A DNA stretch of 64,000 bases, taken from the NCBI GenBank assembly GCA_005239635.1, contig SBBQ01000020.1, positions 1 through 64,000 of the forward strand, read 5' to 3'. The position numbers were made by a program, and so were the translations under genes. Source of the DNA: Uliginosibacterium gangwonense (GTDB taxonomy: Bacteria > Pseudomonadota > Gammaproteobacteria > Burkholderiales > Rhodocyclaceae). The notes under the pieces are model-generated. The model was not told where the DNA came from and made no database searches. It saw nothing but the letters and a program-made list of their open reading frames with translations. This document shows positions 1 to 64,000 of the stretch, piece after piece (the first letter of the stretch is position 1; every line of letters begins with the position of its first letter).

Positions 1-1050
<1,050 letters not shown>

Positions 1051-1127
1051 TCATCCTGTCGGCAAGCAAGTGCGCTTTGCAATTGACCACTCGCGACAAT
1101 TTTGCCCATTCTGAACAAAAATCCAAC

Positions 1128-1157
1128 AAAAAAGGGAGGCTTCCGCCTCCCTTTTTT
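1128..1157 (-). terminator. Rho-independent terminator or attenuator between rplT and pheS
   Basis: A 7-bp GC stem GGGAGGC/GCCTCCC with a TTCC loop is flanked by six A and six T, so it works in both directions. It lies just after the rplT stop and 81 bases before the pheS start. It could end the infC-rpmI-rplT transcript or attenuate transcription into pheS. Confidence 0.85.
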
Positions 1158-1170
1158 CGATCGACCTAGC

Positions 1171-1530
1171 TTAGGCGGCTAGCTTGGCCTTGGCTTGATT
1201 TGCCAGGGCCGCAAATGCCGGCTTGTCGAACACGGCCAGATCAGCCAGCACCTTACGATCTACTTCGATCGCAGCGCGCTTCAGGCCGTTCATGAACGTG
1301 GAATAGGTCAGACCTACTTCACGTGCAGCTGCATTGATACGGGTGATCCACAGCTGACGGAATTGACGCTTACGTTGACGACGGTCACGATAGGCATATT
1401 GACCCGCCTTCATCACCGCCTGTTTGGCGATGCGATAAACGTTTTTACGACGGCCGCGGTAACCCTTGGCCTGATCCAGCACTTTTTTATGACGGGCACG
1501 TGCCGTTACACCGCGTTTTACTCTTGGCAT
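1171..1530 (-). CDS. rplT: 50S ribosomal protein L20
   Basis: A 119-residue basic protein that binds 23S rRNA early in 50S assembly. It starts [18 protein letters not shown] and has the L20 hallmark [19 protein letters not shown], both at the usual positions, and the length is typical. The start is preceded by AAGGAG at good spacing, 11 bases after rpmI. In other bacteria L20 represses its own operon by binding leader RNA. Confidence 0.98.
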
Positions 1531-1541
1531 GTGTTATCTCC

Positions 1542-1739
1542 TTACGCGTACGGCAACATGGCGCGCACAGACTTCTCGTTGCTAGCATGAATTTCAGTCA
1601 TGCCGCGCAATTGGCGCTTCATCTTGGTGGTTTTCTTGGTCAGGATGTGACGCTTGAAAGCTTGCGAACGCTTGATCCCGCCGCCGGAGCGGACCAGGAA
1701 GCGCTTCGCGGCAGCCTTTTTGGTCTTCATCTTAGGCAT
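1542..1739 (-). CDS. rpmI: 50S ribosomal protein L35
   Basis: A 65-residue basic ribosomal protein starting [20 protein letters not shown], which is the L35 signature. GGAG lies seven bases upstream of the ATG. It sits between infC and rplT in the conserved order. The 208-base gap upstream of its start (1740-1947) has no gene but holds a long hairpin. Confidence 0.98.
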
Positions 1740-1901
1740 GTCGCTACTCCATTATCTGTGATCGCAGGTGTCAGCCACCTCGGCTGCACTTGATGACCTG
1801 CCAACACTTGTTATGCCGAATCAATCCTCCGATTCAGCTATCGGGACCTACCCCCGCCATCCGACGCCACTTTTTTAAACAGCGCCAGTTGGGTACTGCA
1901 C

Positions 1902-1923
1902 AAACAATGCATGAGCATTGTTT
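1902..1923. promoter_or_regulatory. Perfect hairpin just downstream of infC
   Basis: AAACAATGC and GCATTGTTT flank a four-base loop, giving a perfect 9-bp stem 24 bases after the infC stop and 162 bases before the rpmI start. There is no long T-run after it on the transcribed strand, so it is a poor intrinsic terminator. In Escherichia coli the infC-rpmI region carries the L20 translational operator. A similar role here is inference only. Confidence 0.45.
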
Positions 1924-1947
1924 AAATTCTTTCGCTTAGTGCTTTTC

Positions 1948-2499
1948 TTAGTGCTTCTTCTTGTGCGGCGCTAGCACCATCACCATTTGGCGACCTTCAA
2001 GCTTGGGAAATTGCTCCACTGTTCCAAACTCTTCCAGATCAGCCTTCACACGTTCCAACAAGCGAATACCAAACTCTTGGTGAGCCATTTCACGACCACG
2101 GAAACGCAGTGTTATTTTGGTTTTGTCACCCTCTTGCAAAAAGCGAGTCAGATTGCGCAGCTTGATCTGATAGTCGCCCTCGTCGGTACCGGGGCGGAAT
2201 TTAATTTCCTTAACCTGTACCTGCTTTTGCTTGAGTTTGGCTTCGTGTGCCTTTTTGGATTCTTGGTATTTGAACTTACCGTAATCCATCACCTTGCAGA
2301 CAGGGGGCTTGGCAGTCGGCGCAATTTCCACCAGATCTAGTCCAGCCTCTTCAGACACCTGCAGTGCTTGCCGCACCGGCACCACACCTAATTGTTCCCC
2401 GTCCTCCCCAACCAACCGCACTTCAGGCGCGGTAATTTCATGGTTGATTCGCGTGGTTCTCTCTTCCTTCTTGGGAAGAGCTCTCTGCGGAATAGCGAT
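1948..2499 (-). CDS. infC: Translation initiation factor IF-3, probable ATC start
   Basis: IF-3 keeps the 30S subunit free and proofreads initiator tRNA. The IF3 N-domain hallmark [15 protein letters not shown] lies upstream of the first GTG (2421), so a start at that GTG would cut the domain. The frame is open back to a TGA at 2503-2505, and no ATG, GTG or TTG lies in between. The best start is ATC at 2499, nine bases after a GGAG at 2509-2512, giving 183 residues; ATT at 2493 is the alternative. Rare start codons in infC are established in E. coli (ATT), where IF-3 regulates its own translation through them. The C-domain is complete. thrS ends 38 bases upstream. Confidence 0.93.
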
Positions 2500-2537
2500 G
2501 GTTCAAATCTCCGAAATTCAAAAAAACAGCCGTGCTG

Positions 2538-4448
2538 TTAGTTCTGGCGTTGAGACACCTCGGTCTTGAGGCGCTCAATCAAGTCTGACACCGACATGGA
2601 GCCAAGATCCTGACCACCACGAACTCGCACGGCCACCTGTTGCACTGCCATTTCTTTGTCACCTACGACAATCAGATACGGCAGCTTTTGCAAGCTATGT
2701 TCTCGAATTTTATAGCTAATTTTCTCATTACGCAAATCTGAATCGACCCGGAAACCAGCATCGCGCAGCATTTTTGCAACATTTTCGGCATATTCGGCCT
2801 GATTCTCAGTAATTGAGAGCACCACAGCCTGCTTGGGCGACAACCACAATGGGAATGCGCCCGAGAAGTTTTCGATCAAAATACCGGTAAAGCGCTCAAG
2901 CGAACCCAGTACGGCACGATGCAACATGACCGGACGTTTGCGCGAATTATCTTCAGCCACGTATTCGGCATTCAGGCGCTCTGGCAATACAAAGTCGAGC
3001 TGGATCGTGCCGCATTGCCATTGGCGACCAATGGCGTCTTTGATCTGGTATTCGATCTTAGGACCGTAGAACGCACCCTCACCCGGCAGCTCTTCCCATG
3101 TCATTCCTGAAGCACGCAAGGCTTCACGCAAGCCCTCTTCGGCGCGATCCCACACCTCGTCCGAGCCTGCTCGTTTTTCAGGACGGAGCGACAGCTTGAC
3201 GGCCACATCGGTAAAACCGAAATCGGTATACACCTTGAGCAACAGGCTGTTGAAAGCTTGTACTTCACTGCTGATTTGTTCTTCGGTACAGAAGATATGC
3301 GCATCGTCTTGCACAAAGCCGCGCACGCGCATCAAGCCGTGCAGCGCACCCGACGGTTCATTGCGGTGGCAAGAGCCAAACTCAGCCAAGCGCAATGGTA
3401 AATCGCGATAGGAATGCAGCGAGTTGTTGAAAATCTGCACATGGCCAGGGCAGTTCATGGGCTTCACCGCGTAGTCGCGCTTCTCCGACTCCGTGGTGAA
3501 CATGTTTTCGCGATAGTTTTCCCAGTGGCCAGATTTTTCCCACAACACGCGGTCCATCATGAGCGGCGTTTTAACTTCTTGGTAGCCATGCTCATCTAAG
3601 GTGCGGCGCATGTATTGCTCAATCTGCTGCCACAGCGTCCAACCCTTAGGATGCCAAAACACCATACCCGGTGCTTCGTCTTGCATGTGGAAGAGATCAA
3701 GCGTTTTGCCTAAGCGCCGATGGTCGCGCTTCTCGGCTTCTTCCAGCATGTGCAAATAGGCTTCTTGATCTTCCTTCTTGGCCCATGCCGTACCGTAAAT
3801 ACGTTGCAACTGCTCGTTTTTGGCATCTCCGCGCCAGTAAGCCCCTGCCACTTTCATCAACTTAAATACTTTGAGCTTGCCGGTAGACGGCACGTGCGGA
3901 CCACGGCACAAGTCGATGAAATCGCCTTCGCGGTAGAGCGATACATCTTCATTCGCCGGAATCGCTTGAATCAATTCGGCCTTGTAGTGCTCACCAATCG
4001 ACTTGAAAAAATCGACAGCCTTATCGCGTGACCACACTTCACGCGTCACCGGAAAGTCTTTCTTTGCCAATTCATTCATGCGCTTTTCGATCAGTTCCAG
4101 ATCTTCTGGCGAGAACGGACGCTTGAACGAAAAATCGTAGTAGAAGCCGTTGTCGATGACAGGGCCAATGGTCACTTGCGCTTCGGGAAATAGCTCTTTA
4201 ACGGCATAGGCCAACAAGTGCGCTGTTGAGTGGCGAATAATTTCGACGCCATCGGCGTCTTTGTCGGTCACAATCGCCAACTGCACATCCGATTCGATGC
4301 GGTAAGAGGTATCCACCAACTTGCCATCAACACGGCCAGCCAGCGCGGCTTTTGCCAATCCGGCACCGATTGAGGCGGCAACTTCTGCCACCGTCACAGC
4401 TTGCGGGTATTCGCGTACAGATTGGTCCGGCAGAGTAACTTTGATCAT
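2538..4448 (-). CDS. thrS: Threonyl-tRNA synthetase
   Basis: 636 residues, the family's normal length. Domains in order: TGS ([11 protein letters not shown], about 1-65), the editing domain ([16 protein letters not shown]), the class II catalytic core ([16 protein letters not shown]; zinc-site region [23 protein letters not shown]) and the C-terminal anticodon-binding domain. An upstream in-frame ATG at 4463 exists, but the ATG at 4448 has a GGAG six bases ahead and gives the family N-terminus, so I chose it. It heads the thrS-infC-rpmI-rplT operon. A hairpin lies 66 bases upstream. Confidence 0.97.
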
Positions 4449-4513
4449 TTGCAGCTCCAGCATATTCAGCTAGTTTTAGCTTGGCGATCCGATACAAATC
4501 AGGATCTAGAAAC

Positions 4514-4543
4514 AAAAAAGTGCGGGCATGCCGCACTTTTTTG
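4514..4543. terminator. Bidirectional terminator between tRNA-Val and thrS
   Basis: GTGCGG and CCGCAC form a stem around GCATG, with a run of A before and T after. It lies downstream of the leftward tRNA-Val gene and upstream of thrS, so it probably ends the tRNA transcript. Confidence 0.85.
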
Positions 4544-4703
4544 TTAGAACGCTGCACAGATTGCGCAGACGTGGAAAGGTGTGGGCTCGACCCGAAACGT
4601 CGTTAAACGATTACGCTCCAAGTTCGCGGTGTCATAACCACTGGCCCTCGCCCTTTCTGGAATATTGTCCGATGGTGGCTTGTTTGCCGATCACCCATGT
4701 GGG

Positions 4704-4780
<77 letters not shown>

Positions 4781-4942
4781 GTCGAGCCGCGCATTATAGC
4801 GACTTCACGTTTTGAGACAAGCCCCCGAGCACCTTTTGAGCGCCATTTAGCCCTCTGAATCGAACAAAACAAGGCTAAGCGTGATTCATCACACGCTCAT
4901 CGAGCATGATTTACAACATACAGAAGTTAACAGCTTACGTGC

Positions 4943-5734
4943 CTATAGTGCCGGCCAAGCATCGCGATATTCAATCCAATGCGCAGCAGACTGCTGTGCC
5001 AGCCAATCTCGCACGCCCTGTTCTGTGGCTTGATGTTCTTCTCGACTGAGCACACCACGCATGAGTTGGTAGCGCAGATACACCAAATAGGTGTTCATCA
5101 CATCGGTTTCGCAGTAGTCACGAATTTCTTGTAGCCGGCCTTGTTGAAACGTATCCCAAACTTTGGAACCGTCCATACCCAGCTTGCCGGGAAAGCCGCA
5201 AATCTTTGCCAATTCATCAAGCGGCGCATTTGCACGCGGCTGATAGAGTGCCAACACATCCATCAAGTCGGTATGTCGACTGTGATAACGACTCAGGTAA
5301 TTGTTCCATTTGAACTCACGCGCATCCGCGTAATCGCCCTCGCCTGTTTCCCAATAGCGCGGTGCGGCAACACAGTGTTTGAGTCCGCGGTAATGCAGCA
5401 CTTGTAAGTCAAATCCACCACCGTTCCAACTCACGAGGGTAGGCGTGTATTTATCGATGCCATCAAAGAAACGCTGGATGATGGCGCCTTCGTTCATCTG
5501 CGGCTCGGCCATGGAGAACACGCGCAGTTGCCCGGCCTCCGCCAACACACACGAGATGGCGACAACACGCTGCAAATGCAGCGGCAGAAAATCGGTGCCA
5601 TGACTTGCGCGGCGTTTTTGAAAGGCAAATTCAGCGACCTCAGCATCCGCCAATTCATTGCCTAAGCCATGCAAATTACGCAAGCCTGCAATATCGGGAA
5701 TCGTTTCAATATCGAACACCAGCGTAGCAGCCAT
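4943..5734 (-). CDS. Predicted 3'-5' exonuclease, PolB-like
   Basis: 263 residues of the DEDD exonuclease family related to DNA polymerase B proofreading domains. It begins MAATLVFDIETIPD, where DIE supplies the first catalytic acidic pair. SWNGGGFDLQVLHYR carries the second-region Asp, and YCETDVMNTYLVYLR carries the third-motif acidic residue. AGGAG lies six bases before the ATG at 5734; an upstream in-frame start would run into cysM. It lies 31 bases after cysM, so cotranscription is likely. A role in DNA repair is inferred from the family. No polymerase domain is attached. Confidence 0.85.
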   Translation of the reverse strand: MAATLVFDIETIPDIAGLRNLHGLGNELADAEVAEFAFQKRRASHGTDFLPLHLQRVVAISCVLAEAGQLRVFSMAEPQMNEGAIIQRFFDGIDKYTPTLVSWNGGGFDLQVLHYRGLKHCVAAPRYWETGEGDYADAREFKWNNYLSRYHSRHTDLMDVLALYQPRANAPLDELAKICGFPGKLGMDGSKVWDTFQQGRLQEIRDYCETDVMNTYLVYLRYQLMRGVLSREEHQATEQGVRDWLAQQSAAHWIEYRDAWPAL

Positions 5735-5765
5735 GCGCGACTCCTGTTGTTGTCTATTGATTGAG

Positions 5766-6686
5766 TTAGGCGGGAAACACGCCGGTCGATAAGTAGCGAT
5801 CGCCACGGTCGCATACGATACTCACGATTACGGCGTTTTCAAGTTGTTTGGCAATGCGCAGCGCCACGGCCAGCGCGCCACCAGAACTAATGCCGGCAAA
5901 AATACCTTCTTCACGCGCCATGCGACGGGTCATTTCTTCTGCATCAGACTGACTCACATATTCCAGCTGATCGACTTGTTGCGCGTTATAAATGCGCGGC
6001 AAGTAAGCTTCGGGCCATTTACGAATCCCCGGAATTTGCGAGCCTTCTTCCGGCTGGCAGCCCACAATGCGAATCGCAGGATTCTGTTCTTTAAGGTAAC
6101 GCGATGTGCCCATGATGGTGCCGGTGGTGCCCATGCTCGACACAAAATGCGTAATCGTGCCGGCCGTGTCACGCCAAATTTCAGGGCCTGTACCGTGGTA
6201 ATGCGCAAGCGGATTATCGCCATTGGCAAACTGGTCCAGAATAATGCCCTTGCCTTCATCGCGCATACATTCAGCCACGTCGCGCGCCATTTCCATGCCG
6301 CCTTCGCGTGGCGTTAACACCAACTCAGCGCCAAATGCGCGCATGGTCTGACGACGTTCAACACTCTGGTTTTCTGGCATCACCAAAATCATGTGGTAAC
6401 CACGCATCGCCGCCGCCATTGCCAATGCAATACCCGTGTTGCCAGACGTTGCCTCGATTAAGGTATCACCCGGTTTAATATCACCACGCGCCTCAGCACG
6501 CATCACCATCGACAGCGCAGGTCGATCTTTTACTGAGCCCGCAGGGTTATTGCCTTCCAACTTAACCAAAATCACATTGCCGCGCGCATCGTTGTGTTCG
6601 CCCGGAATACGTTTGAGTCTGACCAGCGGCGTATTGCCAACGAAATCTTCTAACGTATTGAACTTCACTTTTTGTTGCGTACTCAT
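5766..6686 (-). CDS. cysM: Cysteine synthase B (O-acetylserine sulfhydrylase)
   Basis: 306 residues of the PLP-dependent fold II family that makes cysteine from O-acetylserine and sulfide or thiosulfate. EGNNPAGSVKDR holds the PLP-lysine, and EATSGNTGIALAM is the substrate loop. SSMGTTGTIMGTSRYLKEQN is the CysM-type phosphate-binding segment, which favours CysM over CysK. It sits between the ComEA-like gene and the exonuclease. Confidence 0.94.
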   Translation of the reverse strand: MSTQQKVKFNTLEDFVGNTPLVRLKRIPGEHNDARGNVILVKLEGNNPAGSVKDRPALSMVMRAEARGDIKPGDTLIEATSGNTGIALAMAAAMRGYHMILVMPENQSVERRQTMRAFGAELVLTPREGGMEMARDVAECMRDEGKGIILDQFANGDNPLAHYHGTGPEIWRDTAGTITHFVSSMGTTGTIMGTSRYLKEQNPAIRIVGCQPEEGSQIPGIRKWPEAYLPRIYNAQQVDQLEYVSQSDAEEMTRRMAREEGIFAGISSGGALAVALRIAKQLENAVIVSIVCDRGDRYLSTGVFPA

Positions 6687-6732
6687 AATTGATGCGTGCT
6701 TAAAGTTATGTAGCGCAATTGGCTAACTCGAT

Positions 6733-7536
6733 TTAGGGTTTGGGCCCGGCGGGTTTAGGTGGCGCACCCGCTGAACTTACAGGAGTAGTTGAAGTGGCAG
6801 GTGCGCCAGCGGGTGCGGGAATGCCCGACGGCTTAGGCGGTGCGCTGGACGAGGCCGCCGCCGGTGCAGGTCCGCCTGCCGGACGCGGTGTGTCTGCTGC
6901 AGTTGCCCCAGAAGGCCCACCGGCTGGTTTAGGTACGGGGGCTGGGCCGCCCGCAGGCGCAGATGGCGGCGGTGCTGAAGATGAAGTTGCGGCGGTAGGT
7001 GCAGAAGTTGAAGCCGGTATGGACGCATGCGGTTTTGCCGTGGGGGCAGGTACATCAGCTGGTACATTGTTTACGTTAGATGTGCCTGTTTGGCGTTGTT
7101 TGCCAATAAACCAAAAAGCCACGCCGCCAAGCACCAACAACGCCAATACAATCTTGCCCCAGGGCAAACCAGATGAGGTTGTAGCAGCTGCGTTTGGTGT
7201 CGATACTGAATTCGATACAGAGGTCGGCACCGAGGGCGACGTTGAGCCGTTAGACGTTGTACTCGGCGCCGCGGCGCTTGAATCAACCGTAAAGCTCAGC
7301 TGCCCTTTCAGCTCCTGCAAAGTTTTATCGCCAATCCCTTTAACGCGACCTAAATCTTCCAGTGATTTAAACGGGCCGTTGGCAGTGCGATCTTCCACAA
7401 TTGCATGTGCCTTGCCCGGGCCAATGCCAGGCAACTGCTCAATTTCAGACTGGGCAGCGGTATTGATATTCACCTTGGCCCACACCAATGTAGTGCTCAG
7501 CAGAAACAATAAGATGCTACGCATAATCAGTTTCAT
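6733..7536 (-). CDS. ComEA-like helix-hairpin-helix protein with a membrane segment and Ala/Pro-rich tail
   Basis: 267 residues. A signal peptide (MKLIMRSILLFLLSTTLVWA) is followed at once by a ComEA-type helix-hairpin-helix DNA-binding domain (VNINTAAQSEIEQLPGIGPG through VKGIGDKTLQELKGQL, about 22-85). A Ser/Thr-rich linker, a hydrophobic segment (GKIVLALLVLGGVAFWFIG) and a tail of about 115 residues of Ala, Pro, Gly and Ser follow. ComEA pulls DNA into the periplasm during natural transformation. Usual ComEA proteins end with the hairpin domain, so the membrane segment and tail after it are odd. The start at 7536 gives a clean signal peptide. A TTGCCAAT-type repeat lies 11 bases upstream of it. 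Confidence 0.8.
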   Translation of the reverse strand: MKLIMRSILLFLLSTTLVWAKVNINTAAQSEIEQLPGIGPGKAHAIVEDRTANGPFKSLEDLGRVKGIGDKTLQELKGQLSFTVDSSAAAPSTTSNGSTSPSVPTSVSNSVSTPNAAATTSSGLPWGKIVLALLVLGGVAFWFIGKQRQTGTSNVNNVPADVPAPTAKPHASIPASTSAPTAATSSSAPPPSAPAGGPAPVPKPAGGPSGATAADTPRPAGGPAPAAASSSAPPKPSGIPAPAGAPATSTTPVSSAGAPPKPAGPKP

Positions 7537-7604
7537 GGTGGCTCCGATTGGCAATCGTGATATCGAAAAACAAACAAGACACCTCGTCGGCGCCCCAGCA
7601 GCAA

Positions 7605-8597
7605 TTATTTATTTAACAGTCGCGCTACGTAGTCAGACACGCCCTGTCCTACATCTGCAAAAGGCTGGTCATACCCAATCTGACGCAACTGGGTGATGTC
7701 TGCTTGGGTATAGCTTTGGTACTTACCCTTGAGCGCATCGGGAAACGGAATGTATTCCAGAATGCCTTGTGCAATCATTTGATCTAACGTAAGCGCACTT
7801 TCACCCCAAGCTGAACGGCACGCGTTAACAGTTGCCACGGCAACATCATTAAAAGGCTGCGCCTTGCCTGTGCCAAGATTGAAAATGCCAGACTTGTCTG
7901 GGTTGTCCAAGAACCACAGATTGACCTTCACCACATCATCGACATAAACAAAATCGCGTGTGTGGCCACCATTACTGTAGCCATCGTATTCACCAAACAA
8001 TTTCACTTTGCCTTCAGCTTGAAACTGATTGAAGTGATGAAAGGCGACAGAGGCCATACGGCCTTTGTGCTGCTCTTTTGGACCGTAGACATTGAAGTAG
8101 CGGAATCCCGCAATCTGCGCAGTGCGATTGGCAAAACGCTGGCGCACAATTTGATCAAACAAAAATTTTGAATAGCCATACACGTTCAACGGCGCTTCAA
8201 ATTCACGCGACTCACGAAACACAGTACTACCGCCATACACCGCTGCTGAAGAGGCGTAGAGCAAGGGTATGCCTTCTTGCTGACAGTAATCGAGCAGCGT
8301 CATGGAATAACGATAGTTATTTTCCATCATGTACTGGCCGTTGTGCTCCATGGTGTCGGAACACGCACCTTGGTGCAGCACGGCATCGACTAGGCCATCA
8401 AAATCACCCGCCACAAGACGATCAATAAATTCGTGCTTGTCTAGGTAATCAGTGATTTCACAATCTACTAGATTGCGAAACTTGTCACCCTTGGTGAGAT
8501 TATCGACCGCAATGATGTCGCGTTCACCGCGTGCATTAAGTGCACGCACGAGATTAGAGCCAATAAAGCCCGCTGCACCCGTCACAATAATCGTCAT
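7605..8597 (-). CDS. hldD: ADP-L-glycero-D-manno-heptose 6-epimerase
   Basis: 330 residues of the extended SDR family. It epimerises the heptose nucleotide used for the LPS inner core. The Rossmann motif [11 protein letters not shown] is at the N-terminus and the catalytic YGYSK follows mid-protein. The HldD features [20 protein letters not shown] and [12 protein letters not shown] are present. The ATG at 8597 fits the family N-terminus [11 protein letters not shown]. It lies downstream of hldA in one LPS-core operon. Confidence 0.95.
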
Positions 8598-8661
8598 TTC
8601 ATTTTCTCCATCACGCACGCGCTCTTATGCGCGCTCTTACGTGCACACCAACACGCGCTCG

Positions 8662-9579
8662 CTAGGCTAATGCGCGCGCCAGTTCTTCGCGGTTACAAAC
8701 CGCAGTACCCAACTTGCCCACTACCACCCCCGCAGCTCGATTGGCAAGACGCATAGCTTGTTCCATGCTGCTACCACTGGCTAGCATTACCGCGAGCGTC
8801 GCAATCACTGTGTCGCCTGCGCCCGAAACATCAAACACTTCGCGCGCTTGTGCCGGCTCGTGCGAGTTGGTATCGGCAAACAGTGTCATACCCTCTTCTG
8901 AACGTGTGAGTAGCAACGCTTGCAAGCCCAATTTTTCACGCAGGGTTTGAACACGTTGCTGTAGGTCGGCTTCGTTTTCCCAGCGGCCCACCACTTCACG
9001 CAATTCAGCGCGATTGGGGGTGAGTATGGTTGCGCCGGCATAACGTGCGTAATCGTCACCTTTTGGATCGACCAACACTGGCTTGTTGTGCGCACGCGCC
9101 ATGCGAATCATCTCGCCAATGTGCGTCAGGCCGCCCTTGCCGTAGTCAGACAAAATGACGATGTCGCAATCTGGCAAACGACGTTCGTATTCACTGAGCT
9201 TGGTGCGCAACACTTCGTGGGTCGGTTGATTTTCAAAATCAACCCGTAGCATTTGTTGCTGGCGTGCAAGTACACGTAGTTTGATGGTGGTCGATAAATG
9301 TTCGTCTGTGTGCAGACTACTATCGACGCCTTCTTTTTCCATCAGGCGCAGCAATGCCTGTCCTGCTTCATCGGCCCCCACAACAGAAAGTAGTGAAGTA
9401 CGCGCACCGAGCGCGGCCGCATTACGCGCAACGTTGGCTGCACCACCCGGACGCTCTTCTGTGCGCTCAACTTTCACAACAGGTACGGGTGCCTCAGGCG
9501 AAATACGCGCCGCATCGCCAAACCAATACCGGTCGAGCATGACATCGCCTACAACCAAAACACGGGCGTTGCTGGTCAT
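8662..9579 (-). CDS. hldA: D-beta-D-heptose 7-phosphate kinase (single-domain)
   Basis: 305 residues of the PfkB/ribokinase family that phosphorylates heptose 7-phosphate at C1 in ADP-heptose synthesis. It has RPGGAANVARNAAALG near the N-terminus and the catalytic DVSGAGDTVIATLA near the end. The adenylyltransferase domain that E. coli HldE carries is absent, so that step must be encoded elsewhere. I chose the ATG at 9579 (GGAA six bases upstream); in-frame starts at 9612 (GTG) and 9606 are possible and would overlap ugd. Confidence 0.92.
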   Translation of the reverse strand: MTSNARVLVVGDVMLDRYWFGDAARISPEAPVPVVKVERTEERPGGAANVARNAAALGARTSLLSVVGADEAGQALLRLMEKEGVDSSLHTDEHLSTTIKLRVLARQQQMLRVDFENQPTHEVLRTKLSEYERRLPDCDIVILSDYGKGGLTHIGEMIRMARAHNKPVLVDPKGDDYARYAGATILTPNRAELREVVGRWENEADLQQRVQTLREKLGLQALLLTRSEEGMTLFADTNSHEPAQAREVFDVSGAGDTVIATLAVMLASGSSMEQAMRLANRAAGVVVGKLGTAVCNREELARALA

Positions 9580-9608
9580 TGGCAATTCCATGTTATACAG
9601 GCTCATGC

Positions 9609-10952
9609 TCACTTGCCCGAACTGGAAGCTTGCTTGCGGCCAATGGCGTAGTACTCAAGCCCTGCTGCAGAAACTTGTGCCGGATCGTACAAATTGCGTC
9701 CATCAATCACGACGGGGCTATTAAGCGATCCGCGTACTGCATCGAAATCGGGACTGCGGAATTCTTTCCACTCGGTCACAATCAGCAGTGCGTCAGCACC
9801 TTTCAACGCATCCATTGGGCGCTGCACAAATCTCACGCGATCATCGTGTCCCATTAGGCGGCGCGCTTCATCCATTGCGACCGGATCATAGGCCACCACG
9901 GTTGCGCCACGCGCCAAAAGCTCGTCAATAATCACGCGGCTGGGGGCTTCACGCATATCGTCAGTGTTGGGCTTAAATGCCAAACCCCACATCGCAAAAC
10001 GCTTGCCTGCTAAGTCTTTGCCAAAGCGTTTTTCAACCTTGCCAACTAATACATGCTTTTGGCGTTCATTGGCTTCTTCAACCGCTTTCAACACGCTTAA
10101 ATCAAATGCGTTGTCATTCGCGGTTTTGATCAGTGCTTTAACGTCCTTTGGAAAGCAAGAGCCGCCATAGCCGCAACCTGAGTACAAAAAGTGATAGCCA
10201 ATGCGCGGATCTGAACCAATACCCTGACGCACCAGCTCAATATCAGCACCCAGCTTTTCGGCCAAGTTTGCCAATTCGTTCATGAAGGAAATACGCGTTG
10301 CGAGCATGGCATTCGCGGCGTACTTGGTGAGCTCGGCAGAGCGTACATCCATCACCAACAGCTTTTCATGGTTACGTTGGAACGGCGAGTACAACTGGCG
10401 CATTAGTTCAACTGCACGTGGATCATCCGCCCCCACCACGATTCGGTCAGGGCGCATGAAGTCATCAACAGCTGCGCCCTCTTTGAGAAACTCAGGATTT
10501 GAAACAACCGCAAACTCGTGTGTTGCCCCACGCGCTTTGAGTTCTTCTGCCACGGCTGCTCGCACTTTGTCTGCGGTGCCAACGGGTACGGTTGATTTGT
10601 CGACAACCACACGATAACCGTTCATGTTGCGGCCAATATTGCGTGCAGCAGCGACAACATATTGCAGGTCAGCTGAGCCGTCTTCATCAGGCGGTGTACC
10701 GACCGCAATGAATTGAATCGTGCCGAACTCAGCAGCCTCCACCACATCCGTTGTAAAGCGCAGGCGACCTGCTTCAACATTACGACGAACAACCGCATCT
10801 AACCCCGGCTCGTGGATTGGTATACCGCCTTCTTTGAGAATACGAATCTTGTTTGGATCAACGTCTAGACACAAGACGTCGTTGCCGACTTCGGCTAAAC
10901 ACGCTCCACTCACCAAACCAACATAGCCGGTACCGACCACAGTAATTTTCAT
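9609..10952 (-). CDS. ugd: UDP-glucose 6-dehydrogenase
   Basis: 447 residues. It oxidises UDP-glucose to UDP-glucuronate for polysaccharide or LPS synthesis. The N-terminal NAD-binding motif is [17 protein letters not shown], the catalytic cysteine lies in [12 protein letters not shown], and the C-terminal UDP-binding domain has [17 protein letters not shown]. Length and motifs are complete. It lies between lapB and hldA, so it is probably part of the envelope operon. Confidence 0.96.
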
Positions 10953-10997
10953 ATCTCGATTTCCGCTGATAAACCGTTTGTCATTCTGCCGACACCA

Positions 10998-12173
10998 TTA
11001 CGGTGCCAGATCAAATTCTTCTGTGCGTTTGGGTGGGTAAGTTTCCCAGCCACCACATGCGGGGCAGCGCCAATAAAACTGGCGAGCTTTAAATCCACAA
11101 TCGTGACAGCTATATCGCGCCACGCGCCGCGTATGGGTATGAATTAGATTTTTCACTAAATCTAAATCCGCACGTTTTTCTGGCGGGGTGACCATCAACT
11201 GCGCTTCTAACAATTTATCTAAGCCCAACAGAGTTTGATTGCGGCGTAGTTCATCGCGCACCAAACGATAGGCCGCTTCAGGCCCTTCGCCCTGCAAGAC
11301 CGATTGAAACACCACATCCATCAAATCTAACGAAGGATAGTGCTGCAAGTACCCTCGCAGGAGTTGATAGCCTTGTGCCTCTTGGCCCAGCTGGCGATGC
11401 GCCTCTAATAAGCGTCCTGCAACTTGGGCCAAATAATCTGGGTCCTGCTGTTCAATCCGCTTCCAAGCCTCAATTGCAGCTTGGAGCTGGCCATCAAGTT
11501 GGCACACATCACCCAACAACATGTTGGCTCGAACACATTTTCGATTAACTTGCAAAGCGAGATCCAACCATTTGCGTGCAGCAGTTGGGTTGGAGTGTGT
11601 GATTTCTGAGGCAGCTAACTCACAATAAAAATTAGCAACCTGCTTCATCCACAGATGACTGGAATGATCAGGAAGCTGCTCAGCGATACTGAGCGCCTTT
11701 TGCCAATCTTTTTCTTGCTGATAGATCTCCAGCAAAAACTGTTGTGCTTCGTCGTGCCGCTCACTTTCGCGCAACTTCAAAAACACTTCTTCTGCGCGAT
11801 CTAACAAACCTGCTTTCAAATAATCCTGGCCCAGCTCGGACAATGCTTCCAAACGCTGCTCAGGTTTAAGGTCATCACGTTCAATTAAGCTTTGATGCAC
11901 ACGAATTGCCCGATCGGCCTCACCCCGTCGGCGAAACAGTGCACCTAAGGCAAAGTGAATTTCCACAGTTTGCGGATCAACACGGGTTGCTTCAATAAAG
12001 GATTCAATTGCTTTATCAGGTTGTTCGGCAAGCAAGAAGTTCAAGCCAGCAAAATACGATCGCGGCAGTGCGCGCGACTCTTTCACCAAATGCTTAATAT
12101 CAATTCGCGCGGCGATCCATCCCAGCGCAAAAAACGCGGGAAACGCCAATAACCACCACAGTTCAAAATCCAT
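10998..12173 (-). CDS. lapB: LPS assembly protein B (TPR and rubredoxin-type metal-binding protein)
   Basis: 391 residues. The N-terminal membrane anchor (ELWWLLAFPAFFALGWIAA) is followed by cytoplasmic TPR repeats (about 40-330) and a C-terminal rubredoxin-like domain with two CxxC pairs (CHDCGF and CPACGG). In E. coli LapB (YciM) is an adaptor that delivers LpxC to FtsH and so limits lipid A synthesis. It lies 16 bases after lapA, the conserved pair, and just upstream of ugd and heptose genes. Confidence 0.93.
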   Translation of the reverse strand: MDFELWWLLAFPAFFALGWIAARIDIKHLVKESRALPRSYFAGLNFLLAEQPDKAIESFIEATRVDPQTVEIHFALGALFRRRGEADRAIRVHQSLIERDDLKPEQRLEALSELGQDYLKAGLLDRAEEVFLKLRESERHDEAQQFLLEIYQQEKDWQKALSIAEQLPDHSSHLWMKQVANFYCELAASEITHSNPTAARKWLDLALQVNRKCVRANMLLGDVCQLDGQLQAAIEAWKRIEQQDPDYLAQVAGRLLEAHRQLGQEAQGYQLLRGYLQHYPSLDLMDVVFQSVLQGEGPEAAYRLVRDELRRNQTLLGLDKLLEAQLMVTPPEKRADLDLVKNLIHTHTRRVARYSCHDCGFKARQFYWRCPACGGWETYPPKRTEEFDLAP

Positions 12174-12189
12174 GAACGCTTCGTCTGTT

Positions 12190-12540
12190 TTAGTTTTGAT
12201 CGATTAATCGTTGGCCTTCAGTCCGTGGCACATCACGGGGAACATCACCCAAGGCTGAACTCGGAAACAAACTGCGTGATTGACGCGTTGGCGCCAATGA
12301 GGGCAGCACCACTAAGCGTCGTGTACGACGCGCCAATCGCTTGGCAAAAAAGCTAAAGGTGTGCGCCGTTAGGCCCAACAAAGTGCCAATTGCAAACGCG
12401 GTGAGCAACAACACGCTCAGTGGCGCCGACCAATGCATATCAAAGAAGAAATTCAAGGTCACCACGCTACCATTCTTAATGGCCAATGCCAGTAAGAATA
12501 GAAACACCACAATGCGTATCACCCAAATGATGATGTTCAT
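12190..12540 (-). CDS. lapA: LPS assembly protein A domain protein (YciS/DUF1049)
   Basis: 116 residues with two hydrophobic segments (IIWVIRIVVFLFLLALAI and LLLTAFAIGTLLGLTAHTF) and a short basic stretch after the second. This is the LapA layout. It precedes lapB as in E. coli. Similarity is by topology and neighbourhood; the family diverges strongly in sequence. Confidence 0.85.
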   Translation of the reverse strand: MNIIIWVIRIVVFLFLLALAIKNGSVVTLNFFFDMHWSAPLSVLLLTAFAIGTLLGLTAHTFSFFAKRLARRTRRLVVLPSLAPTRQSRSLFPSSALGDVPRDVPRTEGQRLIDQN

Positions 12541-12753
12541 TTTTAATATTCGCCTTTAGGGACTCAGTCGGCTCACTCCAGCGTGAAGTTTACACTGATG
12601 CAGCGGGCCTTTGGCAGCCTCTTTTATAGTTCTAGACTGCAATTATTCGCTTTGTTCACGCGGGTGCCGACACATAGCTCATAGCATTGACCCAGCAACA
12701 GGCTAACCAACCGTTTTAAACATCTACTTTGCATCAATTCAATAAATAAAAAA

Positions 12754-12773
12754 GGCGACTGCATGCAGTCGCC
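12754..12773. terminator. Bidirectional terminator after ihfB
   Basis: A perfect 20-base palindrome built on GGCGACTGCA/TGCAGTCGCC, with A-run before and T-run after. It lies 30 bases after the ihfB stop and should end the long gyrA-to-ihfB transcription unit. The 213 bases between it and the lapA start have no gene and must hold the lapA promoter. Confidence 0.9.
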
Positions 12774-12802
12774 TTTTTCAATTCACCCTTTGGCAAAGAC
12801 TG

Positions 12803-13099
12803 TTAAACAGACTCTGATTCCAAGTGATCAACCCGTTCACGCAATTCCTTACCCGCTTTAAAGTGAGGTACGTACTTCTCAGGCACCATCACTTTATCGC
12901 CGGACTTAGGGTTGCGGCCGACACGCGGTGGACGGTAGTTCAGCGCAAAGCTGCCGAACCCACGAATCTCGACGCGACCACGCTGCACAAGTGCATCGCC
13001 CATCGCATCAAGAATCGTTTTCACCGCAAAATCGGCGTCCTTGGTCACCAGTTGTGGAAAACGCTCCGCCAGCCGGGTGATGAGTTCCGATTTCGTCAT
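12803..13099 (-). CDS. ihfB: Integration host factor beta subunit
   Basis: 98 residues of the HU/IHF DNA-bending family. [18 protein letters not shown] opens the dimerisation helices, [21 protein letters not shown] covers the beta arm with the intercalating proline region, and [14 protein letters not shown] closes it. The family N-terminus favours the ATG at 13099. A GTG at 13108 with AGGCGG six bases ahead is a real alternative. It lies 64 bases after rpsA, a conserved linkage. Confidence 0.95.
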
Positions 13100-13162
13100 T
13101 ACATTCACAGCGTACCGCCTACAGTATTTAACTGACGCTACAGGTTGTTATCAACGAGCCGC

Positions 13163-14866
13163 TTATTCTTGCGGACCCGACAGCTTAGCCTTCAGCAACG
13201 CGCCCAGGTTAGTGGTGCCGCTGCTGGCGGAAGACGTGTCAGATTGCAGTTTGTGCATCGCTTCGTTCTGTTCGGCTTGATCCTTTGCCTTGATCGACAG
13301 GTTGATGCCGCGTGTCTTGCGGTCAACGTTGATGATCATGGCTTCAACGGAATCACCTTCCTTGTACAGCGTACGCAGGTCTTCAATACGCTCACGTGAA
13401 GCTTCGGAGGCACGCAGGTAACCTTCGATTTCTTCACCCAGCTGTACCACGGCGCCACGTGCATCAATGGTCTTCACAACGCCGGTTACAACACTGTTCT
13501 TGTCGTGAGTTGCAATGAAGTTAGTGAAAGGATCACCTTCCAGTTGCTTAACGCCCAGAGAAATGCGCTCGCGTTCCATGTCGATCGCCAGAACCACGGC
13601 TTCGATTTCGTCGCCCTTCTTGAACTGACGTACCAGGTCTTCACCGGTTGCCGTCCAAGACAGATCTGACAGGTGTACCAGACCATCGATACCACCCGGC
13701 AGGCCAATGAACACACCGAAATCGGTAATGGACTTGATCTGACCACGTACCTTATCGCCCTTCTTGTGTTCCTTAGCGAAATCTTCCCACGGGTTAGCCA
13801 TACATTGCTTCATACCCAGGGAGATACGACGACGGTCTTCGTCGATTTCCAGAATCATCACTTCAACTTCGTCGCCCAGTTGAACAACCTTGGTCGGGTG
13901 AATGTTCTTGTTGGTCCAATCCATTTCGGACACGTGCACCAGACCTTCGATACCCGGTTCGATTTCAACGAATGCACCGTAATCGGTGATGTTGGTTACC
14001 TTACCGAACATGCGTGTGTTCTGCGGGTAACGACGGGAGATGCCCACCCACGGATCTTCGCCCAGTTGCTTGAGGCCCAGAGAAACGCGATTCTTGTCAG
14101 CGTCAAACTTGAGAACCTTAGCTTGAACTTCATCACCCACATTGAGCACTTCGCTCGGGTGACGAACACGGCGCCATGCCAGATCGGTAATGTGCAGCAG
14201 ACCATCGATACCGCCGAGGTCAACGAATGCACCGTAATCGGTGATGTTCTTAACCACGCCCTTAACCACGGTACCTTCTTGCAGGTTTTCGAGCAGCTTA
14301 TCGCGCTCTTCGCCCATGGTCGCTTCCAGCACGGCACGACGTGACATCACCACGTTGTTGCGCTTGCGATCGAGCTTGATAACCTTGAATTCGAATTCTT
14401 TGCCTTCGTACGGGGTGGTGTCCTTGACCGGACGCACATCCACCAGTGAACCCGGCAGGAATGCGCGGATGCCAGCGGTCATCACGGTCAAACCGCCCTT
14501 GACGCGGCCAGTGATCATACCCTTGACGATTGCACCTTCGTTCAGCGCCTTTTCCAGATCCAGCCACGCAGCAATGCGCTTGGCTTTTTCACGGGACAGG
14601 CGGGTCTCGCCGTAGCCATCTTCCAGCTGTTCGATCGCGACTTGCACGAAGTCACCCGGCTTAGCTTCAACCTCACCACGATCATTGCGGAATTCGTCGG
14701 CAGAGATCAGGCTTTCGGATTTCAGACCGGCATTAACAGTCACGAAGTTTTGATCAACACGCACCACTTCGGCGGTGATCACTTCGCCCGCGCGCATTTC
14801 TTGGCGCGTTAGGCTTTCTTCAAACAGGGAAGCAAAGCTTTCTTCAAGTACGGCAGAGGTAGACAT
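13163..14866 (-). CDS. rpsA: 30S ribosomal protein S1
   Basis: 567 residues with six S1 RNA-binding repeats (for example [20 protein letters not shown] and [18 protein letters not shown]). S1 binds mRNA leaders and helps 30S initiation. Length and repeat number match proteobacterial S1. The overrepresented TTGCCAAT word is absent from the whole gene, as expected for a strongly conserved, highly expressed coding sequence. Confidence 0.98.
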
Positions 14867-15041
14867 AGGATACTCATTTCGCCGTCCGTGCCAGGGCAGC
14901 AGACGGGTTCGTTAAACACCGTTACCGGGGCGGGCGCCACCGACAACACCTTGAAACAACAACATTGATACAAAAATCTGATTCGCAGACCTAGCGCCGT
15001 CGTCACGGGTTGTGGTCAATGACGACGACAACCACAGGCCA

Positions 15042-17024
15042 TTAGCACAACTTCTCGCGGACGATTGCCAATGCCCCAGATACAGCCTGTTCGACATTCA
15101 GCGTACTCGTATCGAGCAAACTAGCATCGGGCAATTGACGGAGTGGCGCAACCGATCGGCTTGCATCACGCTCGTCCCGCTCGCGGAGTTCCTGCGAAAG
15201 GGTGGTGAGATTAGCATGGATTCCCTTTCCGATCAACTGCTTGTAGCGGCGCTCGGCGCGCGCTTCGACCGAGGCGGTTAGGAAAATTTTGACAACGGCA
15301 TCCGGAAACACCACCGAGCCCATATCGCGGCCATCCGCCACCAAGCCGGGTGCCACCCGAAATGCCCGTTGGCGGTCTAACAGCGCAGCCCGAACGGCCG
15401 GCAAAGCCGCTACCAGCGAGGCGCCGCGTGACATATCTTCAACCCGAATCGCCTCCGTCGCATCGATCTCGGCGGCGTCCTCACCGGCGGGATGAACCGT
15501 AAGCCAAATTTTGCCATTGGCAAAACGCACGGGCAGCCGCTGCGCAATTGCGGCCACGCCCGCTTCATCGTCCCACGCCACACCAGCGTGGCTGGCGGCC
15601 AAAGCGGTTAAACGGTATAGCGCCCCGCTATCGAGGTAATGCATGCCCAAGTCGCCCGCAATTCGCTCCGCCACCGTGCCCTTACCTGAGGCCGACGGTC
15701 CATCAACTGCAATGACCGGAACCGCCTGCCGAACCACATTGGCAAAGCTAGCAAAGTATTCAGGGAAGGTCTTGCCCACACATTTCGGATCGTTAATACG
15801 AACCGGCACGCCGGCCAAGCTCACCAGCGAGAAGCACATAGCCATGCGGTGGTCGTCATAGGTGTCGATCGCCGCCAGTGGCGTTAAACCGCCCAAACCA
15901 CGCGTGTTATGCACTACAAGGTAATCTGCACCCTCTTCCACCGTCACGCCCAACTTGCGAAGCTCGGTTGCCATCGCAGCAATGCGGTCTGTTTCTTTAA
16001 CGCGCCAGCTTGCGATATTGCGCAGGCGACAGGGGCCATCGCAAAACACGGCGGCCACCGCCAAGGTCATGGCAGCATCCGGAATGTGGTTAAGATCAAG
16101 ATCAAACGCTTTCAAACGACCATCCGCTGGGGCGCGTGCGCTAATCCAGTTCGGACCCATCTCAATTTGCGCACCCAGCGTTTGCAAGGCATTGGCAAAC
16201 GCCACATCACCCTGAATACTGTCTTGTCCAACACCCTCAACACGCACCGGCCCGCCCGCCAACATGCCTGCGGCCAAAAAGTATGACGCAGCAGAAGCAT
16301 CACCTTCTACGTGGATTACGCCGGGGCTGCGATAACGTGCGCCAGCTGGAATATGGAAGCGTTGCCAACCTTCACGCTGCACCTCAACCCCAAATCGCGC
16401 CATCAATTTGAGCGTGATTTCAATGTAGGGCCGTGAAATCAGTTCGCCCTGCACATGAATATCTGCAGCTTGGCCGCTGAGCGGCAACGCCATTAACAGC
16501 GCGGTTAAAAATTGGCTGGACACATCACCACGCACCTCAACCGGCAAACTCAAATTCAGTTTGGCAGGTGCAATACGCAGCGGGGGGAAGCCGTCGTTAG
16601 CCAGGTAATCAATCTGCGCACCCACGCCGCGCAATGCAGACACGAGGTCACCGATGGGTCGCTCGTGCATGCGCGCAACACCTGACAAGGTGTAGTTGCC
16701 GCCGCTGAGGGCTAATGCGGCCGTAAGCGGACGAAAGGCTGTACCCGCATTACCTAAAAACAGTTCTGCTTGTTTAACTGGAAATGCGCCGCCAACACCA
16801 CGCACGTGCCATGTTGTATCGGACTCAGCACGTAATGAAACACCTAAGGCCTGCAAGGCTTCGAGCATGCGCTCAGTATCATCAGAGCGCAGCAGATCGC
16901 GCACCTCGGTCTCGCCTTCTGCAAGGGCAGCAAGCAATAACACGCGATTGGAAATACTCTTTGAGCCCGGCAACTGCACGCTACCTGCAGCGCTCATATG
17001 GGCGACTAAATCAACAAATTCCAC
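15042..17024 (-). CDS. aroA-cmk: Fused EPSP synthase and cytidylate kinase
   Basis: 660 residues with two complete enzymes in one frame. Residues 1 to about 430 are 3-phosphoshikimate 1-carboxyvinyltransferase ([59 protein letters not shown]). Residues about 435-660 are CMP kinase with the P-loop [20 protein letters not shown] and [12 protein letters not shown]. The junction near [19 protein letters not shown] has almost no linker. The order aroA, cmk, rpsA is conserved in many Gram-negatives, and the fusion is known in some betaproteobacteria. The start is a GTG at 17024 with GGAA eight bases upstream. Confidence 0.96.
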
Positions 17025-17150
17025 GTCTTAAATTCCACGTATCAGTTTTTACAGTTCGACCTGACCAAGCGCGATCTTCTGAAGCGCGAGGTGATCAATG
17101 CATTTCACTTAGCGCAGCGCTTCCCAAGCTTTTTACAGCGTCATGTTGGG

Positions 17151-18083
17151 TCACAATTTCTGGGTAATTTTTGCTTGCTGTTCGGCCCACGCCAAACGCG
17201 CTGTACGCGAGCGCTCAAAATAGGCGTGCAATGCATCGCCGTCGCCCTGCTCTATGAGTGCGCGCAAGATACGCAGATCGGCCTCATAGCAATCCAATTC
17301 TGCCAAAAGCGCAGTGCGATTTGCCAATACGATATCGCGCCACATTTCTGGATGACTCGCTGCGATCCGTGTGAAATCACGGAAACCACCAGCCGCCAAA
17401 TCAAAATATTGTTGTGCATCCGGTCGCTGCGCGAGTTCATGCACGAGCGCAAAAGACAATAGATGCGGCAAATGGCTAACACCCGCCAGCACCCGATCAT
17501 GCTGCTCCGGACTCATGTTAAAGACGCGTGCGCCACATACCTCCCAAGCTGTGCGAACACACTGCACAGCGGCTTCATGTGTTTGTGGCAAGGGGGTGAG
17601 CACCACACAGCGCTGTTCATACAAATCTGCTCGTGCTGCACTTGCACCGCTTTTTTCTGCGCCCGCCACAGGGTGTCCAGGCACAAAATTAGCCATCGCT
17701 GCGCCGAGATTGGCAAAAGCAGCAGACACCACATCCGCCTTAGTACTTCCTGCATCGGTTACCACGGTTTGTGCGCCCAACAGCGGCGCCATACGTTGCA
17801 TCACCGCAGTCATTTGCCCAACCGGCATGGCCAACATCACGAGGCTTGCGTCAGCCAGCGCTTCAGCCCAGTCTGTACTTGCGCGGTCAATCACGCCAAG
17901 CTGAACAGCTTGCTGTAATGACACTTCACTACGACCTAAACCCACCACTTCACGCACGACACCAGCACGTTTAAGTGCAAGCGCAAATGAGCCGCCAATC
18001 AGCCCTGCCCCAACCACAACCAATTTACTGAGCACAAAAGAGTTGCGCCCATCTTTAGCAATGTTATGCCCCGCTTGGCTCAT
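17151..18083 (-). CDS. tyrA: Prephenate dehydrogenase family protein
   Basis: 310 residues. It oxidatively decarboxylates prephenate (or arogenate) toward tyrosine. The NAD(P) motif is [19 protein letters not shown], followed by [20 protein letters not shown] and [14 protein letters not shown], the family's substrate-site segments. The ATG overlaps the hisC stop (ATGA), so translation is coupled. Substrate preference between prephenate and arogenate cannot be read here. Confidence 0.93.
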
Positions 18084-19246
18084 AACGCTGAACCCGCCTT
18101 GACAGCGTTTAGCACGTTGGTGAGTGCCTCAAGAAAATGCTGATTTTCGGTTGCACTGCCAATCGACACGCGCAGCCACGTAGGCATGCCATAGCCGCCA
18201 ATTGGGCGAACAATCACGCCCTGCTTAAGCAACGCTTGGTTGATCGCCGCAGCATCGCCCACTTCCACCGCGATGAAATTGCCGCAAGATGGAATCCACT
18301 TTAAACCGAGTGATTTAAAGCCAGCCTCAAGTTGCTGCATGCCAGCTTGATTAAGCGCGTATGAGCGCTGCAAAAACTCGTCGTCACTCAATGCTGCACT
18401 GGCGGCAGAAAGCGCCACGCTGGACACATTAAATGGCTGACGAATTCGATTCATTAAATCAGCCACAGCCGGGCTGGTTAAACCAAAGCCAACACGCAGC
18501 CCAGCTAGGCCATATACCTTTGAGAAGGTGCGGCAAATGAGTAGATTGGCAAATTCGTTCAGCCACGCCACGCTGTCGTAACGTTTAGCCACTGGAAGGT
18601 ATTCGTTGTATGCCTCGTCTAGCACCACCAACACATTTTGCGGCACCTTGCGCAAAAACGCGTACAGACGATCGCCGCCAACAAACGTACCCGTCGGGTT
18701 GTTTGGATTGGCAATAAACACAATGCGTGTATCTGGTGTTATGGCAGCCAGCATCGCATCAAGGTCATGACCATATTCAGTCGCTGGCACCGCAATGCCG
18801 CGCGCACCACAAGCCTGCGTTGCCAATGGGTACACCGCAAATGCGTACTGTGCATACACTGCGCTGGTTCCTGGCCCTAGCAAGCTACGCGCGGCAATTT
18901 CGAGTACGTCATTGGAACCATTACCCAACACAATTTGGTTCATGCCCACACCAAAACGCTGATGCAAAGCATGTTTCAGATCAAAGCCATTTCCGTCCGG
19001 ATATCGTGCAATTTCTTGCATTGCTTGTAATGCCGCCGCGTGCGCACGCGGACTCATACCCAGCGGATTCTCATTAGAAGCGAGTTTGACGATGTTCGCT
19101 TCGTCCAATTGCATTTCGCGCGCGAGCTCAGACACCGGCTTACCCGGCTGGTAGGGAGAAATAGCCCGCACATGGGCCGGCGCTTGATCAAATACAGTCA
19201 CAGCAACACTCACAGCAAATTTTGATACGGAGAATGGTGCGAACAC
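18080..19246 (-). CDS. hisC: Histidinol-phosphate/aromatic aminotransferase
   Basis: 388 residues of the class I PLP aminotransferase family. [20 protein letters not shown] and [13 protein letters not shown] lie in the N-terminal half, and the PLP-lysine is in [18 protein letters not shown]. Its place between pheA and tyrA suggests that it mainly transaminates aromatic keto acids or prephenate. The N-terminus is uncertain: the listed GTG gives about 12 more residues than usual, and GTG codons at 19213 and 19201 are alternatives. Confidence 0.92.
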
Positions 19247-19346
19247 GGCTTAGCACTGCCGAGTTGCACAACTTAGTGCCTCGCCTCATACAGCCTTTAC
19301 AAACAGCAGAGACCACAACAGGGCCGGCACAGCCAAAATCGCCCGC

Positions 19347-20474
19347 TTAAATCGCTTTAGGATACGACCCCAAAACCTTAAGAAAGCCTGCGCGTTCACG
19401 CAGCCCATCTAGCGCACGCGCAACATGCGGGTCTTGAGCATGTCCATCCATATCAACGTAGAACACGTATTCCCACAAGCCTGCGCCAGATGGACGTGAT
19501 TCAAAGCGACTCATTGACACCCCTTCTTTTGACAGAGGCTCGATCAGGTAATACAGCGCACCCGGTCGATTTGGCAATGAGCACACGATGCTGGTTTTGT
19601 CTTGACCAGACGGGCCCGCATCATGCGTACCCAACACCAAAAAGCGGGTGGTGTTGTTCGGCGCGTCTTCAATATTCGGCGCAAGAATGTTAAGGCCGTA
19701 CAGATTGGCCGCAACCTCACCTGCGATTGCAGCAGCATCTGCTTCATCCTCCACACGACGCGCCGCTTCGGCGTTGCTCGAGATCGCGTGACGTGAGGCA
19801 TGTGGTAGGTGCGCATTGAGCCATTCATGACACTGGGCCAATGACTGTGCATGCGAATACACGCGCTTAATAGCAGCCAAATCTGTTGCTTTGCTCATCA
19901 AGTTTTGATGAATACGCAACGACACCTCACCGCACACCCGCAGCGGCGTATCGAGCAACAAATCAAGAGAACGACCTACAGCGCCTTCGGTCGAATTTTC
20001 AACCGGTATGACGCAATAGTCAGCATGACCAGCTGAAACAGCACGAAAGGTGTCATCAATGCTCGCGCAAGTTTCAAAGTCGGGCGCATCGCCAAAATGT
20101 TTGCGTGCAGCCGCTTCTGTAAAGGTACCCGCAGGGCCAAGGTAGGCAATGCGTAGCGGTTGCTCCAGCGCTAGGCACGCCGACATAACTTCACGGAAAA
20201 TGCGCTGAACGGCATCGCCCGAGAGCGGCCCCGGGTTGTCGTCTGCCACGCGGCGTAACACCTGTGCTTCGCGCTCTGGACGATAAATATTGCCGTGTTT
20301 GATATGGCCAACGCGTTGCGCGTATCGCGCGCGTTCGCTCAGGAGTGACAACATTTGGTTGTCGATGTTGTCGATTTTGTCGCGCAGTTGCTTGAGTTCG
20401 GCCAGCTGCTCAGGTCTATCCCCGGCTGCGCCGTTTGATTCATCAGTCGTTCGATTCAATGGGCCTTCGCTCAT
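19347..20474 (-). CDS. pheA: Chorismate mutase/prephenate dehydratase (P-protein)
   Basis: 375 residues in three parts: AroQ chorismate mutase (LKQLRDKIDNIDNQMLSLLS, about 27-110), prephenate dehydratase (AYLGPAGTFTEAAARKHFG onward) and a C-terminal ACT domain with the phenylalanine-binding ESRP motif (SMSRFESRP). It commits chorismate to phenylalanine and should be feedback-inhibited by phenylalanine. Its ATG overlaps the serA stop by four bases. Confidence 0.96.
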   Translation of the reverse strand: MSEGPLNRTTDESNGAAGDRPEQLAELKQLRDKIDNIDNQMLSLLSERARYAQRVGHIKHGNIYRPEREAQVLRRVADDNPGPLSGDAVQRIFREVMSACLALEQPLRIAYLGPAGTFTEAAARKHFGDAPDFETCASIDDTFRAVSAGHADYCVIPVENSTEGAVGRSLDLLLDTPLRVCGEVSLRIHQNLMSKATDLAAIKRVYSHAQSLAQCHEWLNAHLPHASRHAISSNAEAARRVEDEADAAAIAGEVAANLYGLNILAPNIEDAPNNTTRFLVLGTHDAGPSGQDKTSIVCSLPNRPGALYYLIEPLSKEGVSMSRFESRPSGAGLWEYVFYVDMDGHAQDPHVARALDGLRERAGFLKVLGSYPKAI

Positions 20475-21673
20475 GTCACAGCAGATTCCAGCGGTTGCAA
20501 GGGTAGGTATCGCACGGATAACACACCTTCAATTTTTGCCAATTGCGCGACCACATCGTCTGTCACCGGAGAGTCCACATCCACCAGCGTGTAGGCCATG
20601 TCGCCACGCGATTTGTTCAACATATTGTGAATATTCAAGCCCGCCTGCCCCAAGGTTGCAGACATCTGTCCCACCATATTCGGCACATTGGCATTGGCAA
20701 TGGCCAAACGGTAAGCCGATTCACGCGGCATGTCAGCCTGCGGAAAATTCACTGCATTGCGCACCGTGCCGTGTTCCAGAAAGTCACGCAACTGGTCGGC
20801 CACCATCACGGCACAATTATCTTCTGCTTCACGTGTTGACGCACCTAGATGCGGCAACGCCACTACACCCGGCTTGCCGTGCAACGGTGGCGACGGAAAA
20901 TCGCTCACATAGGCACGCACTTTACCGTTCTCCAATGCAGCACTGACCGCCGCTTCGTCCACCACGGCATCACGCGCAAAATTCAACAACACCAGGCCCG
21001 CTTTTGCTTGCTCTAAGCCGCTCGTGCCAATGAGTCCTCGCGTCGCCGGCAATAAGGGAACATGCACACTCACAAAATCGCACACCCGTAGCAATTCGTT
21101 AACCGAACTTGCTTTGCGCACTTGTGACGGCAAACTCCATGCAGCATCAACCGTAATTTCCGGGTCAAAGCCGTAGACGTCCATGCCGAGGCGGATCGCC
21201 GCATCTGCCACCAAGCAACCAATTTTACCCAGCCCAATGACGCCGAGCGTTTGGCCGGCGAGTTCGCTGCCTGCAAAATTTTTCTTACCGTCTTCCACGC
21301 GTTTATCAAGATCGGCCGCCGACATATCCAGCCCATCAACAAAGCGCAGTGCCGGCGCAATATTACGTGCGGCCAACAACATACCCGTGAGCACCAACTC
21401 TTTTACCGCATTGGCATTTGCGCCCGGTGCATTAAACACAGGCACACCGCGCGCACTCATGTCTTTAACCGGAATGTTGTTTGTACCGGCACCGGCACGG
21501 CCAATGGCTTTTACAGAGTGAGGAATGGGCACGCTGTGAAGGTCTGCAGAGCGCAACAGAATGGCATCCGGTTGATCGAGTGTCTTGCCGGTGTTGTAGC
21601 GTTCCGCAGGTAATCTGCGCAAACCCACTTCAGCAATTTGATTCATGATCAAGATTTGATACGGCGCTGCCAT
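20471..21673 (-). CDS. serA: D-3-phosphoglycerate dehydrogenase with ACT domain
   Basis: 400 residues. It oxidises 3-phosphoglycerate in the first step of serine synthesis. The NAD-binding motif is LGVIGLGKIGCLVADAAIRLG. The substrate-site loop is GRAGAGTNNIP. A C-terminal ACT-like domain (about 325-390) could bind serine. It lies between serC and pheA, so serine and aromatic synthesis share a transcript. Confidence 0.94.
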   Translation of the reverse strand: MAAPYQILIMNQIAEVGLRRLPAERYNTGKTLDQPDAILLRSADLHSVPIPHSVKAIGRAGAGTNNIPVKDMSARGVPVFNAPGANANAVKELVLTGMLLAARNIAPALRFVDGLDMSAADLDKRVEDGKKNFAGSELAGQTLGVIGLGKIGCLVADAAIRLGMDVYGFDPEITVDAAWSLPSQVRKASSVNELLRVCDFVSVHVPLLPATRGLIGTSGLEQAKAGLVLLNFARDAVVDEAAVSAALENGKVRAYVSDFPSPPLHGKPGVVALPHLGASTREAEDNCAVMVADQLRDFLEHGTVRNAVNFPQADMPRESAYRLAIANANVPNMVGQMSATLGQAGLNIHNMLNKSRGDMAYTLVDVDSPVTDDVVAQLAKIEGVLSVRYLPLQPLESAVT

Positions 21674-21793
21674 GCTGTCTCCATTTCGTTGGATTCACAA
21701 CTGCACTGTTCAGAACTGCCTTGCTCACTCGAACCACGCTACGTCTGCAACACCCTCACACAGCTTATTTGCCAATCCCTTGGCGACTCGACC

Positions 21794-22876
21794 TCAACCG
21801 TGCTTCGCTTCAAATTCCTTCATGAAGGCAACGAGTGCCTCAACACCTTCTTTAGGCATGGCGTTGTAAATTGAGGCGCGCATGCCGCCCACTGAGCGGT
21901 GGCCCTTCAACTGAATCATGCCGCGCTCTTTTGCGCCTTTGAGGAACACATCATCCAACTCTGCATTGGGCAAGGTGAAAGGAACATTCATGCGTGAGCG
22001 ATATGCCTTCTCCACCGGATTGCGGTAGAAGCTCGACTGATCAAATAAGTCGTACAGCAGGTTGGCTTTTTCAATATTGCGTTGTTCCATCGCAGCCAAG
22101 CCGCCCAAACGCTTGATCCACTTAAACACCAAACCTGCGATGTAGATGCCATAGGTTGGCGGCGTGTTGTACATCGACTCGTTATCGGCATGCGTTTTGT
22201 AGTCGAGCATCACGGGCGGCGTGGGCTCCGCTTTGCCAATCAGATCATCACGCACGATCACGATGGTGAGACCGGCCGGCCCAATATTCTTCTGTGCGCC
22301 CGCGTAGATCAGGCCAAACTTTGACACGTCGACCGGACGCGACAAAATGTTGGACGACATATCCGCCACCAGCGGCACTTTGCCGCTATCCGGGAAGTCC
22401 TGAAACTCAACGCCACCAATGGTTTCGTTGGAGCAAATGTGCAGGTAGGCCGCTTTTTTATTTAGCTTGCTGGCTGCAATCTTGGGCACGTAGTTAAAGT
22501 TTTTATCTTCAGAACTTGCCACCACATTCACGTCGCAAAACAGCTTGGCGGCTTTGATGGCTTTCTTTGACCATTCGCCCGTATTCACATAGTCCGCCGT
22601 GCCTAAACCGCGCAGCAGATTGATCGGAATCATTTCAAACTGCAACGACGCGCCGCCTTGCAAGAACAACACTTTGTAATTGGCGGGGATATTCATCAGC
22701 TCGCGCAGATCAGCCTCGGCTTCAGCATGAATCGCCATATATTCCTTGCCACGGTGACTCATTTCCATCACCGACTGGCCTGAACCATTCCAATCCACCA
22801 GTTCAGCAGCAGCTTGCTTGAGCACTTCTTCTGGTAGCGCGGCGGGGCCTGCGCTGAAATTAAACACGCGAGACAT
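21794..22876 (-). CDS. serC: Phosphoserine aminotransferase
   Basis: 360 residues of class V aminotransferase. It transaminates 3-phosphohydroxypyruvate for serine and also serves pyridoxal phosphate synthesis. It opens [19 protein letters not shown], the family signature, and has the PLP-lysine in [24 protein letters not shown] lies ten bases before the ATG. It follows gyrA, a conserved betaproteobacterial linkage. A TTGCCAAT-type repeat sits 18 bases after its stop. Confidence 0.96.
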
Positions 22877-22966
22877 AGTGTGATTTTCCTGATTATTTAA
22901 ACAAGCAAAATATCCTGCACCAGCAATACTTCATCGGCGCATTGGTTTTGCCAATGCGCGCGGCTT

Positions 22967-25537
22967 TTACTCGTCTTCGTCTGACTCAACAACCTTTTCA
23001 ACGCCCGCGAGCTTGGTGCCGTCGTCAAGGTTAATCAAGGTTACACCTTGCGTTGAGCGTCCCAGTTCGCGAATCGATTTCACCTTGGTGCGAATTAACA
23101 CACCACCGGTTGAAATCAACATAATTTCGTCGTCTTCGCACACCAGCACTGCGCCAACCAGCGCACCATTGCGCTCAGAGGTTGAAATAGCGATCACGCC
23201 TTTGGTACCGCGACCATGCTTGGTGTACTCAGACACCGACGTGCGTTTGCCATAACCATGTTCGGTTGCGGTTAGCACGGACAGATCTTCGCCCTTCGAC
23301 ACCAGCATGCAGATCACATGCTGCCCATCGTCAAGATTCATACCGCGCACGCCCCGTGCTGTACGCCCCATGGCACGTACATCCCCTTCGGCAAAGCGCA
23401 CCGCTTTACCGGCGTCAGAGAACAGCATCACGTCGCATTCGCCATCGGTCACTGACACACCGATCAAGAAGTCGCCGTCATCCAAATCCACGGCGATGAT
23501 GCCGGCCTTACGCGGATTGGAGAAATCAGACAACGGCGTCTTTTTCACCACGCCCTTGGCGGTGGACATAAAGATGTAGTGTTGATCGTCAAACTCTTTA
23601 ACCGGTAGCACTGCAGTGATCTTCTCGCCCTCTTGCAGCGGAAACAGATTCACAATCGGCTTGCCGCGTGAGGTCCGCGAACCTTCGGGCACTTCATACA
23701 CCTTCAACCAATACACGCGACCGCGACTGGAGAAGCACAGAATGTAATCGTGCGTATTGGCAATGAACAGCTGGTCGACGAAATCGTCTTCTTTTACTGC
23801 AGCAGCTTGCTTGCCACGGCCACCACGTTTTTGCGAACGATAGTCGGTGAGCGGTTGGCGCTTGAAGTAACCCGTATGCGAAAGCGTCACCACCATGTCT
23901 TGCTGCGCGATCAGATCTTCGATACCCAAGTCTTGCGTGTGAAGAACGATTTCTGATTTGCGCTTGTCGCCAAACTCCTCGCGAATCGCACGCAGCTCGT
24001 CGGTAATAATCCAAGTAATCCGCTCGGGGCGCGCCAAAATATCCATCAAGTCGATGATCTGTTCGATCACTTCCTTGTATTCGCCGAGAATCTTCTCTTG
24101 TTCCAAGCCTGTCAGACGTGCCAACTGCATATCCAGAATGGCCTTGGCTTGCACATCAGACAAGCGATAGCCCTGGCGTGACCAGCCGTAGTCAGCAGAC
24201 AAATCATCCGGACGGAAGCTCTCGGCACCTGCACGCGCCAGCATTTGCTCAACTAGTGCAGACTGCCAGGATTGCGACATCAACGCTTCATGCGCAGCTT
24301 GGCGTGAAGCCGAAGCCTTGATCAGTTCAATCACCTGATCAATGTTCGACAGCGCAACCGCCAAGCCTTCCAAAATGTGGCCGCGTTCGCGGGCTTTACG
24401 CAGTTCATACACCGTGCGGCGGGTAATCACTTCGCGACGATGGCTGAGGAAGCACGCCAGCATGTCACGCAGATTCAGCACGCGCGGACGGCCATCCACC
24501 AAGGCCACCATGTTGATACCAAAGGTATCTTGCAGCTGCGTTTGCTTGTACAGATTGTTCAGCACCACTTCCGGCACTTCGCCGCGCTTGAGCTCAACCA
24601 CCACGCGCATACCAGACTTGTCAGACTCGTCGCGAATATCTGAAATGCCTTCGATCTTTTTGTCATTCACCAGCTCGGCAATACGCTCAAGCAGGGTCTT
24701 TTTATTAACTTGGTACGGCAGCTCATCAACAATAATGGCCTGACGATTACCCTTATCGAGCGGCTCGAAGTGCGTACGTGCACGCATCACTACTCGGCCA
24801 CGACCGGTCATATAGCCTTCACGCACCCCGGACAAACCATAAATAAAGCCAGCAGTTGGAAAATCGGGGGCCTTAATAATGTCGATCAAGGCCTCAATGG
24901 TCGTATCAGGATCGTTTAATAAGGTAATGCAAGCATCAATGACTTCAGCCAAATTATGCGGCGGAATATTGGTTGCCATCCCCACCGCAATACCGGCTGA
25001 ACCATTAATCAACAGGTTTGGAATCTTAGAGGGCAGAACCGTTGGTTCCATCTCCTTGCCGTCATAATTCGGCTGGAAATCAACGGTTTCTTTGTCAATA
25101 TCGGCCAGCAACTCGGCGGACACTTTTTCTAGACGACACTCGGTATAACGCATCGCCGCTGCGTTGTCGCCGTCAATCGAGCCGAAGTTACCTTGTCCAT
25201 CAATCAGGGTGTAACGCAGGGAGAAATCCTGCGCCATACGCACCAAAGTGTCATAAATAGCAGAGTCACCGTGCGGGTGAAATTTACCCATCACGTCACC
25301 CACCACGCGGGCACACTTCACGTATGGGCGATTCCACACATTATTCGCTTCGTGCATGGCGTACAGCACACGGCGGTGAACCGGCTTTAAGCCATCACGC
25401 ACATCGGGAAGAGCGCGCCCTACGATCACGCTCATCGCGTAATCGAGATAGGAATGCCGCATTTCCTCTTCGAGTGATATCGGCAGGGTTTCCTTGGCAA
25501 AGGCTGGAACTGGTGGATTCGTATTGTCGGTTGCCAT
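22967..25537 (-). CDS. gyrA: DNA gyrase subunit A
   Basis: 856 residues. It cuts and rejoins DNA in type II topoisomerase. The quinolone-determining segment reads [20 protein letters not shown] with Ser and Asp at the positions equivalent to E. coli 83 and 87, so it is of sensitive type. The active-site Tyr is in [11 protein letters not shown]. The GyrA box QKRGGRGKQ begins the C-terminal wrapping domain, and the tail is acidic (VVESDEDE). I chose the ATG at 25537, which gives the start [20 protein letters not shown]; an upstream in-frame start would add 12 residues. Confidence 0.98.
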
Positions 25538-26071
25538 ATCTGGATGCCCTAACTCATTCTCGCTTTTACGCAAACTCTCTCAACCGCCGGCAAGATGCTT
25601 CCCGACCGAACGGCTACGTTACTGTGTCGCACTTAGTGGTCACACTAAGGCTGCTGGCACATTTGCCACACTGCGGTCACACCGCTGCCACACAGAATCG
25701 GGCTAGTTTAGCATGCGCAAGCCCCGCCTCGGGCAACCTTACCCACCCAAACTGGCTGGCGCCCAGCCAACCACCTCTATCCCACAAACTCCACCCCCGA
25801 ACCGAGTGCCCTGTATTACAATCGCCAGCACAATAATGTGTGCTCAAACGCAGTAAGTGGTGCAAAGTGCATGCGCACAGTGAATGCATTCGTGCGCTAA
25901 GTGTTTGTAACAACACAAACTATTGCCGCTTGCAACACAAGTCGCACCACAAAACCGCATCACGAATAAGCATTACCAATACAATTGTCTGCTCAACCGT
26001 TGCTGACAATTTACAAATAAATTGCAGGCTCAGAACACCACTGTAAAAGTGGAATGAGGAGGGATCACACC
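25538..26071. other. Intergenic region between divergent gyrA and the OmpA-family gene
   Basis: About 530 bases with no gene I can support. It must hold the gyrA promoter on the left and the rightward promoter of the OmpA gene. One weak candidate for the latter is TTGTCT, 17 bases, AATTTA near 25985-26013. A small stem-loop CCACT-GTAAA-AGTGG (26038-26052) lies right before the ribosome-binding site of the OmpA gene and could affect its translation or mRNA stability. Confidence 0.6.
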
Positions 26072-26755
26072 ATGCGCGCCACACATCAAAAAAACGTCAG
26101 CCGTACCAGCACAGTTGCGCTCGTTAGTGTTGTAGCTGCACTCGGCCTTGTACCGGTCTTGGCAAGCGCCCACCCAGATATCAAACCGCAAGGCGGCAAT
26201 GTTGGTTACGCCATTGATCAACGCGGCGTTGTAGCTCGCAGCGGTTACGACCTGTGCTGGCGCACCGGTTTCTGGACACCTGAAATGGCAGCACCTGGTT
26301 GTGATGGCGCAGCCGCTGCTGCTGCGCCGGCAGCCCCTGCGGCGCCTGCCGTAGCCGCCCAGAGCTGTGACTTCAGCGTCGACCTGCAAATGGAAGAAAC
26401 GTTTGATTTCGACCAAGCCACACTCAAACCCGCTGCACTAGCCCGTATCGACAATGATATTTTGGCTCGTATTACCAAGTGCGCGAGCGTAAAGAGCGTA
26501 ACCGTCGTCGGCCACACCGACCGCATGGGCACTCAAAACTACAACCAACGCCTGTCAGAAAAGCGCGCTAACGCTGTCGCCAGCTACCTGACCCACAAAG
26601 GCGTTAAGGGCGAAAAATTTGAAACCCTGGGCGTTGGTAAAACCCAGCCGCTACCTAGCGTAAATTGTGCAGACACCTTGGCGCGCTCAGCATTGATTTC
26701 TTGCCTAGCGCCCAACCGTCGCGTCACGGTTGAAGTTAAAGGCAGCGCGAAATAA
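26072..26755 (+). CDS. OmpA-family outer membrane protein (first copy)
   Basis: 227 residues. A signal peptide ending in LASAHP is followed by a short conserved segment (YAIDQRGVVARSGYDLCWRT), an Ala/Pro-rich linker and a C-terminal OmpA domain (about 110-225) with the peptidoglycan-binding signature VVGHTDRMGTQNYNQRLSEK. There is no eight-stranded barrel, so it probably tethers peptidoglycan to something in the envelope. GGAGG precedes the ATG by nine bases. A paralogue with the same N-terminal segment lies at 28281. Confidence 0.88.
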   Translation: MRATHQKNVSRTSTVALVSVVAALGLVPVLASAHPDIKPQGGNVGYAIDQRGVVARSGYDLCWRTGFWTPEMAAPGCDGAAAAAAPAAPAAPAVAAQSCDFSVDLQMEETFDFDQATLKPAALARIDNDILARITKCASVKSVTVVGHTDRMGTQNYNQRLSEKRANAVASYLTHKGVKGEKFETLGVGKTQPLPSVNCADTLARSALISCLAPNRRVTVEVKGSAK

Positions 26756-26771
26756 TTTTTAGCGTCTCGTA

Positions 26772-26798
26772 AAGCCCCGCCCTGGCGGGGCTTTTTTA
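26772..26798 (+). terminator. Terminator after the first OmpA-family gene
   Basis: AAAGCCCCGCC and GGCGGGGCTTT form a GC-rich stem followed by a T-run, starting 17 bases after the stop codon. Confidence 0.9.
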
Positions 26799-26831
26799 CA
26801 TCTGTACCCGCATGACACTGCCGCACCAAAC

Positions 26832-28178
26832 ATGTTGAATACCACTCCATCCACGAACGTGCAGGTCGTCGATCAAATTATTTCGGCACGCTGGATTGCC
26901 CCCGTTGAACCTGCGAATGTCGTGCTCGAAAAGCATGCGGTCGTTTTACACCAAGGCAAAATTGTCGCTCTTTTGCCAATCGACGAAGCGTTGGCTCGTT
27001 ATCAAGCTTCCGAACACATTGCGCTCGATGACCATGTGCTCATTCCAGGTTTGGTGAATACCCACACCCATGCCGCCATGTCGTTACTGCGTGGACTCGG
27101 CGATGACCTGCCGCTGATGGACTGGCTGAAAAAGCGCATTTGGCCAGCAGAGAAACAACTCGTCTCACCCCACTTTGTTGCTGACGGCACACGCCTCGCC
27201 TGCGCCGAAATGTTGCGCGGGGGCATTACCACCTTTGCCGATATGTATTTTTTCCCACGGCAAGCAATCGAAGCCGCGCAAGAAATGGGGCTACGCATTG
27301 CTTGTGGCCTCACCGTTATGGATTTCGCCACAGCATGGGCGAGTGATGCCGACGACTACCTGAGCAAAGGCCTCGCCATTCGCGATGAGTTTGCACGTAC
27401 GGAACGGGTAAGTTTTTGCCTCGCCCCGCATGCGCCCTATTCCGTGAATGACCGCGCACTCGAGCGTATTGCCATGTTGGCCGAACAGCTCGATCTGCCC
27501 ATCCACATGCACGTACATGAAACTGTGGCGGAGATCGAACAATGCCAGCGTGATTACGGCATGCGGCCACTGGCGCGCTTACATCAACTCGGCCTACTCT
27601 CACCCAGACTCATGGCCGTGCATGCCGTGCATACGAGCGCCGACGAGCTTGAGTTACTGGCACTTAACAATTGCGCCATCGTGCACTGCCCCACATCTAA
27701 CATGAAACTCGGCAGTGGCATTACACCTTTAGCCGAAATGCAAAGCCTCGGCATGCGCATTGGGTTGGGAACAGATGGCGCGGCCAGCAATAACCGACTC
27801 GACATTCTTCAAGAAATGCAATTTGCGGGCCTATTGGCAAAAGCTATTTCGCATAACGCGGGTATCTGCACCGCCCACCAATGTTTACACATGGCCACAC
27901 TGGGTGGCGCCATGGCGCTAGGCCTTGACCACCAGATTGGCAGCATTACGCCGGGCAAAGCAGCGGACTTGTGCGCCATTGATTTGGGCGACGACCCCAT
28001 GTTGCAACCTTGTCATGATCCTGTCTCACAAATCATGTACGTTGCTGGGCGCGAACAAGTAAGCCACGTGTGGGTTGAAGGCCGGCTGCAATTGGCCGCA
28101 GGACAGCCTTTGCTGTACGACAAAGAGCAATTGCTTGCAGTGCAGCGTATATGGCAAACTTCGCTCAACAGCCTATAA
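26832..28178 (+). CDS. mtaD: TRZ/ATZ-type amidohydrolase, probable 5-methylthioadenosine/S-adenosylhomocysteine deaminase
   Basis: 448 residues of the metal-dependent amidohydrolase superfamily. VNTHTHAAMSLLRGLGDDLP gives the first metal-binding His pair, HMHVHETVAEIEQC and VHAVHTSADELELL supply later His residues, and GLGTDGAASNNRLDILQEMQ supplies the metal Asp. Members deaminate methylthioadenosine, S-adenosylhomocysteine or adenosine. It lies upstream of ubiG, a SAM-dependent methyltransferase whose by-product is S-adenosylhomocysteine, which fits the assignment. Exact substrate is inference. Confidence 0.85.
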   Translation: MLNTTPSTNVQVVDQIISARWIAPVEPANVVLEKHAVVLHQGKIVALLPIDEALARYQASEHIALDDHVLIPGLVNTHTHAAMSLLRGLGDDLPLMDWLKKRIWPAEKQLVSPHFVADGTRLACAEMLRGGITTFADMYFFPRQAIEAAQEMGLRIACGLTVMDFATAWASDADDYLSKGLAIRDEFARTERVSFCLAPHAPYSVNDRALERIAMLAEQLDLPIHMHVHETVAEIEQCQRDYGMRPLARLHQLGLLSPRLMAVHAVHTSADELELLALNNCAIVHCPTSNMKLGSGITPLAEMQSLGMRIGLGTDGAASNNRLDILQEMQFAGLLAKAISHNAGICTAHQCLHMATLGGAMALGLDHQIGSITPGKAADLCAIDLGDDPMLQPCHDPVSQIMYVAGREQVSHVWVEGRLQLAAGQPLLYDKEQLLAVQRIWQTSLNSL

Positions 28179-28206
28179 ATAAAGTGCTGTTGCAACGCTC
28201 TCTTTT

Positions 28207-28235
28207 ATGACAGAAATGCGTAGCAGAGTTAGAAT
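28207..28235 (+). promoter_or_regulatory. Candidate sigma70 promoter of the second OmpA-family gene
   Basis: ATGACA at 28207 and TAGAAT at 28230 are separated by 17 bases, a good sigma70 match, 46 bases upstream of the ATG. Confidence 0.55.
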
Positions 28236-28280
28236 AGCGCGGCGTGCTTGCTGCACCAAACCTAAATGAGGGAAGAAAAC

Positions 28281-28943
28281 ATGATCAAGAAATCACTTCA
28301 ACTGGCCGCTGTGGCTGCCCTGCTTGGTGCAGTTGCTATGCCTGCCATGGCACATTCCGATCCCTACGCTGTTGACCAACGTGGCGTTGTTGCTCGCAGC
28401 AACTACGACCTGTGCTGGCGCTCGGGCTTCTGGACCCCGGCAGCAGCTGCTGAATCCCAGCATGGCTGCGCATGTGATCCGGACCTGATGCCGAAGGGTA
28501 AGTGTTCTGGCACACCGGGCAAACCGGGCTCTGCTGCTGGTCCGCGTCCGTCTGCTGACAAGATTACCGTTGCTGCTGACGCATTGTTTGACTTCGACAA
28601 AGCTGTGCTGCGCCCTGAAGGCAAGGCTAAGCTGGACGAACTGGCAAGCAAGGCTAAGGCTGTAAACCTCGAAGTGATTCTGGCTGTTGGTCACGCTGAC
28701 CGTCTGGGCAAGGCTTCTTACAACCAAGCACTGTCAGAAAAGCGTGCTGCTGCCGTGAAGACCTACTTGGTTTCCAAGGGTATCGACGCTAACCGCGTTT
28801 ACACCGAAGGCAAGGGTTCTGCACAACCCAAGACTGGCGACAGCTGCAAGGGCATGGGCGCAGAAAACTTCAAGAACAAGAAGTTGGTTGACTGCCTGCA
28901 ACCCGATCGTCGTGTAGACATCGAAGTGATTGGTACCAAATAA
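28281..28943 (+). CDS. OmpA-family outer membrane protein (second copy)
   Basis: 220 residues. The signal peptide MIKKSLQLAAVAALLGAVAM ends near AMAH, followed by DPYAVDQRGVVARSNYDLCW, nearly the same N-terminal segment as the gene at 26072. A Cys-containing linker (HGCACDPDLMPKGKC) and the OmpA domain (AVGHADRLGKASYNQALSEK) follow. Codon use is strongly biased to CTG, CGT and AAG, as in highly expressed genes, so this is probably the abundant major copy. Confidence 0.9.
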   Translation: MIKKSLQLAAVAALLGAVAMPAMAHSDPYAVDQRGVVARSNYDLCWRSGFWTPAAAAESQHGCACDPDLMPKGKCSGTPGKPGSAAGPRPSADKITVAADALFDFDKAVLRPEGKAKLDELASKAKAVNLEVILAVGHADRLGKASYNQALSEKRAAAVKTYLVSKGIDANRVYTEGKGSAQPKTGDSCKGMGAENFKNKKLVDCLQPDRRVDIEVIGTK

Positions 28944-29014
28944 TCGGTACTCAGTCATCCGTATCAAGTACTTGATACAAAAAAATGGCACCTAGCAGTC
29001 TGGTTCCGTGATCA

Positions 29015-29047
29015 AATAAAGCCCTGCTTTGGCAGGGCTTTATTTTT
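29015..29047 (+). terminator. Terminator after the second OmpA-family gene
   Basis: AAAGCCCTGC-TTTG-GCAGGGCTTT forms a strong stem with a T-rich tail, upstream of ubiG. Confidence 0.9.
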
Positions 29048-29106
29048 TGCTAAGCTCAGAACATAGTTCGCTCAGATCACAACACCACCAAGCTTTAACC
29101 CACATC

Positions 29107-29829
29107 ATGCAAGAACCCAGCACAAACCAACTCAACGCCGATCCTTCTGAATTACAAAAATTCAGCGATCTCGCCCATCGTTGGTGGGACCCCAATTCAG
29201 AATTCAAGCCGCTACACGAAATTAACCCACTACGATTAGAGTGGATTGACCGCTACGTAGGTGTGCAAGGCAAACGCGTGATTGATGTAGGCTGTGGCGG
29301 CGGTATATTGTCTGAAGCGCTCGCCGCAAAAGGTGCCGACGTAACCGGCATCGACCTTTCAGATCGTGCGCTCAGCGTGGCCCGACTGCATTTGCACGAA
29401 AGCGGCCATAAAGTTAACTACCGCAAAATCAGCGCAGAAGAAATGGCTGCAGAACAACCGGCCAGCTTTGACCTGGTGTGCTGCATGGAAATGCTAGAAC
29501 ACGTACCCGACCCCGCCAGCACTGTGCGTGCCTGCGCACAAATGGTTAAACCCGGTGGGCAAGTTGTGTTCTCTACGCTAAACCGAAACCCAAAATCCTA
29601 CTTATTTGCCATTATCGGCGCAGAGTACGTGCTCAAATTATTGCCACGCGGCACACACGAATACAGCAAATTCATTAAACCCTCTGAACTCACCAACTTT
29701 GCACGCAACGCGGGTTTAGACGTTGCCGAGCTCATGGGCATGACCTACAACCCGTTCACCAAAGTGTATGCACTTGGCCCAGACACCGACGTCAATTACC
29801 TTATTCGCTGCACGCGTCGTGCTGACTAA
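29107..29829 (+). CDS. ubiG: Ubiquinone biosynthesis O-methyltransferase
   Basis: 240 residues of class I SAM-dependent methyltransferase. It carries out both O-methylations of ubiquinone synthesis. The N-terminal [20 protein letters not shown] and the SAM motif [20 protein letters not shown] are typical of UbiG, as is [13 protein letters not shown]. The ATG at 29107 gives the family N-terminus. Gene order ubiG-gph is conserved in betaproteobacteria. Confidence 0.95.
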
Positions 29830-29883
29830 GACCTAAGCATCGCCTTGAGCATAAGCCTCGAACACACTCACGTTAAACATTTA

Positions 29884-30555
29884 ATGAGCCACACACTGCC
29901 TACACCGGCAGCCATTTTGTTTGATCTCGACGGCACGCTCGTCGATAGCGCACCCGATTTATGCGGTGTTGCCAATGAGCTGCGCGAATCAAAACAACTC
30001 GCCCCTCTGCCCTACACTGACTTACGCCCCTACGCCTCCAAGGGCGTGCGCGGCTTGCTGGGCGCAGCCTTTGGCATCACCCCAGAACACGCTGACTATG
30101 CCGCACTCTCCGAGCATTTTTTGCAGCGTTATGCCGAGCGACTCGCTCTGCACAGCCGCCCGTTTGACGGCATAACGCACGTCATCGCCGAGTTGCAGCA
30201 ATGCAACCTGCCTTGGGGTGTTGTTACCAACAAAGCGCGCCGATTTACCGTGCCATTACTCGATGCCCTCGGCCTTTTGCCTATGGCCGCCTGCGTAGTG
30301 TGTGGTGACGACGTCGCCCACATCAAACCCGCACCCGATGCTGTGTTGCTCGCCGCCCAACAAATTGGCTGTGCGCCCCAAGCCTGCTGGTTTGTGGGTG
30401 ATGACCTGCGCGACATACAAGCCGGCCACGCTGCAGGCAGCATCGGTATCGCCGCCGCATGGGGCTACATCGACCCCGCCGTCCCCATTGCCCATTGGCA
30501 AGCAGACTGCATACTCGACACACCACAACAACTGCTGGCCCTGCTACCCACCTAA
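29884..30555 (+). CDS. gph: Phosphoglycolate phosphatase (HAD family)
   Basis: 223 residues. HAD motif I is ILFDLDGTLVDSAPDL, motif II is WGVVTNKAR, motif III Lys is in HIKPAPDAV, and motif IV is CWFVGDDLRDIQAGHAAGS. It clears 2-phosphoglycolate from DNA-end repair. I chose the ATG at 29884, which gives the family start; an in-frame upstream start at 29845 would add 13 residues without support. Confidence 0.92.
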   Translation: MSHTLPTPAAILFDLDGTLVDSAPDLCGVANELRESKQLAPLPYTDLRPYASKGVRGLLGAAFGITPEHADYAALSEHFLQRYAERLALHSRPFDGITHVIAELQQCNLPWGVVTNKARRFTVPLLDALGLLPMAACVVCGDDVAHIKPAPDAVLLAAQQIGCAPQACWFVGDDLRDIQAGHAAGSIGIAAAWGYIDPAVPIAHWQADCILDTPQQLLALLPT

Positions 30556-30559
30556 CTGC

Positions 30560-30565
30560 TACACT
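30560..30565 (+). promoter_or_regulatory. Possible -10 box of ssrA
   Basis: TACACT lies ten bases before the mature 5' end of tmRNA. No good -35 hexamer stands at the right spacing, so this is weak, and gph may read through. Confidence 0.3.
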
Positions 30566-30575
30566 AGCAACACGT

Positions 30576-30937
30576 GGGGGCGACCTGGCTTCGACGGGGG
30601 TTACAAAGCAATAGGGTGCATACCGAGGGCCAGTCACCTCGTAAATCAACTGGAAAACTATACTCGCAAACGACGAGCAATTCGCCCTGGCCGCTTAAGG
30701 CCTAAGCCGCTGCACTGATCGGTCACTGGTTCAGGTGGGGCAACCCACAGCAGCGTCATTCACAGTGACTCGTGCCGTAGCGGGTTACTTGCTACGGAGC
30801 TAAAACTAAGGTGACTCGTCTTGCGTCGGCCTGCCGATCGGCTAAGCGCAAGATTAAATTCAAATAGAACGGCTAAGTATGTAGAGCTCGTTGTCGAGGG
30901 CTTCCGGACGCGGGTTCGATTCCCGCCGCCTCCACCA
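30576..30937 (+). ncRNA. ssrA: Transfer-messenger RNA
   Basis: A 362-nt tmRNA. The 5' end GGGGGCGACCTGGCTTCGAC and the 3' end ending CGCCTCCACCA form the tRNA-Ala-like acceptor (GGGGGCG with CGCCTCC, one G-T pair), and GGGTTCGATTCCC forms the T arm. The tag reading frame runs 30666-30698 and encodes ANDEQFALAA then stop, so the full tag is AANDEQFALAA. It rescues stalled ribosomes with SmpB. The 3' end is a common integration site for genomic islands, and an accessory block starts right after it. Confidence 0.97.
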
Positions 30938-30941
30938 CAAA

Positions 30942-30977
30942 TAAATCCCCAACCTTTTACAGGTTGGGATTTTTTTG
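30942..30977 (+). terminator. Terminator of ssrA
   Basis: AAATCCCCAACCT and AGGTTGGGATTT form a long stem with a run of T, five bases after the mature 3' end of tmRNA. Confidence 0.9.
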
Positions 30978-31100
30978 TCTAATCGGCGGGGTTGTTGTAG
31001 CAAAGAATATTGCTTGTATCAACGGCAGATAAACGTACTGAGCGGCACGAAGAGAATTCGAAAAACTTCACATAGGGCAGACAGCTATGGAAGACAACGC

Positions 31101-33899
31101 ATGACTCAATCTGAAGCTCAAACTCGGTCCGAGCTGATTGATCGACAACTTGCGCAGGCAGGTTGGAGCGTCAAAGACCCCACGCAAGTCATTGAAGAAT
31201 TCGACATTCTCACCGGCTTGCCTGAAGGCATCGCTCAACCGCGCACACCGTACGAAGGCCACCAGTTCAGTGATTACGTTTTACTGGGCAAAGACGGCAA
31301 ACCGCTCGCCGTTATCGAAGCAAAAAAAACTAGTCGCGATGCAGCCCTTGGCCGTGAGCAAGCAAAGCAGTACTGCTACAACATCCAAAAGCAGCTAGGC
31401 GGTGAACTACCGTTCTGTTTTTACACCAACGGCCATGATCACTACTTTTGGGATCTGGATAATGCCCCACCGCGAAAGATCGTCGGTTTTCCAACGCGTG
31501 GCGATCTAGAACGCTTTGCCTATATCCGACGCAATCGCAAACCGCTCACCCAAGAATTTATCAATACCGCAATAGCGGGCCGCGACTATCAACTCCGGGC
31601 CATTCGTTCCGTACTCGAAGGCATTGAGCAAAAAAAGCGCAACTTCTTGCTTGTCATGGCTACGGGCACCGGCAAAACGCGCACCTGTATCGCCATGATT
31701 GATGCGTTAATGCGAGCGGGTCATGCAGAAAAAGTCTTATTCCTCGTGGACCGTATCGCGTTGCGCGGGCAGGCACTTGCCGCATTCAAAGAACACATGC
31801 CCAACGAGCCTCGCTGGCCCAATGAGGGTGAAAAATTAATTGCCACAGATCGCCGCATTTATGTCGCAACCTACCCGACGATGCTCAACATCATTCGGGA
31901 CGATACCCAGCACCTGTCACCGCACTTCTTCGATTTCATCGTCGTCGATGAAAGCCATCGCTCCATCTACAACACCTTTGGCGAAGTTCTCGACTACTTC
32001 AAAACCATTACGCTGGGGCTAACAGCCACCCCAACAGATATCATCGACCACAACACCTTCCAGCTTTTCCATTGCGAAGACGGCCTCCCCACTTTCGCCT
32101 ACACCTATGAAGAAGCTGTAAACAACGACCCGCCGTATCTCTGCAACTTTCAGGTCATGAAGATACAGACCAAGTTTCAGATGGAAGGTATCAGCAAACG
32201 CACCATTTCACTTGAAGATCAAAAAAAGCTAATTCTGCAAGGCAAAGAAGTAGAAGACATCAATTTCGAGGGCAGTCAGCTTGAAAAACAGGTGATCAAC
32301 AAAGGCACCAACACGCTGATTGTTCGCGAATTTATGGAAGAAGCCATCAAGGACGCCAATGGCGTACTGCCGGGCAAGACCATTTTTTTCTGCGCCACCA
32401 AGGCCCACGCCCGGCGCATGGAAGAAATTTTCGACAAGCTATATCCGCAGTACAACGGCGAATTGGCCAAGGTGCTGGTGTCGGACGATCCACGCGTCTA
32501 CGGTAAAGGCGGCCTGCTCGATCAGTTCACCAACAACGACATGCCACGTATCGCCATCAGCGTGGACATGCTCGATACCGGCATTGACGTGCGTGAAATC
32601 GTCAACCTTGTGTTTGCCAAGCCGGTCTATTCCTACACCAAGTTCTGGCAGATGGTCGGGCGTGGCACACGCTTGTTGGAAACCAGCAAGCCCAAGCCTT
32701 GGTGTCTTGAAAAAGATGTGTTCCTAATACTCGACTGCTGGGACAACTTCGAATACTTCAAGCTCAAGCCCAGAGGTAAGGAACTCAAGCCGCAATTACC
32801 GCTGCCGGTGCGGCTTGTCGGCCTGCGCCTCGACAAAATTGAAAAGGCCCACGACAACGGCCATACAGAAATCGCCGCGCGTGAAATTGCCAAGCTACGT
32901 CAACAAATTGCAGCCTTGCCCAAAGAGTCGGTCGTCATCAAAGAAGCCGCCGCTGCACTAGCACGGCTAGAAGATGAAAACTTCTGGATCAGCCTCAGCC
33001 ACGACCGGCTGGAGTTCCTGCGCGCCGAAATCAAGCCGCTGTTTCGCACCGTGTCCGAAGCCGACTTCAAGGCCATGCGTTTCGAGCGCGACCTGCTGGA
33101 ATATTCACTGGCTGTTCTAAACGAAGAAAAGGAACAGGCTGAAGCCATCCAAGAAGGCATCGTTGAGCAAATCAGCGAGCTACCGCTCTCCGTCAGCTTT
33201 GTTAAACAGGAAGAAGCGCTCATTCGCGCTGCGCAAACCAAACACTACTGGACCAAGGCGGAAGAAGACGCCTTCGACAAGCTAGTCACTCAGCTCGGTC
33301 CGCTCATGAAATTCCGCGAACAAAGTGGCAGCCAGGAACAAACCCTTCTAGATTTAGCCGACGAGCTGCACAAAAAGGAATGGGTGGAATTCGGCCCGCA
33401 ACACGAAGCAGTCAGCATCACCCGCTACCGCGAAATGGTGGAAAGCTTGATAGCCGAACTCACCGAGCATAATCCGGTGCTACAGAAAATCAAAAATGGT
33501 GATGCTGTAAGTAGTGAAGAAGCCGACGAACTCGCTGAGCTATTGCACGAAGAACACCCGCACATCACCGAAGACCTGCTGCGCCAAGTCTACAAAAACC
33601 GCAAGGCACGCTTCATCCAGTTCATCCGCCACATCTTAGGCATTGAAGTACTCAAGAGCTTCCCCGAACAAGTCAGCGCTGCCTTCGATCAATTTATCCG
33701 TGCTCACACCACCCTTAGCAGCCGCCAGTTGGAGTTCCTCAATCTATTGAAGGGCTTCATCATCGAACGCGAAAAGGTGGAGAAGAAAGACCTCATCAAC
33801 GCCCCCTTCACCGTCATCCACCCGCAAGGAATTCGTGGCGTGTTCAGCCCGGCCGAAATTAACGAGATTCTGCAACTGACTGAACAGTTGGCTGCCTAA
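31101..33899 (+). CDS. hsdR: Type I restriction enzyme, R subunit
   Basis: 932 residues. The N-terminal nuclease domain has a PD-(D/E)xK-type set (FSDYVLLGKDGKPLAVIEAKK), followed by a superfamily 2 translocase with VMATGTGKTRT (Walker A), FIVVDESHRS (DExH) and GLTATPTD, then a helical C-terminal region that binds the methylase. It cuts unmethylated DNA after translocation. GGAAG lies seven bases before the ATG at 31101. It begins the island right after ssrA and is followed by hsdM and hsdS. No frameshift or missing motif is seen. Confidence 0.95.
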   Translation: MTQSEAQTRSELIDRQLAQAGWSVKDPTQVIEEFDILTGLPEGIAQPRTPYEGHQFSDYVLLGKDGKPLAVIEAKKTSRDAALGREQAKQYCYNIQKQLGGELPFCFYTNGHDHYFWDLDNAPPRKIVGFPTRGDLERFAYIRRNRKPLTQEFINTAIAGRDYQLRAIRSVLEGIEQKKRNFLLVMATGTGKTRTCIAMIDALMRAGHAEKVLFLVDRIALRGQALAAFKEHMPNEPRWPNEGEKLIATDRRIYVATYPTMLNIIRDDTQHLSPHFFDFIVVDESHRSIYNTFGEVLDYFKTITLGLTATPTDIIDHNTFQLFHCEDGLPTFAYTYEEAVNNDPPYLCNFQVMKIQTKFQMEGISKRTISLEDQKKLILQGKEVEDINFEGSQLEKQVINKGTNTLIVREFMEEAIKDANGVLPGKTIFFCATKAHARRMEEIFDKLYPQYNGELAKVLVSDDPRVYGKGGLLDQFTNNDMPRIAISVDMLDTGIDVREIVNLVFAKPVYSYTKFWQMVGRGTRLLETSKPKPWCLEKDVFLILDCWDNFEYFKLKPRGKELKPQLPLPVRLVGLRLDKIEKAHDNGHTEIAAREIAKLRQQIAALPKESVVIKEAAAALARLEDENFWISLSHDRLEFLRAEIKPLFRTVSEADFKAMRFERDLLEYSLAVLNEEKEQAEAIQEGIVEQISELPLSVSFVKQEEALIRAAQTKHYWTKAEEDAFDKLVTQLGPLMKFREQSGSQEQTLLDLADELHKKEWVEFGPQHEAVSITRYREMVESLIAELTEHNPVLQKIKNGDAVSSEEADELAELLHEEHPHITEDLLRQVYKNRKARFIQFIRHILGIEVLKSFPEQVSAAFDQFIRAHTTLSSRQLEFLNLLKGFIIEREKVEKKDLINAPFTVIHPQGIRGVFSPAEINEILQLTEQLAA

Positions 33900-33923
33900 A
33901 ACTAGAACTAGAGCTTCTCATTC

Positions 33924-35603
33924 ATGTTACAAAACAACCCCGAACTCAAAAGCAAGATCGACCAGCTCTGGAACAAATTCTGGAGCGGCGGCATTAGCAA
34001 TCCACTCACCGCCATCGAACAGATCACCTACCTGCTGTTCATGAAGCGGTTGGATGAGCTGGATCAAAAGCGTCAAGCCGATGCTGAATTTACAGGCGAA
34101 AAGTACACCTCCAAATTCATTGGCAAATGGATTCCACCCGAATACCGCAGCCAGCCGGAGCCCGAGAAGTTCGCCATCGACAAGCACAGCCTGCGTTGGG
34201 GCGATTTCAAGAGCAAGCCGGCCGAAGAAATGCTGCAACTCGTACAGGGCAAGGTGTTCCCTTTCCTTAAAGACCTGAACGGCGCAGAGTCCAACTTCAC
34301 CCACCACATGAAGAACGCGGTGTTTATCATCCCCAAGCCCACTCTACTGGTCGAGGCGGTGAAAACCATCGACGACATCTTCGAGGTCATGGAGCGCGAT
34401 TCGCGCGAAAACGGACAAGCGTTTCAAGACATCCAGGGCGATGTTTATGAAATGCTGCTGTCCGAAATCGCCACCGCTGGCAAAAACGGCCAGTTCCGCA
34501 CCCCGCGCCACATCATCAAGCTGATGGCCGATCTAGTGCAGCCGCAACTGGGCCACAAGATTGCCGACCCGGCCTGTGGTTCCGGCGGCTTTTTGCTCGG
34601 CGCGTATCAATACATCGTTACGCAACTAGCAATTGCAGCCACCAAAAACAACAAGACAGCACCGAATCTCACGCCGGATGAAGACGGCTTTGTGCGTACC
34701 TCGGTCGCCGCCGCACTCACCGAAAAAGCCCAAGCCATTCTGGCCAGCTCTCTATGGGGCTACGACATCGACGCCACCATGGTGCGCCTGGGCCTGATGA
34801 ATTTGATGATGCACGGCATCGACGAGCCGCACATCGATTACAAGGACACTCTCAGTAAAAGCTACACCGAGGAAGCCGAATACGACATCGTAATGGCCAA
34901 CCCGCCCTTCACTGGCAGCATCGACAAGGGCGACATCAACGAAAACCTGCAACTGGCCACCACCAAGACCGAGCTGCTGTTTGTCGAGAACATCTACCGC
35001 CTGCTCAAGAAAGGCGGCACCGCCTGTGTAGTCGTGCCCCAAGGGGTACTGACCAACGCAGGCGGTGCATTCAGAACCTTGCGCCAATTGCTGGTGGAGC
35101 GTTGCGACCTCAAGGCGGTGATCACCCTGCCCAGTGGCGTGTTCAAACCCTATGCCAGTGTCAGCACCGCCATCCTGCTGTTCACCAAGGTCTGGGGGCC
35201 GAAAGACAAAGTGACGAAACCCGCCACCGAACACGTCTGGTTTTACGAAATGGCTGCCGACGGCTACTCGCTGGACGACAAGCGTAGCAAGCAGGAAGGC
35301 CATGGCGACCTGCAAGACATCATCGCCAGATATCACACTCGCAATCCCGCCACTGACACCGACCGCACCGCCAAATGCTTCATGGTGCCGCGCAGCGAGA
35401 TTGCGGACGAGAAGAACAACTACGACCTCTCACTTTCGCGTTACAAAACCGATGTGTTTGAGGAAGTGCATTACGACGCGCCGGGCGTGATTCTGGATCG
35501 GCTGATTCAGGCCGAGGTCGGTGATGTGGACGAGGCGGACCTGGCCAAGGTGCAAAGCGGCATCGTGCGCGAGCTGCTGGAGTTGAAGGGAATGATGGGA
35601 TGA
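33924..35603 (+). CDS. hsdM: Type I restriction-modification system, M subunit
   Basis: 559 residues. An N-terminal HsdM helical domain (LWNKFWSGGISNPLTAIEQI) precedes the N6-adenine methyltransferase with the SAM motif ADPACGSGGFLLGAY and the catalytic MANPPFTGS. It modifies adenines in the site chosen by HsdS. It carries the only TTGCCAAT-type repeat of the island (34119). Its stop overlaps the hsdS start by four bases. Confidence 0.95.
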   Translation: MLQNNPELKSKIDQLWNKFWSGGISNPLTAIEQITYLLFMKRLDELDQKRQADAEFTGEKYTSKFIGKWIPPEYRSQPEPEKFAIDKHSLRWGDFKSKPAEEMLQLVQGKVFPFLKDLNGAESNFTHHMKNAVFIIPKPTLLVEAVKTIDDIFEVMERDSRENGQAFQDIQGDVYEMLLSEIATAGKNGQFRTPRHIIKLMADLVQPQLGHKIADPACGSGGFLLGAYQYIVTQLAIAATKNNKTAPNLTPDEDGFVRTSVAAALTEKAQAILASSLWGYDIDATMVRLGLMNLMMHGIDEPHIDYKDTLSKSYTEEAEYDIVMANPPFTGSIDKGDINENLQLATTKTELLFVENIYRLLKKGGTACVVVPQGVLTNAGGAFRTLRQLLVERCDLKAVITLPSGVFKPYASVSTAILLFTKVWGPKDKVTKPATEHVWFYEMAADGYSLDDKRSKQEGHGDLQDIIARYHTRNPATDTDRTAKCFMVPRSEIADEKNNYDLSLSRYKTDVFEEVHYDAPGVILDRLIQAEVGDVDEADLAKVQSGIVRELLELKGMMG

Positions 35604-36790
35604 GAACCAAGACCCTTGGTGAACTTTGTAGACCCAAGCAATGGAAAAGCCTAGCAACTAAGGATTTCGTCAAATCTGGGCACCCCGTGTATGGAGCAAA
35701 TGGCGTCATTGGTTTTTACACCGCATACAACCATGAACTCCCAACGATTGCCATCGGCTGCCGTGGCGCGTGTGGCCATATTCACATCACCAAACCAAGG
35801 TCGTACATAACTTCAAATGCAATGGCACTAGACGAACTTGCCACAAGTGAATGCGATCAAACTTACTTGGCTGAATTTCTGAAGTATCGAGGACTTTCCG
35901 ACGTAACTACTGGCGCAGCTCAGCCCCAAATTACAAGAACGAATTTGGAGCGTGTGCAGATTCCACTACCTCCGCTGGACGACCAAATCCGCATTGCCCA
36001 TCTGCTCGGCAAAGTGGAAGGACTGATCGCCCAGCGAAAACAACACCTGCAACAACTCGACGACCTGCTCAAGAGCGTGTTTCTGAAGATGTTCGGCGAC
36101 CCTGTGCGGAATGAGAAGGGGTGGGACAAACCTGAGTTGAAAGCCTTCGGCAAAATTTCGACCGGCAACACGCCACCCAGAAATGAGCCTGCAAATTACG
36201 ATGGCGATTTCATCGAGTGGATCAAAACGGACAACATCACGGGTGATGCTGTTTTTGTTACGCATGCCACCGAGCATCTTTCTGAGGTTGGCGCGAAAAA
36301 GGCGAGAACGGTCACGAGCAGTGCCTTGCTTGTGGCCTGTATCGCGGGCAGCGTCGAATCAATCGGGCGTGCCGCATTAACAGACAGGACGGTGTCGTTC
36401 AATCAGCAGATCAATGCCATCCAGCCCGGCAAGGATGTGAACGCCCTTTATCTGTATGCTTTGTTTAAGTTGTCTCGGGCCTACATACAGAGCCACGCCA
36501 CGAAGGGGATGAAGAAGATTCTTACAAAAGGCGATTTTGAGAAGATCACGATGATCAAGCCGCCCGTTGAAATACAGAATCAATTCGCTGTCATCGTAGA
36601 AAAAGTTGAAGGCGTTAAATCGCGCTACCAGCTAAGCCTCATCGATCTCGAATCCCTCTACGGTGCCCTGAGCCAGCGCGCCTTCAAGGGCGAATTAGAT
36701 TTGTCGCGCGTGCCCTTGCCAAGCGGGCAAGTCGAAGAAATGACTACAATTTCCGCAGTGAATCGCCCCGAATTTAGTAGACACTGTTGA
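35600..36790 (+). CDS. hsdS: Type I restriction-modification system, specificity subunit, with C-terminal tail from an IS element
   Basis: 396 residues. Two target-recognition domains alternate with conserved helical regions (LDDQIRIAHLLGKVEGLIAQ about 131-150; IQNQFAVIVEKVEGVKSRYQ later), the usual layout. The family end LSQRAFKGELDLSRV is intact. The last ten or so residues (NRPEFSRHC before the stop) are encoded by the terminal repeat of the IS remnant, so the stop codon comes from the insertion. The enzyme is likely functional because the domains are complete. The DNA sequence recognised cannot be predicted. Confidence 0.93.
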   Translation: MRTKTLGELCRPKQWKSLATKDFVKSGHPVYGANGVIGFYTAYNHELPTIAIGCRGACGHIHITKPRSYITSNAMALDELATSECDQTYLAEFLKYRGLSDVTTGAAQPQITRTNLERVQIPLPPLDDQIRIAHLLGKVEGLIAQRKQHLQQLDDLLKSVFLKMFGDPVRNEKGWDKPELKAFGKISTGNTPPRNEPANYDGDFIEWIKTDNITGDAVFVTHATEHLSEVGAKKARTVTSSALLVACIAGSVESIGRAALTDRTVSFNQQINAIQPGKDVNALYLYALFKLSRAYIQSHATKGMKKILTKGDFEKITMIKPPVEIQNQFAVIVEKVEGVKSRYQLSLIDLESLYGALSQRAFKGELDLSRVPLPSGQVEEMTTISAVNRPEFSRHC

Positions 36791-37045
36791 GCCGGTTGAA
36801 AATATTGCTCTTCGAACACGACCGGAGAAACGTTGCCATTGTAGCCATGGCGACGTTTTGGGTTGTAAAACATTTCAATGTAATCGAACACATCTGACCG
36901 AGCTTGGTTGCAGCATGCCCCCGTTCGGTTACTTGCTTGACAGCCTCTAACTTAAATTCTTCCGCGCATTGCTTATTACTCATTTGGCTTCCTCCTTAAC
37001 GCTGGTTTAAGGCCCCGAAGTGTCTATAAATACAGGGGCGATTAA
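36759..37045 (-). mobile_element. Gutted IS3-family insertion sequence
   Basis: About 290 bases with imperfect terminal repeats of about 25 bases. The left end reads AATCGCCCCGAATTTAGTAG then ACACT; the complement of the right end reads AATCGCCCCTGTATTTATAG then ACACT. On the minus strand it keeps the first ~30 codons of OrfA (MSNKQCAEEFKLEAVKQVTE, start 36983 after GGAGG) joined out of frame to the end of OrfB (DYIEMFYNPKRRHGYNGNVS). About 1 kb of transposase has been lost, so it cannot move on its own. Confidence 0.85.
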
Positions 37046-37128
37046 ACGACAAGCTGCGCGACAACCGCATTCGCCTTGGACTGCGGCTAGAGCAGGAGCA
37101 CATCGGCTTCCACTGGCTAGCTCATTGA
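37046..37128 (+). pseudogene. Possible 3' end of a gene cut by the IS element
   Basis: From the right IS end an open frame runs to a TGA and reads DKLRDNRIRLGLRLEQEHIG then FHWLAH. It has ordinary coding character but no start, so it may be the tail of a gene lost when the IS inserted or deleted. I do not recognise the family, and it could also be chance. Confidence 0.3.
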
Positions 37129-37170
37129 CTTCAACTCCTTGATGGCACTGGCACATCCAATTCAGTCGCC

Positions 37171-37199
37171 TTGCCATAGGACCAGAAAAGAACTATATT
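37171..37199 (+). promoter_or_regulatory. Promoter of the toxin-antitoxin pair
   Basis: TTGCCA at 37171 and TATATT at 37194 with a 17-base spacer, 27 bases upstream of the antitoxin start. A short repeat AGTCT-CATTA-AGTCT follows and may be part of an autoregulatory operator. Confidence 0.65.
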
Positions 37200-37226
37200 C
37201 AGTCTCATTAAGTCTGGAGCACAGCC

Positions 37227-37502
37227 ATGCGCTACTCATCACAAGTCAAGCCGATCAGCTATCTCAAAGCCAATGCAGCCGAGGTTCTGACGCACCTCGC
37301 GGAGCAGCGTGAACCGATGGTCATCACCCAAAACGGCGAAGCCAAGGCTGTCCTGCAGGACGTCGCTTCGTTCGAGGAGACGCAAGAAACACTCGCCTTG
37401 CTAAAGATCCTCGCGTTGGGCAATCAGGATGTGGCTGCTGGCAAGGCCAAGCCTGTCGCTGACGTAGTTGCCCGCCTCCGCGCCAAGCGAGCCTCAGTCT
37501 GA
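37227..37502 (+). CDS. Type II antitoxin, Phd/YefM family
   Basis: 91 residues. The N-terminal YefM/Phd DNA-binding fold (SQVKPISYLKANAAEVLTHL; REPMVITQNGEAKAVLQDV) is followed by an acidic-helical tail that should mask the toxin. GGAG precedes the ATG by seven bases. The stop overlaps the toxin start by one base (TGATG), the usual translational coupling. It normally represses its own promoter, with the toxin as co-repressor. Confidence 0.9.
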   Translation: MRYSSQVKPISYLKANAAEVLTHLAEQREPMVITQNGEAKAVLQDVASFEETQETLALLKILALGNQDVAAGKAKPVADVVARLRAKRASV

Positions 37503-37843
37503 TGGCAGGCTCATCAGCCAAGTTTGAGGTCCTGCTCACCGAGGGTGCGGAGCAGGATCTGGAGGCCATCCACGACTACATCTCCGAATTCGACTGCGTC
37601 GCCAACGCCAACTATGTATTGGATGAGTTGATGAACGTTGTGGAGAGTCTGTCGAAATTCCCAGAACGCGGCAGTTATCCGAAGGAACTAGTCGGCCTTG
37701 GGATCAAAGAATACCGCCAGACATTCTTCAAACCCTACCGCGTGATCTATCGTGTCACAGGCAACCAAGTCATTATTTACTTGATTGCAGACGGACGTCG
37801 TGACATGCAATCTGTACTCGCTCGCCGCCTGTTAGGTGCTTGA
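37502..37843 (+). CDS. Type II toxin, RelE/ParE family
   Basis: 113 residues. The RelE/ParE fold is shown by LLTEGAEQDLEAIHDYISEF, SKFPERGSYPKELVGLGIKE and KPYRVIYRVTGNQVIIYLIA, with a C-terminal DGRRDMQSVLARRLL. Members either cut ribosome-bound mRNA (RelE) or poison gyrase (ParE). The final DGRRDMQSVLARRLL resembles the ParE-type end. The pair may help keep the island in place. Confidence 0.9.
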   Translation: MAGSSAKFEVLLTEGAEQDLEAIHDYISEFDCVANANYVLDELMNVVESLSKFPERGSYPKELVGLGIKEYRQTFFKPYRVIYRVTGNQVIIYLIADGRRDMQSVLARRLLGA

Positions 37844-37937
37844 CCCGCAGCAACCCGCACCATTACTCATAAGCTCGGGAGGCCAGTCGGCACATGGTCA
37901 ACCATCCGCCACCACTCACAACACCGCACCATTCAAA

Positions 37938-37966
37938 ACCAACCGTTCGCGGTTGGTTTTTTGTTT
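37938..37966. terminator. Terminator between the toxin gene and the AraC-type regulator
   Basis: AAAACCAACC-GTTCGC-GGTTGGTTTT with T-run; it can serve both convergent genes. Confidence 0.88.
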
Positions 37967-37976
37967 GGGCGCGCCA

Positions 37977-38954
37977 TCACACACTGCTTAATCGCCGGTA
38001 TTGGCGCGGGGTGTTGCCCGTTACTTTGCGCATCATGCGGCGTAGTGCGGTGGCGTCTCGATAACCCACTGCGGCGGCAATGTTGTCTACCGACATTTTG
38101 CTTTGTTCAAGCAGGCCACGCGCACGGCGCATGCGAATTGTTTGCATGAGCGCGAGCGGGCTTTGTCCGGTCGATTTTTTAACCTGCCGCGCGAGCGTTC
38201 GTTCTGTCATACAAAACTCATTGGCAATCGCAGTGACTGAAGGCATTTCTGGCAATGATTTTTCAACGTGCGCCACAAATCGACTGACCAGTTCATTACC
38301 GTTTGCCAATGCCTCGGGCAGCACATAGGGCGCTTGCGTCTCTCGTTCATCCACCAACAAATAGCGCGACAACAAATCCACCAGCGCTGGCCCGCATAGC
38401 GTTTTGATCACGTGCAACATCAAATCCTTTTGCGCAAAGGCTGCACCCGCAGTGACGATGTTTTCATCCACACAAAGCATATTGGCGGATTCAACCGCGC
38501 AGGCTGGATTCATCTGCTGCAAAATCGGTGCGAGCCACCACGCGGTGGTGACTTTGCGCCCATTTAATAAGCCTGCAAATTGCAGCAAAAAAACCGCTGA
38601 ACAGGCTGCGGCAATGCGCCCGCCTTTGCCAATATGTTTTTGCAGCGCCGCCACAACATGTTGCACTTCTGCTCGCGCCTCGAACCCATGCACCTCTCGC
38701 CGATTGTTTACGCCGATACCCGGCACCACCCAAATTGAACGATCGTTAGTTGAGCGGCTGGGTAACTTAACCGTGTCGATCAACATGCCGGACTGCAGCC
38801 GCACTGCGCCGCCATTGGCAGAACAAATTCGCCACCTTGGTGCAGGCACGCCCACGCGTGGCGCCATCACACGTGCAGCATTGAGCAAATCTAACGTGGC
38901 GGCCACGCCGGAACCAAAGCTGCCGTTCAGTACCACAAGCGTAATATCGTACAT
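37977..38954 (-). CDS. GlxA-type AraC-family transcriptional regulator
   Basis: 325 residues. The N-terminal DJ-1/PfpI-like domain (YDITLVVLNGSFGSGVAATL; AAACSAVFLLQFAGLLNGRK with its nucleophile-elbow Cys) is followed by two AraC helix-turn-helix motifs (SVTAIANEFCMTERTLARQV; SVDNIAAAVGYRDATALRRM). It is divergent from the hydrolase and probably controls the genes at 39096-42931. A pair of direct repeats spans its start codon and upstream region. Confidence 0.88.
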   Translation of the reverse strand: MYDITLVVLNGSFGSGVAATLDLLNAARVMAPRVGVPAPRWRICSANGGAVRLQSGMLIDTVKLPSRSTNDRSIWVVPGIGVNNRREVHGFEARAEVQHVVAALQKHIGKGGRIAAACSAVFLLQFAGLLNGRKVTTAWWLAPILQQMNPACAVESANMLCVDENIVTAGAAFAQKDLMLHVIKTLCGPALVDLLSRYLLVDERETQAPYVLPEALANGNELVSRFVAHVEKSLPEMPSVTAIANEFCMTERTLARQVKKSTGQSPLALMQTIRMRRARGLLEQSKMSVDNIAAAVGYRDATALRRMMRKVTGNTPRQYRRLSSV

Positions 38955-38991
38955 GTCTGTTTAAGCACTTTTAATGTCGTTTAAGACACTT
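38954..38991. promoter_or_regulatory. Direct repeats, candidate operator of the GlxA-type regulator
   Basis: TGTCTGTTTAAGCACTT at 38954 and TGTCGTTTAAGACACTT at 38975 start exactly 21 bases apart, two helical turns, which suits a dimer of two-motif AraC-type proteins. The first copy overlaps the regulator's ATG, so it might autoregulate. This is inference from pattern and place. Confidence 0.5.
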
Positions 38992-39095
38992 ACATTGTGC
39001 GTGGTACTAGGGTTGAATGCAAGGCATCTACTGCTCAAACCATTTTGCGTTTGCGCGCCGCGAAAAGCGATTGGCACAAGCGAAGGAGCCTGCCC

Positions 39096-40253
39096 ATGTG
39101 TGGTCACCCACATTACAAACTTGCGTTTTCTGCCTACTACAGCAAGCGCCCTGCGGCATTGGGTGGCACAGGTAATGTGGCGCAAGACGTAACGAATACT
39201 TCGGGTAGCGCGACGCCAGAATTGGTTACCCCTGAATCGGCAGCCCCTAAATCGGCTGCCCCCATGCCTGTTACTTTCAAAGCGAATGATGGGTATGCAC
39301 TCAATGGGCATTGGTGGCGCACGGGCCCAGCACACGCAACCGGACTGGCTGATCGAGCCACGGTCATCATCAACCCTGCAACCTCTGTGCGCGCACGCTA
39401 TTACGCACGCTTTGCGGCTTACCTACACCAGCACGGATTTGATGTGCTGACTTATGACTATCGCGGCATTGGCGAATCTCGCCCTGCACGACTGCGTGGG
39501 TTTCAAGCAAGCTGGTTAGATTGGGGGCGGCTGGATTTTGAGGCTGCGCTCGGCTTTGTTGCCAATCACAGTCCTGACCAAGCTATTTACGTGGTAGGCC
39601 ATAGCGTTGGCGGCTTTTTAATTGGCCTCGCGCCCTCTAGCAATCGCATTGCGCGAATCTTCACTATGGGCTCGCAATATGCGTATTGGCGCGATTACGC
39701 GCCGCACCTCCGCTGGCGCATGTATCTTAAATGGCATGTCTTCATGCCCATGGTTAGCAAGCTGTTTGGCTACTTTCCCGGCAAGCGTTTAGGTTGGGTT
39801 GAAGATACCCCGCTCGGTGTGGTGCAGGATTGGAGTGCGCTGAAGCCGCGCATTGAAGACATGTGGCGAGAAGCGCCACATCGTTTAAATGATGATGCGT
39901 TGCAAACCTTGCTGAATCAGTTTTCGGGCGTTAAAGCGAACACGCTGGCCGTGAGCGTTGGCGATGATGAGTTCGCCTCACAATCAGCCATACAGCGCTT
40001 ATTGAATTACTACACGGCAAGCCCACGCATGCATTTGCATATTGACCCGGCGCAGCTCGGCTCAACGCCGGTAGGGCATCACTCAATTGGCCATTTTGGT
40101 TTTTTTCACAGCCAATTTGAAAAGCGCTTATGGCACATCCCGCTGCATTGGTTATGCAACGGTTGTTTGCCGAGCGACCCGCCCGGCTACCTTGTTTCAC
40201 TAAGTGCACCAACGAGCACATCGATAGAGCGTACGAATCAACGTACGAGATAA
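39096..40253 (+). CDS. Alpha/beta hydrolase
   Basis: 385 residues. The nucleophile elbow is YVVGHSVGGFLIG, an oxyanion-side segment is VLTYDYRGIGESRPARLRGF, and a late His is in HHSIGHFGFFHSQF. It resembles predicted alpha/beta hydrolases of the YheT-like or serine aminopeptidase kind. GGAG lies seven bases before the ATG at 39096, which favours it over an open frame upstream. A poorly conserved Thr/Pro/Ala-rich stretch (about 30-60) precedes the hydrolase fold. Substrate unknown. Confidence 0.85.
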   Translation: MCGHPHYKLAFSAYYSKRPAALGGTGNVAQDVTNTSGSATPELVTPESAAPKSAAPMPVTFKANDGYALNGHWWRTGPAHATGLADRATVIINPATSVRARYYARFAAYLHQHGFDVLTYDYRGIGESRPARLRGFQASWLDWGRLDFEAALGFVANHSPDQAIYVVGHSVGGFLIGLAPSSNRIARIFTMGSQYAYWRDYAPHLRWRMYLKWHVFMPMVSKLFGYFPGKRLGWVEDTPLGVVQDWSALKPRIEDMWREAPHRLNDDALQTLLNQFSGVKANTLAVSVGDDEFASQSAIQRLLNYYTASPRMHLHIDPAQLGSTPVGHHSIGHFGFFHSQFEKRLWHIPLHWLCNGCLPSDPPGYLVSLSAPTSTSIERTNQRTR

Positions 40254-40265
40254 CGTACTAACGAG
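40230..40265 (+). repeat. Three 12-bp tandem repeats at the end of the hydrolase gene
   Basis: CGTACGAATCAA, CGTACGAGATAA and CGTACTAACGAG follow one another, covering the hydrolase C-terminus (RTNQRTR) and the gap before the MFS gene. A related CGTGCGAATAAC and GTACGAATGATG lie at 41959-41990. Confidence 0.6.
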
Positions 40266-40272
40266 AACAAAC

Positions 40273-41490
40273 ATGAAACCGCAAAACATCTGGGTGCTTG
40301 TACTGGCAGGTGGAATTGTTATGGGCATCGCCCTAGGCATTCGCCATGCCTTTGGCTTGTTCTTAGTGCCGGTGTGTATGGCACACGGTTGGGGGCGCGA
40401 AACATTTAGCCTCGCTATTGCCATACAAAATTTGGTGTGGGGTTTATTTCAACCTTTTGTGGGCATGGTTGCAGATCGCTATGGCGCACGCCGTGTGATT
40501 CAAATTGGTGCGCTCTGCTATGCATTGGGCCTGCTTGGCATGGCGCTGGGTCAAACCACGTTGATGTTTATCCTCAGCACGGGCTTGGTCATCGGCATTG
40601 CCTTGGCCTGCACCACCTTTGGTGTGGTGTATGGCGCGCTAAGCCGCATGGTGTCGCCTGAACAACGAAGCTGGGCCTTAGGCATGGCAGGCGCCACAGG
40701 TGGACTTGGCCTGTTTCTGCTGGTACCGATCATTCAATTGCTGATTGATCACCTCAATTGGAACTTGGCGCTTGTCTCACTGGGGATCGCATGTGTGTTG
40801 ATTTTGCCAATCGCCACGCCGCTTGCAGATTCGCCCGTGCAAAGTGGGCCGCAACAACAAAGCTTGCGCAGCGCACTTAAAGAGGCGTTTGCGCATCGGG
40901 GCTTTTGGTTGCTCAGCATAGGTTTTTTTGCATGCGGATTTCACTTAGCGTTTATTGCCAATCATTTGCCATCGTATTTAAGTGACAAAGGCATGCCGCC
41001 CACAGCTGCAGTTACGGGGCTTGCCATCATTGCGCTCAGCAATGTTGCCGGCACCTATCTTTGCGGCCTGTTTGGAAATTGGTACCGACGAAAATATGTG
41101 CTGTTTGGAATTTATGTGCTGAGGTCGATTGCGATGGGTGCGTTCTACATGCTGCCGCTTACGACATTCAGTTTGTATGCATTTTGCGCCGTCATGGGTT
41201 TAGTCTGGCTCGGCACGGTGCCACTCACAAATGGAGTGCTATCCCAAATCTTTGGTGTGCGCTACCTCACGACACTGTTTGGCTTTGTCTTTTTTGGTCA
41301 CCAGCTCGGCTCATTTTTGGGTGTTTGGTTGGGTGGCTATGTGTTCGATGTAACGCATTCATACGACATCGTTTGGCGATTAAGCGTAGCGATTGGCCTC
41401 ATTTCTGCGGTCTTACATTACCCCATCAACGATGCTGAAATTCATCGCACAACATCGCGCCGCCCAAGCTTGGCGGAGTCCCCAACATGA
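40273..41490 (+). CDS. Major facilitator superfamily transporter
   Basis: 405 residues with 12 hydrophobic segments. It has the MFS loop 2-3 motif GMVADRYGARRVIQIGALCY and a second-half repeat GLFGNWYRRKYVLFGIYVLR. The N-terminus GIALGIRHAFGLFLVPVCMA resembles the oxalate/monocarboxylate (OFA-like) branch seen in many proteobacteria. Its stop overlaps the next small gene (ATGA). Substrate unknown; a carboxylate is a guess. Confidence 0.85.
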   Translation: MKPQNIWVLVLAGGIVMGIALGIRHAFGLFLVPVCMAHGWGRETFSLAIAIQNLVWGLFQPFVGMVADRYGARRVIQIGALCYALGLLGMALGQTTLMFILSTGLVIGIALACTTFGVVYGALSRMVSPEQRSWALGMAGATGGLGLFLLVPIIQLLIDHLNWNLALVSLGIACVLILPIATPLADSPVQSGPQQQSLRSALKEAFAHRGFWLLSIGFFACGFHLAFIANHLPSYLSDKGMPPTAAVTGLAIIALSNVAGTYLCGLFGNWYRRKYVLFGIYVLRSIAMGAFYMLPLTTFSLYAFCAVMGLVWLGTVPLTNGVLSQIFGVRYLTTLFGFVFFGHQLGSFLGVWLGGYVFDVTHSYDIVWRLSVAIGLISAVLHYPINDAEIHRTTSRRPSLAESPT

Positions 41491-41606
41491 AGCTCAAACT
41501 TTGCCTTTGTGCGCTGCTGAGCCTAGCGGTGGGCTGCGCGCTGGTCGCTTACCTCAACCCAATCAATGCTTGGCGCTGGACGATTCTGCTGAGCCTGTGC
41601 AAATAG
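41487..41606 (+). CDS. Small hydrophobic protein (39 residues)
   Basis: MKLKLCLCALLSLAVGCALV followed by AYLNPINAWRWTILLSLCK. The start overlaps the MFS stop by four bases (ATGA), a strong sign of coupled translation. The sequence looks like a signal/anchor segment; Cys17 could be a lipobox Cys (LAVGC), which is weak. I do not recognise the family. Confidence 0.55.
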   Translation: MKLKLCLCALLSLAVGCALVAYLNPINAWRWTILLSLCK

Positions 41607-41649
41607 CAACGCCACACGATTGCCAACCCACTTTTGAGGACGCTGTGTC

Positions 41650-41958
41650 ATGAACACCATTGCCAATACACCAGCCCCACCCTACTACGCCGTTATTTTT
41701 ACCTCCTTCTTAAATGAAGGCACAGACGACTATACGGCCGTTGCTGAATACGCCTTGTCGTTGGCAAAACAGCAGCCCGGCTTTCTGGGGTATGAAGGTG
41801 TTCGAAACGGCATGGGGATTTCCGTTTCGTATTGGGATTCGCTGGAAGCGATTCGCAGTTGGAAGAACCATCCGCAACACCTTGCGCTACAGAAGCAAGA
41901 AGCGCATTGGTATCGACAAAGCAAGATTCGCATTAGCCGAGTTGAGCGGGATTACTAA
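41650..41958 (+). CDS. Antibiotic biosynthesis monooxygenase-type protein
   Basis: 102 residues of the dimeric alpha/beta barrel ABM family. FTSFLNEGTDDYTAVAEYAL and QQPGFLGYEGVRNGMGISVS are the core, with YWDSLEAIRSWKNHPQHLAL typical of the family. Members oxidise aromatic compounds or bind heme; many act in stress or small-molecule turnover. It lies in the cluster controlled, I infer, by the GlxA-type regulator. Confidence 0.85.
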   Translation: MNTIANTPAPPYYAVIFTSFLNEGTDDYTAVAEYALSLAKQQPGFLGYEGVRNGMGISVSYWDSLEAIRSWKNHPQHLALQKQEAHWYRQSKIRISRVERDY

Positions 41959-42094
41959 CGTGCGAATAACAAAGTACGTACGAATGATGATTTACGCGCT
42001 AGTGACACGGTGCAGACCGCCGCTCACCCCGAGTGTCATTTACCGAGACATTGAAACTTAGAACGTTCTTTCACACTGAAATACAACCAAGATC

Positions 42095-42523
42095 ATGAAA
42101 ACTGAATTGTTTTGGCCCTTGCAAACATTAATCTTATGGACACTGTTAATCGGCTTTTTCGCGGCCTATCGACGCGTACGTGAAGCGCGATCAAAACGAA
42201 TTTCGCTGCGTTTAATGTCGCGTGCAAAAGATGTGGCGAGCGTATTTGAAGACACCCAAGTCGCGGACAATTTCAATAACCTGCTTCAGGTCCCGGTATT
42301 GTTTTATGTTTGGTGCCTGACTGCGATCTGCCTGCAGTTACAGCCAACGGGTTTGCTCGTTGGCGCATGGTTATATGTTGCCAGCCGCATTTTGCATAGT
42401 CTCATTCAAATTACGCATAACCATGTGTTGCAGCGCTTCCGCGCGTGGTTGCTCAGCAATATCTTGCTTTTGATATTGTGGTGCGCAACCAGCCTGCAAT
42501 TAATTGCGTCACTCCAAGGCTAG
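42095..42523 (+). CDS. MAPEG family membrane protein
   Basis: 142 residues with four hydrophobic segments. The conserved ADNFNNLLQVPVLFYVWCLT and WLYVASRILHSLIQITHNHV mark the MAPEG (membrane-associated eicosanoid/glutathione metabolism) family. Bacterial members may be glutathione transferases. The VOC gene starts 12 bases downstream. Confidence 0.88.
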   Translation: MKTELFWPLQTLILWTLLIGFFAAYRRVREARSKRISLRLMSRAKDVASVFEDTQVADNFNNLLQVPVLFYVWCLTAICLQLQPTGLLVGAWLYVASRILHSLIQITHNHVLQRFRAWLLSNILLLILWCATSLQLIASLQG

Positions 42524-42535
42524 TGGATACACAAC

Positions 42536-42931
42536 GTGATTTCACATATCACCGTTGGCACAAACCGTTTTGAGGAGGCCGTGGCGTTTTACCGCCCATT
42601 AATGAGCCTACTTGGATATGCCGAGCGCGTGTTTGACCCCGTCGCAGCAATGGCTGCATGGGAGCCTGCACCTAACACGAGACCGCTCTTCATCCTGACT
42701 CGACCCTGGGACCAGCAACCTGCACGTGCAGGCAACGGCCAGCTTATTGCCTTACAAGCTGCCAGTCGGGAATACGTTGACCAAGCCTATGCGCTCGCGC
42801 TTTGCGCTGGTGCGCGTGACGAAGGCGCGCCAGGCTTACGACCGCATTATCACGCCCACTATTACGGAGCCTACTTTAGAGATTTAGATGGCAATAAGTT
42901 ATGTGTTGTTTGCCATACACCACCCGTGTGA
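42536..42931 (+). CDS. VOC-family (glyoxalase-like) protein
   Basis: 131 residues of the vicinal oxygen chelate superfamily. It starts at a GTG (42536) with MISHITVGTNRFEEAVAFYR. A late HYHAHYYGAYFRDLDGNKLC holds metal-ligand candidates. Members act in glyoxal removal, ring cleavage or fosfomycin inactivation; which applies here cannot be told. Confidence 0.85.
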   Translation: MISHITVGTNRFEEAVAFYRPLMSLLGYAERVFDPVAAMAAWEPAPNTRPLFILTRPWDQQPARAGNGQLIALQAASREYVDQAYALALCAGARDEGAPGLRPHYHAHYYGAYFRDLDGNKLCVVCHTPPV

Positions 42932-42947
42932 CCTGCCTTACGCAACA

Positions 42948-42975
42948 AATAAAAAACCCGCCGAAGCGGGTTTTT
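42948..42975. terminator. Bidirectional terminator between the VOC and peroxiredoxin genes
   Basis: AAAAACCCGC-CGAA-GCGGGTTTTT with A- and T-runs, serving both convergent genes. Confidence 0.9.
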
Positions 42976-43031
42976 TATTTGAGCCAACACAGGCTGCGTG
43001 AGTTAGGCCCACGCACCGCGATTGGCAAAGA

Positions 43032-43631
43032 TTACAGCTCTTTCGCGTGGTCTTTCAGATAAGCGGCAACACCTGCTGCATCGGCCTTCATGCCGGCCTT
43101 GCCCGGACGCCAGCCTGCCGGACACACTTCACCGTGCTCTTCGTGGAACAGCAGTGCATCAACCATACGCAGCATTTCGTCTACGTCACGACCCAGCGGC
43201 AGATCGTTAATCACTTCGTGACGAACAACGCCATTTTTGTCGATGAGGAATGAACCGCGCAGTGCAACCTTGCCCGGATGCTCAACGCCATAGGCTTGCA
43301 TCACGTCACCGCCAATATCGGCCACCAACGGAATTTCGATCGCGCCCAAACCACCCTTTTCAACCGGGGTGTTGCGCCATGCGTGGTGCGTGAATTGTGA
43401 GTCGATTGAAACGCCGATCACTACGGTGTTGCGCTTGGCAAATTCGCCAGCGCGCTTAGCGTGAGCAATAATTTCTGACGGGCACACAAAGGTGAAGTCC
43501 AGCGGGTAGAAAAACACGACAGCGTTTTTGCCCTTGATGTAGGTGTGCAGATTGAAGTTTTCGTTAATGCTGCCGTCGGGCATAACGGCGGCTTTGGTAA
43601 AGTCTGGCGCGGTTTTGGTCACGAGTGACAT
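43032..43631 (-). CDS. 2-Cys peroxiredoxin
   Basis: 199 residues of the AhpC/Prx1 class. The peroxidatic Cys is in PLDFTFVCPSEIIAHAKRAG, and the resolving Cys is in EVCPAGWRPGKAGM, followed by the C-terminal tail. It reduces H2O2 and organic peroxides. AGGAG lies seven bases ahead of the ATG at 43631. It lies next to the iron-uptake locus. The upstream region has four 13-bp tandem repeats. Confidence 0.95.
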   Translation of the reverse strand: MSLVTKTAPDFTKAAVMPDGSINENFNLHTYIKGKNAVVFFYPLDFTFVCPSEIIAHAKRAGEFAKRNTVVIGVSIDSQFTHHAWRNTPVEKGGLGAIEIPLVADIGGDVMQAYGVEHPGKVALRGSFLIDKNGVVRHEVINDLPLGRDVDEMLRMVDALLFHEEHGEVCPAGWRPGKAGMKADAAGVAAYLKDHAKEL

Positions 43632-43695
43632 GCGAGGACTCCTCTGTGCAAGTTCTGAATGAGTTGAGTTGTGGTGGTCACAATTCGCCATAAGC

Positions 43696-43747
43696 ATTGG
43701 CAAATTCTACTGGCAAGATTTATTGCCCAATCTTATTGGCAAATTTG
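43696..43747. repeat. Four 13-bp tandem repeats carrying the TTGCCAAT word, upstream of the peroxiredoxin gene
   Basis: ATTGGCAAATTCT (43696), ACTGGCAAGATTT (43709), ATTGCCCAATCTT (43722) and ATTGGCAAATTTG (43735) follow one another with exact 13-base steps. Two contain the perfect 8-mer. On the minus strand they lie 65-116 bases before the start codon, in the promoter region. Confidence 0.75.
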
Positions 43748-43873
43748 TCAGTTCCCACCCGCCGTTGTTAGACACGGTCTAAGCGCAGTGTACCAGCAAC
43801 AGTTTTAGTCGGCAGCACATTATTACGTAAGACAATGACAGGCCAACGACAGCCTGTATCTGGGGTCATACGC

Positions 43874-44557
43874 TTACGGCGTGGCCCACATGCGCAGTAG
43901 GTTGTGATAACAGCTGGTGAGGCGTACGGCGGTTTCACTTTCGCCTTGCTGCTCGCGTACGCCCAGAATAGCCATATCGAGCTCGTACAGTAGTTCGCGC
44001 TGCTGCGGGTTGCCAACCATACTCTCCAACCACGAGAAACACGCCACGCGCGCACCCTGCGTGACGGGCTCAACACGATGCACGCTGTACGATGGATACA
44101 AAATGAGATCGCCCGCCGGTAGCTTAACCGGGCGCCCACCAAAGCCATCTTCAATCACCAGCTCGCCACCTTCGTACTCGTGTGGGTCGCACAAAAACAA
44201 GGTGAACGATAAATCAGTACGCACATGTTGGGCAGTTGCCGGGTGTGTGCGCACTGCGTTATCAACGTGGTTGCCAAATGAATTGGTTTGCCCGCTGTAT
44301 TGATTGAACAGCGGTGGATACACGCGGCGCGGAAGCGCAGCCGTAAAAAACTGTGCGTTCTGGCTTAGGGCCTCCAACACAATGGCGCGCAGTTGCCTTG
44401 CTTCGTCGCATTCTTCTGGTAGTTGCAAGTTGTTTTTGGCGGTGGCCGCTTGCTTACCGGCAGTCACGCGTCCATCAGCCCAATTGGCTTGTTGTAATAG
44501 CGCACGGCACTGCGCGATCTGCGACGCACTCAGCACCTTTTTAATGTGAAACATCAT
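43874..44557 (-). CDS. piuC: Fe(II)/2-oxoglutarate-dependent PKHD-type hydroxylase
   Basis: 227 residues of the PiuC/YbiX family. NSFGNHVDNAVRTHP holds the first His and Asp iron ligands, and YPSYSVHRVEPVTQGARVAC holds the distal His and the 2-oxoglutarate Arg. It usually sits beside a TonB-dependent siderophore receptor and is Fur-regulated, as here. The biochemical substrate is not established. Start may be the first or second of two adjacent ATG codons. Confidence 0.92.
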   Translation of the reverse strand: MMFHIKKVLSASQIAQCRALLQQANWADGRVTAGKQAATAKNNLQLPEECDEARQLRAIVLEALSQNAQFFTAALPRRVYPPLFNQYSGQTNSFGNHVDNAVRTHPATAQHVRTDLSFTLFLCDPHEYEGGELVIEDGFGGRPVKLPAGDLILYPSYSVHRVEPVTQGARVACFSWLESMVGNPQQRELLYELDMAILGVREQQGESETAVRLTSCYHNLLRMWATP

Positions 44558-44658
44558 CTCAAAATTCGCCTTTTGCCAATGCGCTTATTACGAACCCGCC
44601 CAACATACCTATTGCCAATTAGCCCTAGTAAACATTCAGGCAGCGACCTACGCAACCA

Positions 44659-46423
44659 TCAAAACTTCCACTCTGTTGTCACAATGGCCGCGCGGCGTTG
44701 CCCCGGCACCGTAAAGCCGCCGTTGTCGTAAATTGCATCGTAGTACACGCGATCAAACACATTGCGAATGTTCAAACGTACGGTGTAACTGCGCTGCTCG
44801 TATGACACCATGGCATCCCAACGCTCATACGCGGGTGCAGTATTCGGATGAAAATCTGTGCTGCCCGGCAAAGTTGGCACTGCACCTGCACCACTTGGGC
44901 TGTAGCCATAACGCTTGCCCTTGGCCTCAACTCCACCGCCAATTTTCCAGCCGCCGCCCATGGCATAGGTAGTCCATAAATTAAACGTGTAAGGTGGCGT
45001 ATTACGTGAGCGAACACCTTTATACCCTGCATTGGCCGCTGTAATTACTCCTGTCGTGGCATTCACATTCTCAGCAACTTCGAGGATGCGAGAATTCATC
45101 AACGATAGCCCTGCAAACACTTCCCAATCTTCTGTTACACGCCCGGCCACTTCTACTTCAAAACCATCCGTTCGGCGTTTTTTGGTCAAGATGGTTGAGG
45201 TTGATTCCAGATCCGTGTTGCGCTCCCAATCTTTGTTAGCACGATACAGGGCTGTGCGTAACACTAAATCGCCGTCATACAACATCCACTTGGCGCCAAC
45301 TTCTAACACTTGACTGCGCTCTGGCGGCAATGGCGCCACTGTCAGCTGATACAAGTCAGCCGTCGGGCTAAATGAATCGCTATAGCTCACGTAGTAATGG
45401 GTATCTTCAACTGGCTGCCACGACAAAGCCGCACGCGTACTCCACTCACCATATTTCAATTGTGGTGAGGTAGCACTGGAGTACTTGGCATCCATGTAGT
45501 CGCGCCGCACACCGAGTGTGGCTTTCCAATGCGGTACAAACTCAACGGTGTCTTGCACAAAAACTGCGTATGAATTGGACTTAAATCTGACGGGGTCTGT
45601 CGGACCGGTCGGCGCAGGTAGCGCGGGCGTCGTGGTAAAGCTGGTTATGTAGGGTTGAATAATTGGTGGGTTCAACGCTGTAATGCCACCTAGATTTTGT
45701 AAGTTATTACGAAAACTGTCTTCCCTAAAAAACTCAACACCAGAAAGTAGCTCGTGTTTCATCCCGTTTAGATTGAACTTCGTACTGTAGTCCGACTGTA
45801 AATTAAGCGTCTCGTAATCCATGCCACGCGTCGGTCCAACACATGTCCCATTTGTGCATGGCAAGTTAAGGCCAGTGGTGCCTGGTGCGATGGTAGCGCT
45901 CGGTGTGCGCGCCCAATAGCTGCGCTCGTAGTCGGCATAGCGTAGCTGCGTGCGCCACTCGGTTTCTGGCGCTAGTTTTTTGGTGTACGTCGCGGTGGTA
46001 ATGCTGGTATCGCTCTTATCAAAATTGCGATCAATACCCCAGAAATTGCTCACCGGAAAATTGCCCTGCGGCGCACGCGTGTTGGTATCAAAACTCACAC
46101 CGTAATCTGGGATGTCATTGGTAAATGTGCGCACATGGCTCAGGAGAAGTTCATCGGCCGTACCAAGACCAAAACCCAAACTGGCTGCCACGCCTTTGCG
46201 ATGAAGTTCGGGCTCGGTACCTGTGGCCGGGTTTGAACGCCAACTGCCCTCGTCACGCTGAAAGAAATTGACGCGCACCGCCGTGTTGTCGGCTACCTGT
46301 CATCAACGCACCCAGCGGAAGCAAATGCCGAGATTTTGCCAATGACTTTTGCGGCGCAGACACACAGACTTTTAACGGTTTTAGTTGCGACAAAGCTGTC
46401 GCGATTTTGGTTTTGCGCAGCAT
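44659..46423 (-). pseudogene. TonB-dependent siderophore receptor with the plug domain deleted
   Basis: The barrel is almost complete (V-A-D-N-T-A-V-R-V-N-F-F-Q-R-D at about 46294 through the C-terminal FDRVYYDAIYDNGGF and GQRRAAIVTTEWKF). A start with AAGGAG lies at 46423 and begins MLRKTKIATALSQLKPLKVC, leading to a signal-like LLPLGALMTG. Near 46296-46303 this reading frame passes into a different frame from the barrel; the plug and TonB box, about 150 residues, are missing. Open frame alone would leave 539 residues starting at an internal GTG. Intact relatives have about 700. This looks like a deletion with frameshift. The TTGCCAAT word is absent from the barrel. Confidence 0.82.
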
Positions 46424-46481
46424 GCGCCTTCTCCTTGTTGCATAAGCGCTGGCTAGCGGCGGCGGGCTGCGCGAAACTGAA

Positions 46482-46509
46482 CGAGCGATTTAACGAGTGA
46501 AATCGCTCG
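46482..46509. promoter_or_regulatory. Perfect 10-bp hairpin between exbD and the TonB receptor gene
   Basis: CGAGCGATTT and AAATCGCTCG flank an eight-base loop, 29 bases after the exbD stop. No T-run follows on the transcribed strand, so it is not a standard terminator. It may stabilise the exbD end of the mRNA. Confidence 0.45.
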
Positions 46510-46537
46510 ATGAACCTGATGATTAGAAAATAAAGAA

Positions 46538-46960
46538 TTAAGGCGTCGTGTTGGGCGTAGCGACAAAGCCCATTTTTGCCAATCCCTGCTTACGCGCTTC
46601 ACCCATGACCTGTGCGACACGTTCATAGCGTGTCGCTTTATCTGCACGCAAATGCAACTCGGGTTGCGGCTGTTGTTGCGCTGCTGACTTTAAATGCTGA
46701 GTCAGCGCCTGATCATCAATGGCTTGGCCTTCCCAATACAATTGATTCTGCCCATCAATGGCCAAGGTGACCGTCTGTGGCTTTTCAGGATTGGCAACAG
46801 CACTTGCCTGCGGCAGATCAACCCGAATTGCGTGCGTGAGCAACGGTGCCGTCACAATAAAAATAACTAACAACACCAACATCACGTCCACCAATGGCGT
46901 TACGTTAATGTCCGCCATGGGCGCTGAGCTGCCTTCCCGATCAAACGATCCGAATGCCAT
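46538..46960 (-). CDS. exbD: Biopolymer transport protein ExbD
   Basis: 140 residues. A single membrane helix near the N-terminus carries the proton-path Asp (ADINVTPLVDVMLVLLVIFI), followed by the periplasmic domain. It works with ExbB and TonB to energise outer-membrane iron uptake. Its start overlaps the exbB stop by one base (TAATG). Confidence 0.95.
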   Translation of the reverse strand: MAFGSFDREGSSAPMADINVTPLVDVMLVLLVIFIVTAPLLTHAIRVDLPQASAVANPEKPQTVTLAIDGQNQLYWEGQAIDDQALTQHLKSAAQQQPQPELHLRADKATRYERVAQVMGEARKQGLAKMGFVATPNTTP

Positions 46961-47760
46961 TACGCTGCTCCTGCGGCTACACGAAGCGGCGTTGCGCTGG
47001 TTGAAGTAGCCGATTGCACACGTCCGCCGGTGGTGAGATGTGCGTGTAAGTCGTGTGCAAAACCGTCCAACTCACAAATCGTAATGCGATTAACCCGCGT
47101 AAAAGCGTTGTAGGCCAACACTGCAGGAAGTGCGACACCAATACCGGCGGCAGTCATGATTAGCGCTTCCCCAACCGGCCCTGCTACTTTATCGAGCGTC
47201 GCTTGGCCAGAAACCGATACCGCGACTAATGCGTGGTAGATGCCCCACACCGTTCCAAACAGACCCACAAACGGTGCAGTCGCGCCGATCGAAGCCAGGA
47301 AAGTTAGGCCGCGTTCTAAGCGAGCTTGGCTGGCCAACATAGACTGGCGTAACGCACGTGTTAAGAACTCACCACGATCAAGCGCCCAAGATGCATGGCC
47401 TTCACGACGCTCGCAATCATCAAAATGCTGAATCGCAGAACCTGCGCTCAGTGCCAAATGCGACACTGGCGTATTCGGCACATTACGTTGCAATTGTTGC
47501 AAGCCTTCTTTAAAACCAGCGGCCGCCCAAAAGCCATCCAAGCTGCGTGTCATGGTGCGCAGTCGCATCCAATGCCAGGCTTTCAACACAATCCAAAACC
47601 AACTACAAATACTCATCCCTAGCAGCAATAGCGCAACAATATGTGTCACCGTATCGCCGCTATTCCACATATGTGACAAGCCAAAAGAAATATCACTCGG
47701 CATTGCGGTATTCGGCATAGTTACGCCGGGCACGCCCACGTTAGATGATTCGATGGCCAT
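46960..47760 (-). CDS. exbB: Biopolymer transport protein ExbB
   Basis: 266 residues with three hydrophobic segments (HIVALLLLGMSICSWFWIVL; FLASIGATAPFVGLFGTVWG; ALIMTAAGIGVALPAVLAYN). The last two are the conserved MotA/TolQ/ExbB signature. It forms the proton-channel motor with ExbD. It follows tonB by three bases. Confidence 0.95.
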   Translation of the reverse strand: MAIESSNVGVPGVTMPNTAMPSDISFGLSHMWNSGDTVTHIVALLLLGMSICSWFWIVLKAWHWMRLRTMTRSLDGFWAAAGFKEGLQQLQRNVPNTPVSHLALSAGSAIQHFDDCERREGHASWALDRGEFLTRALRQSMLASQARLERGLTFLASIGATAPFVGLFGTVWGIYHALVAVSVSGQATLDKVAGPVGEALIMTAAGIGVALPAVLAYNAFTRVNRITICELDGFAHDLHAHLTTGGRVQSATSTSATPLRVAAGAA

Positions 47761-47763
47761 GCA

Positions 47764-48468
47764 TCACTCCTGATTCAAATTAAAATTAACAGGCACCTGC
47801 ACCCAGTCAGCGATCGGTGTATTGCCACGCTGCGCGGGTTTAAATTGCCACTTCAAAACAGTTTTGCGCGCTGCCTCGTCTAGGCGAGAAAACCCGCTAC
47901 TCTTATTGATCTCAACTTTTTCTGCTAGGCCGTCCGTGCTCACCAACACTCGCAACAAAACCAAACCCTCTTCACCCGCGCGTTTTGACAGCAAGGGATA
48001 AACCGGCTTCGGATTATTTAAATAGCTCACGTCATGTCGCGGCGGACTGACGGGTGCGTTGACCTGCTCGCTCAACGACTGGTTGTTTGATTCTTGAGGA
48101 CGCGCAACCGGACTAGGCTGCGGCGAGTTTGATTGGGCCTCTGCCGTCGTTTGCTGAGTCGCTTGTAACGGTGACGGCTTATTTATTTGGGGCAGCACTT
48201 GCTCGCGTGGTGTCGCAACCTTTTGCTCCACCGGCAACGTAGCAGGCATGATTTCATCCGCGACTTCATTCTCGATGAGCGAGACTTCAATCGCACCGGG
48301 CTCTGGCAACACCACGGCGTTAGGCTGCAACTCAAACCACATCCATGCCAACCCATGCAAAACGATGGCGATTGCCAATGCAACCTTGTCGCCTGCATTT
48401 TGCGGCATGATGTTCAGCGTTTTTCTAGTCAGACTAAAAAACGGAACAGAGAGAGTATGTGCTTGCAT
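47764..48468 (-). CDS. tonB: Energy transducer TonB
   Basis: 234 residues. An N-terminal anchor (KVALAIAIVLHGLAWMWFEL) leads into a Pro/Gln/Ser-rich periplasmic spacer and a C-terminal TonB domain (NPKPVYPLLSKRAGEEGLVL; SSGFSRLDEAARKTVLKWQF). It transfers proton-motive energy to outer-membrane receptors. The order tonB-exbB-exbD is conserved in betaproteobacteria. Confidence 0.93.
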   Translation of the reverse strand: MQAHTLSVPFFSLTRKTLNIMPQNAGDKVALAIAIVLHGLAWMWFELQPNAVVLPEPGAIEVSLIENEVADEIMPATLPVEQKVATPREQVLPQINKPSPLQATQQTTAEAQSNSPQPSPVARPQESNNQSLSEQVNAPVSPPRHDVSYLNNPKPVYPLLSKRAGEEGLVLLRVLVSTDGLAEKVEINKSSGFSRLDEAARKTVLKWQFKPAQRGNTPIADWVQVPVNFNLNQE

Positions 48469-48611
48469 TTTTAAAGCCCAAAACCAACAGGCAAAATCCT
48501 TAAATACTTGTGTGCTTGAAACTAAACCAACTCATTTCGTTTCAACGTAATCAACTAAGTCTTGATTCACGCATGCTGCACCAGCCTTTTCAGAACCAAC
48601 TCCGCCCGCGA

Positions 48612-48827
48612 CTATTTGGTCAAAATTAATTTGCCCGTTTGTGTCTCGCGCAGCTGGTAAACACCGGAGGCATGTCGAATCCTGAGCACCCCTGAGGCTC
48701 CGAGCAGCGATTGGCTCTTCACCTCGCCACGATTTTTGAGGGACTTTAGAAACGCGATTTCTTCGCGCGTGCCTTGCCATTCCTCAATAACCGGGGCTTC
48801 TTCAGGTTTTCCTGCGACTCGGTCCAT
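48612..48827 (-). CDS. hemP: Hemin uptake protein HemP
   Basis: 71 residues. The HemP core is at the C-terminal half: QSLLGASGVLRIRHASGVYQ, then LRETQTGKLILTK, the end shared by the family. HemP genes usually start iron/heme uptake loci and are Fur-controlled; in Burkholderia HemP activates heme-uptake gene expression. A Fur box and promoter lie 30-75 bases upstream. The 143 bases between it and tonB hold no gene. Confidence 0.88.
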   Translation of the reverse strand: MDRVAGKPEEAPVIEEWQGTREEIAFLKSLKNRGEVKSQSLLGASGVLRIRHASGVYQLRETQTGKLILTK

Positions 48828-48856
48828 TTCAAATACGTCGCTTAAACGCGAATCTT

Positions 48857-48875
48857 ATTGATAACGATTCGCATT
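48857..48875 (-). promoter_or_regulatory. Fur box upstream of hemP
   Basis: On the minus strand AATGCGAATCGTTATCAAT is close to the 19-bp Fur consensus and similar to the AATGCGAATNNTTNTCATT form common in betaproteobacteria. It overlaps the -10 region of the candidate promoter, so iron-loaded Fur would block hemP and possibly the tonB-exbB-exbD genes. Confidence 0.8.
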
Positions 48876-48901
48876 TAATCAATATACCAAGGCTGCGTCA
48901 A
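48873..48901 (-). promoter_or_regulatory. Candidate promoter of hemP
   Basis: On the minus strand TTGACG (48901-48896) and TTAAAT (48878-48873) are 17 bases apart, overlapping the Fur box. Confidence 0.6.
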
Positions 48902-49194
48902 CAAAAAATTGCATATAAACCATCGAACTAATAATCGAACGTAACAAAGCGCCACATATTGTGTTGGCACCCGAACAACCAACAAAAGCCAATGGTTCAG
49001 CGTTGATATGTATTGGCACAGCCCGCCCGAGAGGATTAACATCATGGGGCTAATGTGCTGAGGGGCGTGCATGTGGATTAGGGCAAATAAAAATGCCCGT
49101 CGAATAATTTTGAAGTTCAAAGCATTCCAGATGATCACGTCACCCATCACTTACTAGATATTTTCGCCCGACCTCTCACTTCAACATTTCGTCA
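48902..49194. other. Gene-poor stretch between the hemP promoter and nnrDE
   Basis: About 290 bases. One leftward frame of 91 codons (48875-49150) is hydrophobic but has no ribosome-binding site, no recognisable family and runs into the promoter and Fur box of hemP. I do not call it a gene. The nnrDE promoter must be here, but I see no clear hexamers. Confidence 0.5.
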
Positions 49195-50811
49195 ATGCTG
49201 CGCGACTTACTCTCTAACCTCCCCCCGATTTATGGCTGTGATGCCGTACGCCAAATCGAGCGTCGCTTTGTGCCGAATGCAATTCCAACGTTAATGGAAC
49301 GAGCAGGCGCAGCAGCGGCAGCGGAGGTATTGCGAACACTGCAGGGTAAGCGTGGCAAAGTACTGATTGCAGCAGGACCCGGCAATAATGGCGGTGATGC
49401 ATTTGTTGTCGCACGCCATTTGCGTCAAACCGGTTATGACGTCACCCTGGCATTTGCAGGCGACCCCGCACGGCTGGCTGCGGATGCGCATTCAGCGTGG
49501 TCTGCTTGGGTGAGCGCAGGCGGCGACATGGTGGCAGAGATTCCATCCATGCCGTTTGATCTCGCGGTGGATGGCTTATTTGGCATTGGTCTGCAACGCC
49601 CCATCACGGGCTTATATGCAGACTGGATTGAATGTTTAAATCAGATGACCTGTCCAGTACTAGCACTGGACATTCCAAGCGGCTTGGATTCTGACACTGG
49701 ACGCGTACTCGGTCGCGCTGTTCGCGCAACACATACCGCCACATTCATTGCACTCAAGCCGGGCATGCTCACGCTCGATGGCCCAGACCACTGCGGCACC
49801 ATTAGTATTCATGAGCTGGGTTTAGATTGCGCAAGCGTTCTTCCTGCCACGGGACATTTACTCACAGAATCTGCCTATACCCGACAACTCCGCCCGCGCC
49901 TGCGTAACACGCACAAAGGCAGCAACGGCAACGCCATTATTATTGGTGGCGCCCGCGGCATGACTGGCGCGGCTTTGCTAAGCAGTCGTGCCGCACTGAA
50001 ATCCGGCACAGGGCGTGTATTTGTAGGTTTGCTCGACACGCAAGCGCCCACATTAGACCTGCAGCAACCAGAATTAATGCTGCGCTCGGCAACTGAGTTG
50101 CTCACTACACAAACAGCAGATGCGATTGCCATCGGTCCTGGTTTAGGCCGAGACGACACGGCAAACGTTGCACTGCGATTGGCAATTGCTTACCCAGCAC
50201 CGTTGGTACTTGATGCAGACGCACTGAATTTATTGGGCGCCAACCGAACACTGGCTGAACAAATCGCTGCCAGACAACAGCCAACCATTCTCACCCCGCA
50301 CCCGGCTGAAGCCGCACGCCTACTGGGCTGCGATACTTTTATGGTGCAAGCTGATCGCATCAAAGCGGCGAATGCATTGGCGAATCGGTTCAATGCGGGT
50401 GTCGTGTTAAAAGGCTGCGGCAGCATCGTGGCCTACCCTAACGGGCAGTGGCTCATTAACAACACAGGCAACCCCGGCCTTGCCTCTGCCGGCATGGGTG
50501 ATGTACTCACAGGGTTTATCGTTAGTCTGTTGGCACAAGGGTGGCCCGCTGACACCGCGTTACTCGCGGCGGTACACATACACGGCTTAGCCGCCGATCG
50601 TCTTGTCGCGCAGGGCTGCGGTCCAACAGGGCTCACCGCTAGCGAAGTGATTGACGCCATTCGCACCGAAATTAACTTGCAAACACGACAAGCCAATTTG
50701 ATACGAGCTTCGCAAGAAGACGGGACACCAGACGAGCTGCCACCGCCCGTGGCAATGCAAGTGATGACCCGCAGCACGCCCTTTCCGTTTATTCAGCCTT
50801 CAGACGAATAA
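49195..50811 (+). CDS. nnrDE: Bifunctional NAD(P)H-hydrate epimerase / ADP-dependent NAD(P)H-hydrate dehydratase
   Basis: 538 residues. Residues 1 to about 220 are the epimerase (IPTLMERAGAAAAAEVLRTL; VLIAAGPGNNGGDAFVVARH; VLALDIPSGLDSDTGRVLG). About 225-515 are the dehydratase (NTHKGSNGNAIIIGGARGMT; NTGNPGLASAGMGDVLTGFI). Together they repair damaged NADH and NADPH hydrates. The fusion is the usual bacterial form. Confidence 0.95.
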   Translation: MLRDLLSNLPPIYGCDAVRQIERRFVPNAIPTLMERAGAAAAAEVLRTLQGKRGKVLIAAGPGNNGGDAFVVARHLRQTGYDVTLAFAGDPARLAADAHSAWSAWVSAGGDMVAEIPSMPFDLAVDGLFGIGLQRPITGLYADWIECLNQMTCPVLALDIPSGLDSDTGRVLGRAVRATHTATFIALKPGMLTLDGPDHCGTISIHELGLDCASVLPATGHLLTESAYTRQLRPRLRNTHKGSNGNAIIIGGARGMTGAALLSSRAALKSGTGRVFVGLLDTQAPTLDLQQPELMLRSATELLTTQTADAIAIGPGLGRDDTANVALRLAIAYPAPLVLDADALNLLGANRTLAEQIAARQQPTILTPHPAEAARLLGCDTFMVQADRIKAANALANRFNAGVVLKGCGSIVAYPNGQWLINNTGNPGLASAGMGDVLTGFIVSLLAQGWPADTALLAAVHIHGLAADRLVAQGCGPTGLTASEVIDAIRTEINLQTRQANLIRASQEDGTPDELPPPVAMQVMTRSTPFPFIQPSDE

Positions 50812-50850
50812 CCAGGCCTATCGGCACTTCTCTCAACAGAGAAGGCGCAC

Positions 50851-52398
50851 TCAAACACGTGCGGACAAAAGCTCTAATCTTGCCCGAGCACGCTTTGCCA
50901 ATACCTCTAGGTCTGGGTGCCCAGCACCTGAAACCGGCAACGGAAACAAACTGCTCAAGGCCCTCGTCTGACCATTGGGCTGCATTATGCGCACATGATC
51001 CCGTGTGAGTAATCGAGCATGCTCTAGTCCACACGAGTGGGCAATCATGTCGATTTCATGATTCATATTGCGACAGTATTGCGCTACGCGAAGATATTTT
51101 TCTTCAACCACCAAGCCGCGCTGCAACTTACGATCATGCGTTGTAATCCCGGTTGGGCAGGTATTGGTATGGCAACGAAGCGCTTGAATACAGCCCAGTG
51201 AAAACATAAAGCCGCGCGCTGTATTTACAAAGTCTGCACCACAGGCCAAGGCCCATGCGGCACGCGCAGAAGTCACCAACTTACCCGAGGCCACCACGCG
51301 AATTCGATCTTTCAAACCCGCCTCAACTAAGCTATCCACCACGCGGGGCAACGCTTCATCAATCGACAATGCAACATGGTCGGCCAAGGCTTGCGGCGCT
51401 GCGCCTGAACCACCCTCGCCGCCATCAATCACCATAAAGTCAGGGGCGCTATGTAATCCACGTCGCAAAATAGCCTCACCCAAGTCATTCATAAAATACC
51501 AGCCACCAATCGCGGTTTTCACGCCGACGGGTTTACCCGTAACATCGCGCACGCGCTCAACCATATCGAGCAACTGTTCCACATTGGCAATGTCGCGATG
51601 TCGATTTGGACTGATTGAATCCATTGCAGCCGGAATGCCGCGAATGCGCGCAATTTCGTCCGTCACTTTGCCCGCTGGTAACACCCCGCCCTTACCGGGC
51701 TTTGCGCCTTGCGACAATTTGATTTCAAATGCCTTGATAGCGTGATGCGCAGCCAATTCTCGCAACCGCGTATCAGACAAATTACCTTGAACATCTCGCA
51801 CGCCATATTTTGCTGTGCCAATTTGCGCAATGATGTCGCCACCACCTTCAAGATGATGCGGTGACACACCGCCCTCACCCGAACACATCCAACAGCCCGC
51901 CTCACGCGCACCGCGTGACAACGAGTGCACCGCGGGAGCCGAAATCGCGCCGAAGCTCATACCACTGATATTGACGACAGACTTCGCTTCGTAGGGCTGC
52001 GCGCAATAACCTTCACCAAGCTTGAGTTTGGGTGTCGGCTTCTGATCTTCATCTAGCACAGGGAACGGTGCATTCACGAAAACCACTGCGCCCGGTTCTT
52101 TGAGGTTGTAGGTGGAGCCAAAGCCAATGACACCGCCTTCATTCTTTGCCAATCGGTAAACCCAGGCGCGGGTCGCACGATTGAACGGCATTTCTTCGCG
52201 ATCACCCAAGAAGAAATATTGACGAAAGTATTCGCCCATTTGCTCAAACCAATATCGCAAATGACCAATGATGGGGTAGTTGCGCAGAATGGTATGTCGC
52301 TTCTGCGTAATATCACGCACGTAGCAATACACCAGCACAACGAGGCAAAGTATCACCGCGAGTGTGCCTGCGCCTGCTGTTATAAAACCATCCATCAT
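50851..52398 (-). CDS. FMN-binding glutamate synthase-family protein, membrane-anchored
   Basis: 515 residues. An N-terminal membrane helix (AGTLAVILCLVVLVYCYV) precedes a glutamate-synthase-like FMN barrel (SVVNISGMSFGAISAPAVHS; FMVIDGGEGGSGAAPQALAD; GFMFSLGCIQALRCHTNTCP). The Cys-rich CIQALRCHTNTC resembles the [3Fe-4S] site of glutamate synthase. The amidotransferase domain is absent, so the true reaction is unknown. AGGAG precedes the ATG at 52398. It is divergent from nadC. Confidence 0.9.
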   Translation of the reverse strand: MMDGFITAGAGTLAVILCLVVLVYCYVRDITQKRHTILRNYPIIGHLRYWFEQMGEYFRQYFFLGDREEMPFNRATRAWVYRLAKNEGGVIGFGSTYNLKEPGAVVFVNAPFPVLDEDQKPTPKLKLGEGYCAQPYEAKSVVNISGMSFGAISAPAVHSLSRGAREAGCWMCSGEGGVSPHHLEGGGDIIAQIGTAKYGVRDVQGNLSDTRLRELAAHHAIKAFEIKLSQGAKPGKGGVLPAGKVTDEIARIRGIPAAMDSISPNRHRDIANVEQLLDMVERVRDVTGKPVGVKTAIGGWYFMNDLGEAILRRGLHSAPDFMVIDGGEGGSGAAPQALADHVALSIDEALPRVVDSLVEAGLKDRIRVVASGKLVTSARAAWALACGADFVNTARGFMFSLGCIQALRCHTNTCPTGITTHDRKLQRGLVVEEKYLRVAQYCRNMNHEIDMIAHSCGLEHARLLTRDHVRIMQPNGQTRALSSLFPLPVSGAGHPDLEVLAKRARARLELLSARV

Positions 52399-52691
52399 TG
52401 TCTCCTCAGCGATTTCGCTTGATCCAGCTTGATGCAACCCGATCTCGAAACACATCAGGCGCGATGAATTCATCCTCAGGGTGATAGAATCGGCCAAAAG
52501 CAGCCTGAACTTTTGGATTTTCTTTAATCCTTGCTCAGGCCTCGGATGAGAAACACCCTTCGAACACACAATCGATCTGACAATTCGCGCAGCTTGCCAG
52601 AACAATGTCTGGCGTGTTTACATGTCGAATATCAGCTCGTGCAAGCTATGCGCAGCTTCTGCAAGACCACTTGGCAAAACAAGGCAAGAAC

Positions 52692-53540
52692 ATGACTTTC
52701 AACGAACAGTTGGCCATTGAAGTTCAACGCAACATTGCCGCAGCACTGGCAGAAGATGTGGGCACGGGCGATATCACCGCTCACATGATTCCGGCAGGTC
52801 GGCTCGCCAGTGGCGCGCTGATTTCACGTGAATCGGCTGTTTTATGTGGCACAGCTTGGTTTAATGCCTGTTTTCGTGCACTGGATCCTGAAGCACGCAT
52901 TAACTGGGCAGCCCGTGATGGTGATCGCATCGAAGCCAACCAACCTCTGTGCGAAATCATCGCCGACACACGCGCTTTGCTCACCGCAGAACGCGCTGCA
53001 CTGAATTTTTTGCAACTGCTATCAGGCACTGCCACCATTACTCGCCGCTACGTTGAAGCAATTGCCGGCACGCGTAGCCGCATTGTGGATACTCGTAAAA
53101 CGCTGCCCATGATGCGTCTCGCACAAAAATACGCGGTGCGCGTGGGTGGCGGTACTAATCATCGTATGGGCTTGTACGATGGCGTTCTCATTAAAGAAAA
53201 TCACATTATTGCAGCGGGTGGCGTAAGCGCTGCTGTAACCAAAGCGCGTGAATTGGCACCATCAAATGTATTCATTCAAGTTGAGGTTGAAAACTTAGAC
53301 GAGCTGCGCGAATCCATTACCTGCGGTGCGACGCTCATTTTGCTCGACAATATGTCGCTCGATGAAATGCGCGAAGCCGTCACAATCAACAACGGTCGCG
53401 CGCAGCTTGAAGCATCGGGTGGCGTTAATCTGGAGCGCGTGCGTAGTATCGCAGAGTGTGGCGTGGATCGAATTTCGATTGGTGCATTAACCAAAGATGT
53501 TCGCGCCATCGACCTGTCATTGCGGCACATCGAACAATAA
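52692..53540 (+). CDS. nadC: Nicotinate-nucleotide pyrophosphorylase (carboxylating)
   Basis: 282 residues. It converts quinolinate and PRPP to nicotinate mononucleotide in NAD synthesis. EDVGTGDITAHMIP, RIVDTRKTLPMMRLAQKYAV and GGGTNHRMGLYDGVLIKENH are the family's active-site segments. I chose the ATG at 52692, which gives the family N-terminus; the frame is open further upstream. With nnrDE nearby, the region is linked to NAD metabolism. Confidence 0.95.
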   Translation: MTFNEQLAIEVQRNIAAALAEDVGTGDITAHMIPAGRLASGALISRESAVLCGTAWFNACFRALDPEARINWAARDGDRIEANQPLCEIIADTRALLTAERAALNFLQLLSGTATITRRYVEAIAGTRSRIVDTRKTLPMMRLAQKYAVRVGGGTNHRMGLYDGVLIKENHIIAAGGVSAAVTKARELAPSNVFIQVEVENLDELRESITCGATLILLDNMSLDEMREAVTINNGRAQLEASGGVNLERVRSIAECGVDRISIGALTKDVRAIDLSLRHIEQ

Positions 53541-53600
53541 GGTTCGAGCGATACATCAACCTAAAAACTCAACGCACATAACTTTCGCACGGACAAAGCC

Positions 53601-53738
53601 ATGTGGTTTGCACTGTATTACGTGATTGCAATCATCACTTTATTGCTGCACTTTACCGGCCATTTGGCACGATATCGCTTGGAATGGCTTATTTATGTAT
53701 TGGCCATTACCGTCTTCCCGGCCGTGCTATACCTATAA
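53601..53738 (+). CDS. Small two-helix membrane protein (45 residues)
   Basis: MWFALYYVIAIITLLLHFTG then HLARYRLEWLIYVLAITVFP then AVLYL. Two hydrophobic helices are joined by a short basic/acidic turn. It lies 60 bases after nadC and 152 bases before the hydrogenase small subunit. No strong ribosome-binding site precedes it. I do not recognise the family. It could be a membrane partner of the hydrogenase or simply a small protein cotranscribed with nadC. Confidence 0.45.
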   Translation: MWFALYYVIAIITLLLHFTGHLARYRLEWLIYVLAITVFPAVLYL

Positions 53739-53890
53739 ATAATAAATTAATTCAGCATCTTACAAAGATATAGACGTTTAGTTGTAAGCCCACCTTAAAG
53801 CTAAAGTAGCACCGCAATTTATTCAACTGTCTTGCCAAGTTGCCGATAATTAGACATCGATCCCTCGGGATTTTTGTCTGGATATCTACC

Positions 53891-54832
53891 ATGTCCACCT
53901 TGGTCTGGATGCAAACCGGCGCTTGTAGCGGTGACACCATGTCACTGCTCACCGCGGACGGCCCCTCGCTTGAAAATCTTACCGGTTCAGGCGATATCGA
54001 GGTGCTCTGGCACCCCTCTCTCACCGACGGCACAACCGGTTACTTTGGTCGCCTCGTCGAGAACATTGAGAACGGCTCACAGCAACTCGACATTCTGTGC
54101 GTTGAAGGCAGCCTAATTACTGGCCCTTACGGCACGGGCATGTTTGACAGCTATCGACATCGGCCCAAAATCGACATTGTTCGATCGCTTGCCGAACGCG
54201 CACGTTATGTCATCGCAGTGGGAACCTGCTCTGCGTTTGGCGGCATTCCTGCCGCACCACCCAACCCCACAGACTGCACCGGCCTGCAATACGACCGCGA
54301 AACAGCCGGTGGTTTGCTTGGTGATGAATGGCGCTCTAGCAGTGGCTTGCCGGTCATTAACTTGGCCGGTTGCCCTACGCACCCGCTCACCATTACGCGC
54401 ACCTTAGCCATCGTGGCTCGCGGCCTACCGCTCGACCTCGATTTTTTAAATCGCCCCAAAGCGTTTTATGGGTCGATGGTGCACCAAGGCTGTACACGCA
54501 ACGAATACCACGAGTACGACATTGAAGATAATCAACTCGGCGGTCGTGGGTGCATGTACTTCAACTTAGGTTGCCAAGGCCCCAACACCTTGGCGAACTG
54601 CAATAGCGAACTGTGGAATAACCGCAGTAGTAAAACACGTGCGGGTGTGCCCTGTTTCGGCTGTACCTCACCCAACTTCCCCAAAGATGGCGACCTCTTC
54701 AAAACAGAGAAACTGGGTGCAATTCCAGTCAGCCTGCCACTCGGTGTTTCACGCTCACACTACATGGCCTACAAAAATTTGGCTAAGGCCGCAGCGCCGC
54801 AGCGCGTAAAAGACCGCGAAATGGAACCTTAA
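53891..54832 (+). CDS. [NiFe] hydrogenase small subunit, group 2-like, with Asp in the proximal cluster site
   Basis: 313 residues. There is no Tat signal, so it is cytosolic. Cluster ligands seen: proximal C12, C113, C161 with Asp15 where the classic fourth ligand is Cys (motif TGACSGDTM); distal H198, C201, C221 or C228; medial C237, C255, C258. VEGSLITGPYGTG and RSSKTRAGVPCFGCTSPNFP are closest, from memory, to cyanobacterial-type HupS (group 2a) rather than to the HoxB/HupU sensors. It electrically links the NiFe site to the next carrier. The large subunit lies 133 bases downstream. Confidence 0.9.
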   Translation: MSTLVWMQTGACSGDTMSLLTADGPSLENLTGSGDIEVLWHPSLTDGTTGYFGRLVENIENGSQQLDILCVEGSLITGPYGTGMFDSYRHRPKIDIVRSLAERARYVIAVGTCSAFGGIPAAPPNPTDCTGLQYDRETAGGLLGDEWRSSSGLPVINLAGCPTHPLTITRTLAIVARGLPLDLDFLNRPKAFYGSMVHQGCTRNEYHEYDIEDNQLGGRGCMYFNLGCQGPNTLANCNSELWNNRSSKTRAGVPCFGCTSPNFPKDGDLFKTEKLGAIPVSLPLGVSRSHYMAYKNLAKAAAPQRVKDREMEP

Positions 54833-54965
54833 CGCAGGATAGGGCGAGCAACTAAAGCTCGCTCGTTGCGCCACAGCACGATTGGGCAGCATGTATTTCG
54901 GCAACGAAATTGCGTCAACAGCTTTACGCCAACGAAATTACGCCAACTAAAACAGGCACACGCAC

Positions 54966-56501
54966 ATGGCTAACGTCACACTAGACATAGACCTCAATCG
55001 AGTTGAGGGCGACCTTGAGTTTCAAGTTGAGCTCGATGGCAATAAAGTTGTAGATGCACGCTGCATCGGCACCATGTTCCGCGGCTTTGAGCAACTGTTA
55101 ATTGATCGCGCGCCCACAGATTCACTGGTCATCACGCCCCGTATTTGCGGCATTTGTGGCACGGCGCATTTATATACCGCCACACTTGCACTCGAACGCA
55201 TGGCGCAGCTCCCTGTTCCGGCGCACGCCACCCTCATTCGCAATTTGTGCCTGATGGCAGAAAATGTGCAAAGCGACTTGCGCCAGCATTTTTTATTTTT
55301 TGCCCCCGATCTGCTGAACGCTCGCTACGCCTCGCATCCCATGTTTGACGAGCTGACGCTTGCATATCGTCCGCTACAAGGCGAAGAAGTTCGCAGCGCC
55401 ATGCAGGCCTCGCGCAAGCTACTCGAAATCGTCGCCATTTTCGGCGGACAATGGCCACACTCTTCGTACATGACGCCCGGCGGTGTTACTCGCGGTGCAA
55501 ACTCGCGTGACATCGTCGATTGCCAAGACATTGTCGACAACACCATTCGCTGGTACGAGCAAGTGGTCATCGGCGACACACTCGACAACTGGTTGTCGTT
55601 AGCTGATGCCGCCTCTTTTGATGCATGGCTTGATGATGCAAAACACGCCAAGAGTGCGATTGGAAAATTGACGCAGTTCTGCCGCGACCAAAGTATTCAC
55701 TTGAGTGGCGGGGGCGCAAACTACTTTATGAGCGCAGGCGCGCACTACGATATTCGCACTTGGCAACCGCCCTATGGCCCACAGTACACATTGTTGCCAG
55801 CCGGGGTTTATAACGGCAACAGTGGCATCAATGAAGCGTTTGATCCCGCACTCATCAACGAACACGTTCGCCATTCTTGGTATCGACCCTACGATGGCGG
55901 CCTACATCCGTATCAGGGCGAAACCGTACCCGACTACGACACCAACGGTGATCGCTACACATGGGCCAAAGCACCCCGCTATGGCAACAAGGTAATCGAA
56001 ACCGGCCCGCTCGCTGAATTATTAGCCGGTGAAGATGCGCTGACTCGCGCGCTACTTGCACGCGATGGCGCCAACACGTTGCTGCGCCAACTTGCACGCT
56101 TACGTCGAGCAGGCGTACTGCTATCTTTAATGAAAAAGACTTTGCAGGATTTAGCGGTTGAGATGAGTTCGCCACATTATCAAGCACCGCCAGCAGGCAG
56201 CCTCGACAACGGTGAAGGCTTTGGCTTTGTGCAAGCAGCGCGTGGCACGCTCGGTCACTGGGTGCAGGTACAAGACGGCAAAATTTCTCGTTATCAGGTA
56301 ATCACGCCCACTGCGTGGAACGCCTCTCCCAAAGACACGCAAGGCGTTCATGGGCATTGGGAAGAAAGCGTGATTGGGTTAGAGCTTGCTGATCTCAACA
56401 ATCCAATTGAGATTGGTCACGTTATTCGCTCACATGATCCGTGCCTTGTTTGTACCGTGCATTTTGCAGGGCGCTCACAACGGCTGCGCATTGGTGCATA
56501 A
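54966..56501 (+). CDS. [NiFe] hydrogenase large subunit with short C-terminal extension
   Basis: 511 residues. The nickel ligands lie in RICGICGTAHLYTATLALER (C61, C64) and in HDPCLVCTVHFAGRSQRLRI (C493, C496). After the conserved His499 come 12 more residues (FAGRSQRLRIGA), so there is a tail for a maturation protease to remove. Canonical regulatory large subunits (HoxC/HupV) end at this His. The protease gene starts one base after the stop. It carries the H2-splitting site. Confidence 0.93.
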   Translation: MANVTLDIDLNRVEGDLEFQVELDGNKVVDARCIGTMFRGFEQLLIDRAPTDSLVITPRICGICGTAHLYTATLALERMAQLPVPAHATLIRNLCLMAENVQSDLRQHFLFFAPDLLNARYASHPMFDELTLAYRPLQGEEVRSAMQASRKLLEIVAIFGGQWPHSSYMTPGGVTRGANSRDIVDCQDIVDNTIRWYEQVVIGDTLDNWLSLADAASFDAWLDDAKHAKSAIGKLTQFCRDQSIHLSGGGANYFMSAGAHYDIRTWQPPYGPQYTLLPAGVYNGNSGINEAFDPALINEHVRHSWYRPYDGGLHPYQGETVPDYDTNGDRYTWAKAPRYGNKVIETGPLAELLAGEDALTRALLARDGANTLLRQLARLRRAGVLLSLMKKTLQDLAVEMSSPHYQAPPAGSLDNGEGFGFVQAARGTLGHWVQVQDGKISRYQVITPTAWNASPKDTQGVHGHWEESVIGLELADLNNPIEIGHVIRSHDPCLVCTVHFAGRSQRLRIGA

Positions 56502-56502
56502 C

Positions 56503-56955
56503 ATGGCCATGGCACGCACCCACATTATTTGCTTTGGCAATGAGTTGCATGGCGATGACGGTATCGGCCCCGCGATTCATGCCGAGCTACTCAAACGTCA
56601 ACTACCACCCGAGGTGCGTATATTTCGGGCGGACGTTTCGGGCTTGGCTGCCGTGCATTGCTTTGAACAATGCGACCAAGCCATTGTGGTGGATGCTGTG
56701 CAGGGTTTTGGCCAGGCCGGTTCAATTCATATATTACAAGCAGAAGACATCGCAGAAGAGTCGACACTCAGCATACATGGGCATGGCGTCGGTAACTTAC
56801 TTGCTTTGTTACCGCATTTAATTGATCACCCACCACGCGTAAAGATCATCGGCATTGAACTGAGTGAAACACGTGCTTTTGCCAATCGACTTTCGCCACC
56901 CGTCGCCCGTGCAATTGCACCGGCAACAGAACGGGTTCTGGAGGCAGCACGATGA
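56503..56955 (+). CDS. Hydrogenase maturation protease
   Basis: 150 residues of the HycI/HupD/HupW family. ICFGNELHGDDGIGPAIHAE holds the N-terminal nickel-sensing Glu/Asp site, VVDAVQGFGQAG the second acidic ligand, and SIHGHGVGNLLALLP the His ligand. It cleaves the large-subunit tail after nickel insertion. The ATG at 56503 follows the large-subunit stop by one base, and the stop overlaps the kinase ATG (ATGA). No other hyp maturation genes lie in the window. Confidence 0.9.
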   Translation: MAMARTHIICFGNELHGDDGIGPAIHAELLKRQLPPEVRIFRADVSGLAAVHCFEQCDQAIVVDAVQGFGQAGSIHILQAEDIAEESTLSIHGHGVGNLLALLPHLIDHPPRVKIIGIELSETRAFANRLSPPVARAIAPATERVLEAAR

Positions 56956-59087
56956 ATGGACCAGATCCGGTGGATGTTGAACCCGGCTTGCCCATTACCC
57001 ATGTAAAGCGCGTTCAGAAATTTGCTGACCGCTGGTGCGGCCGTGCGCGCTTGCCGGGCGAACAGACAGACCGCCACCTACTTATTTTAAAACGTGGCGA
57101 TGGCTACGTTGCCATTCCGGCCGCATGCCCACATGAAGGTTATCGACTCGACCAATGTTCTGAGAACGAGCGCAATGAGATTGTGTGCCCAGCGCATGGC
57201 TTAGCTGTTCCGACCGCAGGTCACCACGCCGTTGCCGTCATTGAAAACGGCGAGCGTTTCTTTCTGGATACCCAAACAGAACCCACGACAGAAAACGACA
57301 CACAAACCACGACCGTCAAATCAGACGAATTGCTACGTTTGCGTGACGAAGTGGAATCGCTCAAGCAAGCCAACCAAGCCCTTGAGCAACAAATCTTGAG
57401 TGTGACCGAACAGATGGAAATCATGCTCGAACAGAGCACACAGCAGTCGCGCACACTGTCATCTCAAAATACAGAACAGAAACGCCTGTCATCCTTTATT
57501 AATCGCGTATCCGACACCATGGACAGCCTGTTACTGGTGCTCGACCGACTCGGCAATATTTTGCAGGTCAATAAAAGTGTGCAAGATGTTTTGGGGTTTA
57601 GCGCGCAGGAACTGATTGGCAAATCGCCAGATACTTTGCTCGACATGGATGAGCTTCAGGCCATGCATAGCCATGCATTGTCGAGCTATCCGACGGGGCA
57701 ACGTTTGTTCCGCGCCATTCTGGCCTCGCGCCACCTCAATGGCGAAGTCCACCTCAAAACCAAGTTGCCCCACCCTGCTCCGCCGTGTTTTTTAATGCAC
57801 GGCTCTCCACTGTATGACATTACGGGCAAACTGGAAGGCGTGGTGATTGTTGCCTCCGATGTGACCATTTTGCGTAGGCGTGAAACTGCATTACGTGAAA
57901 GTGAAACGCGATTCCGTGACTATTCCAGTGTGGCTTCAGATTGGTTTTGGGAAATGGACACACGATTCCAATTTGAGGCCAACACAGGTGATCTACAAAA
58001 ACATTTGCCTTACCTCGATTCCGTCGTTGGCAAGCGGCGTGAAGAAGTAGCGTGGGAAGAAGACACCATCGACATTGAGCGTTGGCAATATTACTTTGAT
58101 GCGATTGCTGAACGGCGCGAGTTTCGTGATTTTGAATACCGCATTTTGGGGCAGGATGGTGAAGTGCACTGGGTCAGCGCCAGCGGCAAGCCACGATACG
58201 ACGAACAGGGGAACTTTACGGGTTACCGTGGCGTAACCAAAGACATTACGCAAAAGCGCCTGATTGAATATGAATTACTGCAACACCGAAACAACCTTGC
58301 CGTATTGGTTCAAGAACAAACACACGACTTGTTAATTGCCAAACAAGAAGCCGAAGCCGCCAACCAAATGAAGAGCGAGTTCTTGGCTAATATTTCGCAC
58401 GAGCTACGCACACCACTGCACGGCATTTTAGCGTTTGCCGCGCTCGGTCTTAAGAAAATTGAATCTGCCCCTCGTGAAAAACTCGCAGATCACTTCGACC
58501 GCATTCAACAAAGCGGCAAACGCCTGTCCGCGCTCATTGATGATCTATTGGATTTGGCAAAACTCGAAGCAGGCCGCATGGACATGCAGTTTGAATGCGC
58601 CAACATTTTGAGTGTTGAACAAACTTTACGTAACAGCCTAGAGGGACTGTTGCTCACGAAGCAACTCACTGTGCAAATTCATTCAAGCAGCGATGCTCCG
58701 CTGGCTAAACTTGATCAAAAAAGGTTTATGCAAGTTTTGCAAAACGTCTATTCGAATGCGATTAAGTTTTCACCACCACACAGTGTGCTTGAAGTGCGTA
58801 TCATGCCTTCAACACTGCCAGGTGAGCATGGCAAAGTTCCTGCATGGAAAATTAGCGTACACGATCAAGGCCCAGGCATCCCGGAAGATGAACTTGAAGC
58901 AATTTTTGATAAGTTTGTGCAGAGTACAAAAACCAAAACAGGTGCAGGTGGTACGGGCTTAGGCCTCGCCATTTCACGCGAAATTATGAAGGCGCATTTT
59001 GGCACCATACAGGCACGCAACCATCCGGATGGTGGTGCTGTTGTGGATATTCACTTGCCGCAATTTACTTACGATTCTGCAAGCTAG
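56952..59087 (+). CDS. Rieske-PAS-PAS histidine kinase, coupled to the hydrogenase operon
   Basis: 711 residues. Residues about 15-105 form a Rieske [2Fe-2S] domain with C59-P-H61 and C79-P-A-H82 (AACPHEGYRLDQCSENERNE then IVCPAHGLAVP). A coiled coil (about 125-182), PAS 1 (185-305), PAS 2 (315-435), a second helix, HisKA with His483 (FLANISHELRTPLHGILAFA) and HATPase_c with N602 region NVYSNAIKFS, DQGPGIP and GTGLGLAISR follow. No receiver, HAMP or membrane segment, so it is a soluble kinase with an unlinked response regulator. Its ATG overlaps the protease stop. I infer that electrons from H2 reach the Rieske cluster and set kinase activity. Confidence 0.92.
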   Translation: MNGPDPVDVEPGLPITHVKRVQKFADRWCGRARLPGEQTDRHLLILKRGDGYVAIPAACPHEGYRLDQCSENERNEIVCPAHGLAVPTAGHHAVAVIENGERFFLDTQTEPTTENDTQTTTVKSDELLRLRDEVESLKQANQALEQQILSVTEQMEIMLEQSTQQSRTLSSQNTEQKRLSSFINRVSDTMDSLLLVLDRLGNILQVNKSVQDVLGFSAQELIGKSPDTLLDMDELQAMHSHALSSYPTGQRLFRAILASRHLNGEVHLKTKLPHPAPPCFLMHGSPLYDITGKLEGVVIVASDVTILRRRETALRESETRFRDYSSVASDWFWEMDTRFQFEANTGDLQKHLPYLDSVVGKRREEVAWEEDTIDIERWQYYFDAIAERREFRDFEYRILGQDGEVHWVSASGKPRYDEQGNFTGYRGVTKDITQKRLIEYELLQHRNNLAVLVQEQTHDLLIAKQEAEAANQMKSEFLANISHELRTPLHGILAFAALGLKKIESAPREKLADHFDRIQQSGKRLSALIDDLLDLAKLEAGRMDMQFECANILSVEQTLRNSLEGLLLTKQLTVQIHSSSDAPLAKLDQKRFMQVLQNVYSNAIKFSPPHSVLEVRIMPSTLPGEHGKVPAWKISVHDQGPGIPEDELEAIFDKFVQSTKTKTGAGGTGLGLAISREIMKAHFGTIQARNHPDGGAVVDIHLPQFTYDSAS

Positions 59088-59096
59088 GCGACCTGC

Positions 59097-59139
59097 GAAC
59101 TCAGCGGCCTAAGAACTCAGCGGCCTAAGAACTCAGCGG
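59097..59139 (+). repeat. 16-bp tandem repeat after the kinase gene
   Basis: GAACTCAGCGGCCTAA is present twice in full and once for 11 bases, ten bases after the kinase stop. Cause and function unknown; slippage is the simplest explanation. Confidence 0.8.
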
Positions 59140-59207
59140 GGATTGATTCAAAGCCAGCAGGTGAGACAAGGCCTTGCATCAGTTTGTATAGCAGCGGTCT
59201 TAGCAAC

Positions 59208-59241
59208 AAAAAAACCGGATTTATTCATCCGGTTTTTTTGT
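59208..59241. terminator. Bidirectional terminator between the kinase and thrC
   Basis: AAAAACCGGAT-TTATTC-ATCCGGTTTTT with A- and T-runs. It closes both the hydrogenase operon and thrC. Confidence 0.92.
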
Positions 59242-59310
59242 TTCACCTATGATGCTCAGCATCACATTGGCAAAAGTACGTATCAACTTCAAGATGCACT
59301 TAACAGCGTA

Positions 59311-60744
59311 TTAGGCATGTGTGTGAATGAAGTTCTTTACTTGATCCGCACTCACATCCACCACCTCAAAGCGCTGCGGCAGCGCCTCAAGTCCGTCAAA
59401 GCTGGCGGGACGCCACGGCGCGCAACCCAAGGCTTCATGAATCGTTTCGTCAAACTTGGCCGCTTGTGCTGTTTCTAACACGATCATGGGCACACCTTGT
59501 TCGCGATGCTCAAGGCCGACCTTTACGCCATCCGCAGTATGCGTATCCACCATCAGTTTGTATTTTTCGTAAACCGCGCGAATGGTATTGAGTCGGTCTG
59601 CATGTGTACTGCGGCCTGAAACAAAACCGTATTGCGGCACCTTGGCAAATACATCACCTGTTAAATCAAACGGACGGCCTTGATCGACTTGCGACCACAG
59701 CGCAGCCACCTTTGCTGCATCGCGCTCGCACAAATCGAAAATAAAGCGTTCAAAGTTTGACGCTTTAGAAATGTCCATCGACGGGCTGGAGGTGTGCAGT
59801 GTTTCAGCGGTGGCACGCGGACGATAAACCCCTGTACGGAAAAATTCGTCCAGCACATCGTTCTCGTTCGTCGCCACAATCAATTTACGAATGGGCAAAC
59901 CCATCATGCGTGCAATGTGGCCTGCGCACACATTGCCAAAGTTGCCCGATGGTACGGAGAAACTCACCCGTTGGTCATTCGAAGTGGTGGCTGCAAAATA
60001 GCCTTTGAAGTAATACACCACCTGCGCCGCAACGCGTGCCCAGTTAATTGAATTTACCGTGCCAATACTGTGTGCGGCCTTAAATGCGTGGTCATTCGAT
60101 ACGGCCTTCACAATATCTTGGCAATCATCAAACACGCCGCGCACGGCAAGGTTGAAGATATTGGGGTCTTGCAAGCTGAACATCTGTGCCGTTTGAAAAC
60201 GGCTCATCTTGCCGTGCGGCGACAGCATAAACACGCGCACACCGTGCTTGCCGCGCATCGCGTATTCGGCTGAAGAACCGGTGTCACCCGAGGTTGCGCC
60301 CAGAATATTGAGTTGCTGCCCCGTCTTTGCCAATGCATATTCAAACAGGTTACCCAACAACTGCATCGCCATGTCTTTGAATGCCAGCGTCGGACCATTC
60401 GACAATTCCAGCAAATGCAGTCCCGGCTCTAAGGTGGTGAGCGGCGTAATGTCTTGTGCGTTTGAACCCGGACGTACATTGCAGTACACCTCGGGCGTAT
60501 AGGTGCGATTAATAATGCTGCGCAGATCATCCGCCGGAATATCGTCGGCAAATTTAGACAACACAGCAAAGGCCAATTCACGGTAGTTCATGCCGCGCAG
60601 GGCTGAAAGTTCATCCGCACTGAATTGCGGATAACTCAGCGGCATGGCCAAGCCGCCATCTTCCATCAAGCCGCCCAGCAAAATTTGCATGAAAGTTTTG
60701 GGCGCAATGGCGTGGGTTGCGCTACGTGTCGATTGGTAATGCAT
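59311..60744 (-). CDS. thrC: Threonine synthase
   Basis: 477 residues of PLP fold type II. It makes threonine from O-phosphohomoserine. The PLP-lysine is in LSNGPTLAFKDMAMQLLGNL, and the phosphate loop region has LGATSGDTGSSAEYAMRG. VPSGNFGNVCAGHIARMMGL is also diagnostic. It follows hom by 117 bases. A TTGCCAAT-type repeat lies 38 bases after its stop. Confidence 0.95.
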   Translation of the reverse strand: MHYQSTRSATHAIAPKTFMQILLGGLMEDGGLAMPLSYPQFSADELSALRGMNYRELAFAVLSKFADDIPADDLRSIINRTYTPEVYCNVRPGSNAQDITPLTTLEPGLHLLELSNGPTLAFKDMAMQLLGNLFEYALAKTGQQLNILGATSGDTGSSAEYAMRGKHGVRVFMLSPHGKMSRFQTAQMFSLQDPNIFNLAVRGVFDDCQDIVKAVSNDHAFKAAHSIGTVNSINWARVAAQVVYYFKGYFAATTSNDQRVSFSVPSGNFGNVCAGHIARMMGLPIRKLIVATNENDVLDEFFRTGVYRPRATAETLHTSSPSMDISKASNFERFIFDLCERDAAKVAALWSQVDQGRPFDLTGDVFAKVPQYGFVSGRSTHADRLNTIRAVYEKYKLMVDTHTADGVKVGLEHREQGVPMIVLETAQAAKFDETIHEALGCAPWRPASFDGLEALPQRFEVVDVSADQVKNFIHTHA

Positions 60745-60861
60745 GTTGTTGCTCGTCAGTTAACTGGTTGGTCGCGTGTTGATTAGCGTGTTGCTTCGCA
60801 TTTTTCTGGGTGCCTGTCAGTTTTGCCAATGGTCAAACCAACAGGATCACCACTCAGACAT

Positions 60862-62172
60862 TTAGTTCAAATTCTCAAGACGCAAACGCGTAACCTTACT
60901 GGTCACGGTGAGCAGCGCTTCAATGGCAGCAATCGCGGCATCTACATTGCACTCGCGCGTTACGTGGGTGAGTACGATGATGTCAGCTTGCACTTCACCA
61001 TCTGCCGGTTCCTTTTGCATCAAGGCATCAATCGAAATATTGCGATCCGCCAAAATGCGCGTAATGTTGGCCAACACACCCGCCTGGTCTTGCACACGCA
61101 AGCGCAAGTAGTACGAGGTTTCTACCTCGCTCATCGGCAATACCGGCACGCTGCTCAACTGGTCAGGCTGGAAGGCAAGATGCGGCACACGATGCTCAGG
61201 GTCAGCCGTGTGCAAACGAGTCACGTCCACCAAGTCTGCAATCACGGCGCTGGCAGTAGGCTCGGCCCCTGCACCACGACCGTAATATAGTGTGGCGCCC
61301 ACAGCATCGCCCTTCACCACCACAGCGTTCATCACACCTTCCACATTGGCAATGAGGCGTTTTTCCGGAATCAGTGTCGGGTGCACACGCAGCTCAATAC
61401 CGTTTGCCGCGCGACGCGTAATGCCCAACAACTTAATGCGGTAGCCGAGCTCACCTGCGTAACGAATATCGATGGCTTCGAGTTTTGAAATACCTTCTAC
61501 GTACGCTTTGTCGAATTGCACTGGAATACCAAATGCAATCGCAGACAACAACGTGAGCTTGTGAGCGGCATCAACCCCTTCAATATCGAAGGTGGGATCA
61601 GCTTCGGCATAACCCAAACGTTGCGCTTCAGCCAATACGGTATCGAAGCCCAACCCTTTGTCGCGCATTTCAGACAAAATGAAATTGGTGGTGCCATTAA
61701 TGATGCCGGCCAACCATTCAATGCGGTTTGCTGTAAGACCTTCACGCACCGCCTTAATAATGGGAATGCCACCAGCGACGGCGGCTTCAAACGCCACCAT
61801 CACACCGCGTTTTTGTGCTGCTTCGAAAATTTCTGAACCATGCAGCGCGAGCAGTGCCTTGTTCGCCGTCACCACGTGCTTACCTGCGGCAATCGCCTTC
61901 AGCACCAGTTCTTTGGCAACACCGTAACCACCGATCAACTCGACGACGATATCAACTTCCGGATCGTTGATGACCGCCATCGCGTCGTCAACCACACGGC
62001 AACGGCCCGCCACAACTTCTTCAGCGCGTGCTTTGTTCTTCTCTGCCACCACTGTAATTTGAATCGGGCGACCTGCACGGCGGCTAATTTCGCTCGCATT
62101 GCGTGTGAGCACGGTAAAGACGCCACCTCCGACGGTTCCAGCGCCCAACAAGCCTACGTTAATCGGTTTCAT
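60862..62172 (-). CDS. hom: Homoserine dehydrogenase
   Basis: 436 residues. It reduces aspartate semialdehyde to homoserine. The NAD(P) motif is VGLLGAGTVGGGVFTVL, the catalytic segment is GIINGTTNFILSEMRDKG with AEADPTFDIEGVDAAHKL, and a C-terminal ACT domain (LRVQDQAGVLANITRILADR) suggests threonine feedback. AGGGG lies five bases before the ATG at 62172. alaA-hom-thrC is a conserved betaproteobacterial block. Confidence 0.95.
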   Translation of the reverse strand: MKPINVGLLGAGTVGGGVFTVLTRNASEISRRAGRPIQITVVAEKNKARAEEVVAGRCRVVDDAMAVINDPEVDIVVELIGGYGVAKELVLKAIAAGKHVVTANKALLALHGSEIFEAAQKRGVMVAFEAAVAGGIPIIKAVREGLTANRIEWLAGIINGTTNFILSEMRDKGLGFDTVLAEAQRLGYAEADPTFDIEGVDAAHKLTLLSAIAFGIPVQFDKAYVEGISKLEAIDIRYAGELGYRIKLLGITRRAANGIELRVHPTLIPEKRLIANVEGVMNAVVVKGDAVGATLYYGRGAGAEPTASAVIADLVDVTRLHTADPEHRVPHLAFQPDQLSSVPVLPMSEVETSYYLRLRVQDQAGVLANITRILADRNISIDALMQKEPADGEVQADIIVLTHVTRECNVDAAIAAIEALLTVTSKVTRLRLENLN

Positions 62173-62285
62173 GTATTCCCCTGCATGCAAACGGGCGATA
62201 ACTCGCCCGGTATTGTTATCTCTTCAAGTGCGCGATTGAGTCACTTAGTTATGGCACTGCTTAGGCGCTCTAACTCGGTCCCTTA

Positions 62286-63512
62286 TTACGTGCCTTTACG
62301 CTTACGGAAGTTCGCCAAGAAGTGTTCGATACGGCCAATCGCTTCACGTAAATCATCTTCATGCGGTAAAAACACCACGCGGAAATGATCGGGCTTGGGC
62401 CAGTTAAAGCCACTGCCTTGCACCACCAGCACACGCTCTTCTTCCAGCAACTGCAAAATAAATTTCTGATCGTTGTCGATCGGGTAGATCTCTGGATCAA
62501 GACGCGGGAAACAATACAAAGCCGCCTTCGGCTTGACACAACTCACACCCGGAATGGCATTGAGCAGTTCCACCGCCAAATCACGTTGTCTTGCCAATCG
62601 ACCACCTGGAGCCACCAAGTCTTTAATCGACTGATATCCGCCCAATGCGGTTTGAATGGCCAGTTGGCCTGGCGTGTTTGAACACAAACGCATTGAGGCC
62701 AACATGGTGAGGCCTTCAATATAGTCGCGCGCATGCGACTTATCGCCCGACACCACCATCCACCCCGCGCGGTAACCGCACGAGCGATAGTTTTTTGACA
62801 GGCCGTTAAAGGTGAGGAACAGCACATCATCCGCCAGCGAAGCTATGCTGATGTGCTCGTTACCATCGTACAAAGTCTTGTCGTAAATCTCGTCCGCAAA
62901 CACAATTAAATTGTGCTCGCGTGCCACCTGCACAATTTGCTTGAGCAACTCAACGGGGTACAACGCGCCCGTTGGATTATTGGGGTTGATCACCACAATC
63001 GCTTTAGTGCGCGGGGTAATTTTGCGGCGAATATCTTCGATATCCGGATTCCAGTCTGACTTTTCGTCACACAGGTAATGCACGGGCGTACCGCCCGATA
63101 GCGCCACTGCTGCGGTGTAGAGCGGATAGTCTGGTGCTGGAATCAGCACTTCATCGCCATTATTGAGCAGCGCATTCATGCTCATCACAATCAGCTCAGA
63201 TGCGCCGTTGCCAATATACACATCATCCACGGTTACGCCCGCGATGTTCTTTTCTTGGCAGTAGTGAACGATTGATTTGCGCGGTGCGAACAAACCTTTG
63301 GAATCGGTGTAGCCCGCCGCATCTGGCAAGTTACGGATCATGTCCTGCACAATTTCGTCAGGTGGCGTCAAACCAAACACGGCCAAATTGCCAATGTTCA
63401 GCTTTATGATCTTCTGGCCTTCTTCTTCCATTTGACGCGCGCGTTCCATCACAGGACCGCGAATGTCGTAACAGACGTTAGCCAACTTGCTCGATTTGTT
63501 AATAACTTGCAT
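62286..63512 (-). CDS. alaA: Alanine-forming PLP aminotransferase
   Basis: 408 residues of class I aminotransferase. The N-terminus QVINKSSKLANVCYDIRGPV and KLNIGNLAVFGLTPPDEIVQ match AlaA. The PLP-lysine is in LTFNGLSKNYRSCGYRAGWM. It moves the amino group between glutamate and pyruvate. I chose the ATG at 63512, eight bases after GGAA, over the ATG at 63521. It precedes hom. Confidence 0.93.
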   Translation of the reverse strand: MQVINKSSKLANVCYDIRGPVMERARQMEEEGQKIIKLNIGNLAVFGLTPPDEIVQDMIRNLPDAAGYTDSKGLFAPRKSIVHYCQEKNIAGVTVDDVYIGNGASELIVMSMNALLNNGDEVLIPAPDYPLYTAAVALSGGTPVHYLCDEKSDWNPDIEDIRRKITPRTKAIVVINPNNPTGALYPVELLKQIVQVAREHNLIVFADEIYDKTLYDGNEHISIASLADDVLFLTFNGLSKNYRSCGYRAGWMVVSGDKSHARDYIEGLTMLASMRLCSNTPGQLAIQTALGGYQSIKDLVAPGGRLARQRDLAVELLNAIPGVSCVKPKAALYCFPRLDPEIYPIDNDQKFILQLLEEERVLVVQGSGFNWPKPDHFRVVFLPHEDDLREAIGRIEHFLANFRKRKGT

Positions 63513-63978
63513 GCGCGTCATTCCGCGAAATTATTCAAAAACCATGTTCAACCACTCACCCAGCTCAGCCCACCCAGTACCAACAAGCGCACAGTCAATA
63601 TTTAAGGCCGTTGCGCACCGTCACGCTGTGCAATGCTGGCCGATTTCACCTACATTTTGCCCCGCCACAGCAAACTACCAGACAAGATGCTGATGGCGCA
63701 CTGCAAAAAGATATAATCCTACCCAAGCTAAAGGGCTGGGGCAAACGTCTAGCGTATCTTTTTCATGGTTTCCAAGGTCTTTCTGCGTTTTTTTGCCAAT
63801 TTTTAGCAAAATACAGCTATCTGCATGAGGTCTTGTCGCTGAAACTCTGACTTTTTAATCCTGCTTGTGGCCCGCAACAACATACAATGTGCAAGCCTAT
63901 TTCAGCGATTTAGGCGAACACCAACACGCAAACGCACCCAGACGCACACAGACTAAAAGCCCGCTCAAAAAACACCAT
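63513..63978. other. Intergenic region upstream of alaA
   Basis: About 465 bases with no gene I can support. It must hold the leftward alaA promoter and the promoter of a rightward gene starting near the edge. A TTGCCAAT repeat with flanking T-runs lies at 63793. A Pro/Thr-rich run of ACC/CAC near 63555-63600 is not coding in any convincing way. Confidence 0.5.
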
Positions 63979-64000
63979 ATGAAATTGCAACAGGACCGCT
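63979..64000 (+). CDS. Start of a rightward gene, possibly Mth938-like (cut by window edge)
   Basis: ATG at 63979 opens MKLQQDR and runs off the edge. In many betaproteobacteria a Mth938-like domain protein that begins with a similar MKLxxDR lies upstream of and divergent from alaA, so I suggest that family on context alone. Confidence 0.35.

Follow-up and report, generated by a model that had tools for sequence, protein, structure and literature searches.

A four-gene hydrogenase operon with a terminal sensor kinase

Within the 64,000-nucleotide stretch of DNA analyzed here (the window), the operon at positions 53891-59087 consists of genes for a hydrogenase small subunit, a large subunit, a maturation protease and then a sensor kinase. 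The open reading frames and their spacing, which we read directly, confirm the sequence-only reading that these four genes form one operon whose last three members lie 1 base apart or overlap. All four genes, together with the domains described below, are on the + strand. The small-subunit gene (53891..54832) encodes a 313-aa group 2c [NiFe]-hydrogenase subunit that matches Pfam Oxidored_q6 and NiFe_hyd_SSU_C, and no N-terminal signal sequence is apparent in it. Based on the ligand columns of 42 group 2c loci, the proximal cluster is predicted to be bound by C12/C113/C161 plus D15, the medial cluster by C237/C255/C258, and the distal cluster by H198/C201/C221/C228. After a gap of 133 bp, the large-subunit gene (54966..56501; 511 aa; Pfam NiFeSe_Hases and alignment) encodes a protein whose Ni ligands align in the L1 motif RICGIC (C61, C64) and the L2 motif SHDPCLVCTVH (C493, C496) and whose C-terminal extension comprises 12 residues beyond H499. 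The HycI-type maturation protease gene (56503..56955; 150 aa; PF01750 [HycI] and TIGR00072) starts one base past the large-subunit stop, and its own stop is overlapped by 4 bases (ATGA) by the start of the kinase gene (56952..59087; 711 aa; Pfam and alignment).

The kinase begins with a Rieske-type [2Fe-2S] domain (residues ~10-108; 56979..57275) that was recognized by Pfam (26.3 bits; cut-off, 20.3), AlphaFold and fold matches. Translation, alignment and Pfam bear out the four ligands named previously, namely, C59 and H61 in a C-P-H motif (TGC CCA CAT, 57126..57134) and C79 and H82 in a C-P-A-H motif (TGC CCA GCG CAT, 57186..57197). AlphaFold models the domain with a pLDDT of ~90 and the linker that follows it (residues 110-121) with a pLDDT below 50. 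The next element, defined from AlphaFold and alignments, is a continuous helix of residues 122-189 (57315..57518), which is presumed to form a coiled coil; its motif, LxxExxALRxANxxLExQ, is retained in the alignments even in kinases without a Rieske domain. PAS1 (57504..57878; Pfam and fold search), PAS2 (57909..58256; Pfam PAS_3), HisKA (58368..58574; Pfam) and HATPase_c (58713..59063; Pfam) complete the protein, so the domain order originally proposed stands. The HisKA phospho-acceptor H483 (58398-58400) and the ATPase motifs are invariant across 13 aligned kinases, and the window kinase carries no receiver domain.

Downstream of the operon, a terminator-like bidirectional hairpin (AAAAAAACCGGAT-TTATTC-ATCCGGTTTTTTT, 59208..59239), identified in the sequence by eye, sits between the kinase gene and a convergent threonine synthase gene. 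It was not among the results of the terminator scan; that scan and the promoter scan both gave outputs close to, or no better than, those expected by chance.

The Rieske domain combines C-x-H/C-x-x-H ligands with a Rieske-type fold prediction, for which the fold match is modest. Its nearest solved relatives are Rieske-type ferredoxins (T4moC, E = 5e-4 by sequence profile), which were also the best matches in the fold search (E of at least 0.019; TM, ~0.5). T4moC, CarAc and the naphthalene dioxygenase ferredoxin share this ligand pattern, although these proteins are free electron carriers of oxygenases, whereas the kinase domain is borne by a sensor. T4moC-type ferredoxins have potentials near -150 mV and are H2-reducible.

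Placement of the hydrogenase in group 2c

By its sequence, the window hydrogenase is a [NiFe] group 2c enzyme, neither HoxBC/HupUV nor Huc, an assignment that is based on the L2 motif, profile scores and an S+L tree rather than on the HydDB classifier. The L2 motif fits the group 2c pattern SFDxCLVCTVH or SHDxCLVCTVH (PMC4853749). The profile scores were bimodal, with group 2c at 670 bits or more and every other hydrogenase below 480. In the S+L tree, which included no named 2c, 2d or 2e reference, groups 2a and 2b fell outside the group 2c clade. HydDB describes group 2c as putative, diguanylate cyclase-linked and possibly H2 sensing (PMC5037454), which agrees with the earlier proposal of an H2 sensor, as does the presence of a sensor gene at the end of the operon in 40/40 group 2c loci in which that gene was readable. 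Relatives of the window operon carry GGDEF(-EAL) proteins or kinases at this same position. The window operon thus shares with group 2c as described (PMC5037454, PMC4853749) the L2 motif, the tree position and a PAS-containing signalling protein; it differs in that its partner is a histidine kinase with an N-terminal Rieske domain rather than a diguanylate cyclase. The literature that we searched described no N-terminal Rieske domain in group 2c partners and no earlier instance of this layout, as the sequence-only reading had supposed, and yielded no paper showing H2 dependence of group 2c signalling.

The comparison with HoxBC/HupUV drawn in that reading overlooks that the window enzyme belongs to group 2c, whose signalling partners had been predicted before. 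The two systems have features in common: the group 2b enzymes of Cupriavidus and Rhodobacter likewise act with a soluble PAS histidine kinase (HoxJ/HupT), a linked PAS kinase is detected by Pfam in the window, and both have a His at the distal cluster. However, the window hydrogenase does not group with HoxBC in the tree, and the fourth proximal position is a Cys in group 2b but an Asp (D15) in the window. HoxC and the HupV-like protein of the same genome end at CTVH, whereas the window large subunit adds 12 residues. HoxJ also lacks a Rieske domain, and the HoxBC/HupUV system has a linked HoxA-type regulator. The genome encodes a HoxBC-HoxJ-HoxA-type set (L061) separate from the window operon.

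Group 2a Huc of mycobacteria and others is also tied to a Rieske-type protein, HucE, and the closest solved structures of both window subunits are those of Huc. The fourth ligand positions of group 2a are nevertheless N (proximal) and Q (distal), as opposed to D15 and H198 in the window, and HucE, a NifU-Rieske protein encoded on its own, carries no signalling domains, while the window Rieske domain is fused to a kinase and has no NifU domain. Given that HucE accompanies an uptake enzyme and is required for its H2 oxidation (PMC6883350), the window hydrogenase might by analogy serve mainly in uptake, with the Rieske domain as the exit for its electrons and the kinase as a secondary readout. 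We regard this as very improbable: the sole conserved fourth gene encodes a signalling protein, no electron-transfer, quinone-linked or NAD-linked gene is present in the operon, the flanks vary among genomes, and for uptake the genome has separate enzymes, a group 1 hydrogenase and Huc, the latter in an operon that includes HucE (L060; HucE on contig C78).

A HucE origin of the kinase Rieske domain is not favored, because, against the kinase-Rieske profile, small Rieske proteins that stand alone scored up to 29.7 bits and the HucE Rieske domain of the same genome lower (21.7 bits), and because the PDB matches were oxygenase ferredoxins. Profile scores, PDB matches and fold matches provided no positive evidence for such a derivation, a question for which the domain is too short to give a trustworthy tree.

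Distribution and constraint of the Rieske domain

The operon is, judging from these sequences, not a chance arrangement: 8 further genomes that share the window's family code have the four genes in this order, each with a kinase whose Rieske ligands are intact. The search for the same fusion elsewhere that the sequence-only reading called for located it in ten genomes besides that of the window; in two of these, the Rieske-coil-PAS input is attached to a GGDEF-EAL protein, one in another family (L057) and one outside the window's class (L129). Among the 42 group 2c loci collected, 40 had a readable sensor gene, and all 40 encode a coil-like segment that leads into a kinase or GGDEF(-EAL) output. 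In contrast, the Rieske domain ahead of the coil was intact in 11 (9 kinases and 2 GGDEF-EAL proteins), degenerate in 3 and absent from 26. Two loci (L198 and L217) share the operon, hydrogenase and kinase of the window but not its Rieske domain, three (L205-L207) retain a recognizable Rieske domain (29 to 41 bits) from which one His ligand or both are missing, and the domain occurs in 0/18 typed loci of sister clade B. A six-frame scan found no separate Rieske gene beside the Rieske-less operons. Scanning the genome contigs with the whole kinase returned generic PAS kinases only, and searching plasmids with the Rieske-coil segment gave no matches.

The proposal that the Rieske domain is an electron acceptor fused to the kinase therefore stands only in part. 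The domain is a bona fide Rieske-type domain, but it is not a required acceptor, because close relatives lack the domain or its ligands and the sister clade never has one. The distribution on the hydrogenase tree is most simply explained by one gain followed by five losses or decays, and the losses include clean deletion of the Rieske domain from otherwise conserved kinases. The coil thus looks like the universal coupling element and the Rieske domain like an added redox input.

Conservation of the Rieske core (residues 55-88) relative to the coil and PAS1 differed according to the state of the ligands. Where the ligands are intact, the core was the most conserved segment (65% versus 47% for the coil and 47% for PAS1 between the window and L012; 91% versus 79% and 75% between L200 and L201). 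Where they are lost (L205/L206), it was the least conserved (37% versus 58% and 58%), as would be expected if selection acts on the cluster wherever it is present. The predicted cluster is thus probably functional in the proteins that have it, yet dispensable for the architecture; the Rieske domain probably provides a genuine input, though one that the sensor can do without. These values also bear on whether the Rieske fold serves mainly to dock the hydrogenase to the sensor, or as a structural module, with its redox chemistry being incidental. Although the survival of a recognizable domain in L205-L207 despite His ligand loss is in line with such a role, the ligand-less domains have changed more rapidly than the remainder of the protein and the ligand-bearing ones are more conserved. 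Ligand loss is accompanied by relaxed constraint rather than by a maintained docking surface, and we consider a docking role improbable. In 3 to 4 of 4 independent pairs (0 in the opposite direction), absence of the Rieske domain goes together with absence of a large-subunit loop (W266/P269), but since this loop was chosen post hoc and the association is not significant (P = 0.125 at best, sign test), we rejected it as a docking mark and treat it as a lead only.

A candidate route from H2 to the kinase

We propose, at roughly even odds, that the operon encodes a cytosolic group 2c H2 sensor in which the Rieske cluster is reduced by the hydrogenase and tunes the kinase. The hydrogenase, matured by the operon's own protease, would oxidize H2 and form a complex with the kinase through the N-terminal coil of the latter. 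Electrons leaving the distal cluster of the small subunit would most likely reduce the Rieske-type ferredoxin domain, which in this lineage is fused ahead of the coil. The redox state of the domain could then modulate the signal that travels along the long helix and PAS1 and reaches the histidine kinase, and the kinase would hand the signal on to a response regulator encoded elsewhere in the genome. Several parts of this model are ones that we infer: that hydrogenase and kinase form a complex, what the coil does, that electrons reach the Rieske domain, which way the kinase is affected, and what its target is. A genome search for the response regulator, as suggested from the sequence, yielded 57 receiver-domain matches, too many to assign a target; none was linked to the operon or conserved nearby in the genomes compared, whose flanks differ. 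The more general form of this idea, in which H2 electrons pass from the distal cluster to a sensor-borne Rieske domain whose redox state sets kinase or cyclic di-GMP output, is possible, with a probability that we place a little short of even.

Rieske-type ferredoxins usually accept their electrons from reductases, and the window domain matches such ferredoxins. H2 might instead be signalled conformationally via the coil, as is presumably the case in the Rieske-less relatives, with the Rieske domain being reduced or oxidized by cellular partners, taking no electrons from the hydrogenase and gating the H2 signal as a gauge of redox state or O2 in its own right. The Rieske-less and ligand-less relatives, which retain the coil, PAS domains, kinase and hydrogenase, are consistent with this arrangement, as is the reported sensitivity of HoxJ signalling to high O2 (PMC10073562). 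On the other hand, every such Rieske domain found ahead of a sensor lies in a hydrogenase operon, which speaks for a role connected with the hydrogenase, albeit in searches that were mostly seeded from such operons, and the tendency of the W266/P269 loop to be missing along with the domain weakly favors contact with the hydrogenase, subject to the statistical limits given above. We think an independent gauge rather unlikely.

The operon bears on how a regulatory hydrogenase reports H2 to its kinase. For HoxBC-HoxJ, the best-studied H2 sensor, signalling in the present model depends on H2 being oxidized continuously and on electron transfer, and the passages of that source that we consulted name no acceptor on HoxJ (PMC10073562). 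In the window operon, a candidate acceptor whose EPR signature is distinctive lies covalently within the sensor, and among natural relatives with nearly the same kinase the Rieske domain is intact, ligand-dead or deleted. Electron transfer and conformational signalling can thus be directly tested against each other. These observations would also broaden group 2c from a diguanylate cyclase-linked hydrogenase to a modular input unit for kinases, hybrid kinases and cyclic di-GMP enzymes.

A group 2c hydrogenase operon

Direct reading of ORFs and Pfam searches bore out the four genes, spacing, and domains described for the operon at 53891-59087 in the sequence-only reading. The small- and large-subunit genes are separated by 133 bp, the protease gene starts 1 base past the large-subunit stop, and the start codon of the kinase gene and the stop codon of the protease gene share the sequence ATGA. 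The kinase matched the Rieske (26 bits, over the cut-off), HisKA, and HATPase_c families and contained two PAS matches; its Rieske ligands are C59, H61, C79, and H82. PDB profile and fold searches with the N-terminal domain returned Rieske-type ferredoxins, albeit with a modest fold match (TM about 0.5). In the AlphaFold model of the kinase, pLDDT is about 90 over residues 10 to 108, a linker (residues 110 to 121) is poorly predicted, and a single helix (residues 122 to 189) extends to the first PAS domain (PAS1). Between nadC and the operon, a small ORF (window 53601-53738) encodes a 45-amino-acid membrane-like peptide (MWFALYYVIAIITLLLHFTGHLARYRLEWLIYVLAITVFPAVLYL).

The nearest solved structures for the hydrogenase are those of Huc (group 2a), to which it is distantly related. 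Its L2 motif, SHDPCLVCTVH, fits the published group 2c motif (PMC4853749), and a profile built from eight of its relatives scored group 2c enzymes at ≥670 bits and all other hydrogenases at <480 bits, with the gap between empty. A phylogeny of the two subunits joined end to end, covering groups 2a, 2b, and 2c, separated 42 group 2c loci from other 2a enzymes, Cupriavidus HoxBC, and the HupUV-like and Huc enzymes of the same genome, the latter encoded in an operon on contig C78 (L060, C78:1-15000) with a separate NifU-Rieske HucE (7192-8127). Based on its motif, profile scores, and tree position, we assign the hydrogenase to group 2c, a known but uncharacterized, putatively sensory class. In HydDB, this group is labeled "Diguanylate cyclase-linked (putative)," with an undetermined role; its members may sense H2 and regulate processes by producing cyclic di-GMP (PMC5037454).

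All four Ni-ligating Cys residues are present in the large subunit, which, unlike group 2b, carries a C-terminal extension that explains the maturation protease gene in the operon. By homology, the small subunit would hold a proximal cluster ligated by three Cys and Asp15 (window 53933-53935), a medial cluster with three Cys, and a distal cluster with three Cys and His198, the latter being Gln in 2a. Since the fourth proximal position is Asp in 39 of the 42 group 2c loci and Glu in 3, whereas it is Cys in 2b and Asn in 2a, an unusual proximal cluster is predicted for group 2c.

Sensor partners across group 2c

The fusion of a Rieske domain to a sensor is real and recurrent. The 42 loci comprise the window, 40 loci of other sampled genomes, and one Ideonella plasmid, and the sensor gene could be read in 40 (L204 runs off its contig, and the N terminus of the L216 sensor could not be settled). 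Outputs include histidine kinases, hybrid kinases with receivers (with or without Hpt), GGDEF, and GGDEF-EAL proteins. An intact Rieske domain preceded the coil in 11 of the 40 readable sensors: nine kinases (window, L012, L054, L196, L197, L200, L201, L202, and L203) and two GGDEF-EAL proteins (L057 and L129). Three further kinases, otherwise conserved, carry a Rieske-like domain lacking one or both His ligands (CPH...CEVP in L205, CAF...CGAQ in L206, and CQF...CDSQ in L207). Relative to the coil and PAS1, the Rieske core is more conserved in ligand-intact pairs and less conserved in ligand-lost pairs, which would fit a putative cluster maintained by selection in the ligand-bearing sensors.

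The remaining 26 sensors lack the domain. Two of them, the L198 and L217 kinases, otherwise match the L196 and L197 kinases along the coil, PAS, HisKA, and HATPase domains (~60 to 85% identity by region). At L056 and L199 (genomes G252 and G1401), the kinase coil is preceded not by Rieske but by an in-frame fusion with HycI, the maturation protease, as in the HycI-coil-HisKA-HATPase-receiver-receiver-Hpt protein at L056:5539-8697. A coil-like segment was judged from sequence to lie at or near the N terminus of every readable sensor, the structure model covering the window kinase.

History of the Rieske domain

All Rieske bearers fall within clade A of the group 2c tree (23 loci) and none within clade B (19 loci). 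The Rieske state requires six changes on the hydrogenase tree, in which L129 is a long branch; the simplest reading would be one gain in the clade A ancestor, followed by four losses and one degeneration. Topologies uniting all Rieske bearers (AU P = 2e-6) or all Rieske-bearing kinases (AU P = 2e-11) were rejected. Because the Rieske-coil-PAS1 unit of the kinases can be aligned with that of the GGDEF-EAL proteins, it looks like a single input module serving different outputs. The L203 kinase has an in-frame stop between PAS and HisKA, and the Rieske-less L217 operon has an apparent frameshift in the N-terminal part of the large subunit; both operons may therefore be decaying or misassembled.

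In a large-subunit loop (residues 260 to 276; window 55743-55793), W266 and P269 are kept in all Rieske-bearing systems, and the loop is changed in most Rieske-less clade A systems. This loop, picked post hoc, is a possible docking site.

Proposed coupling of hydrogenase and sensor

The coil would be the likeliest coupling element between hydrogenase and sensor, since every readable partner shares it and they share no other N-terminal feature. The Rieske domain would then be a lineage-specific redox input added to a coil-coupled sensor. Because the domain is encoded in hydrogenase operons and is similar to small electron-carrying proteins, we favor its reduction by the hydrogenase; the main rival is that it serves as an independent redox or O2 gate. 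According to published work on HoxBC-HoxJ, sensing requires that H2 be oxidized continuously and that electrons be transferred (PMC10073562), a setting in which a dedicated acceptor would make sense. The earlier proposal that H2 electrons reduce the fused cluster and set phosphorylation is plausible but unproven. Its strong form, in which the cluster is a necessary acceptor, fails for group 2c at large, given the relatives without a Rieske domain or its ligands; the Rieske-less relatives imply that signaling could also proceed without a dedicated acceptor or via another one.

As the sequence-only reading supposed, the layout appears new: no description of it was found in the searchable open-access literature, and the Rieske fusion represents a new form of group 2c sensory hydrogenase system. 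Contig C68 of the same genome (L061 and L062) carries a HoxBC-HoxJ-HoxA-like set, consisting of a HoxBC/HupUV-like regulatory hydrogenase, a PAS kinase, and an NtrC-type regulator, with a group 1 uptake hydrogenase nearby. Given this set, the group 2c operon would be a putative second H2-sensing system of U. gangwonense.
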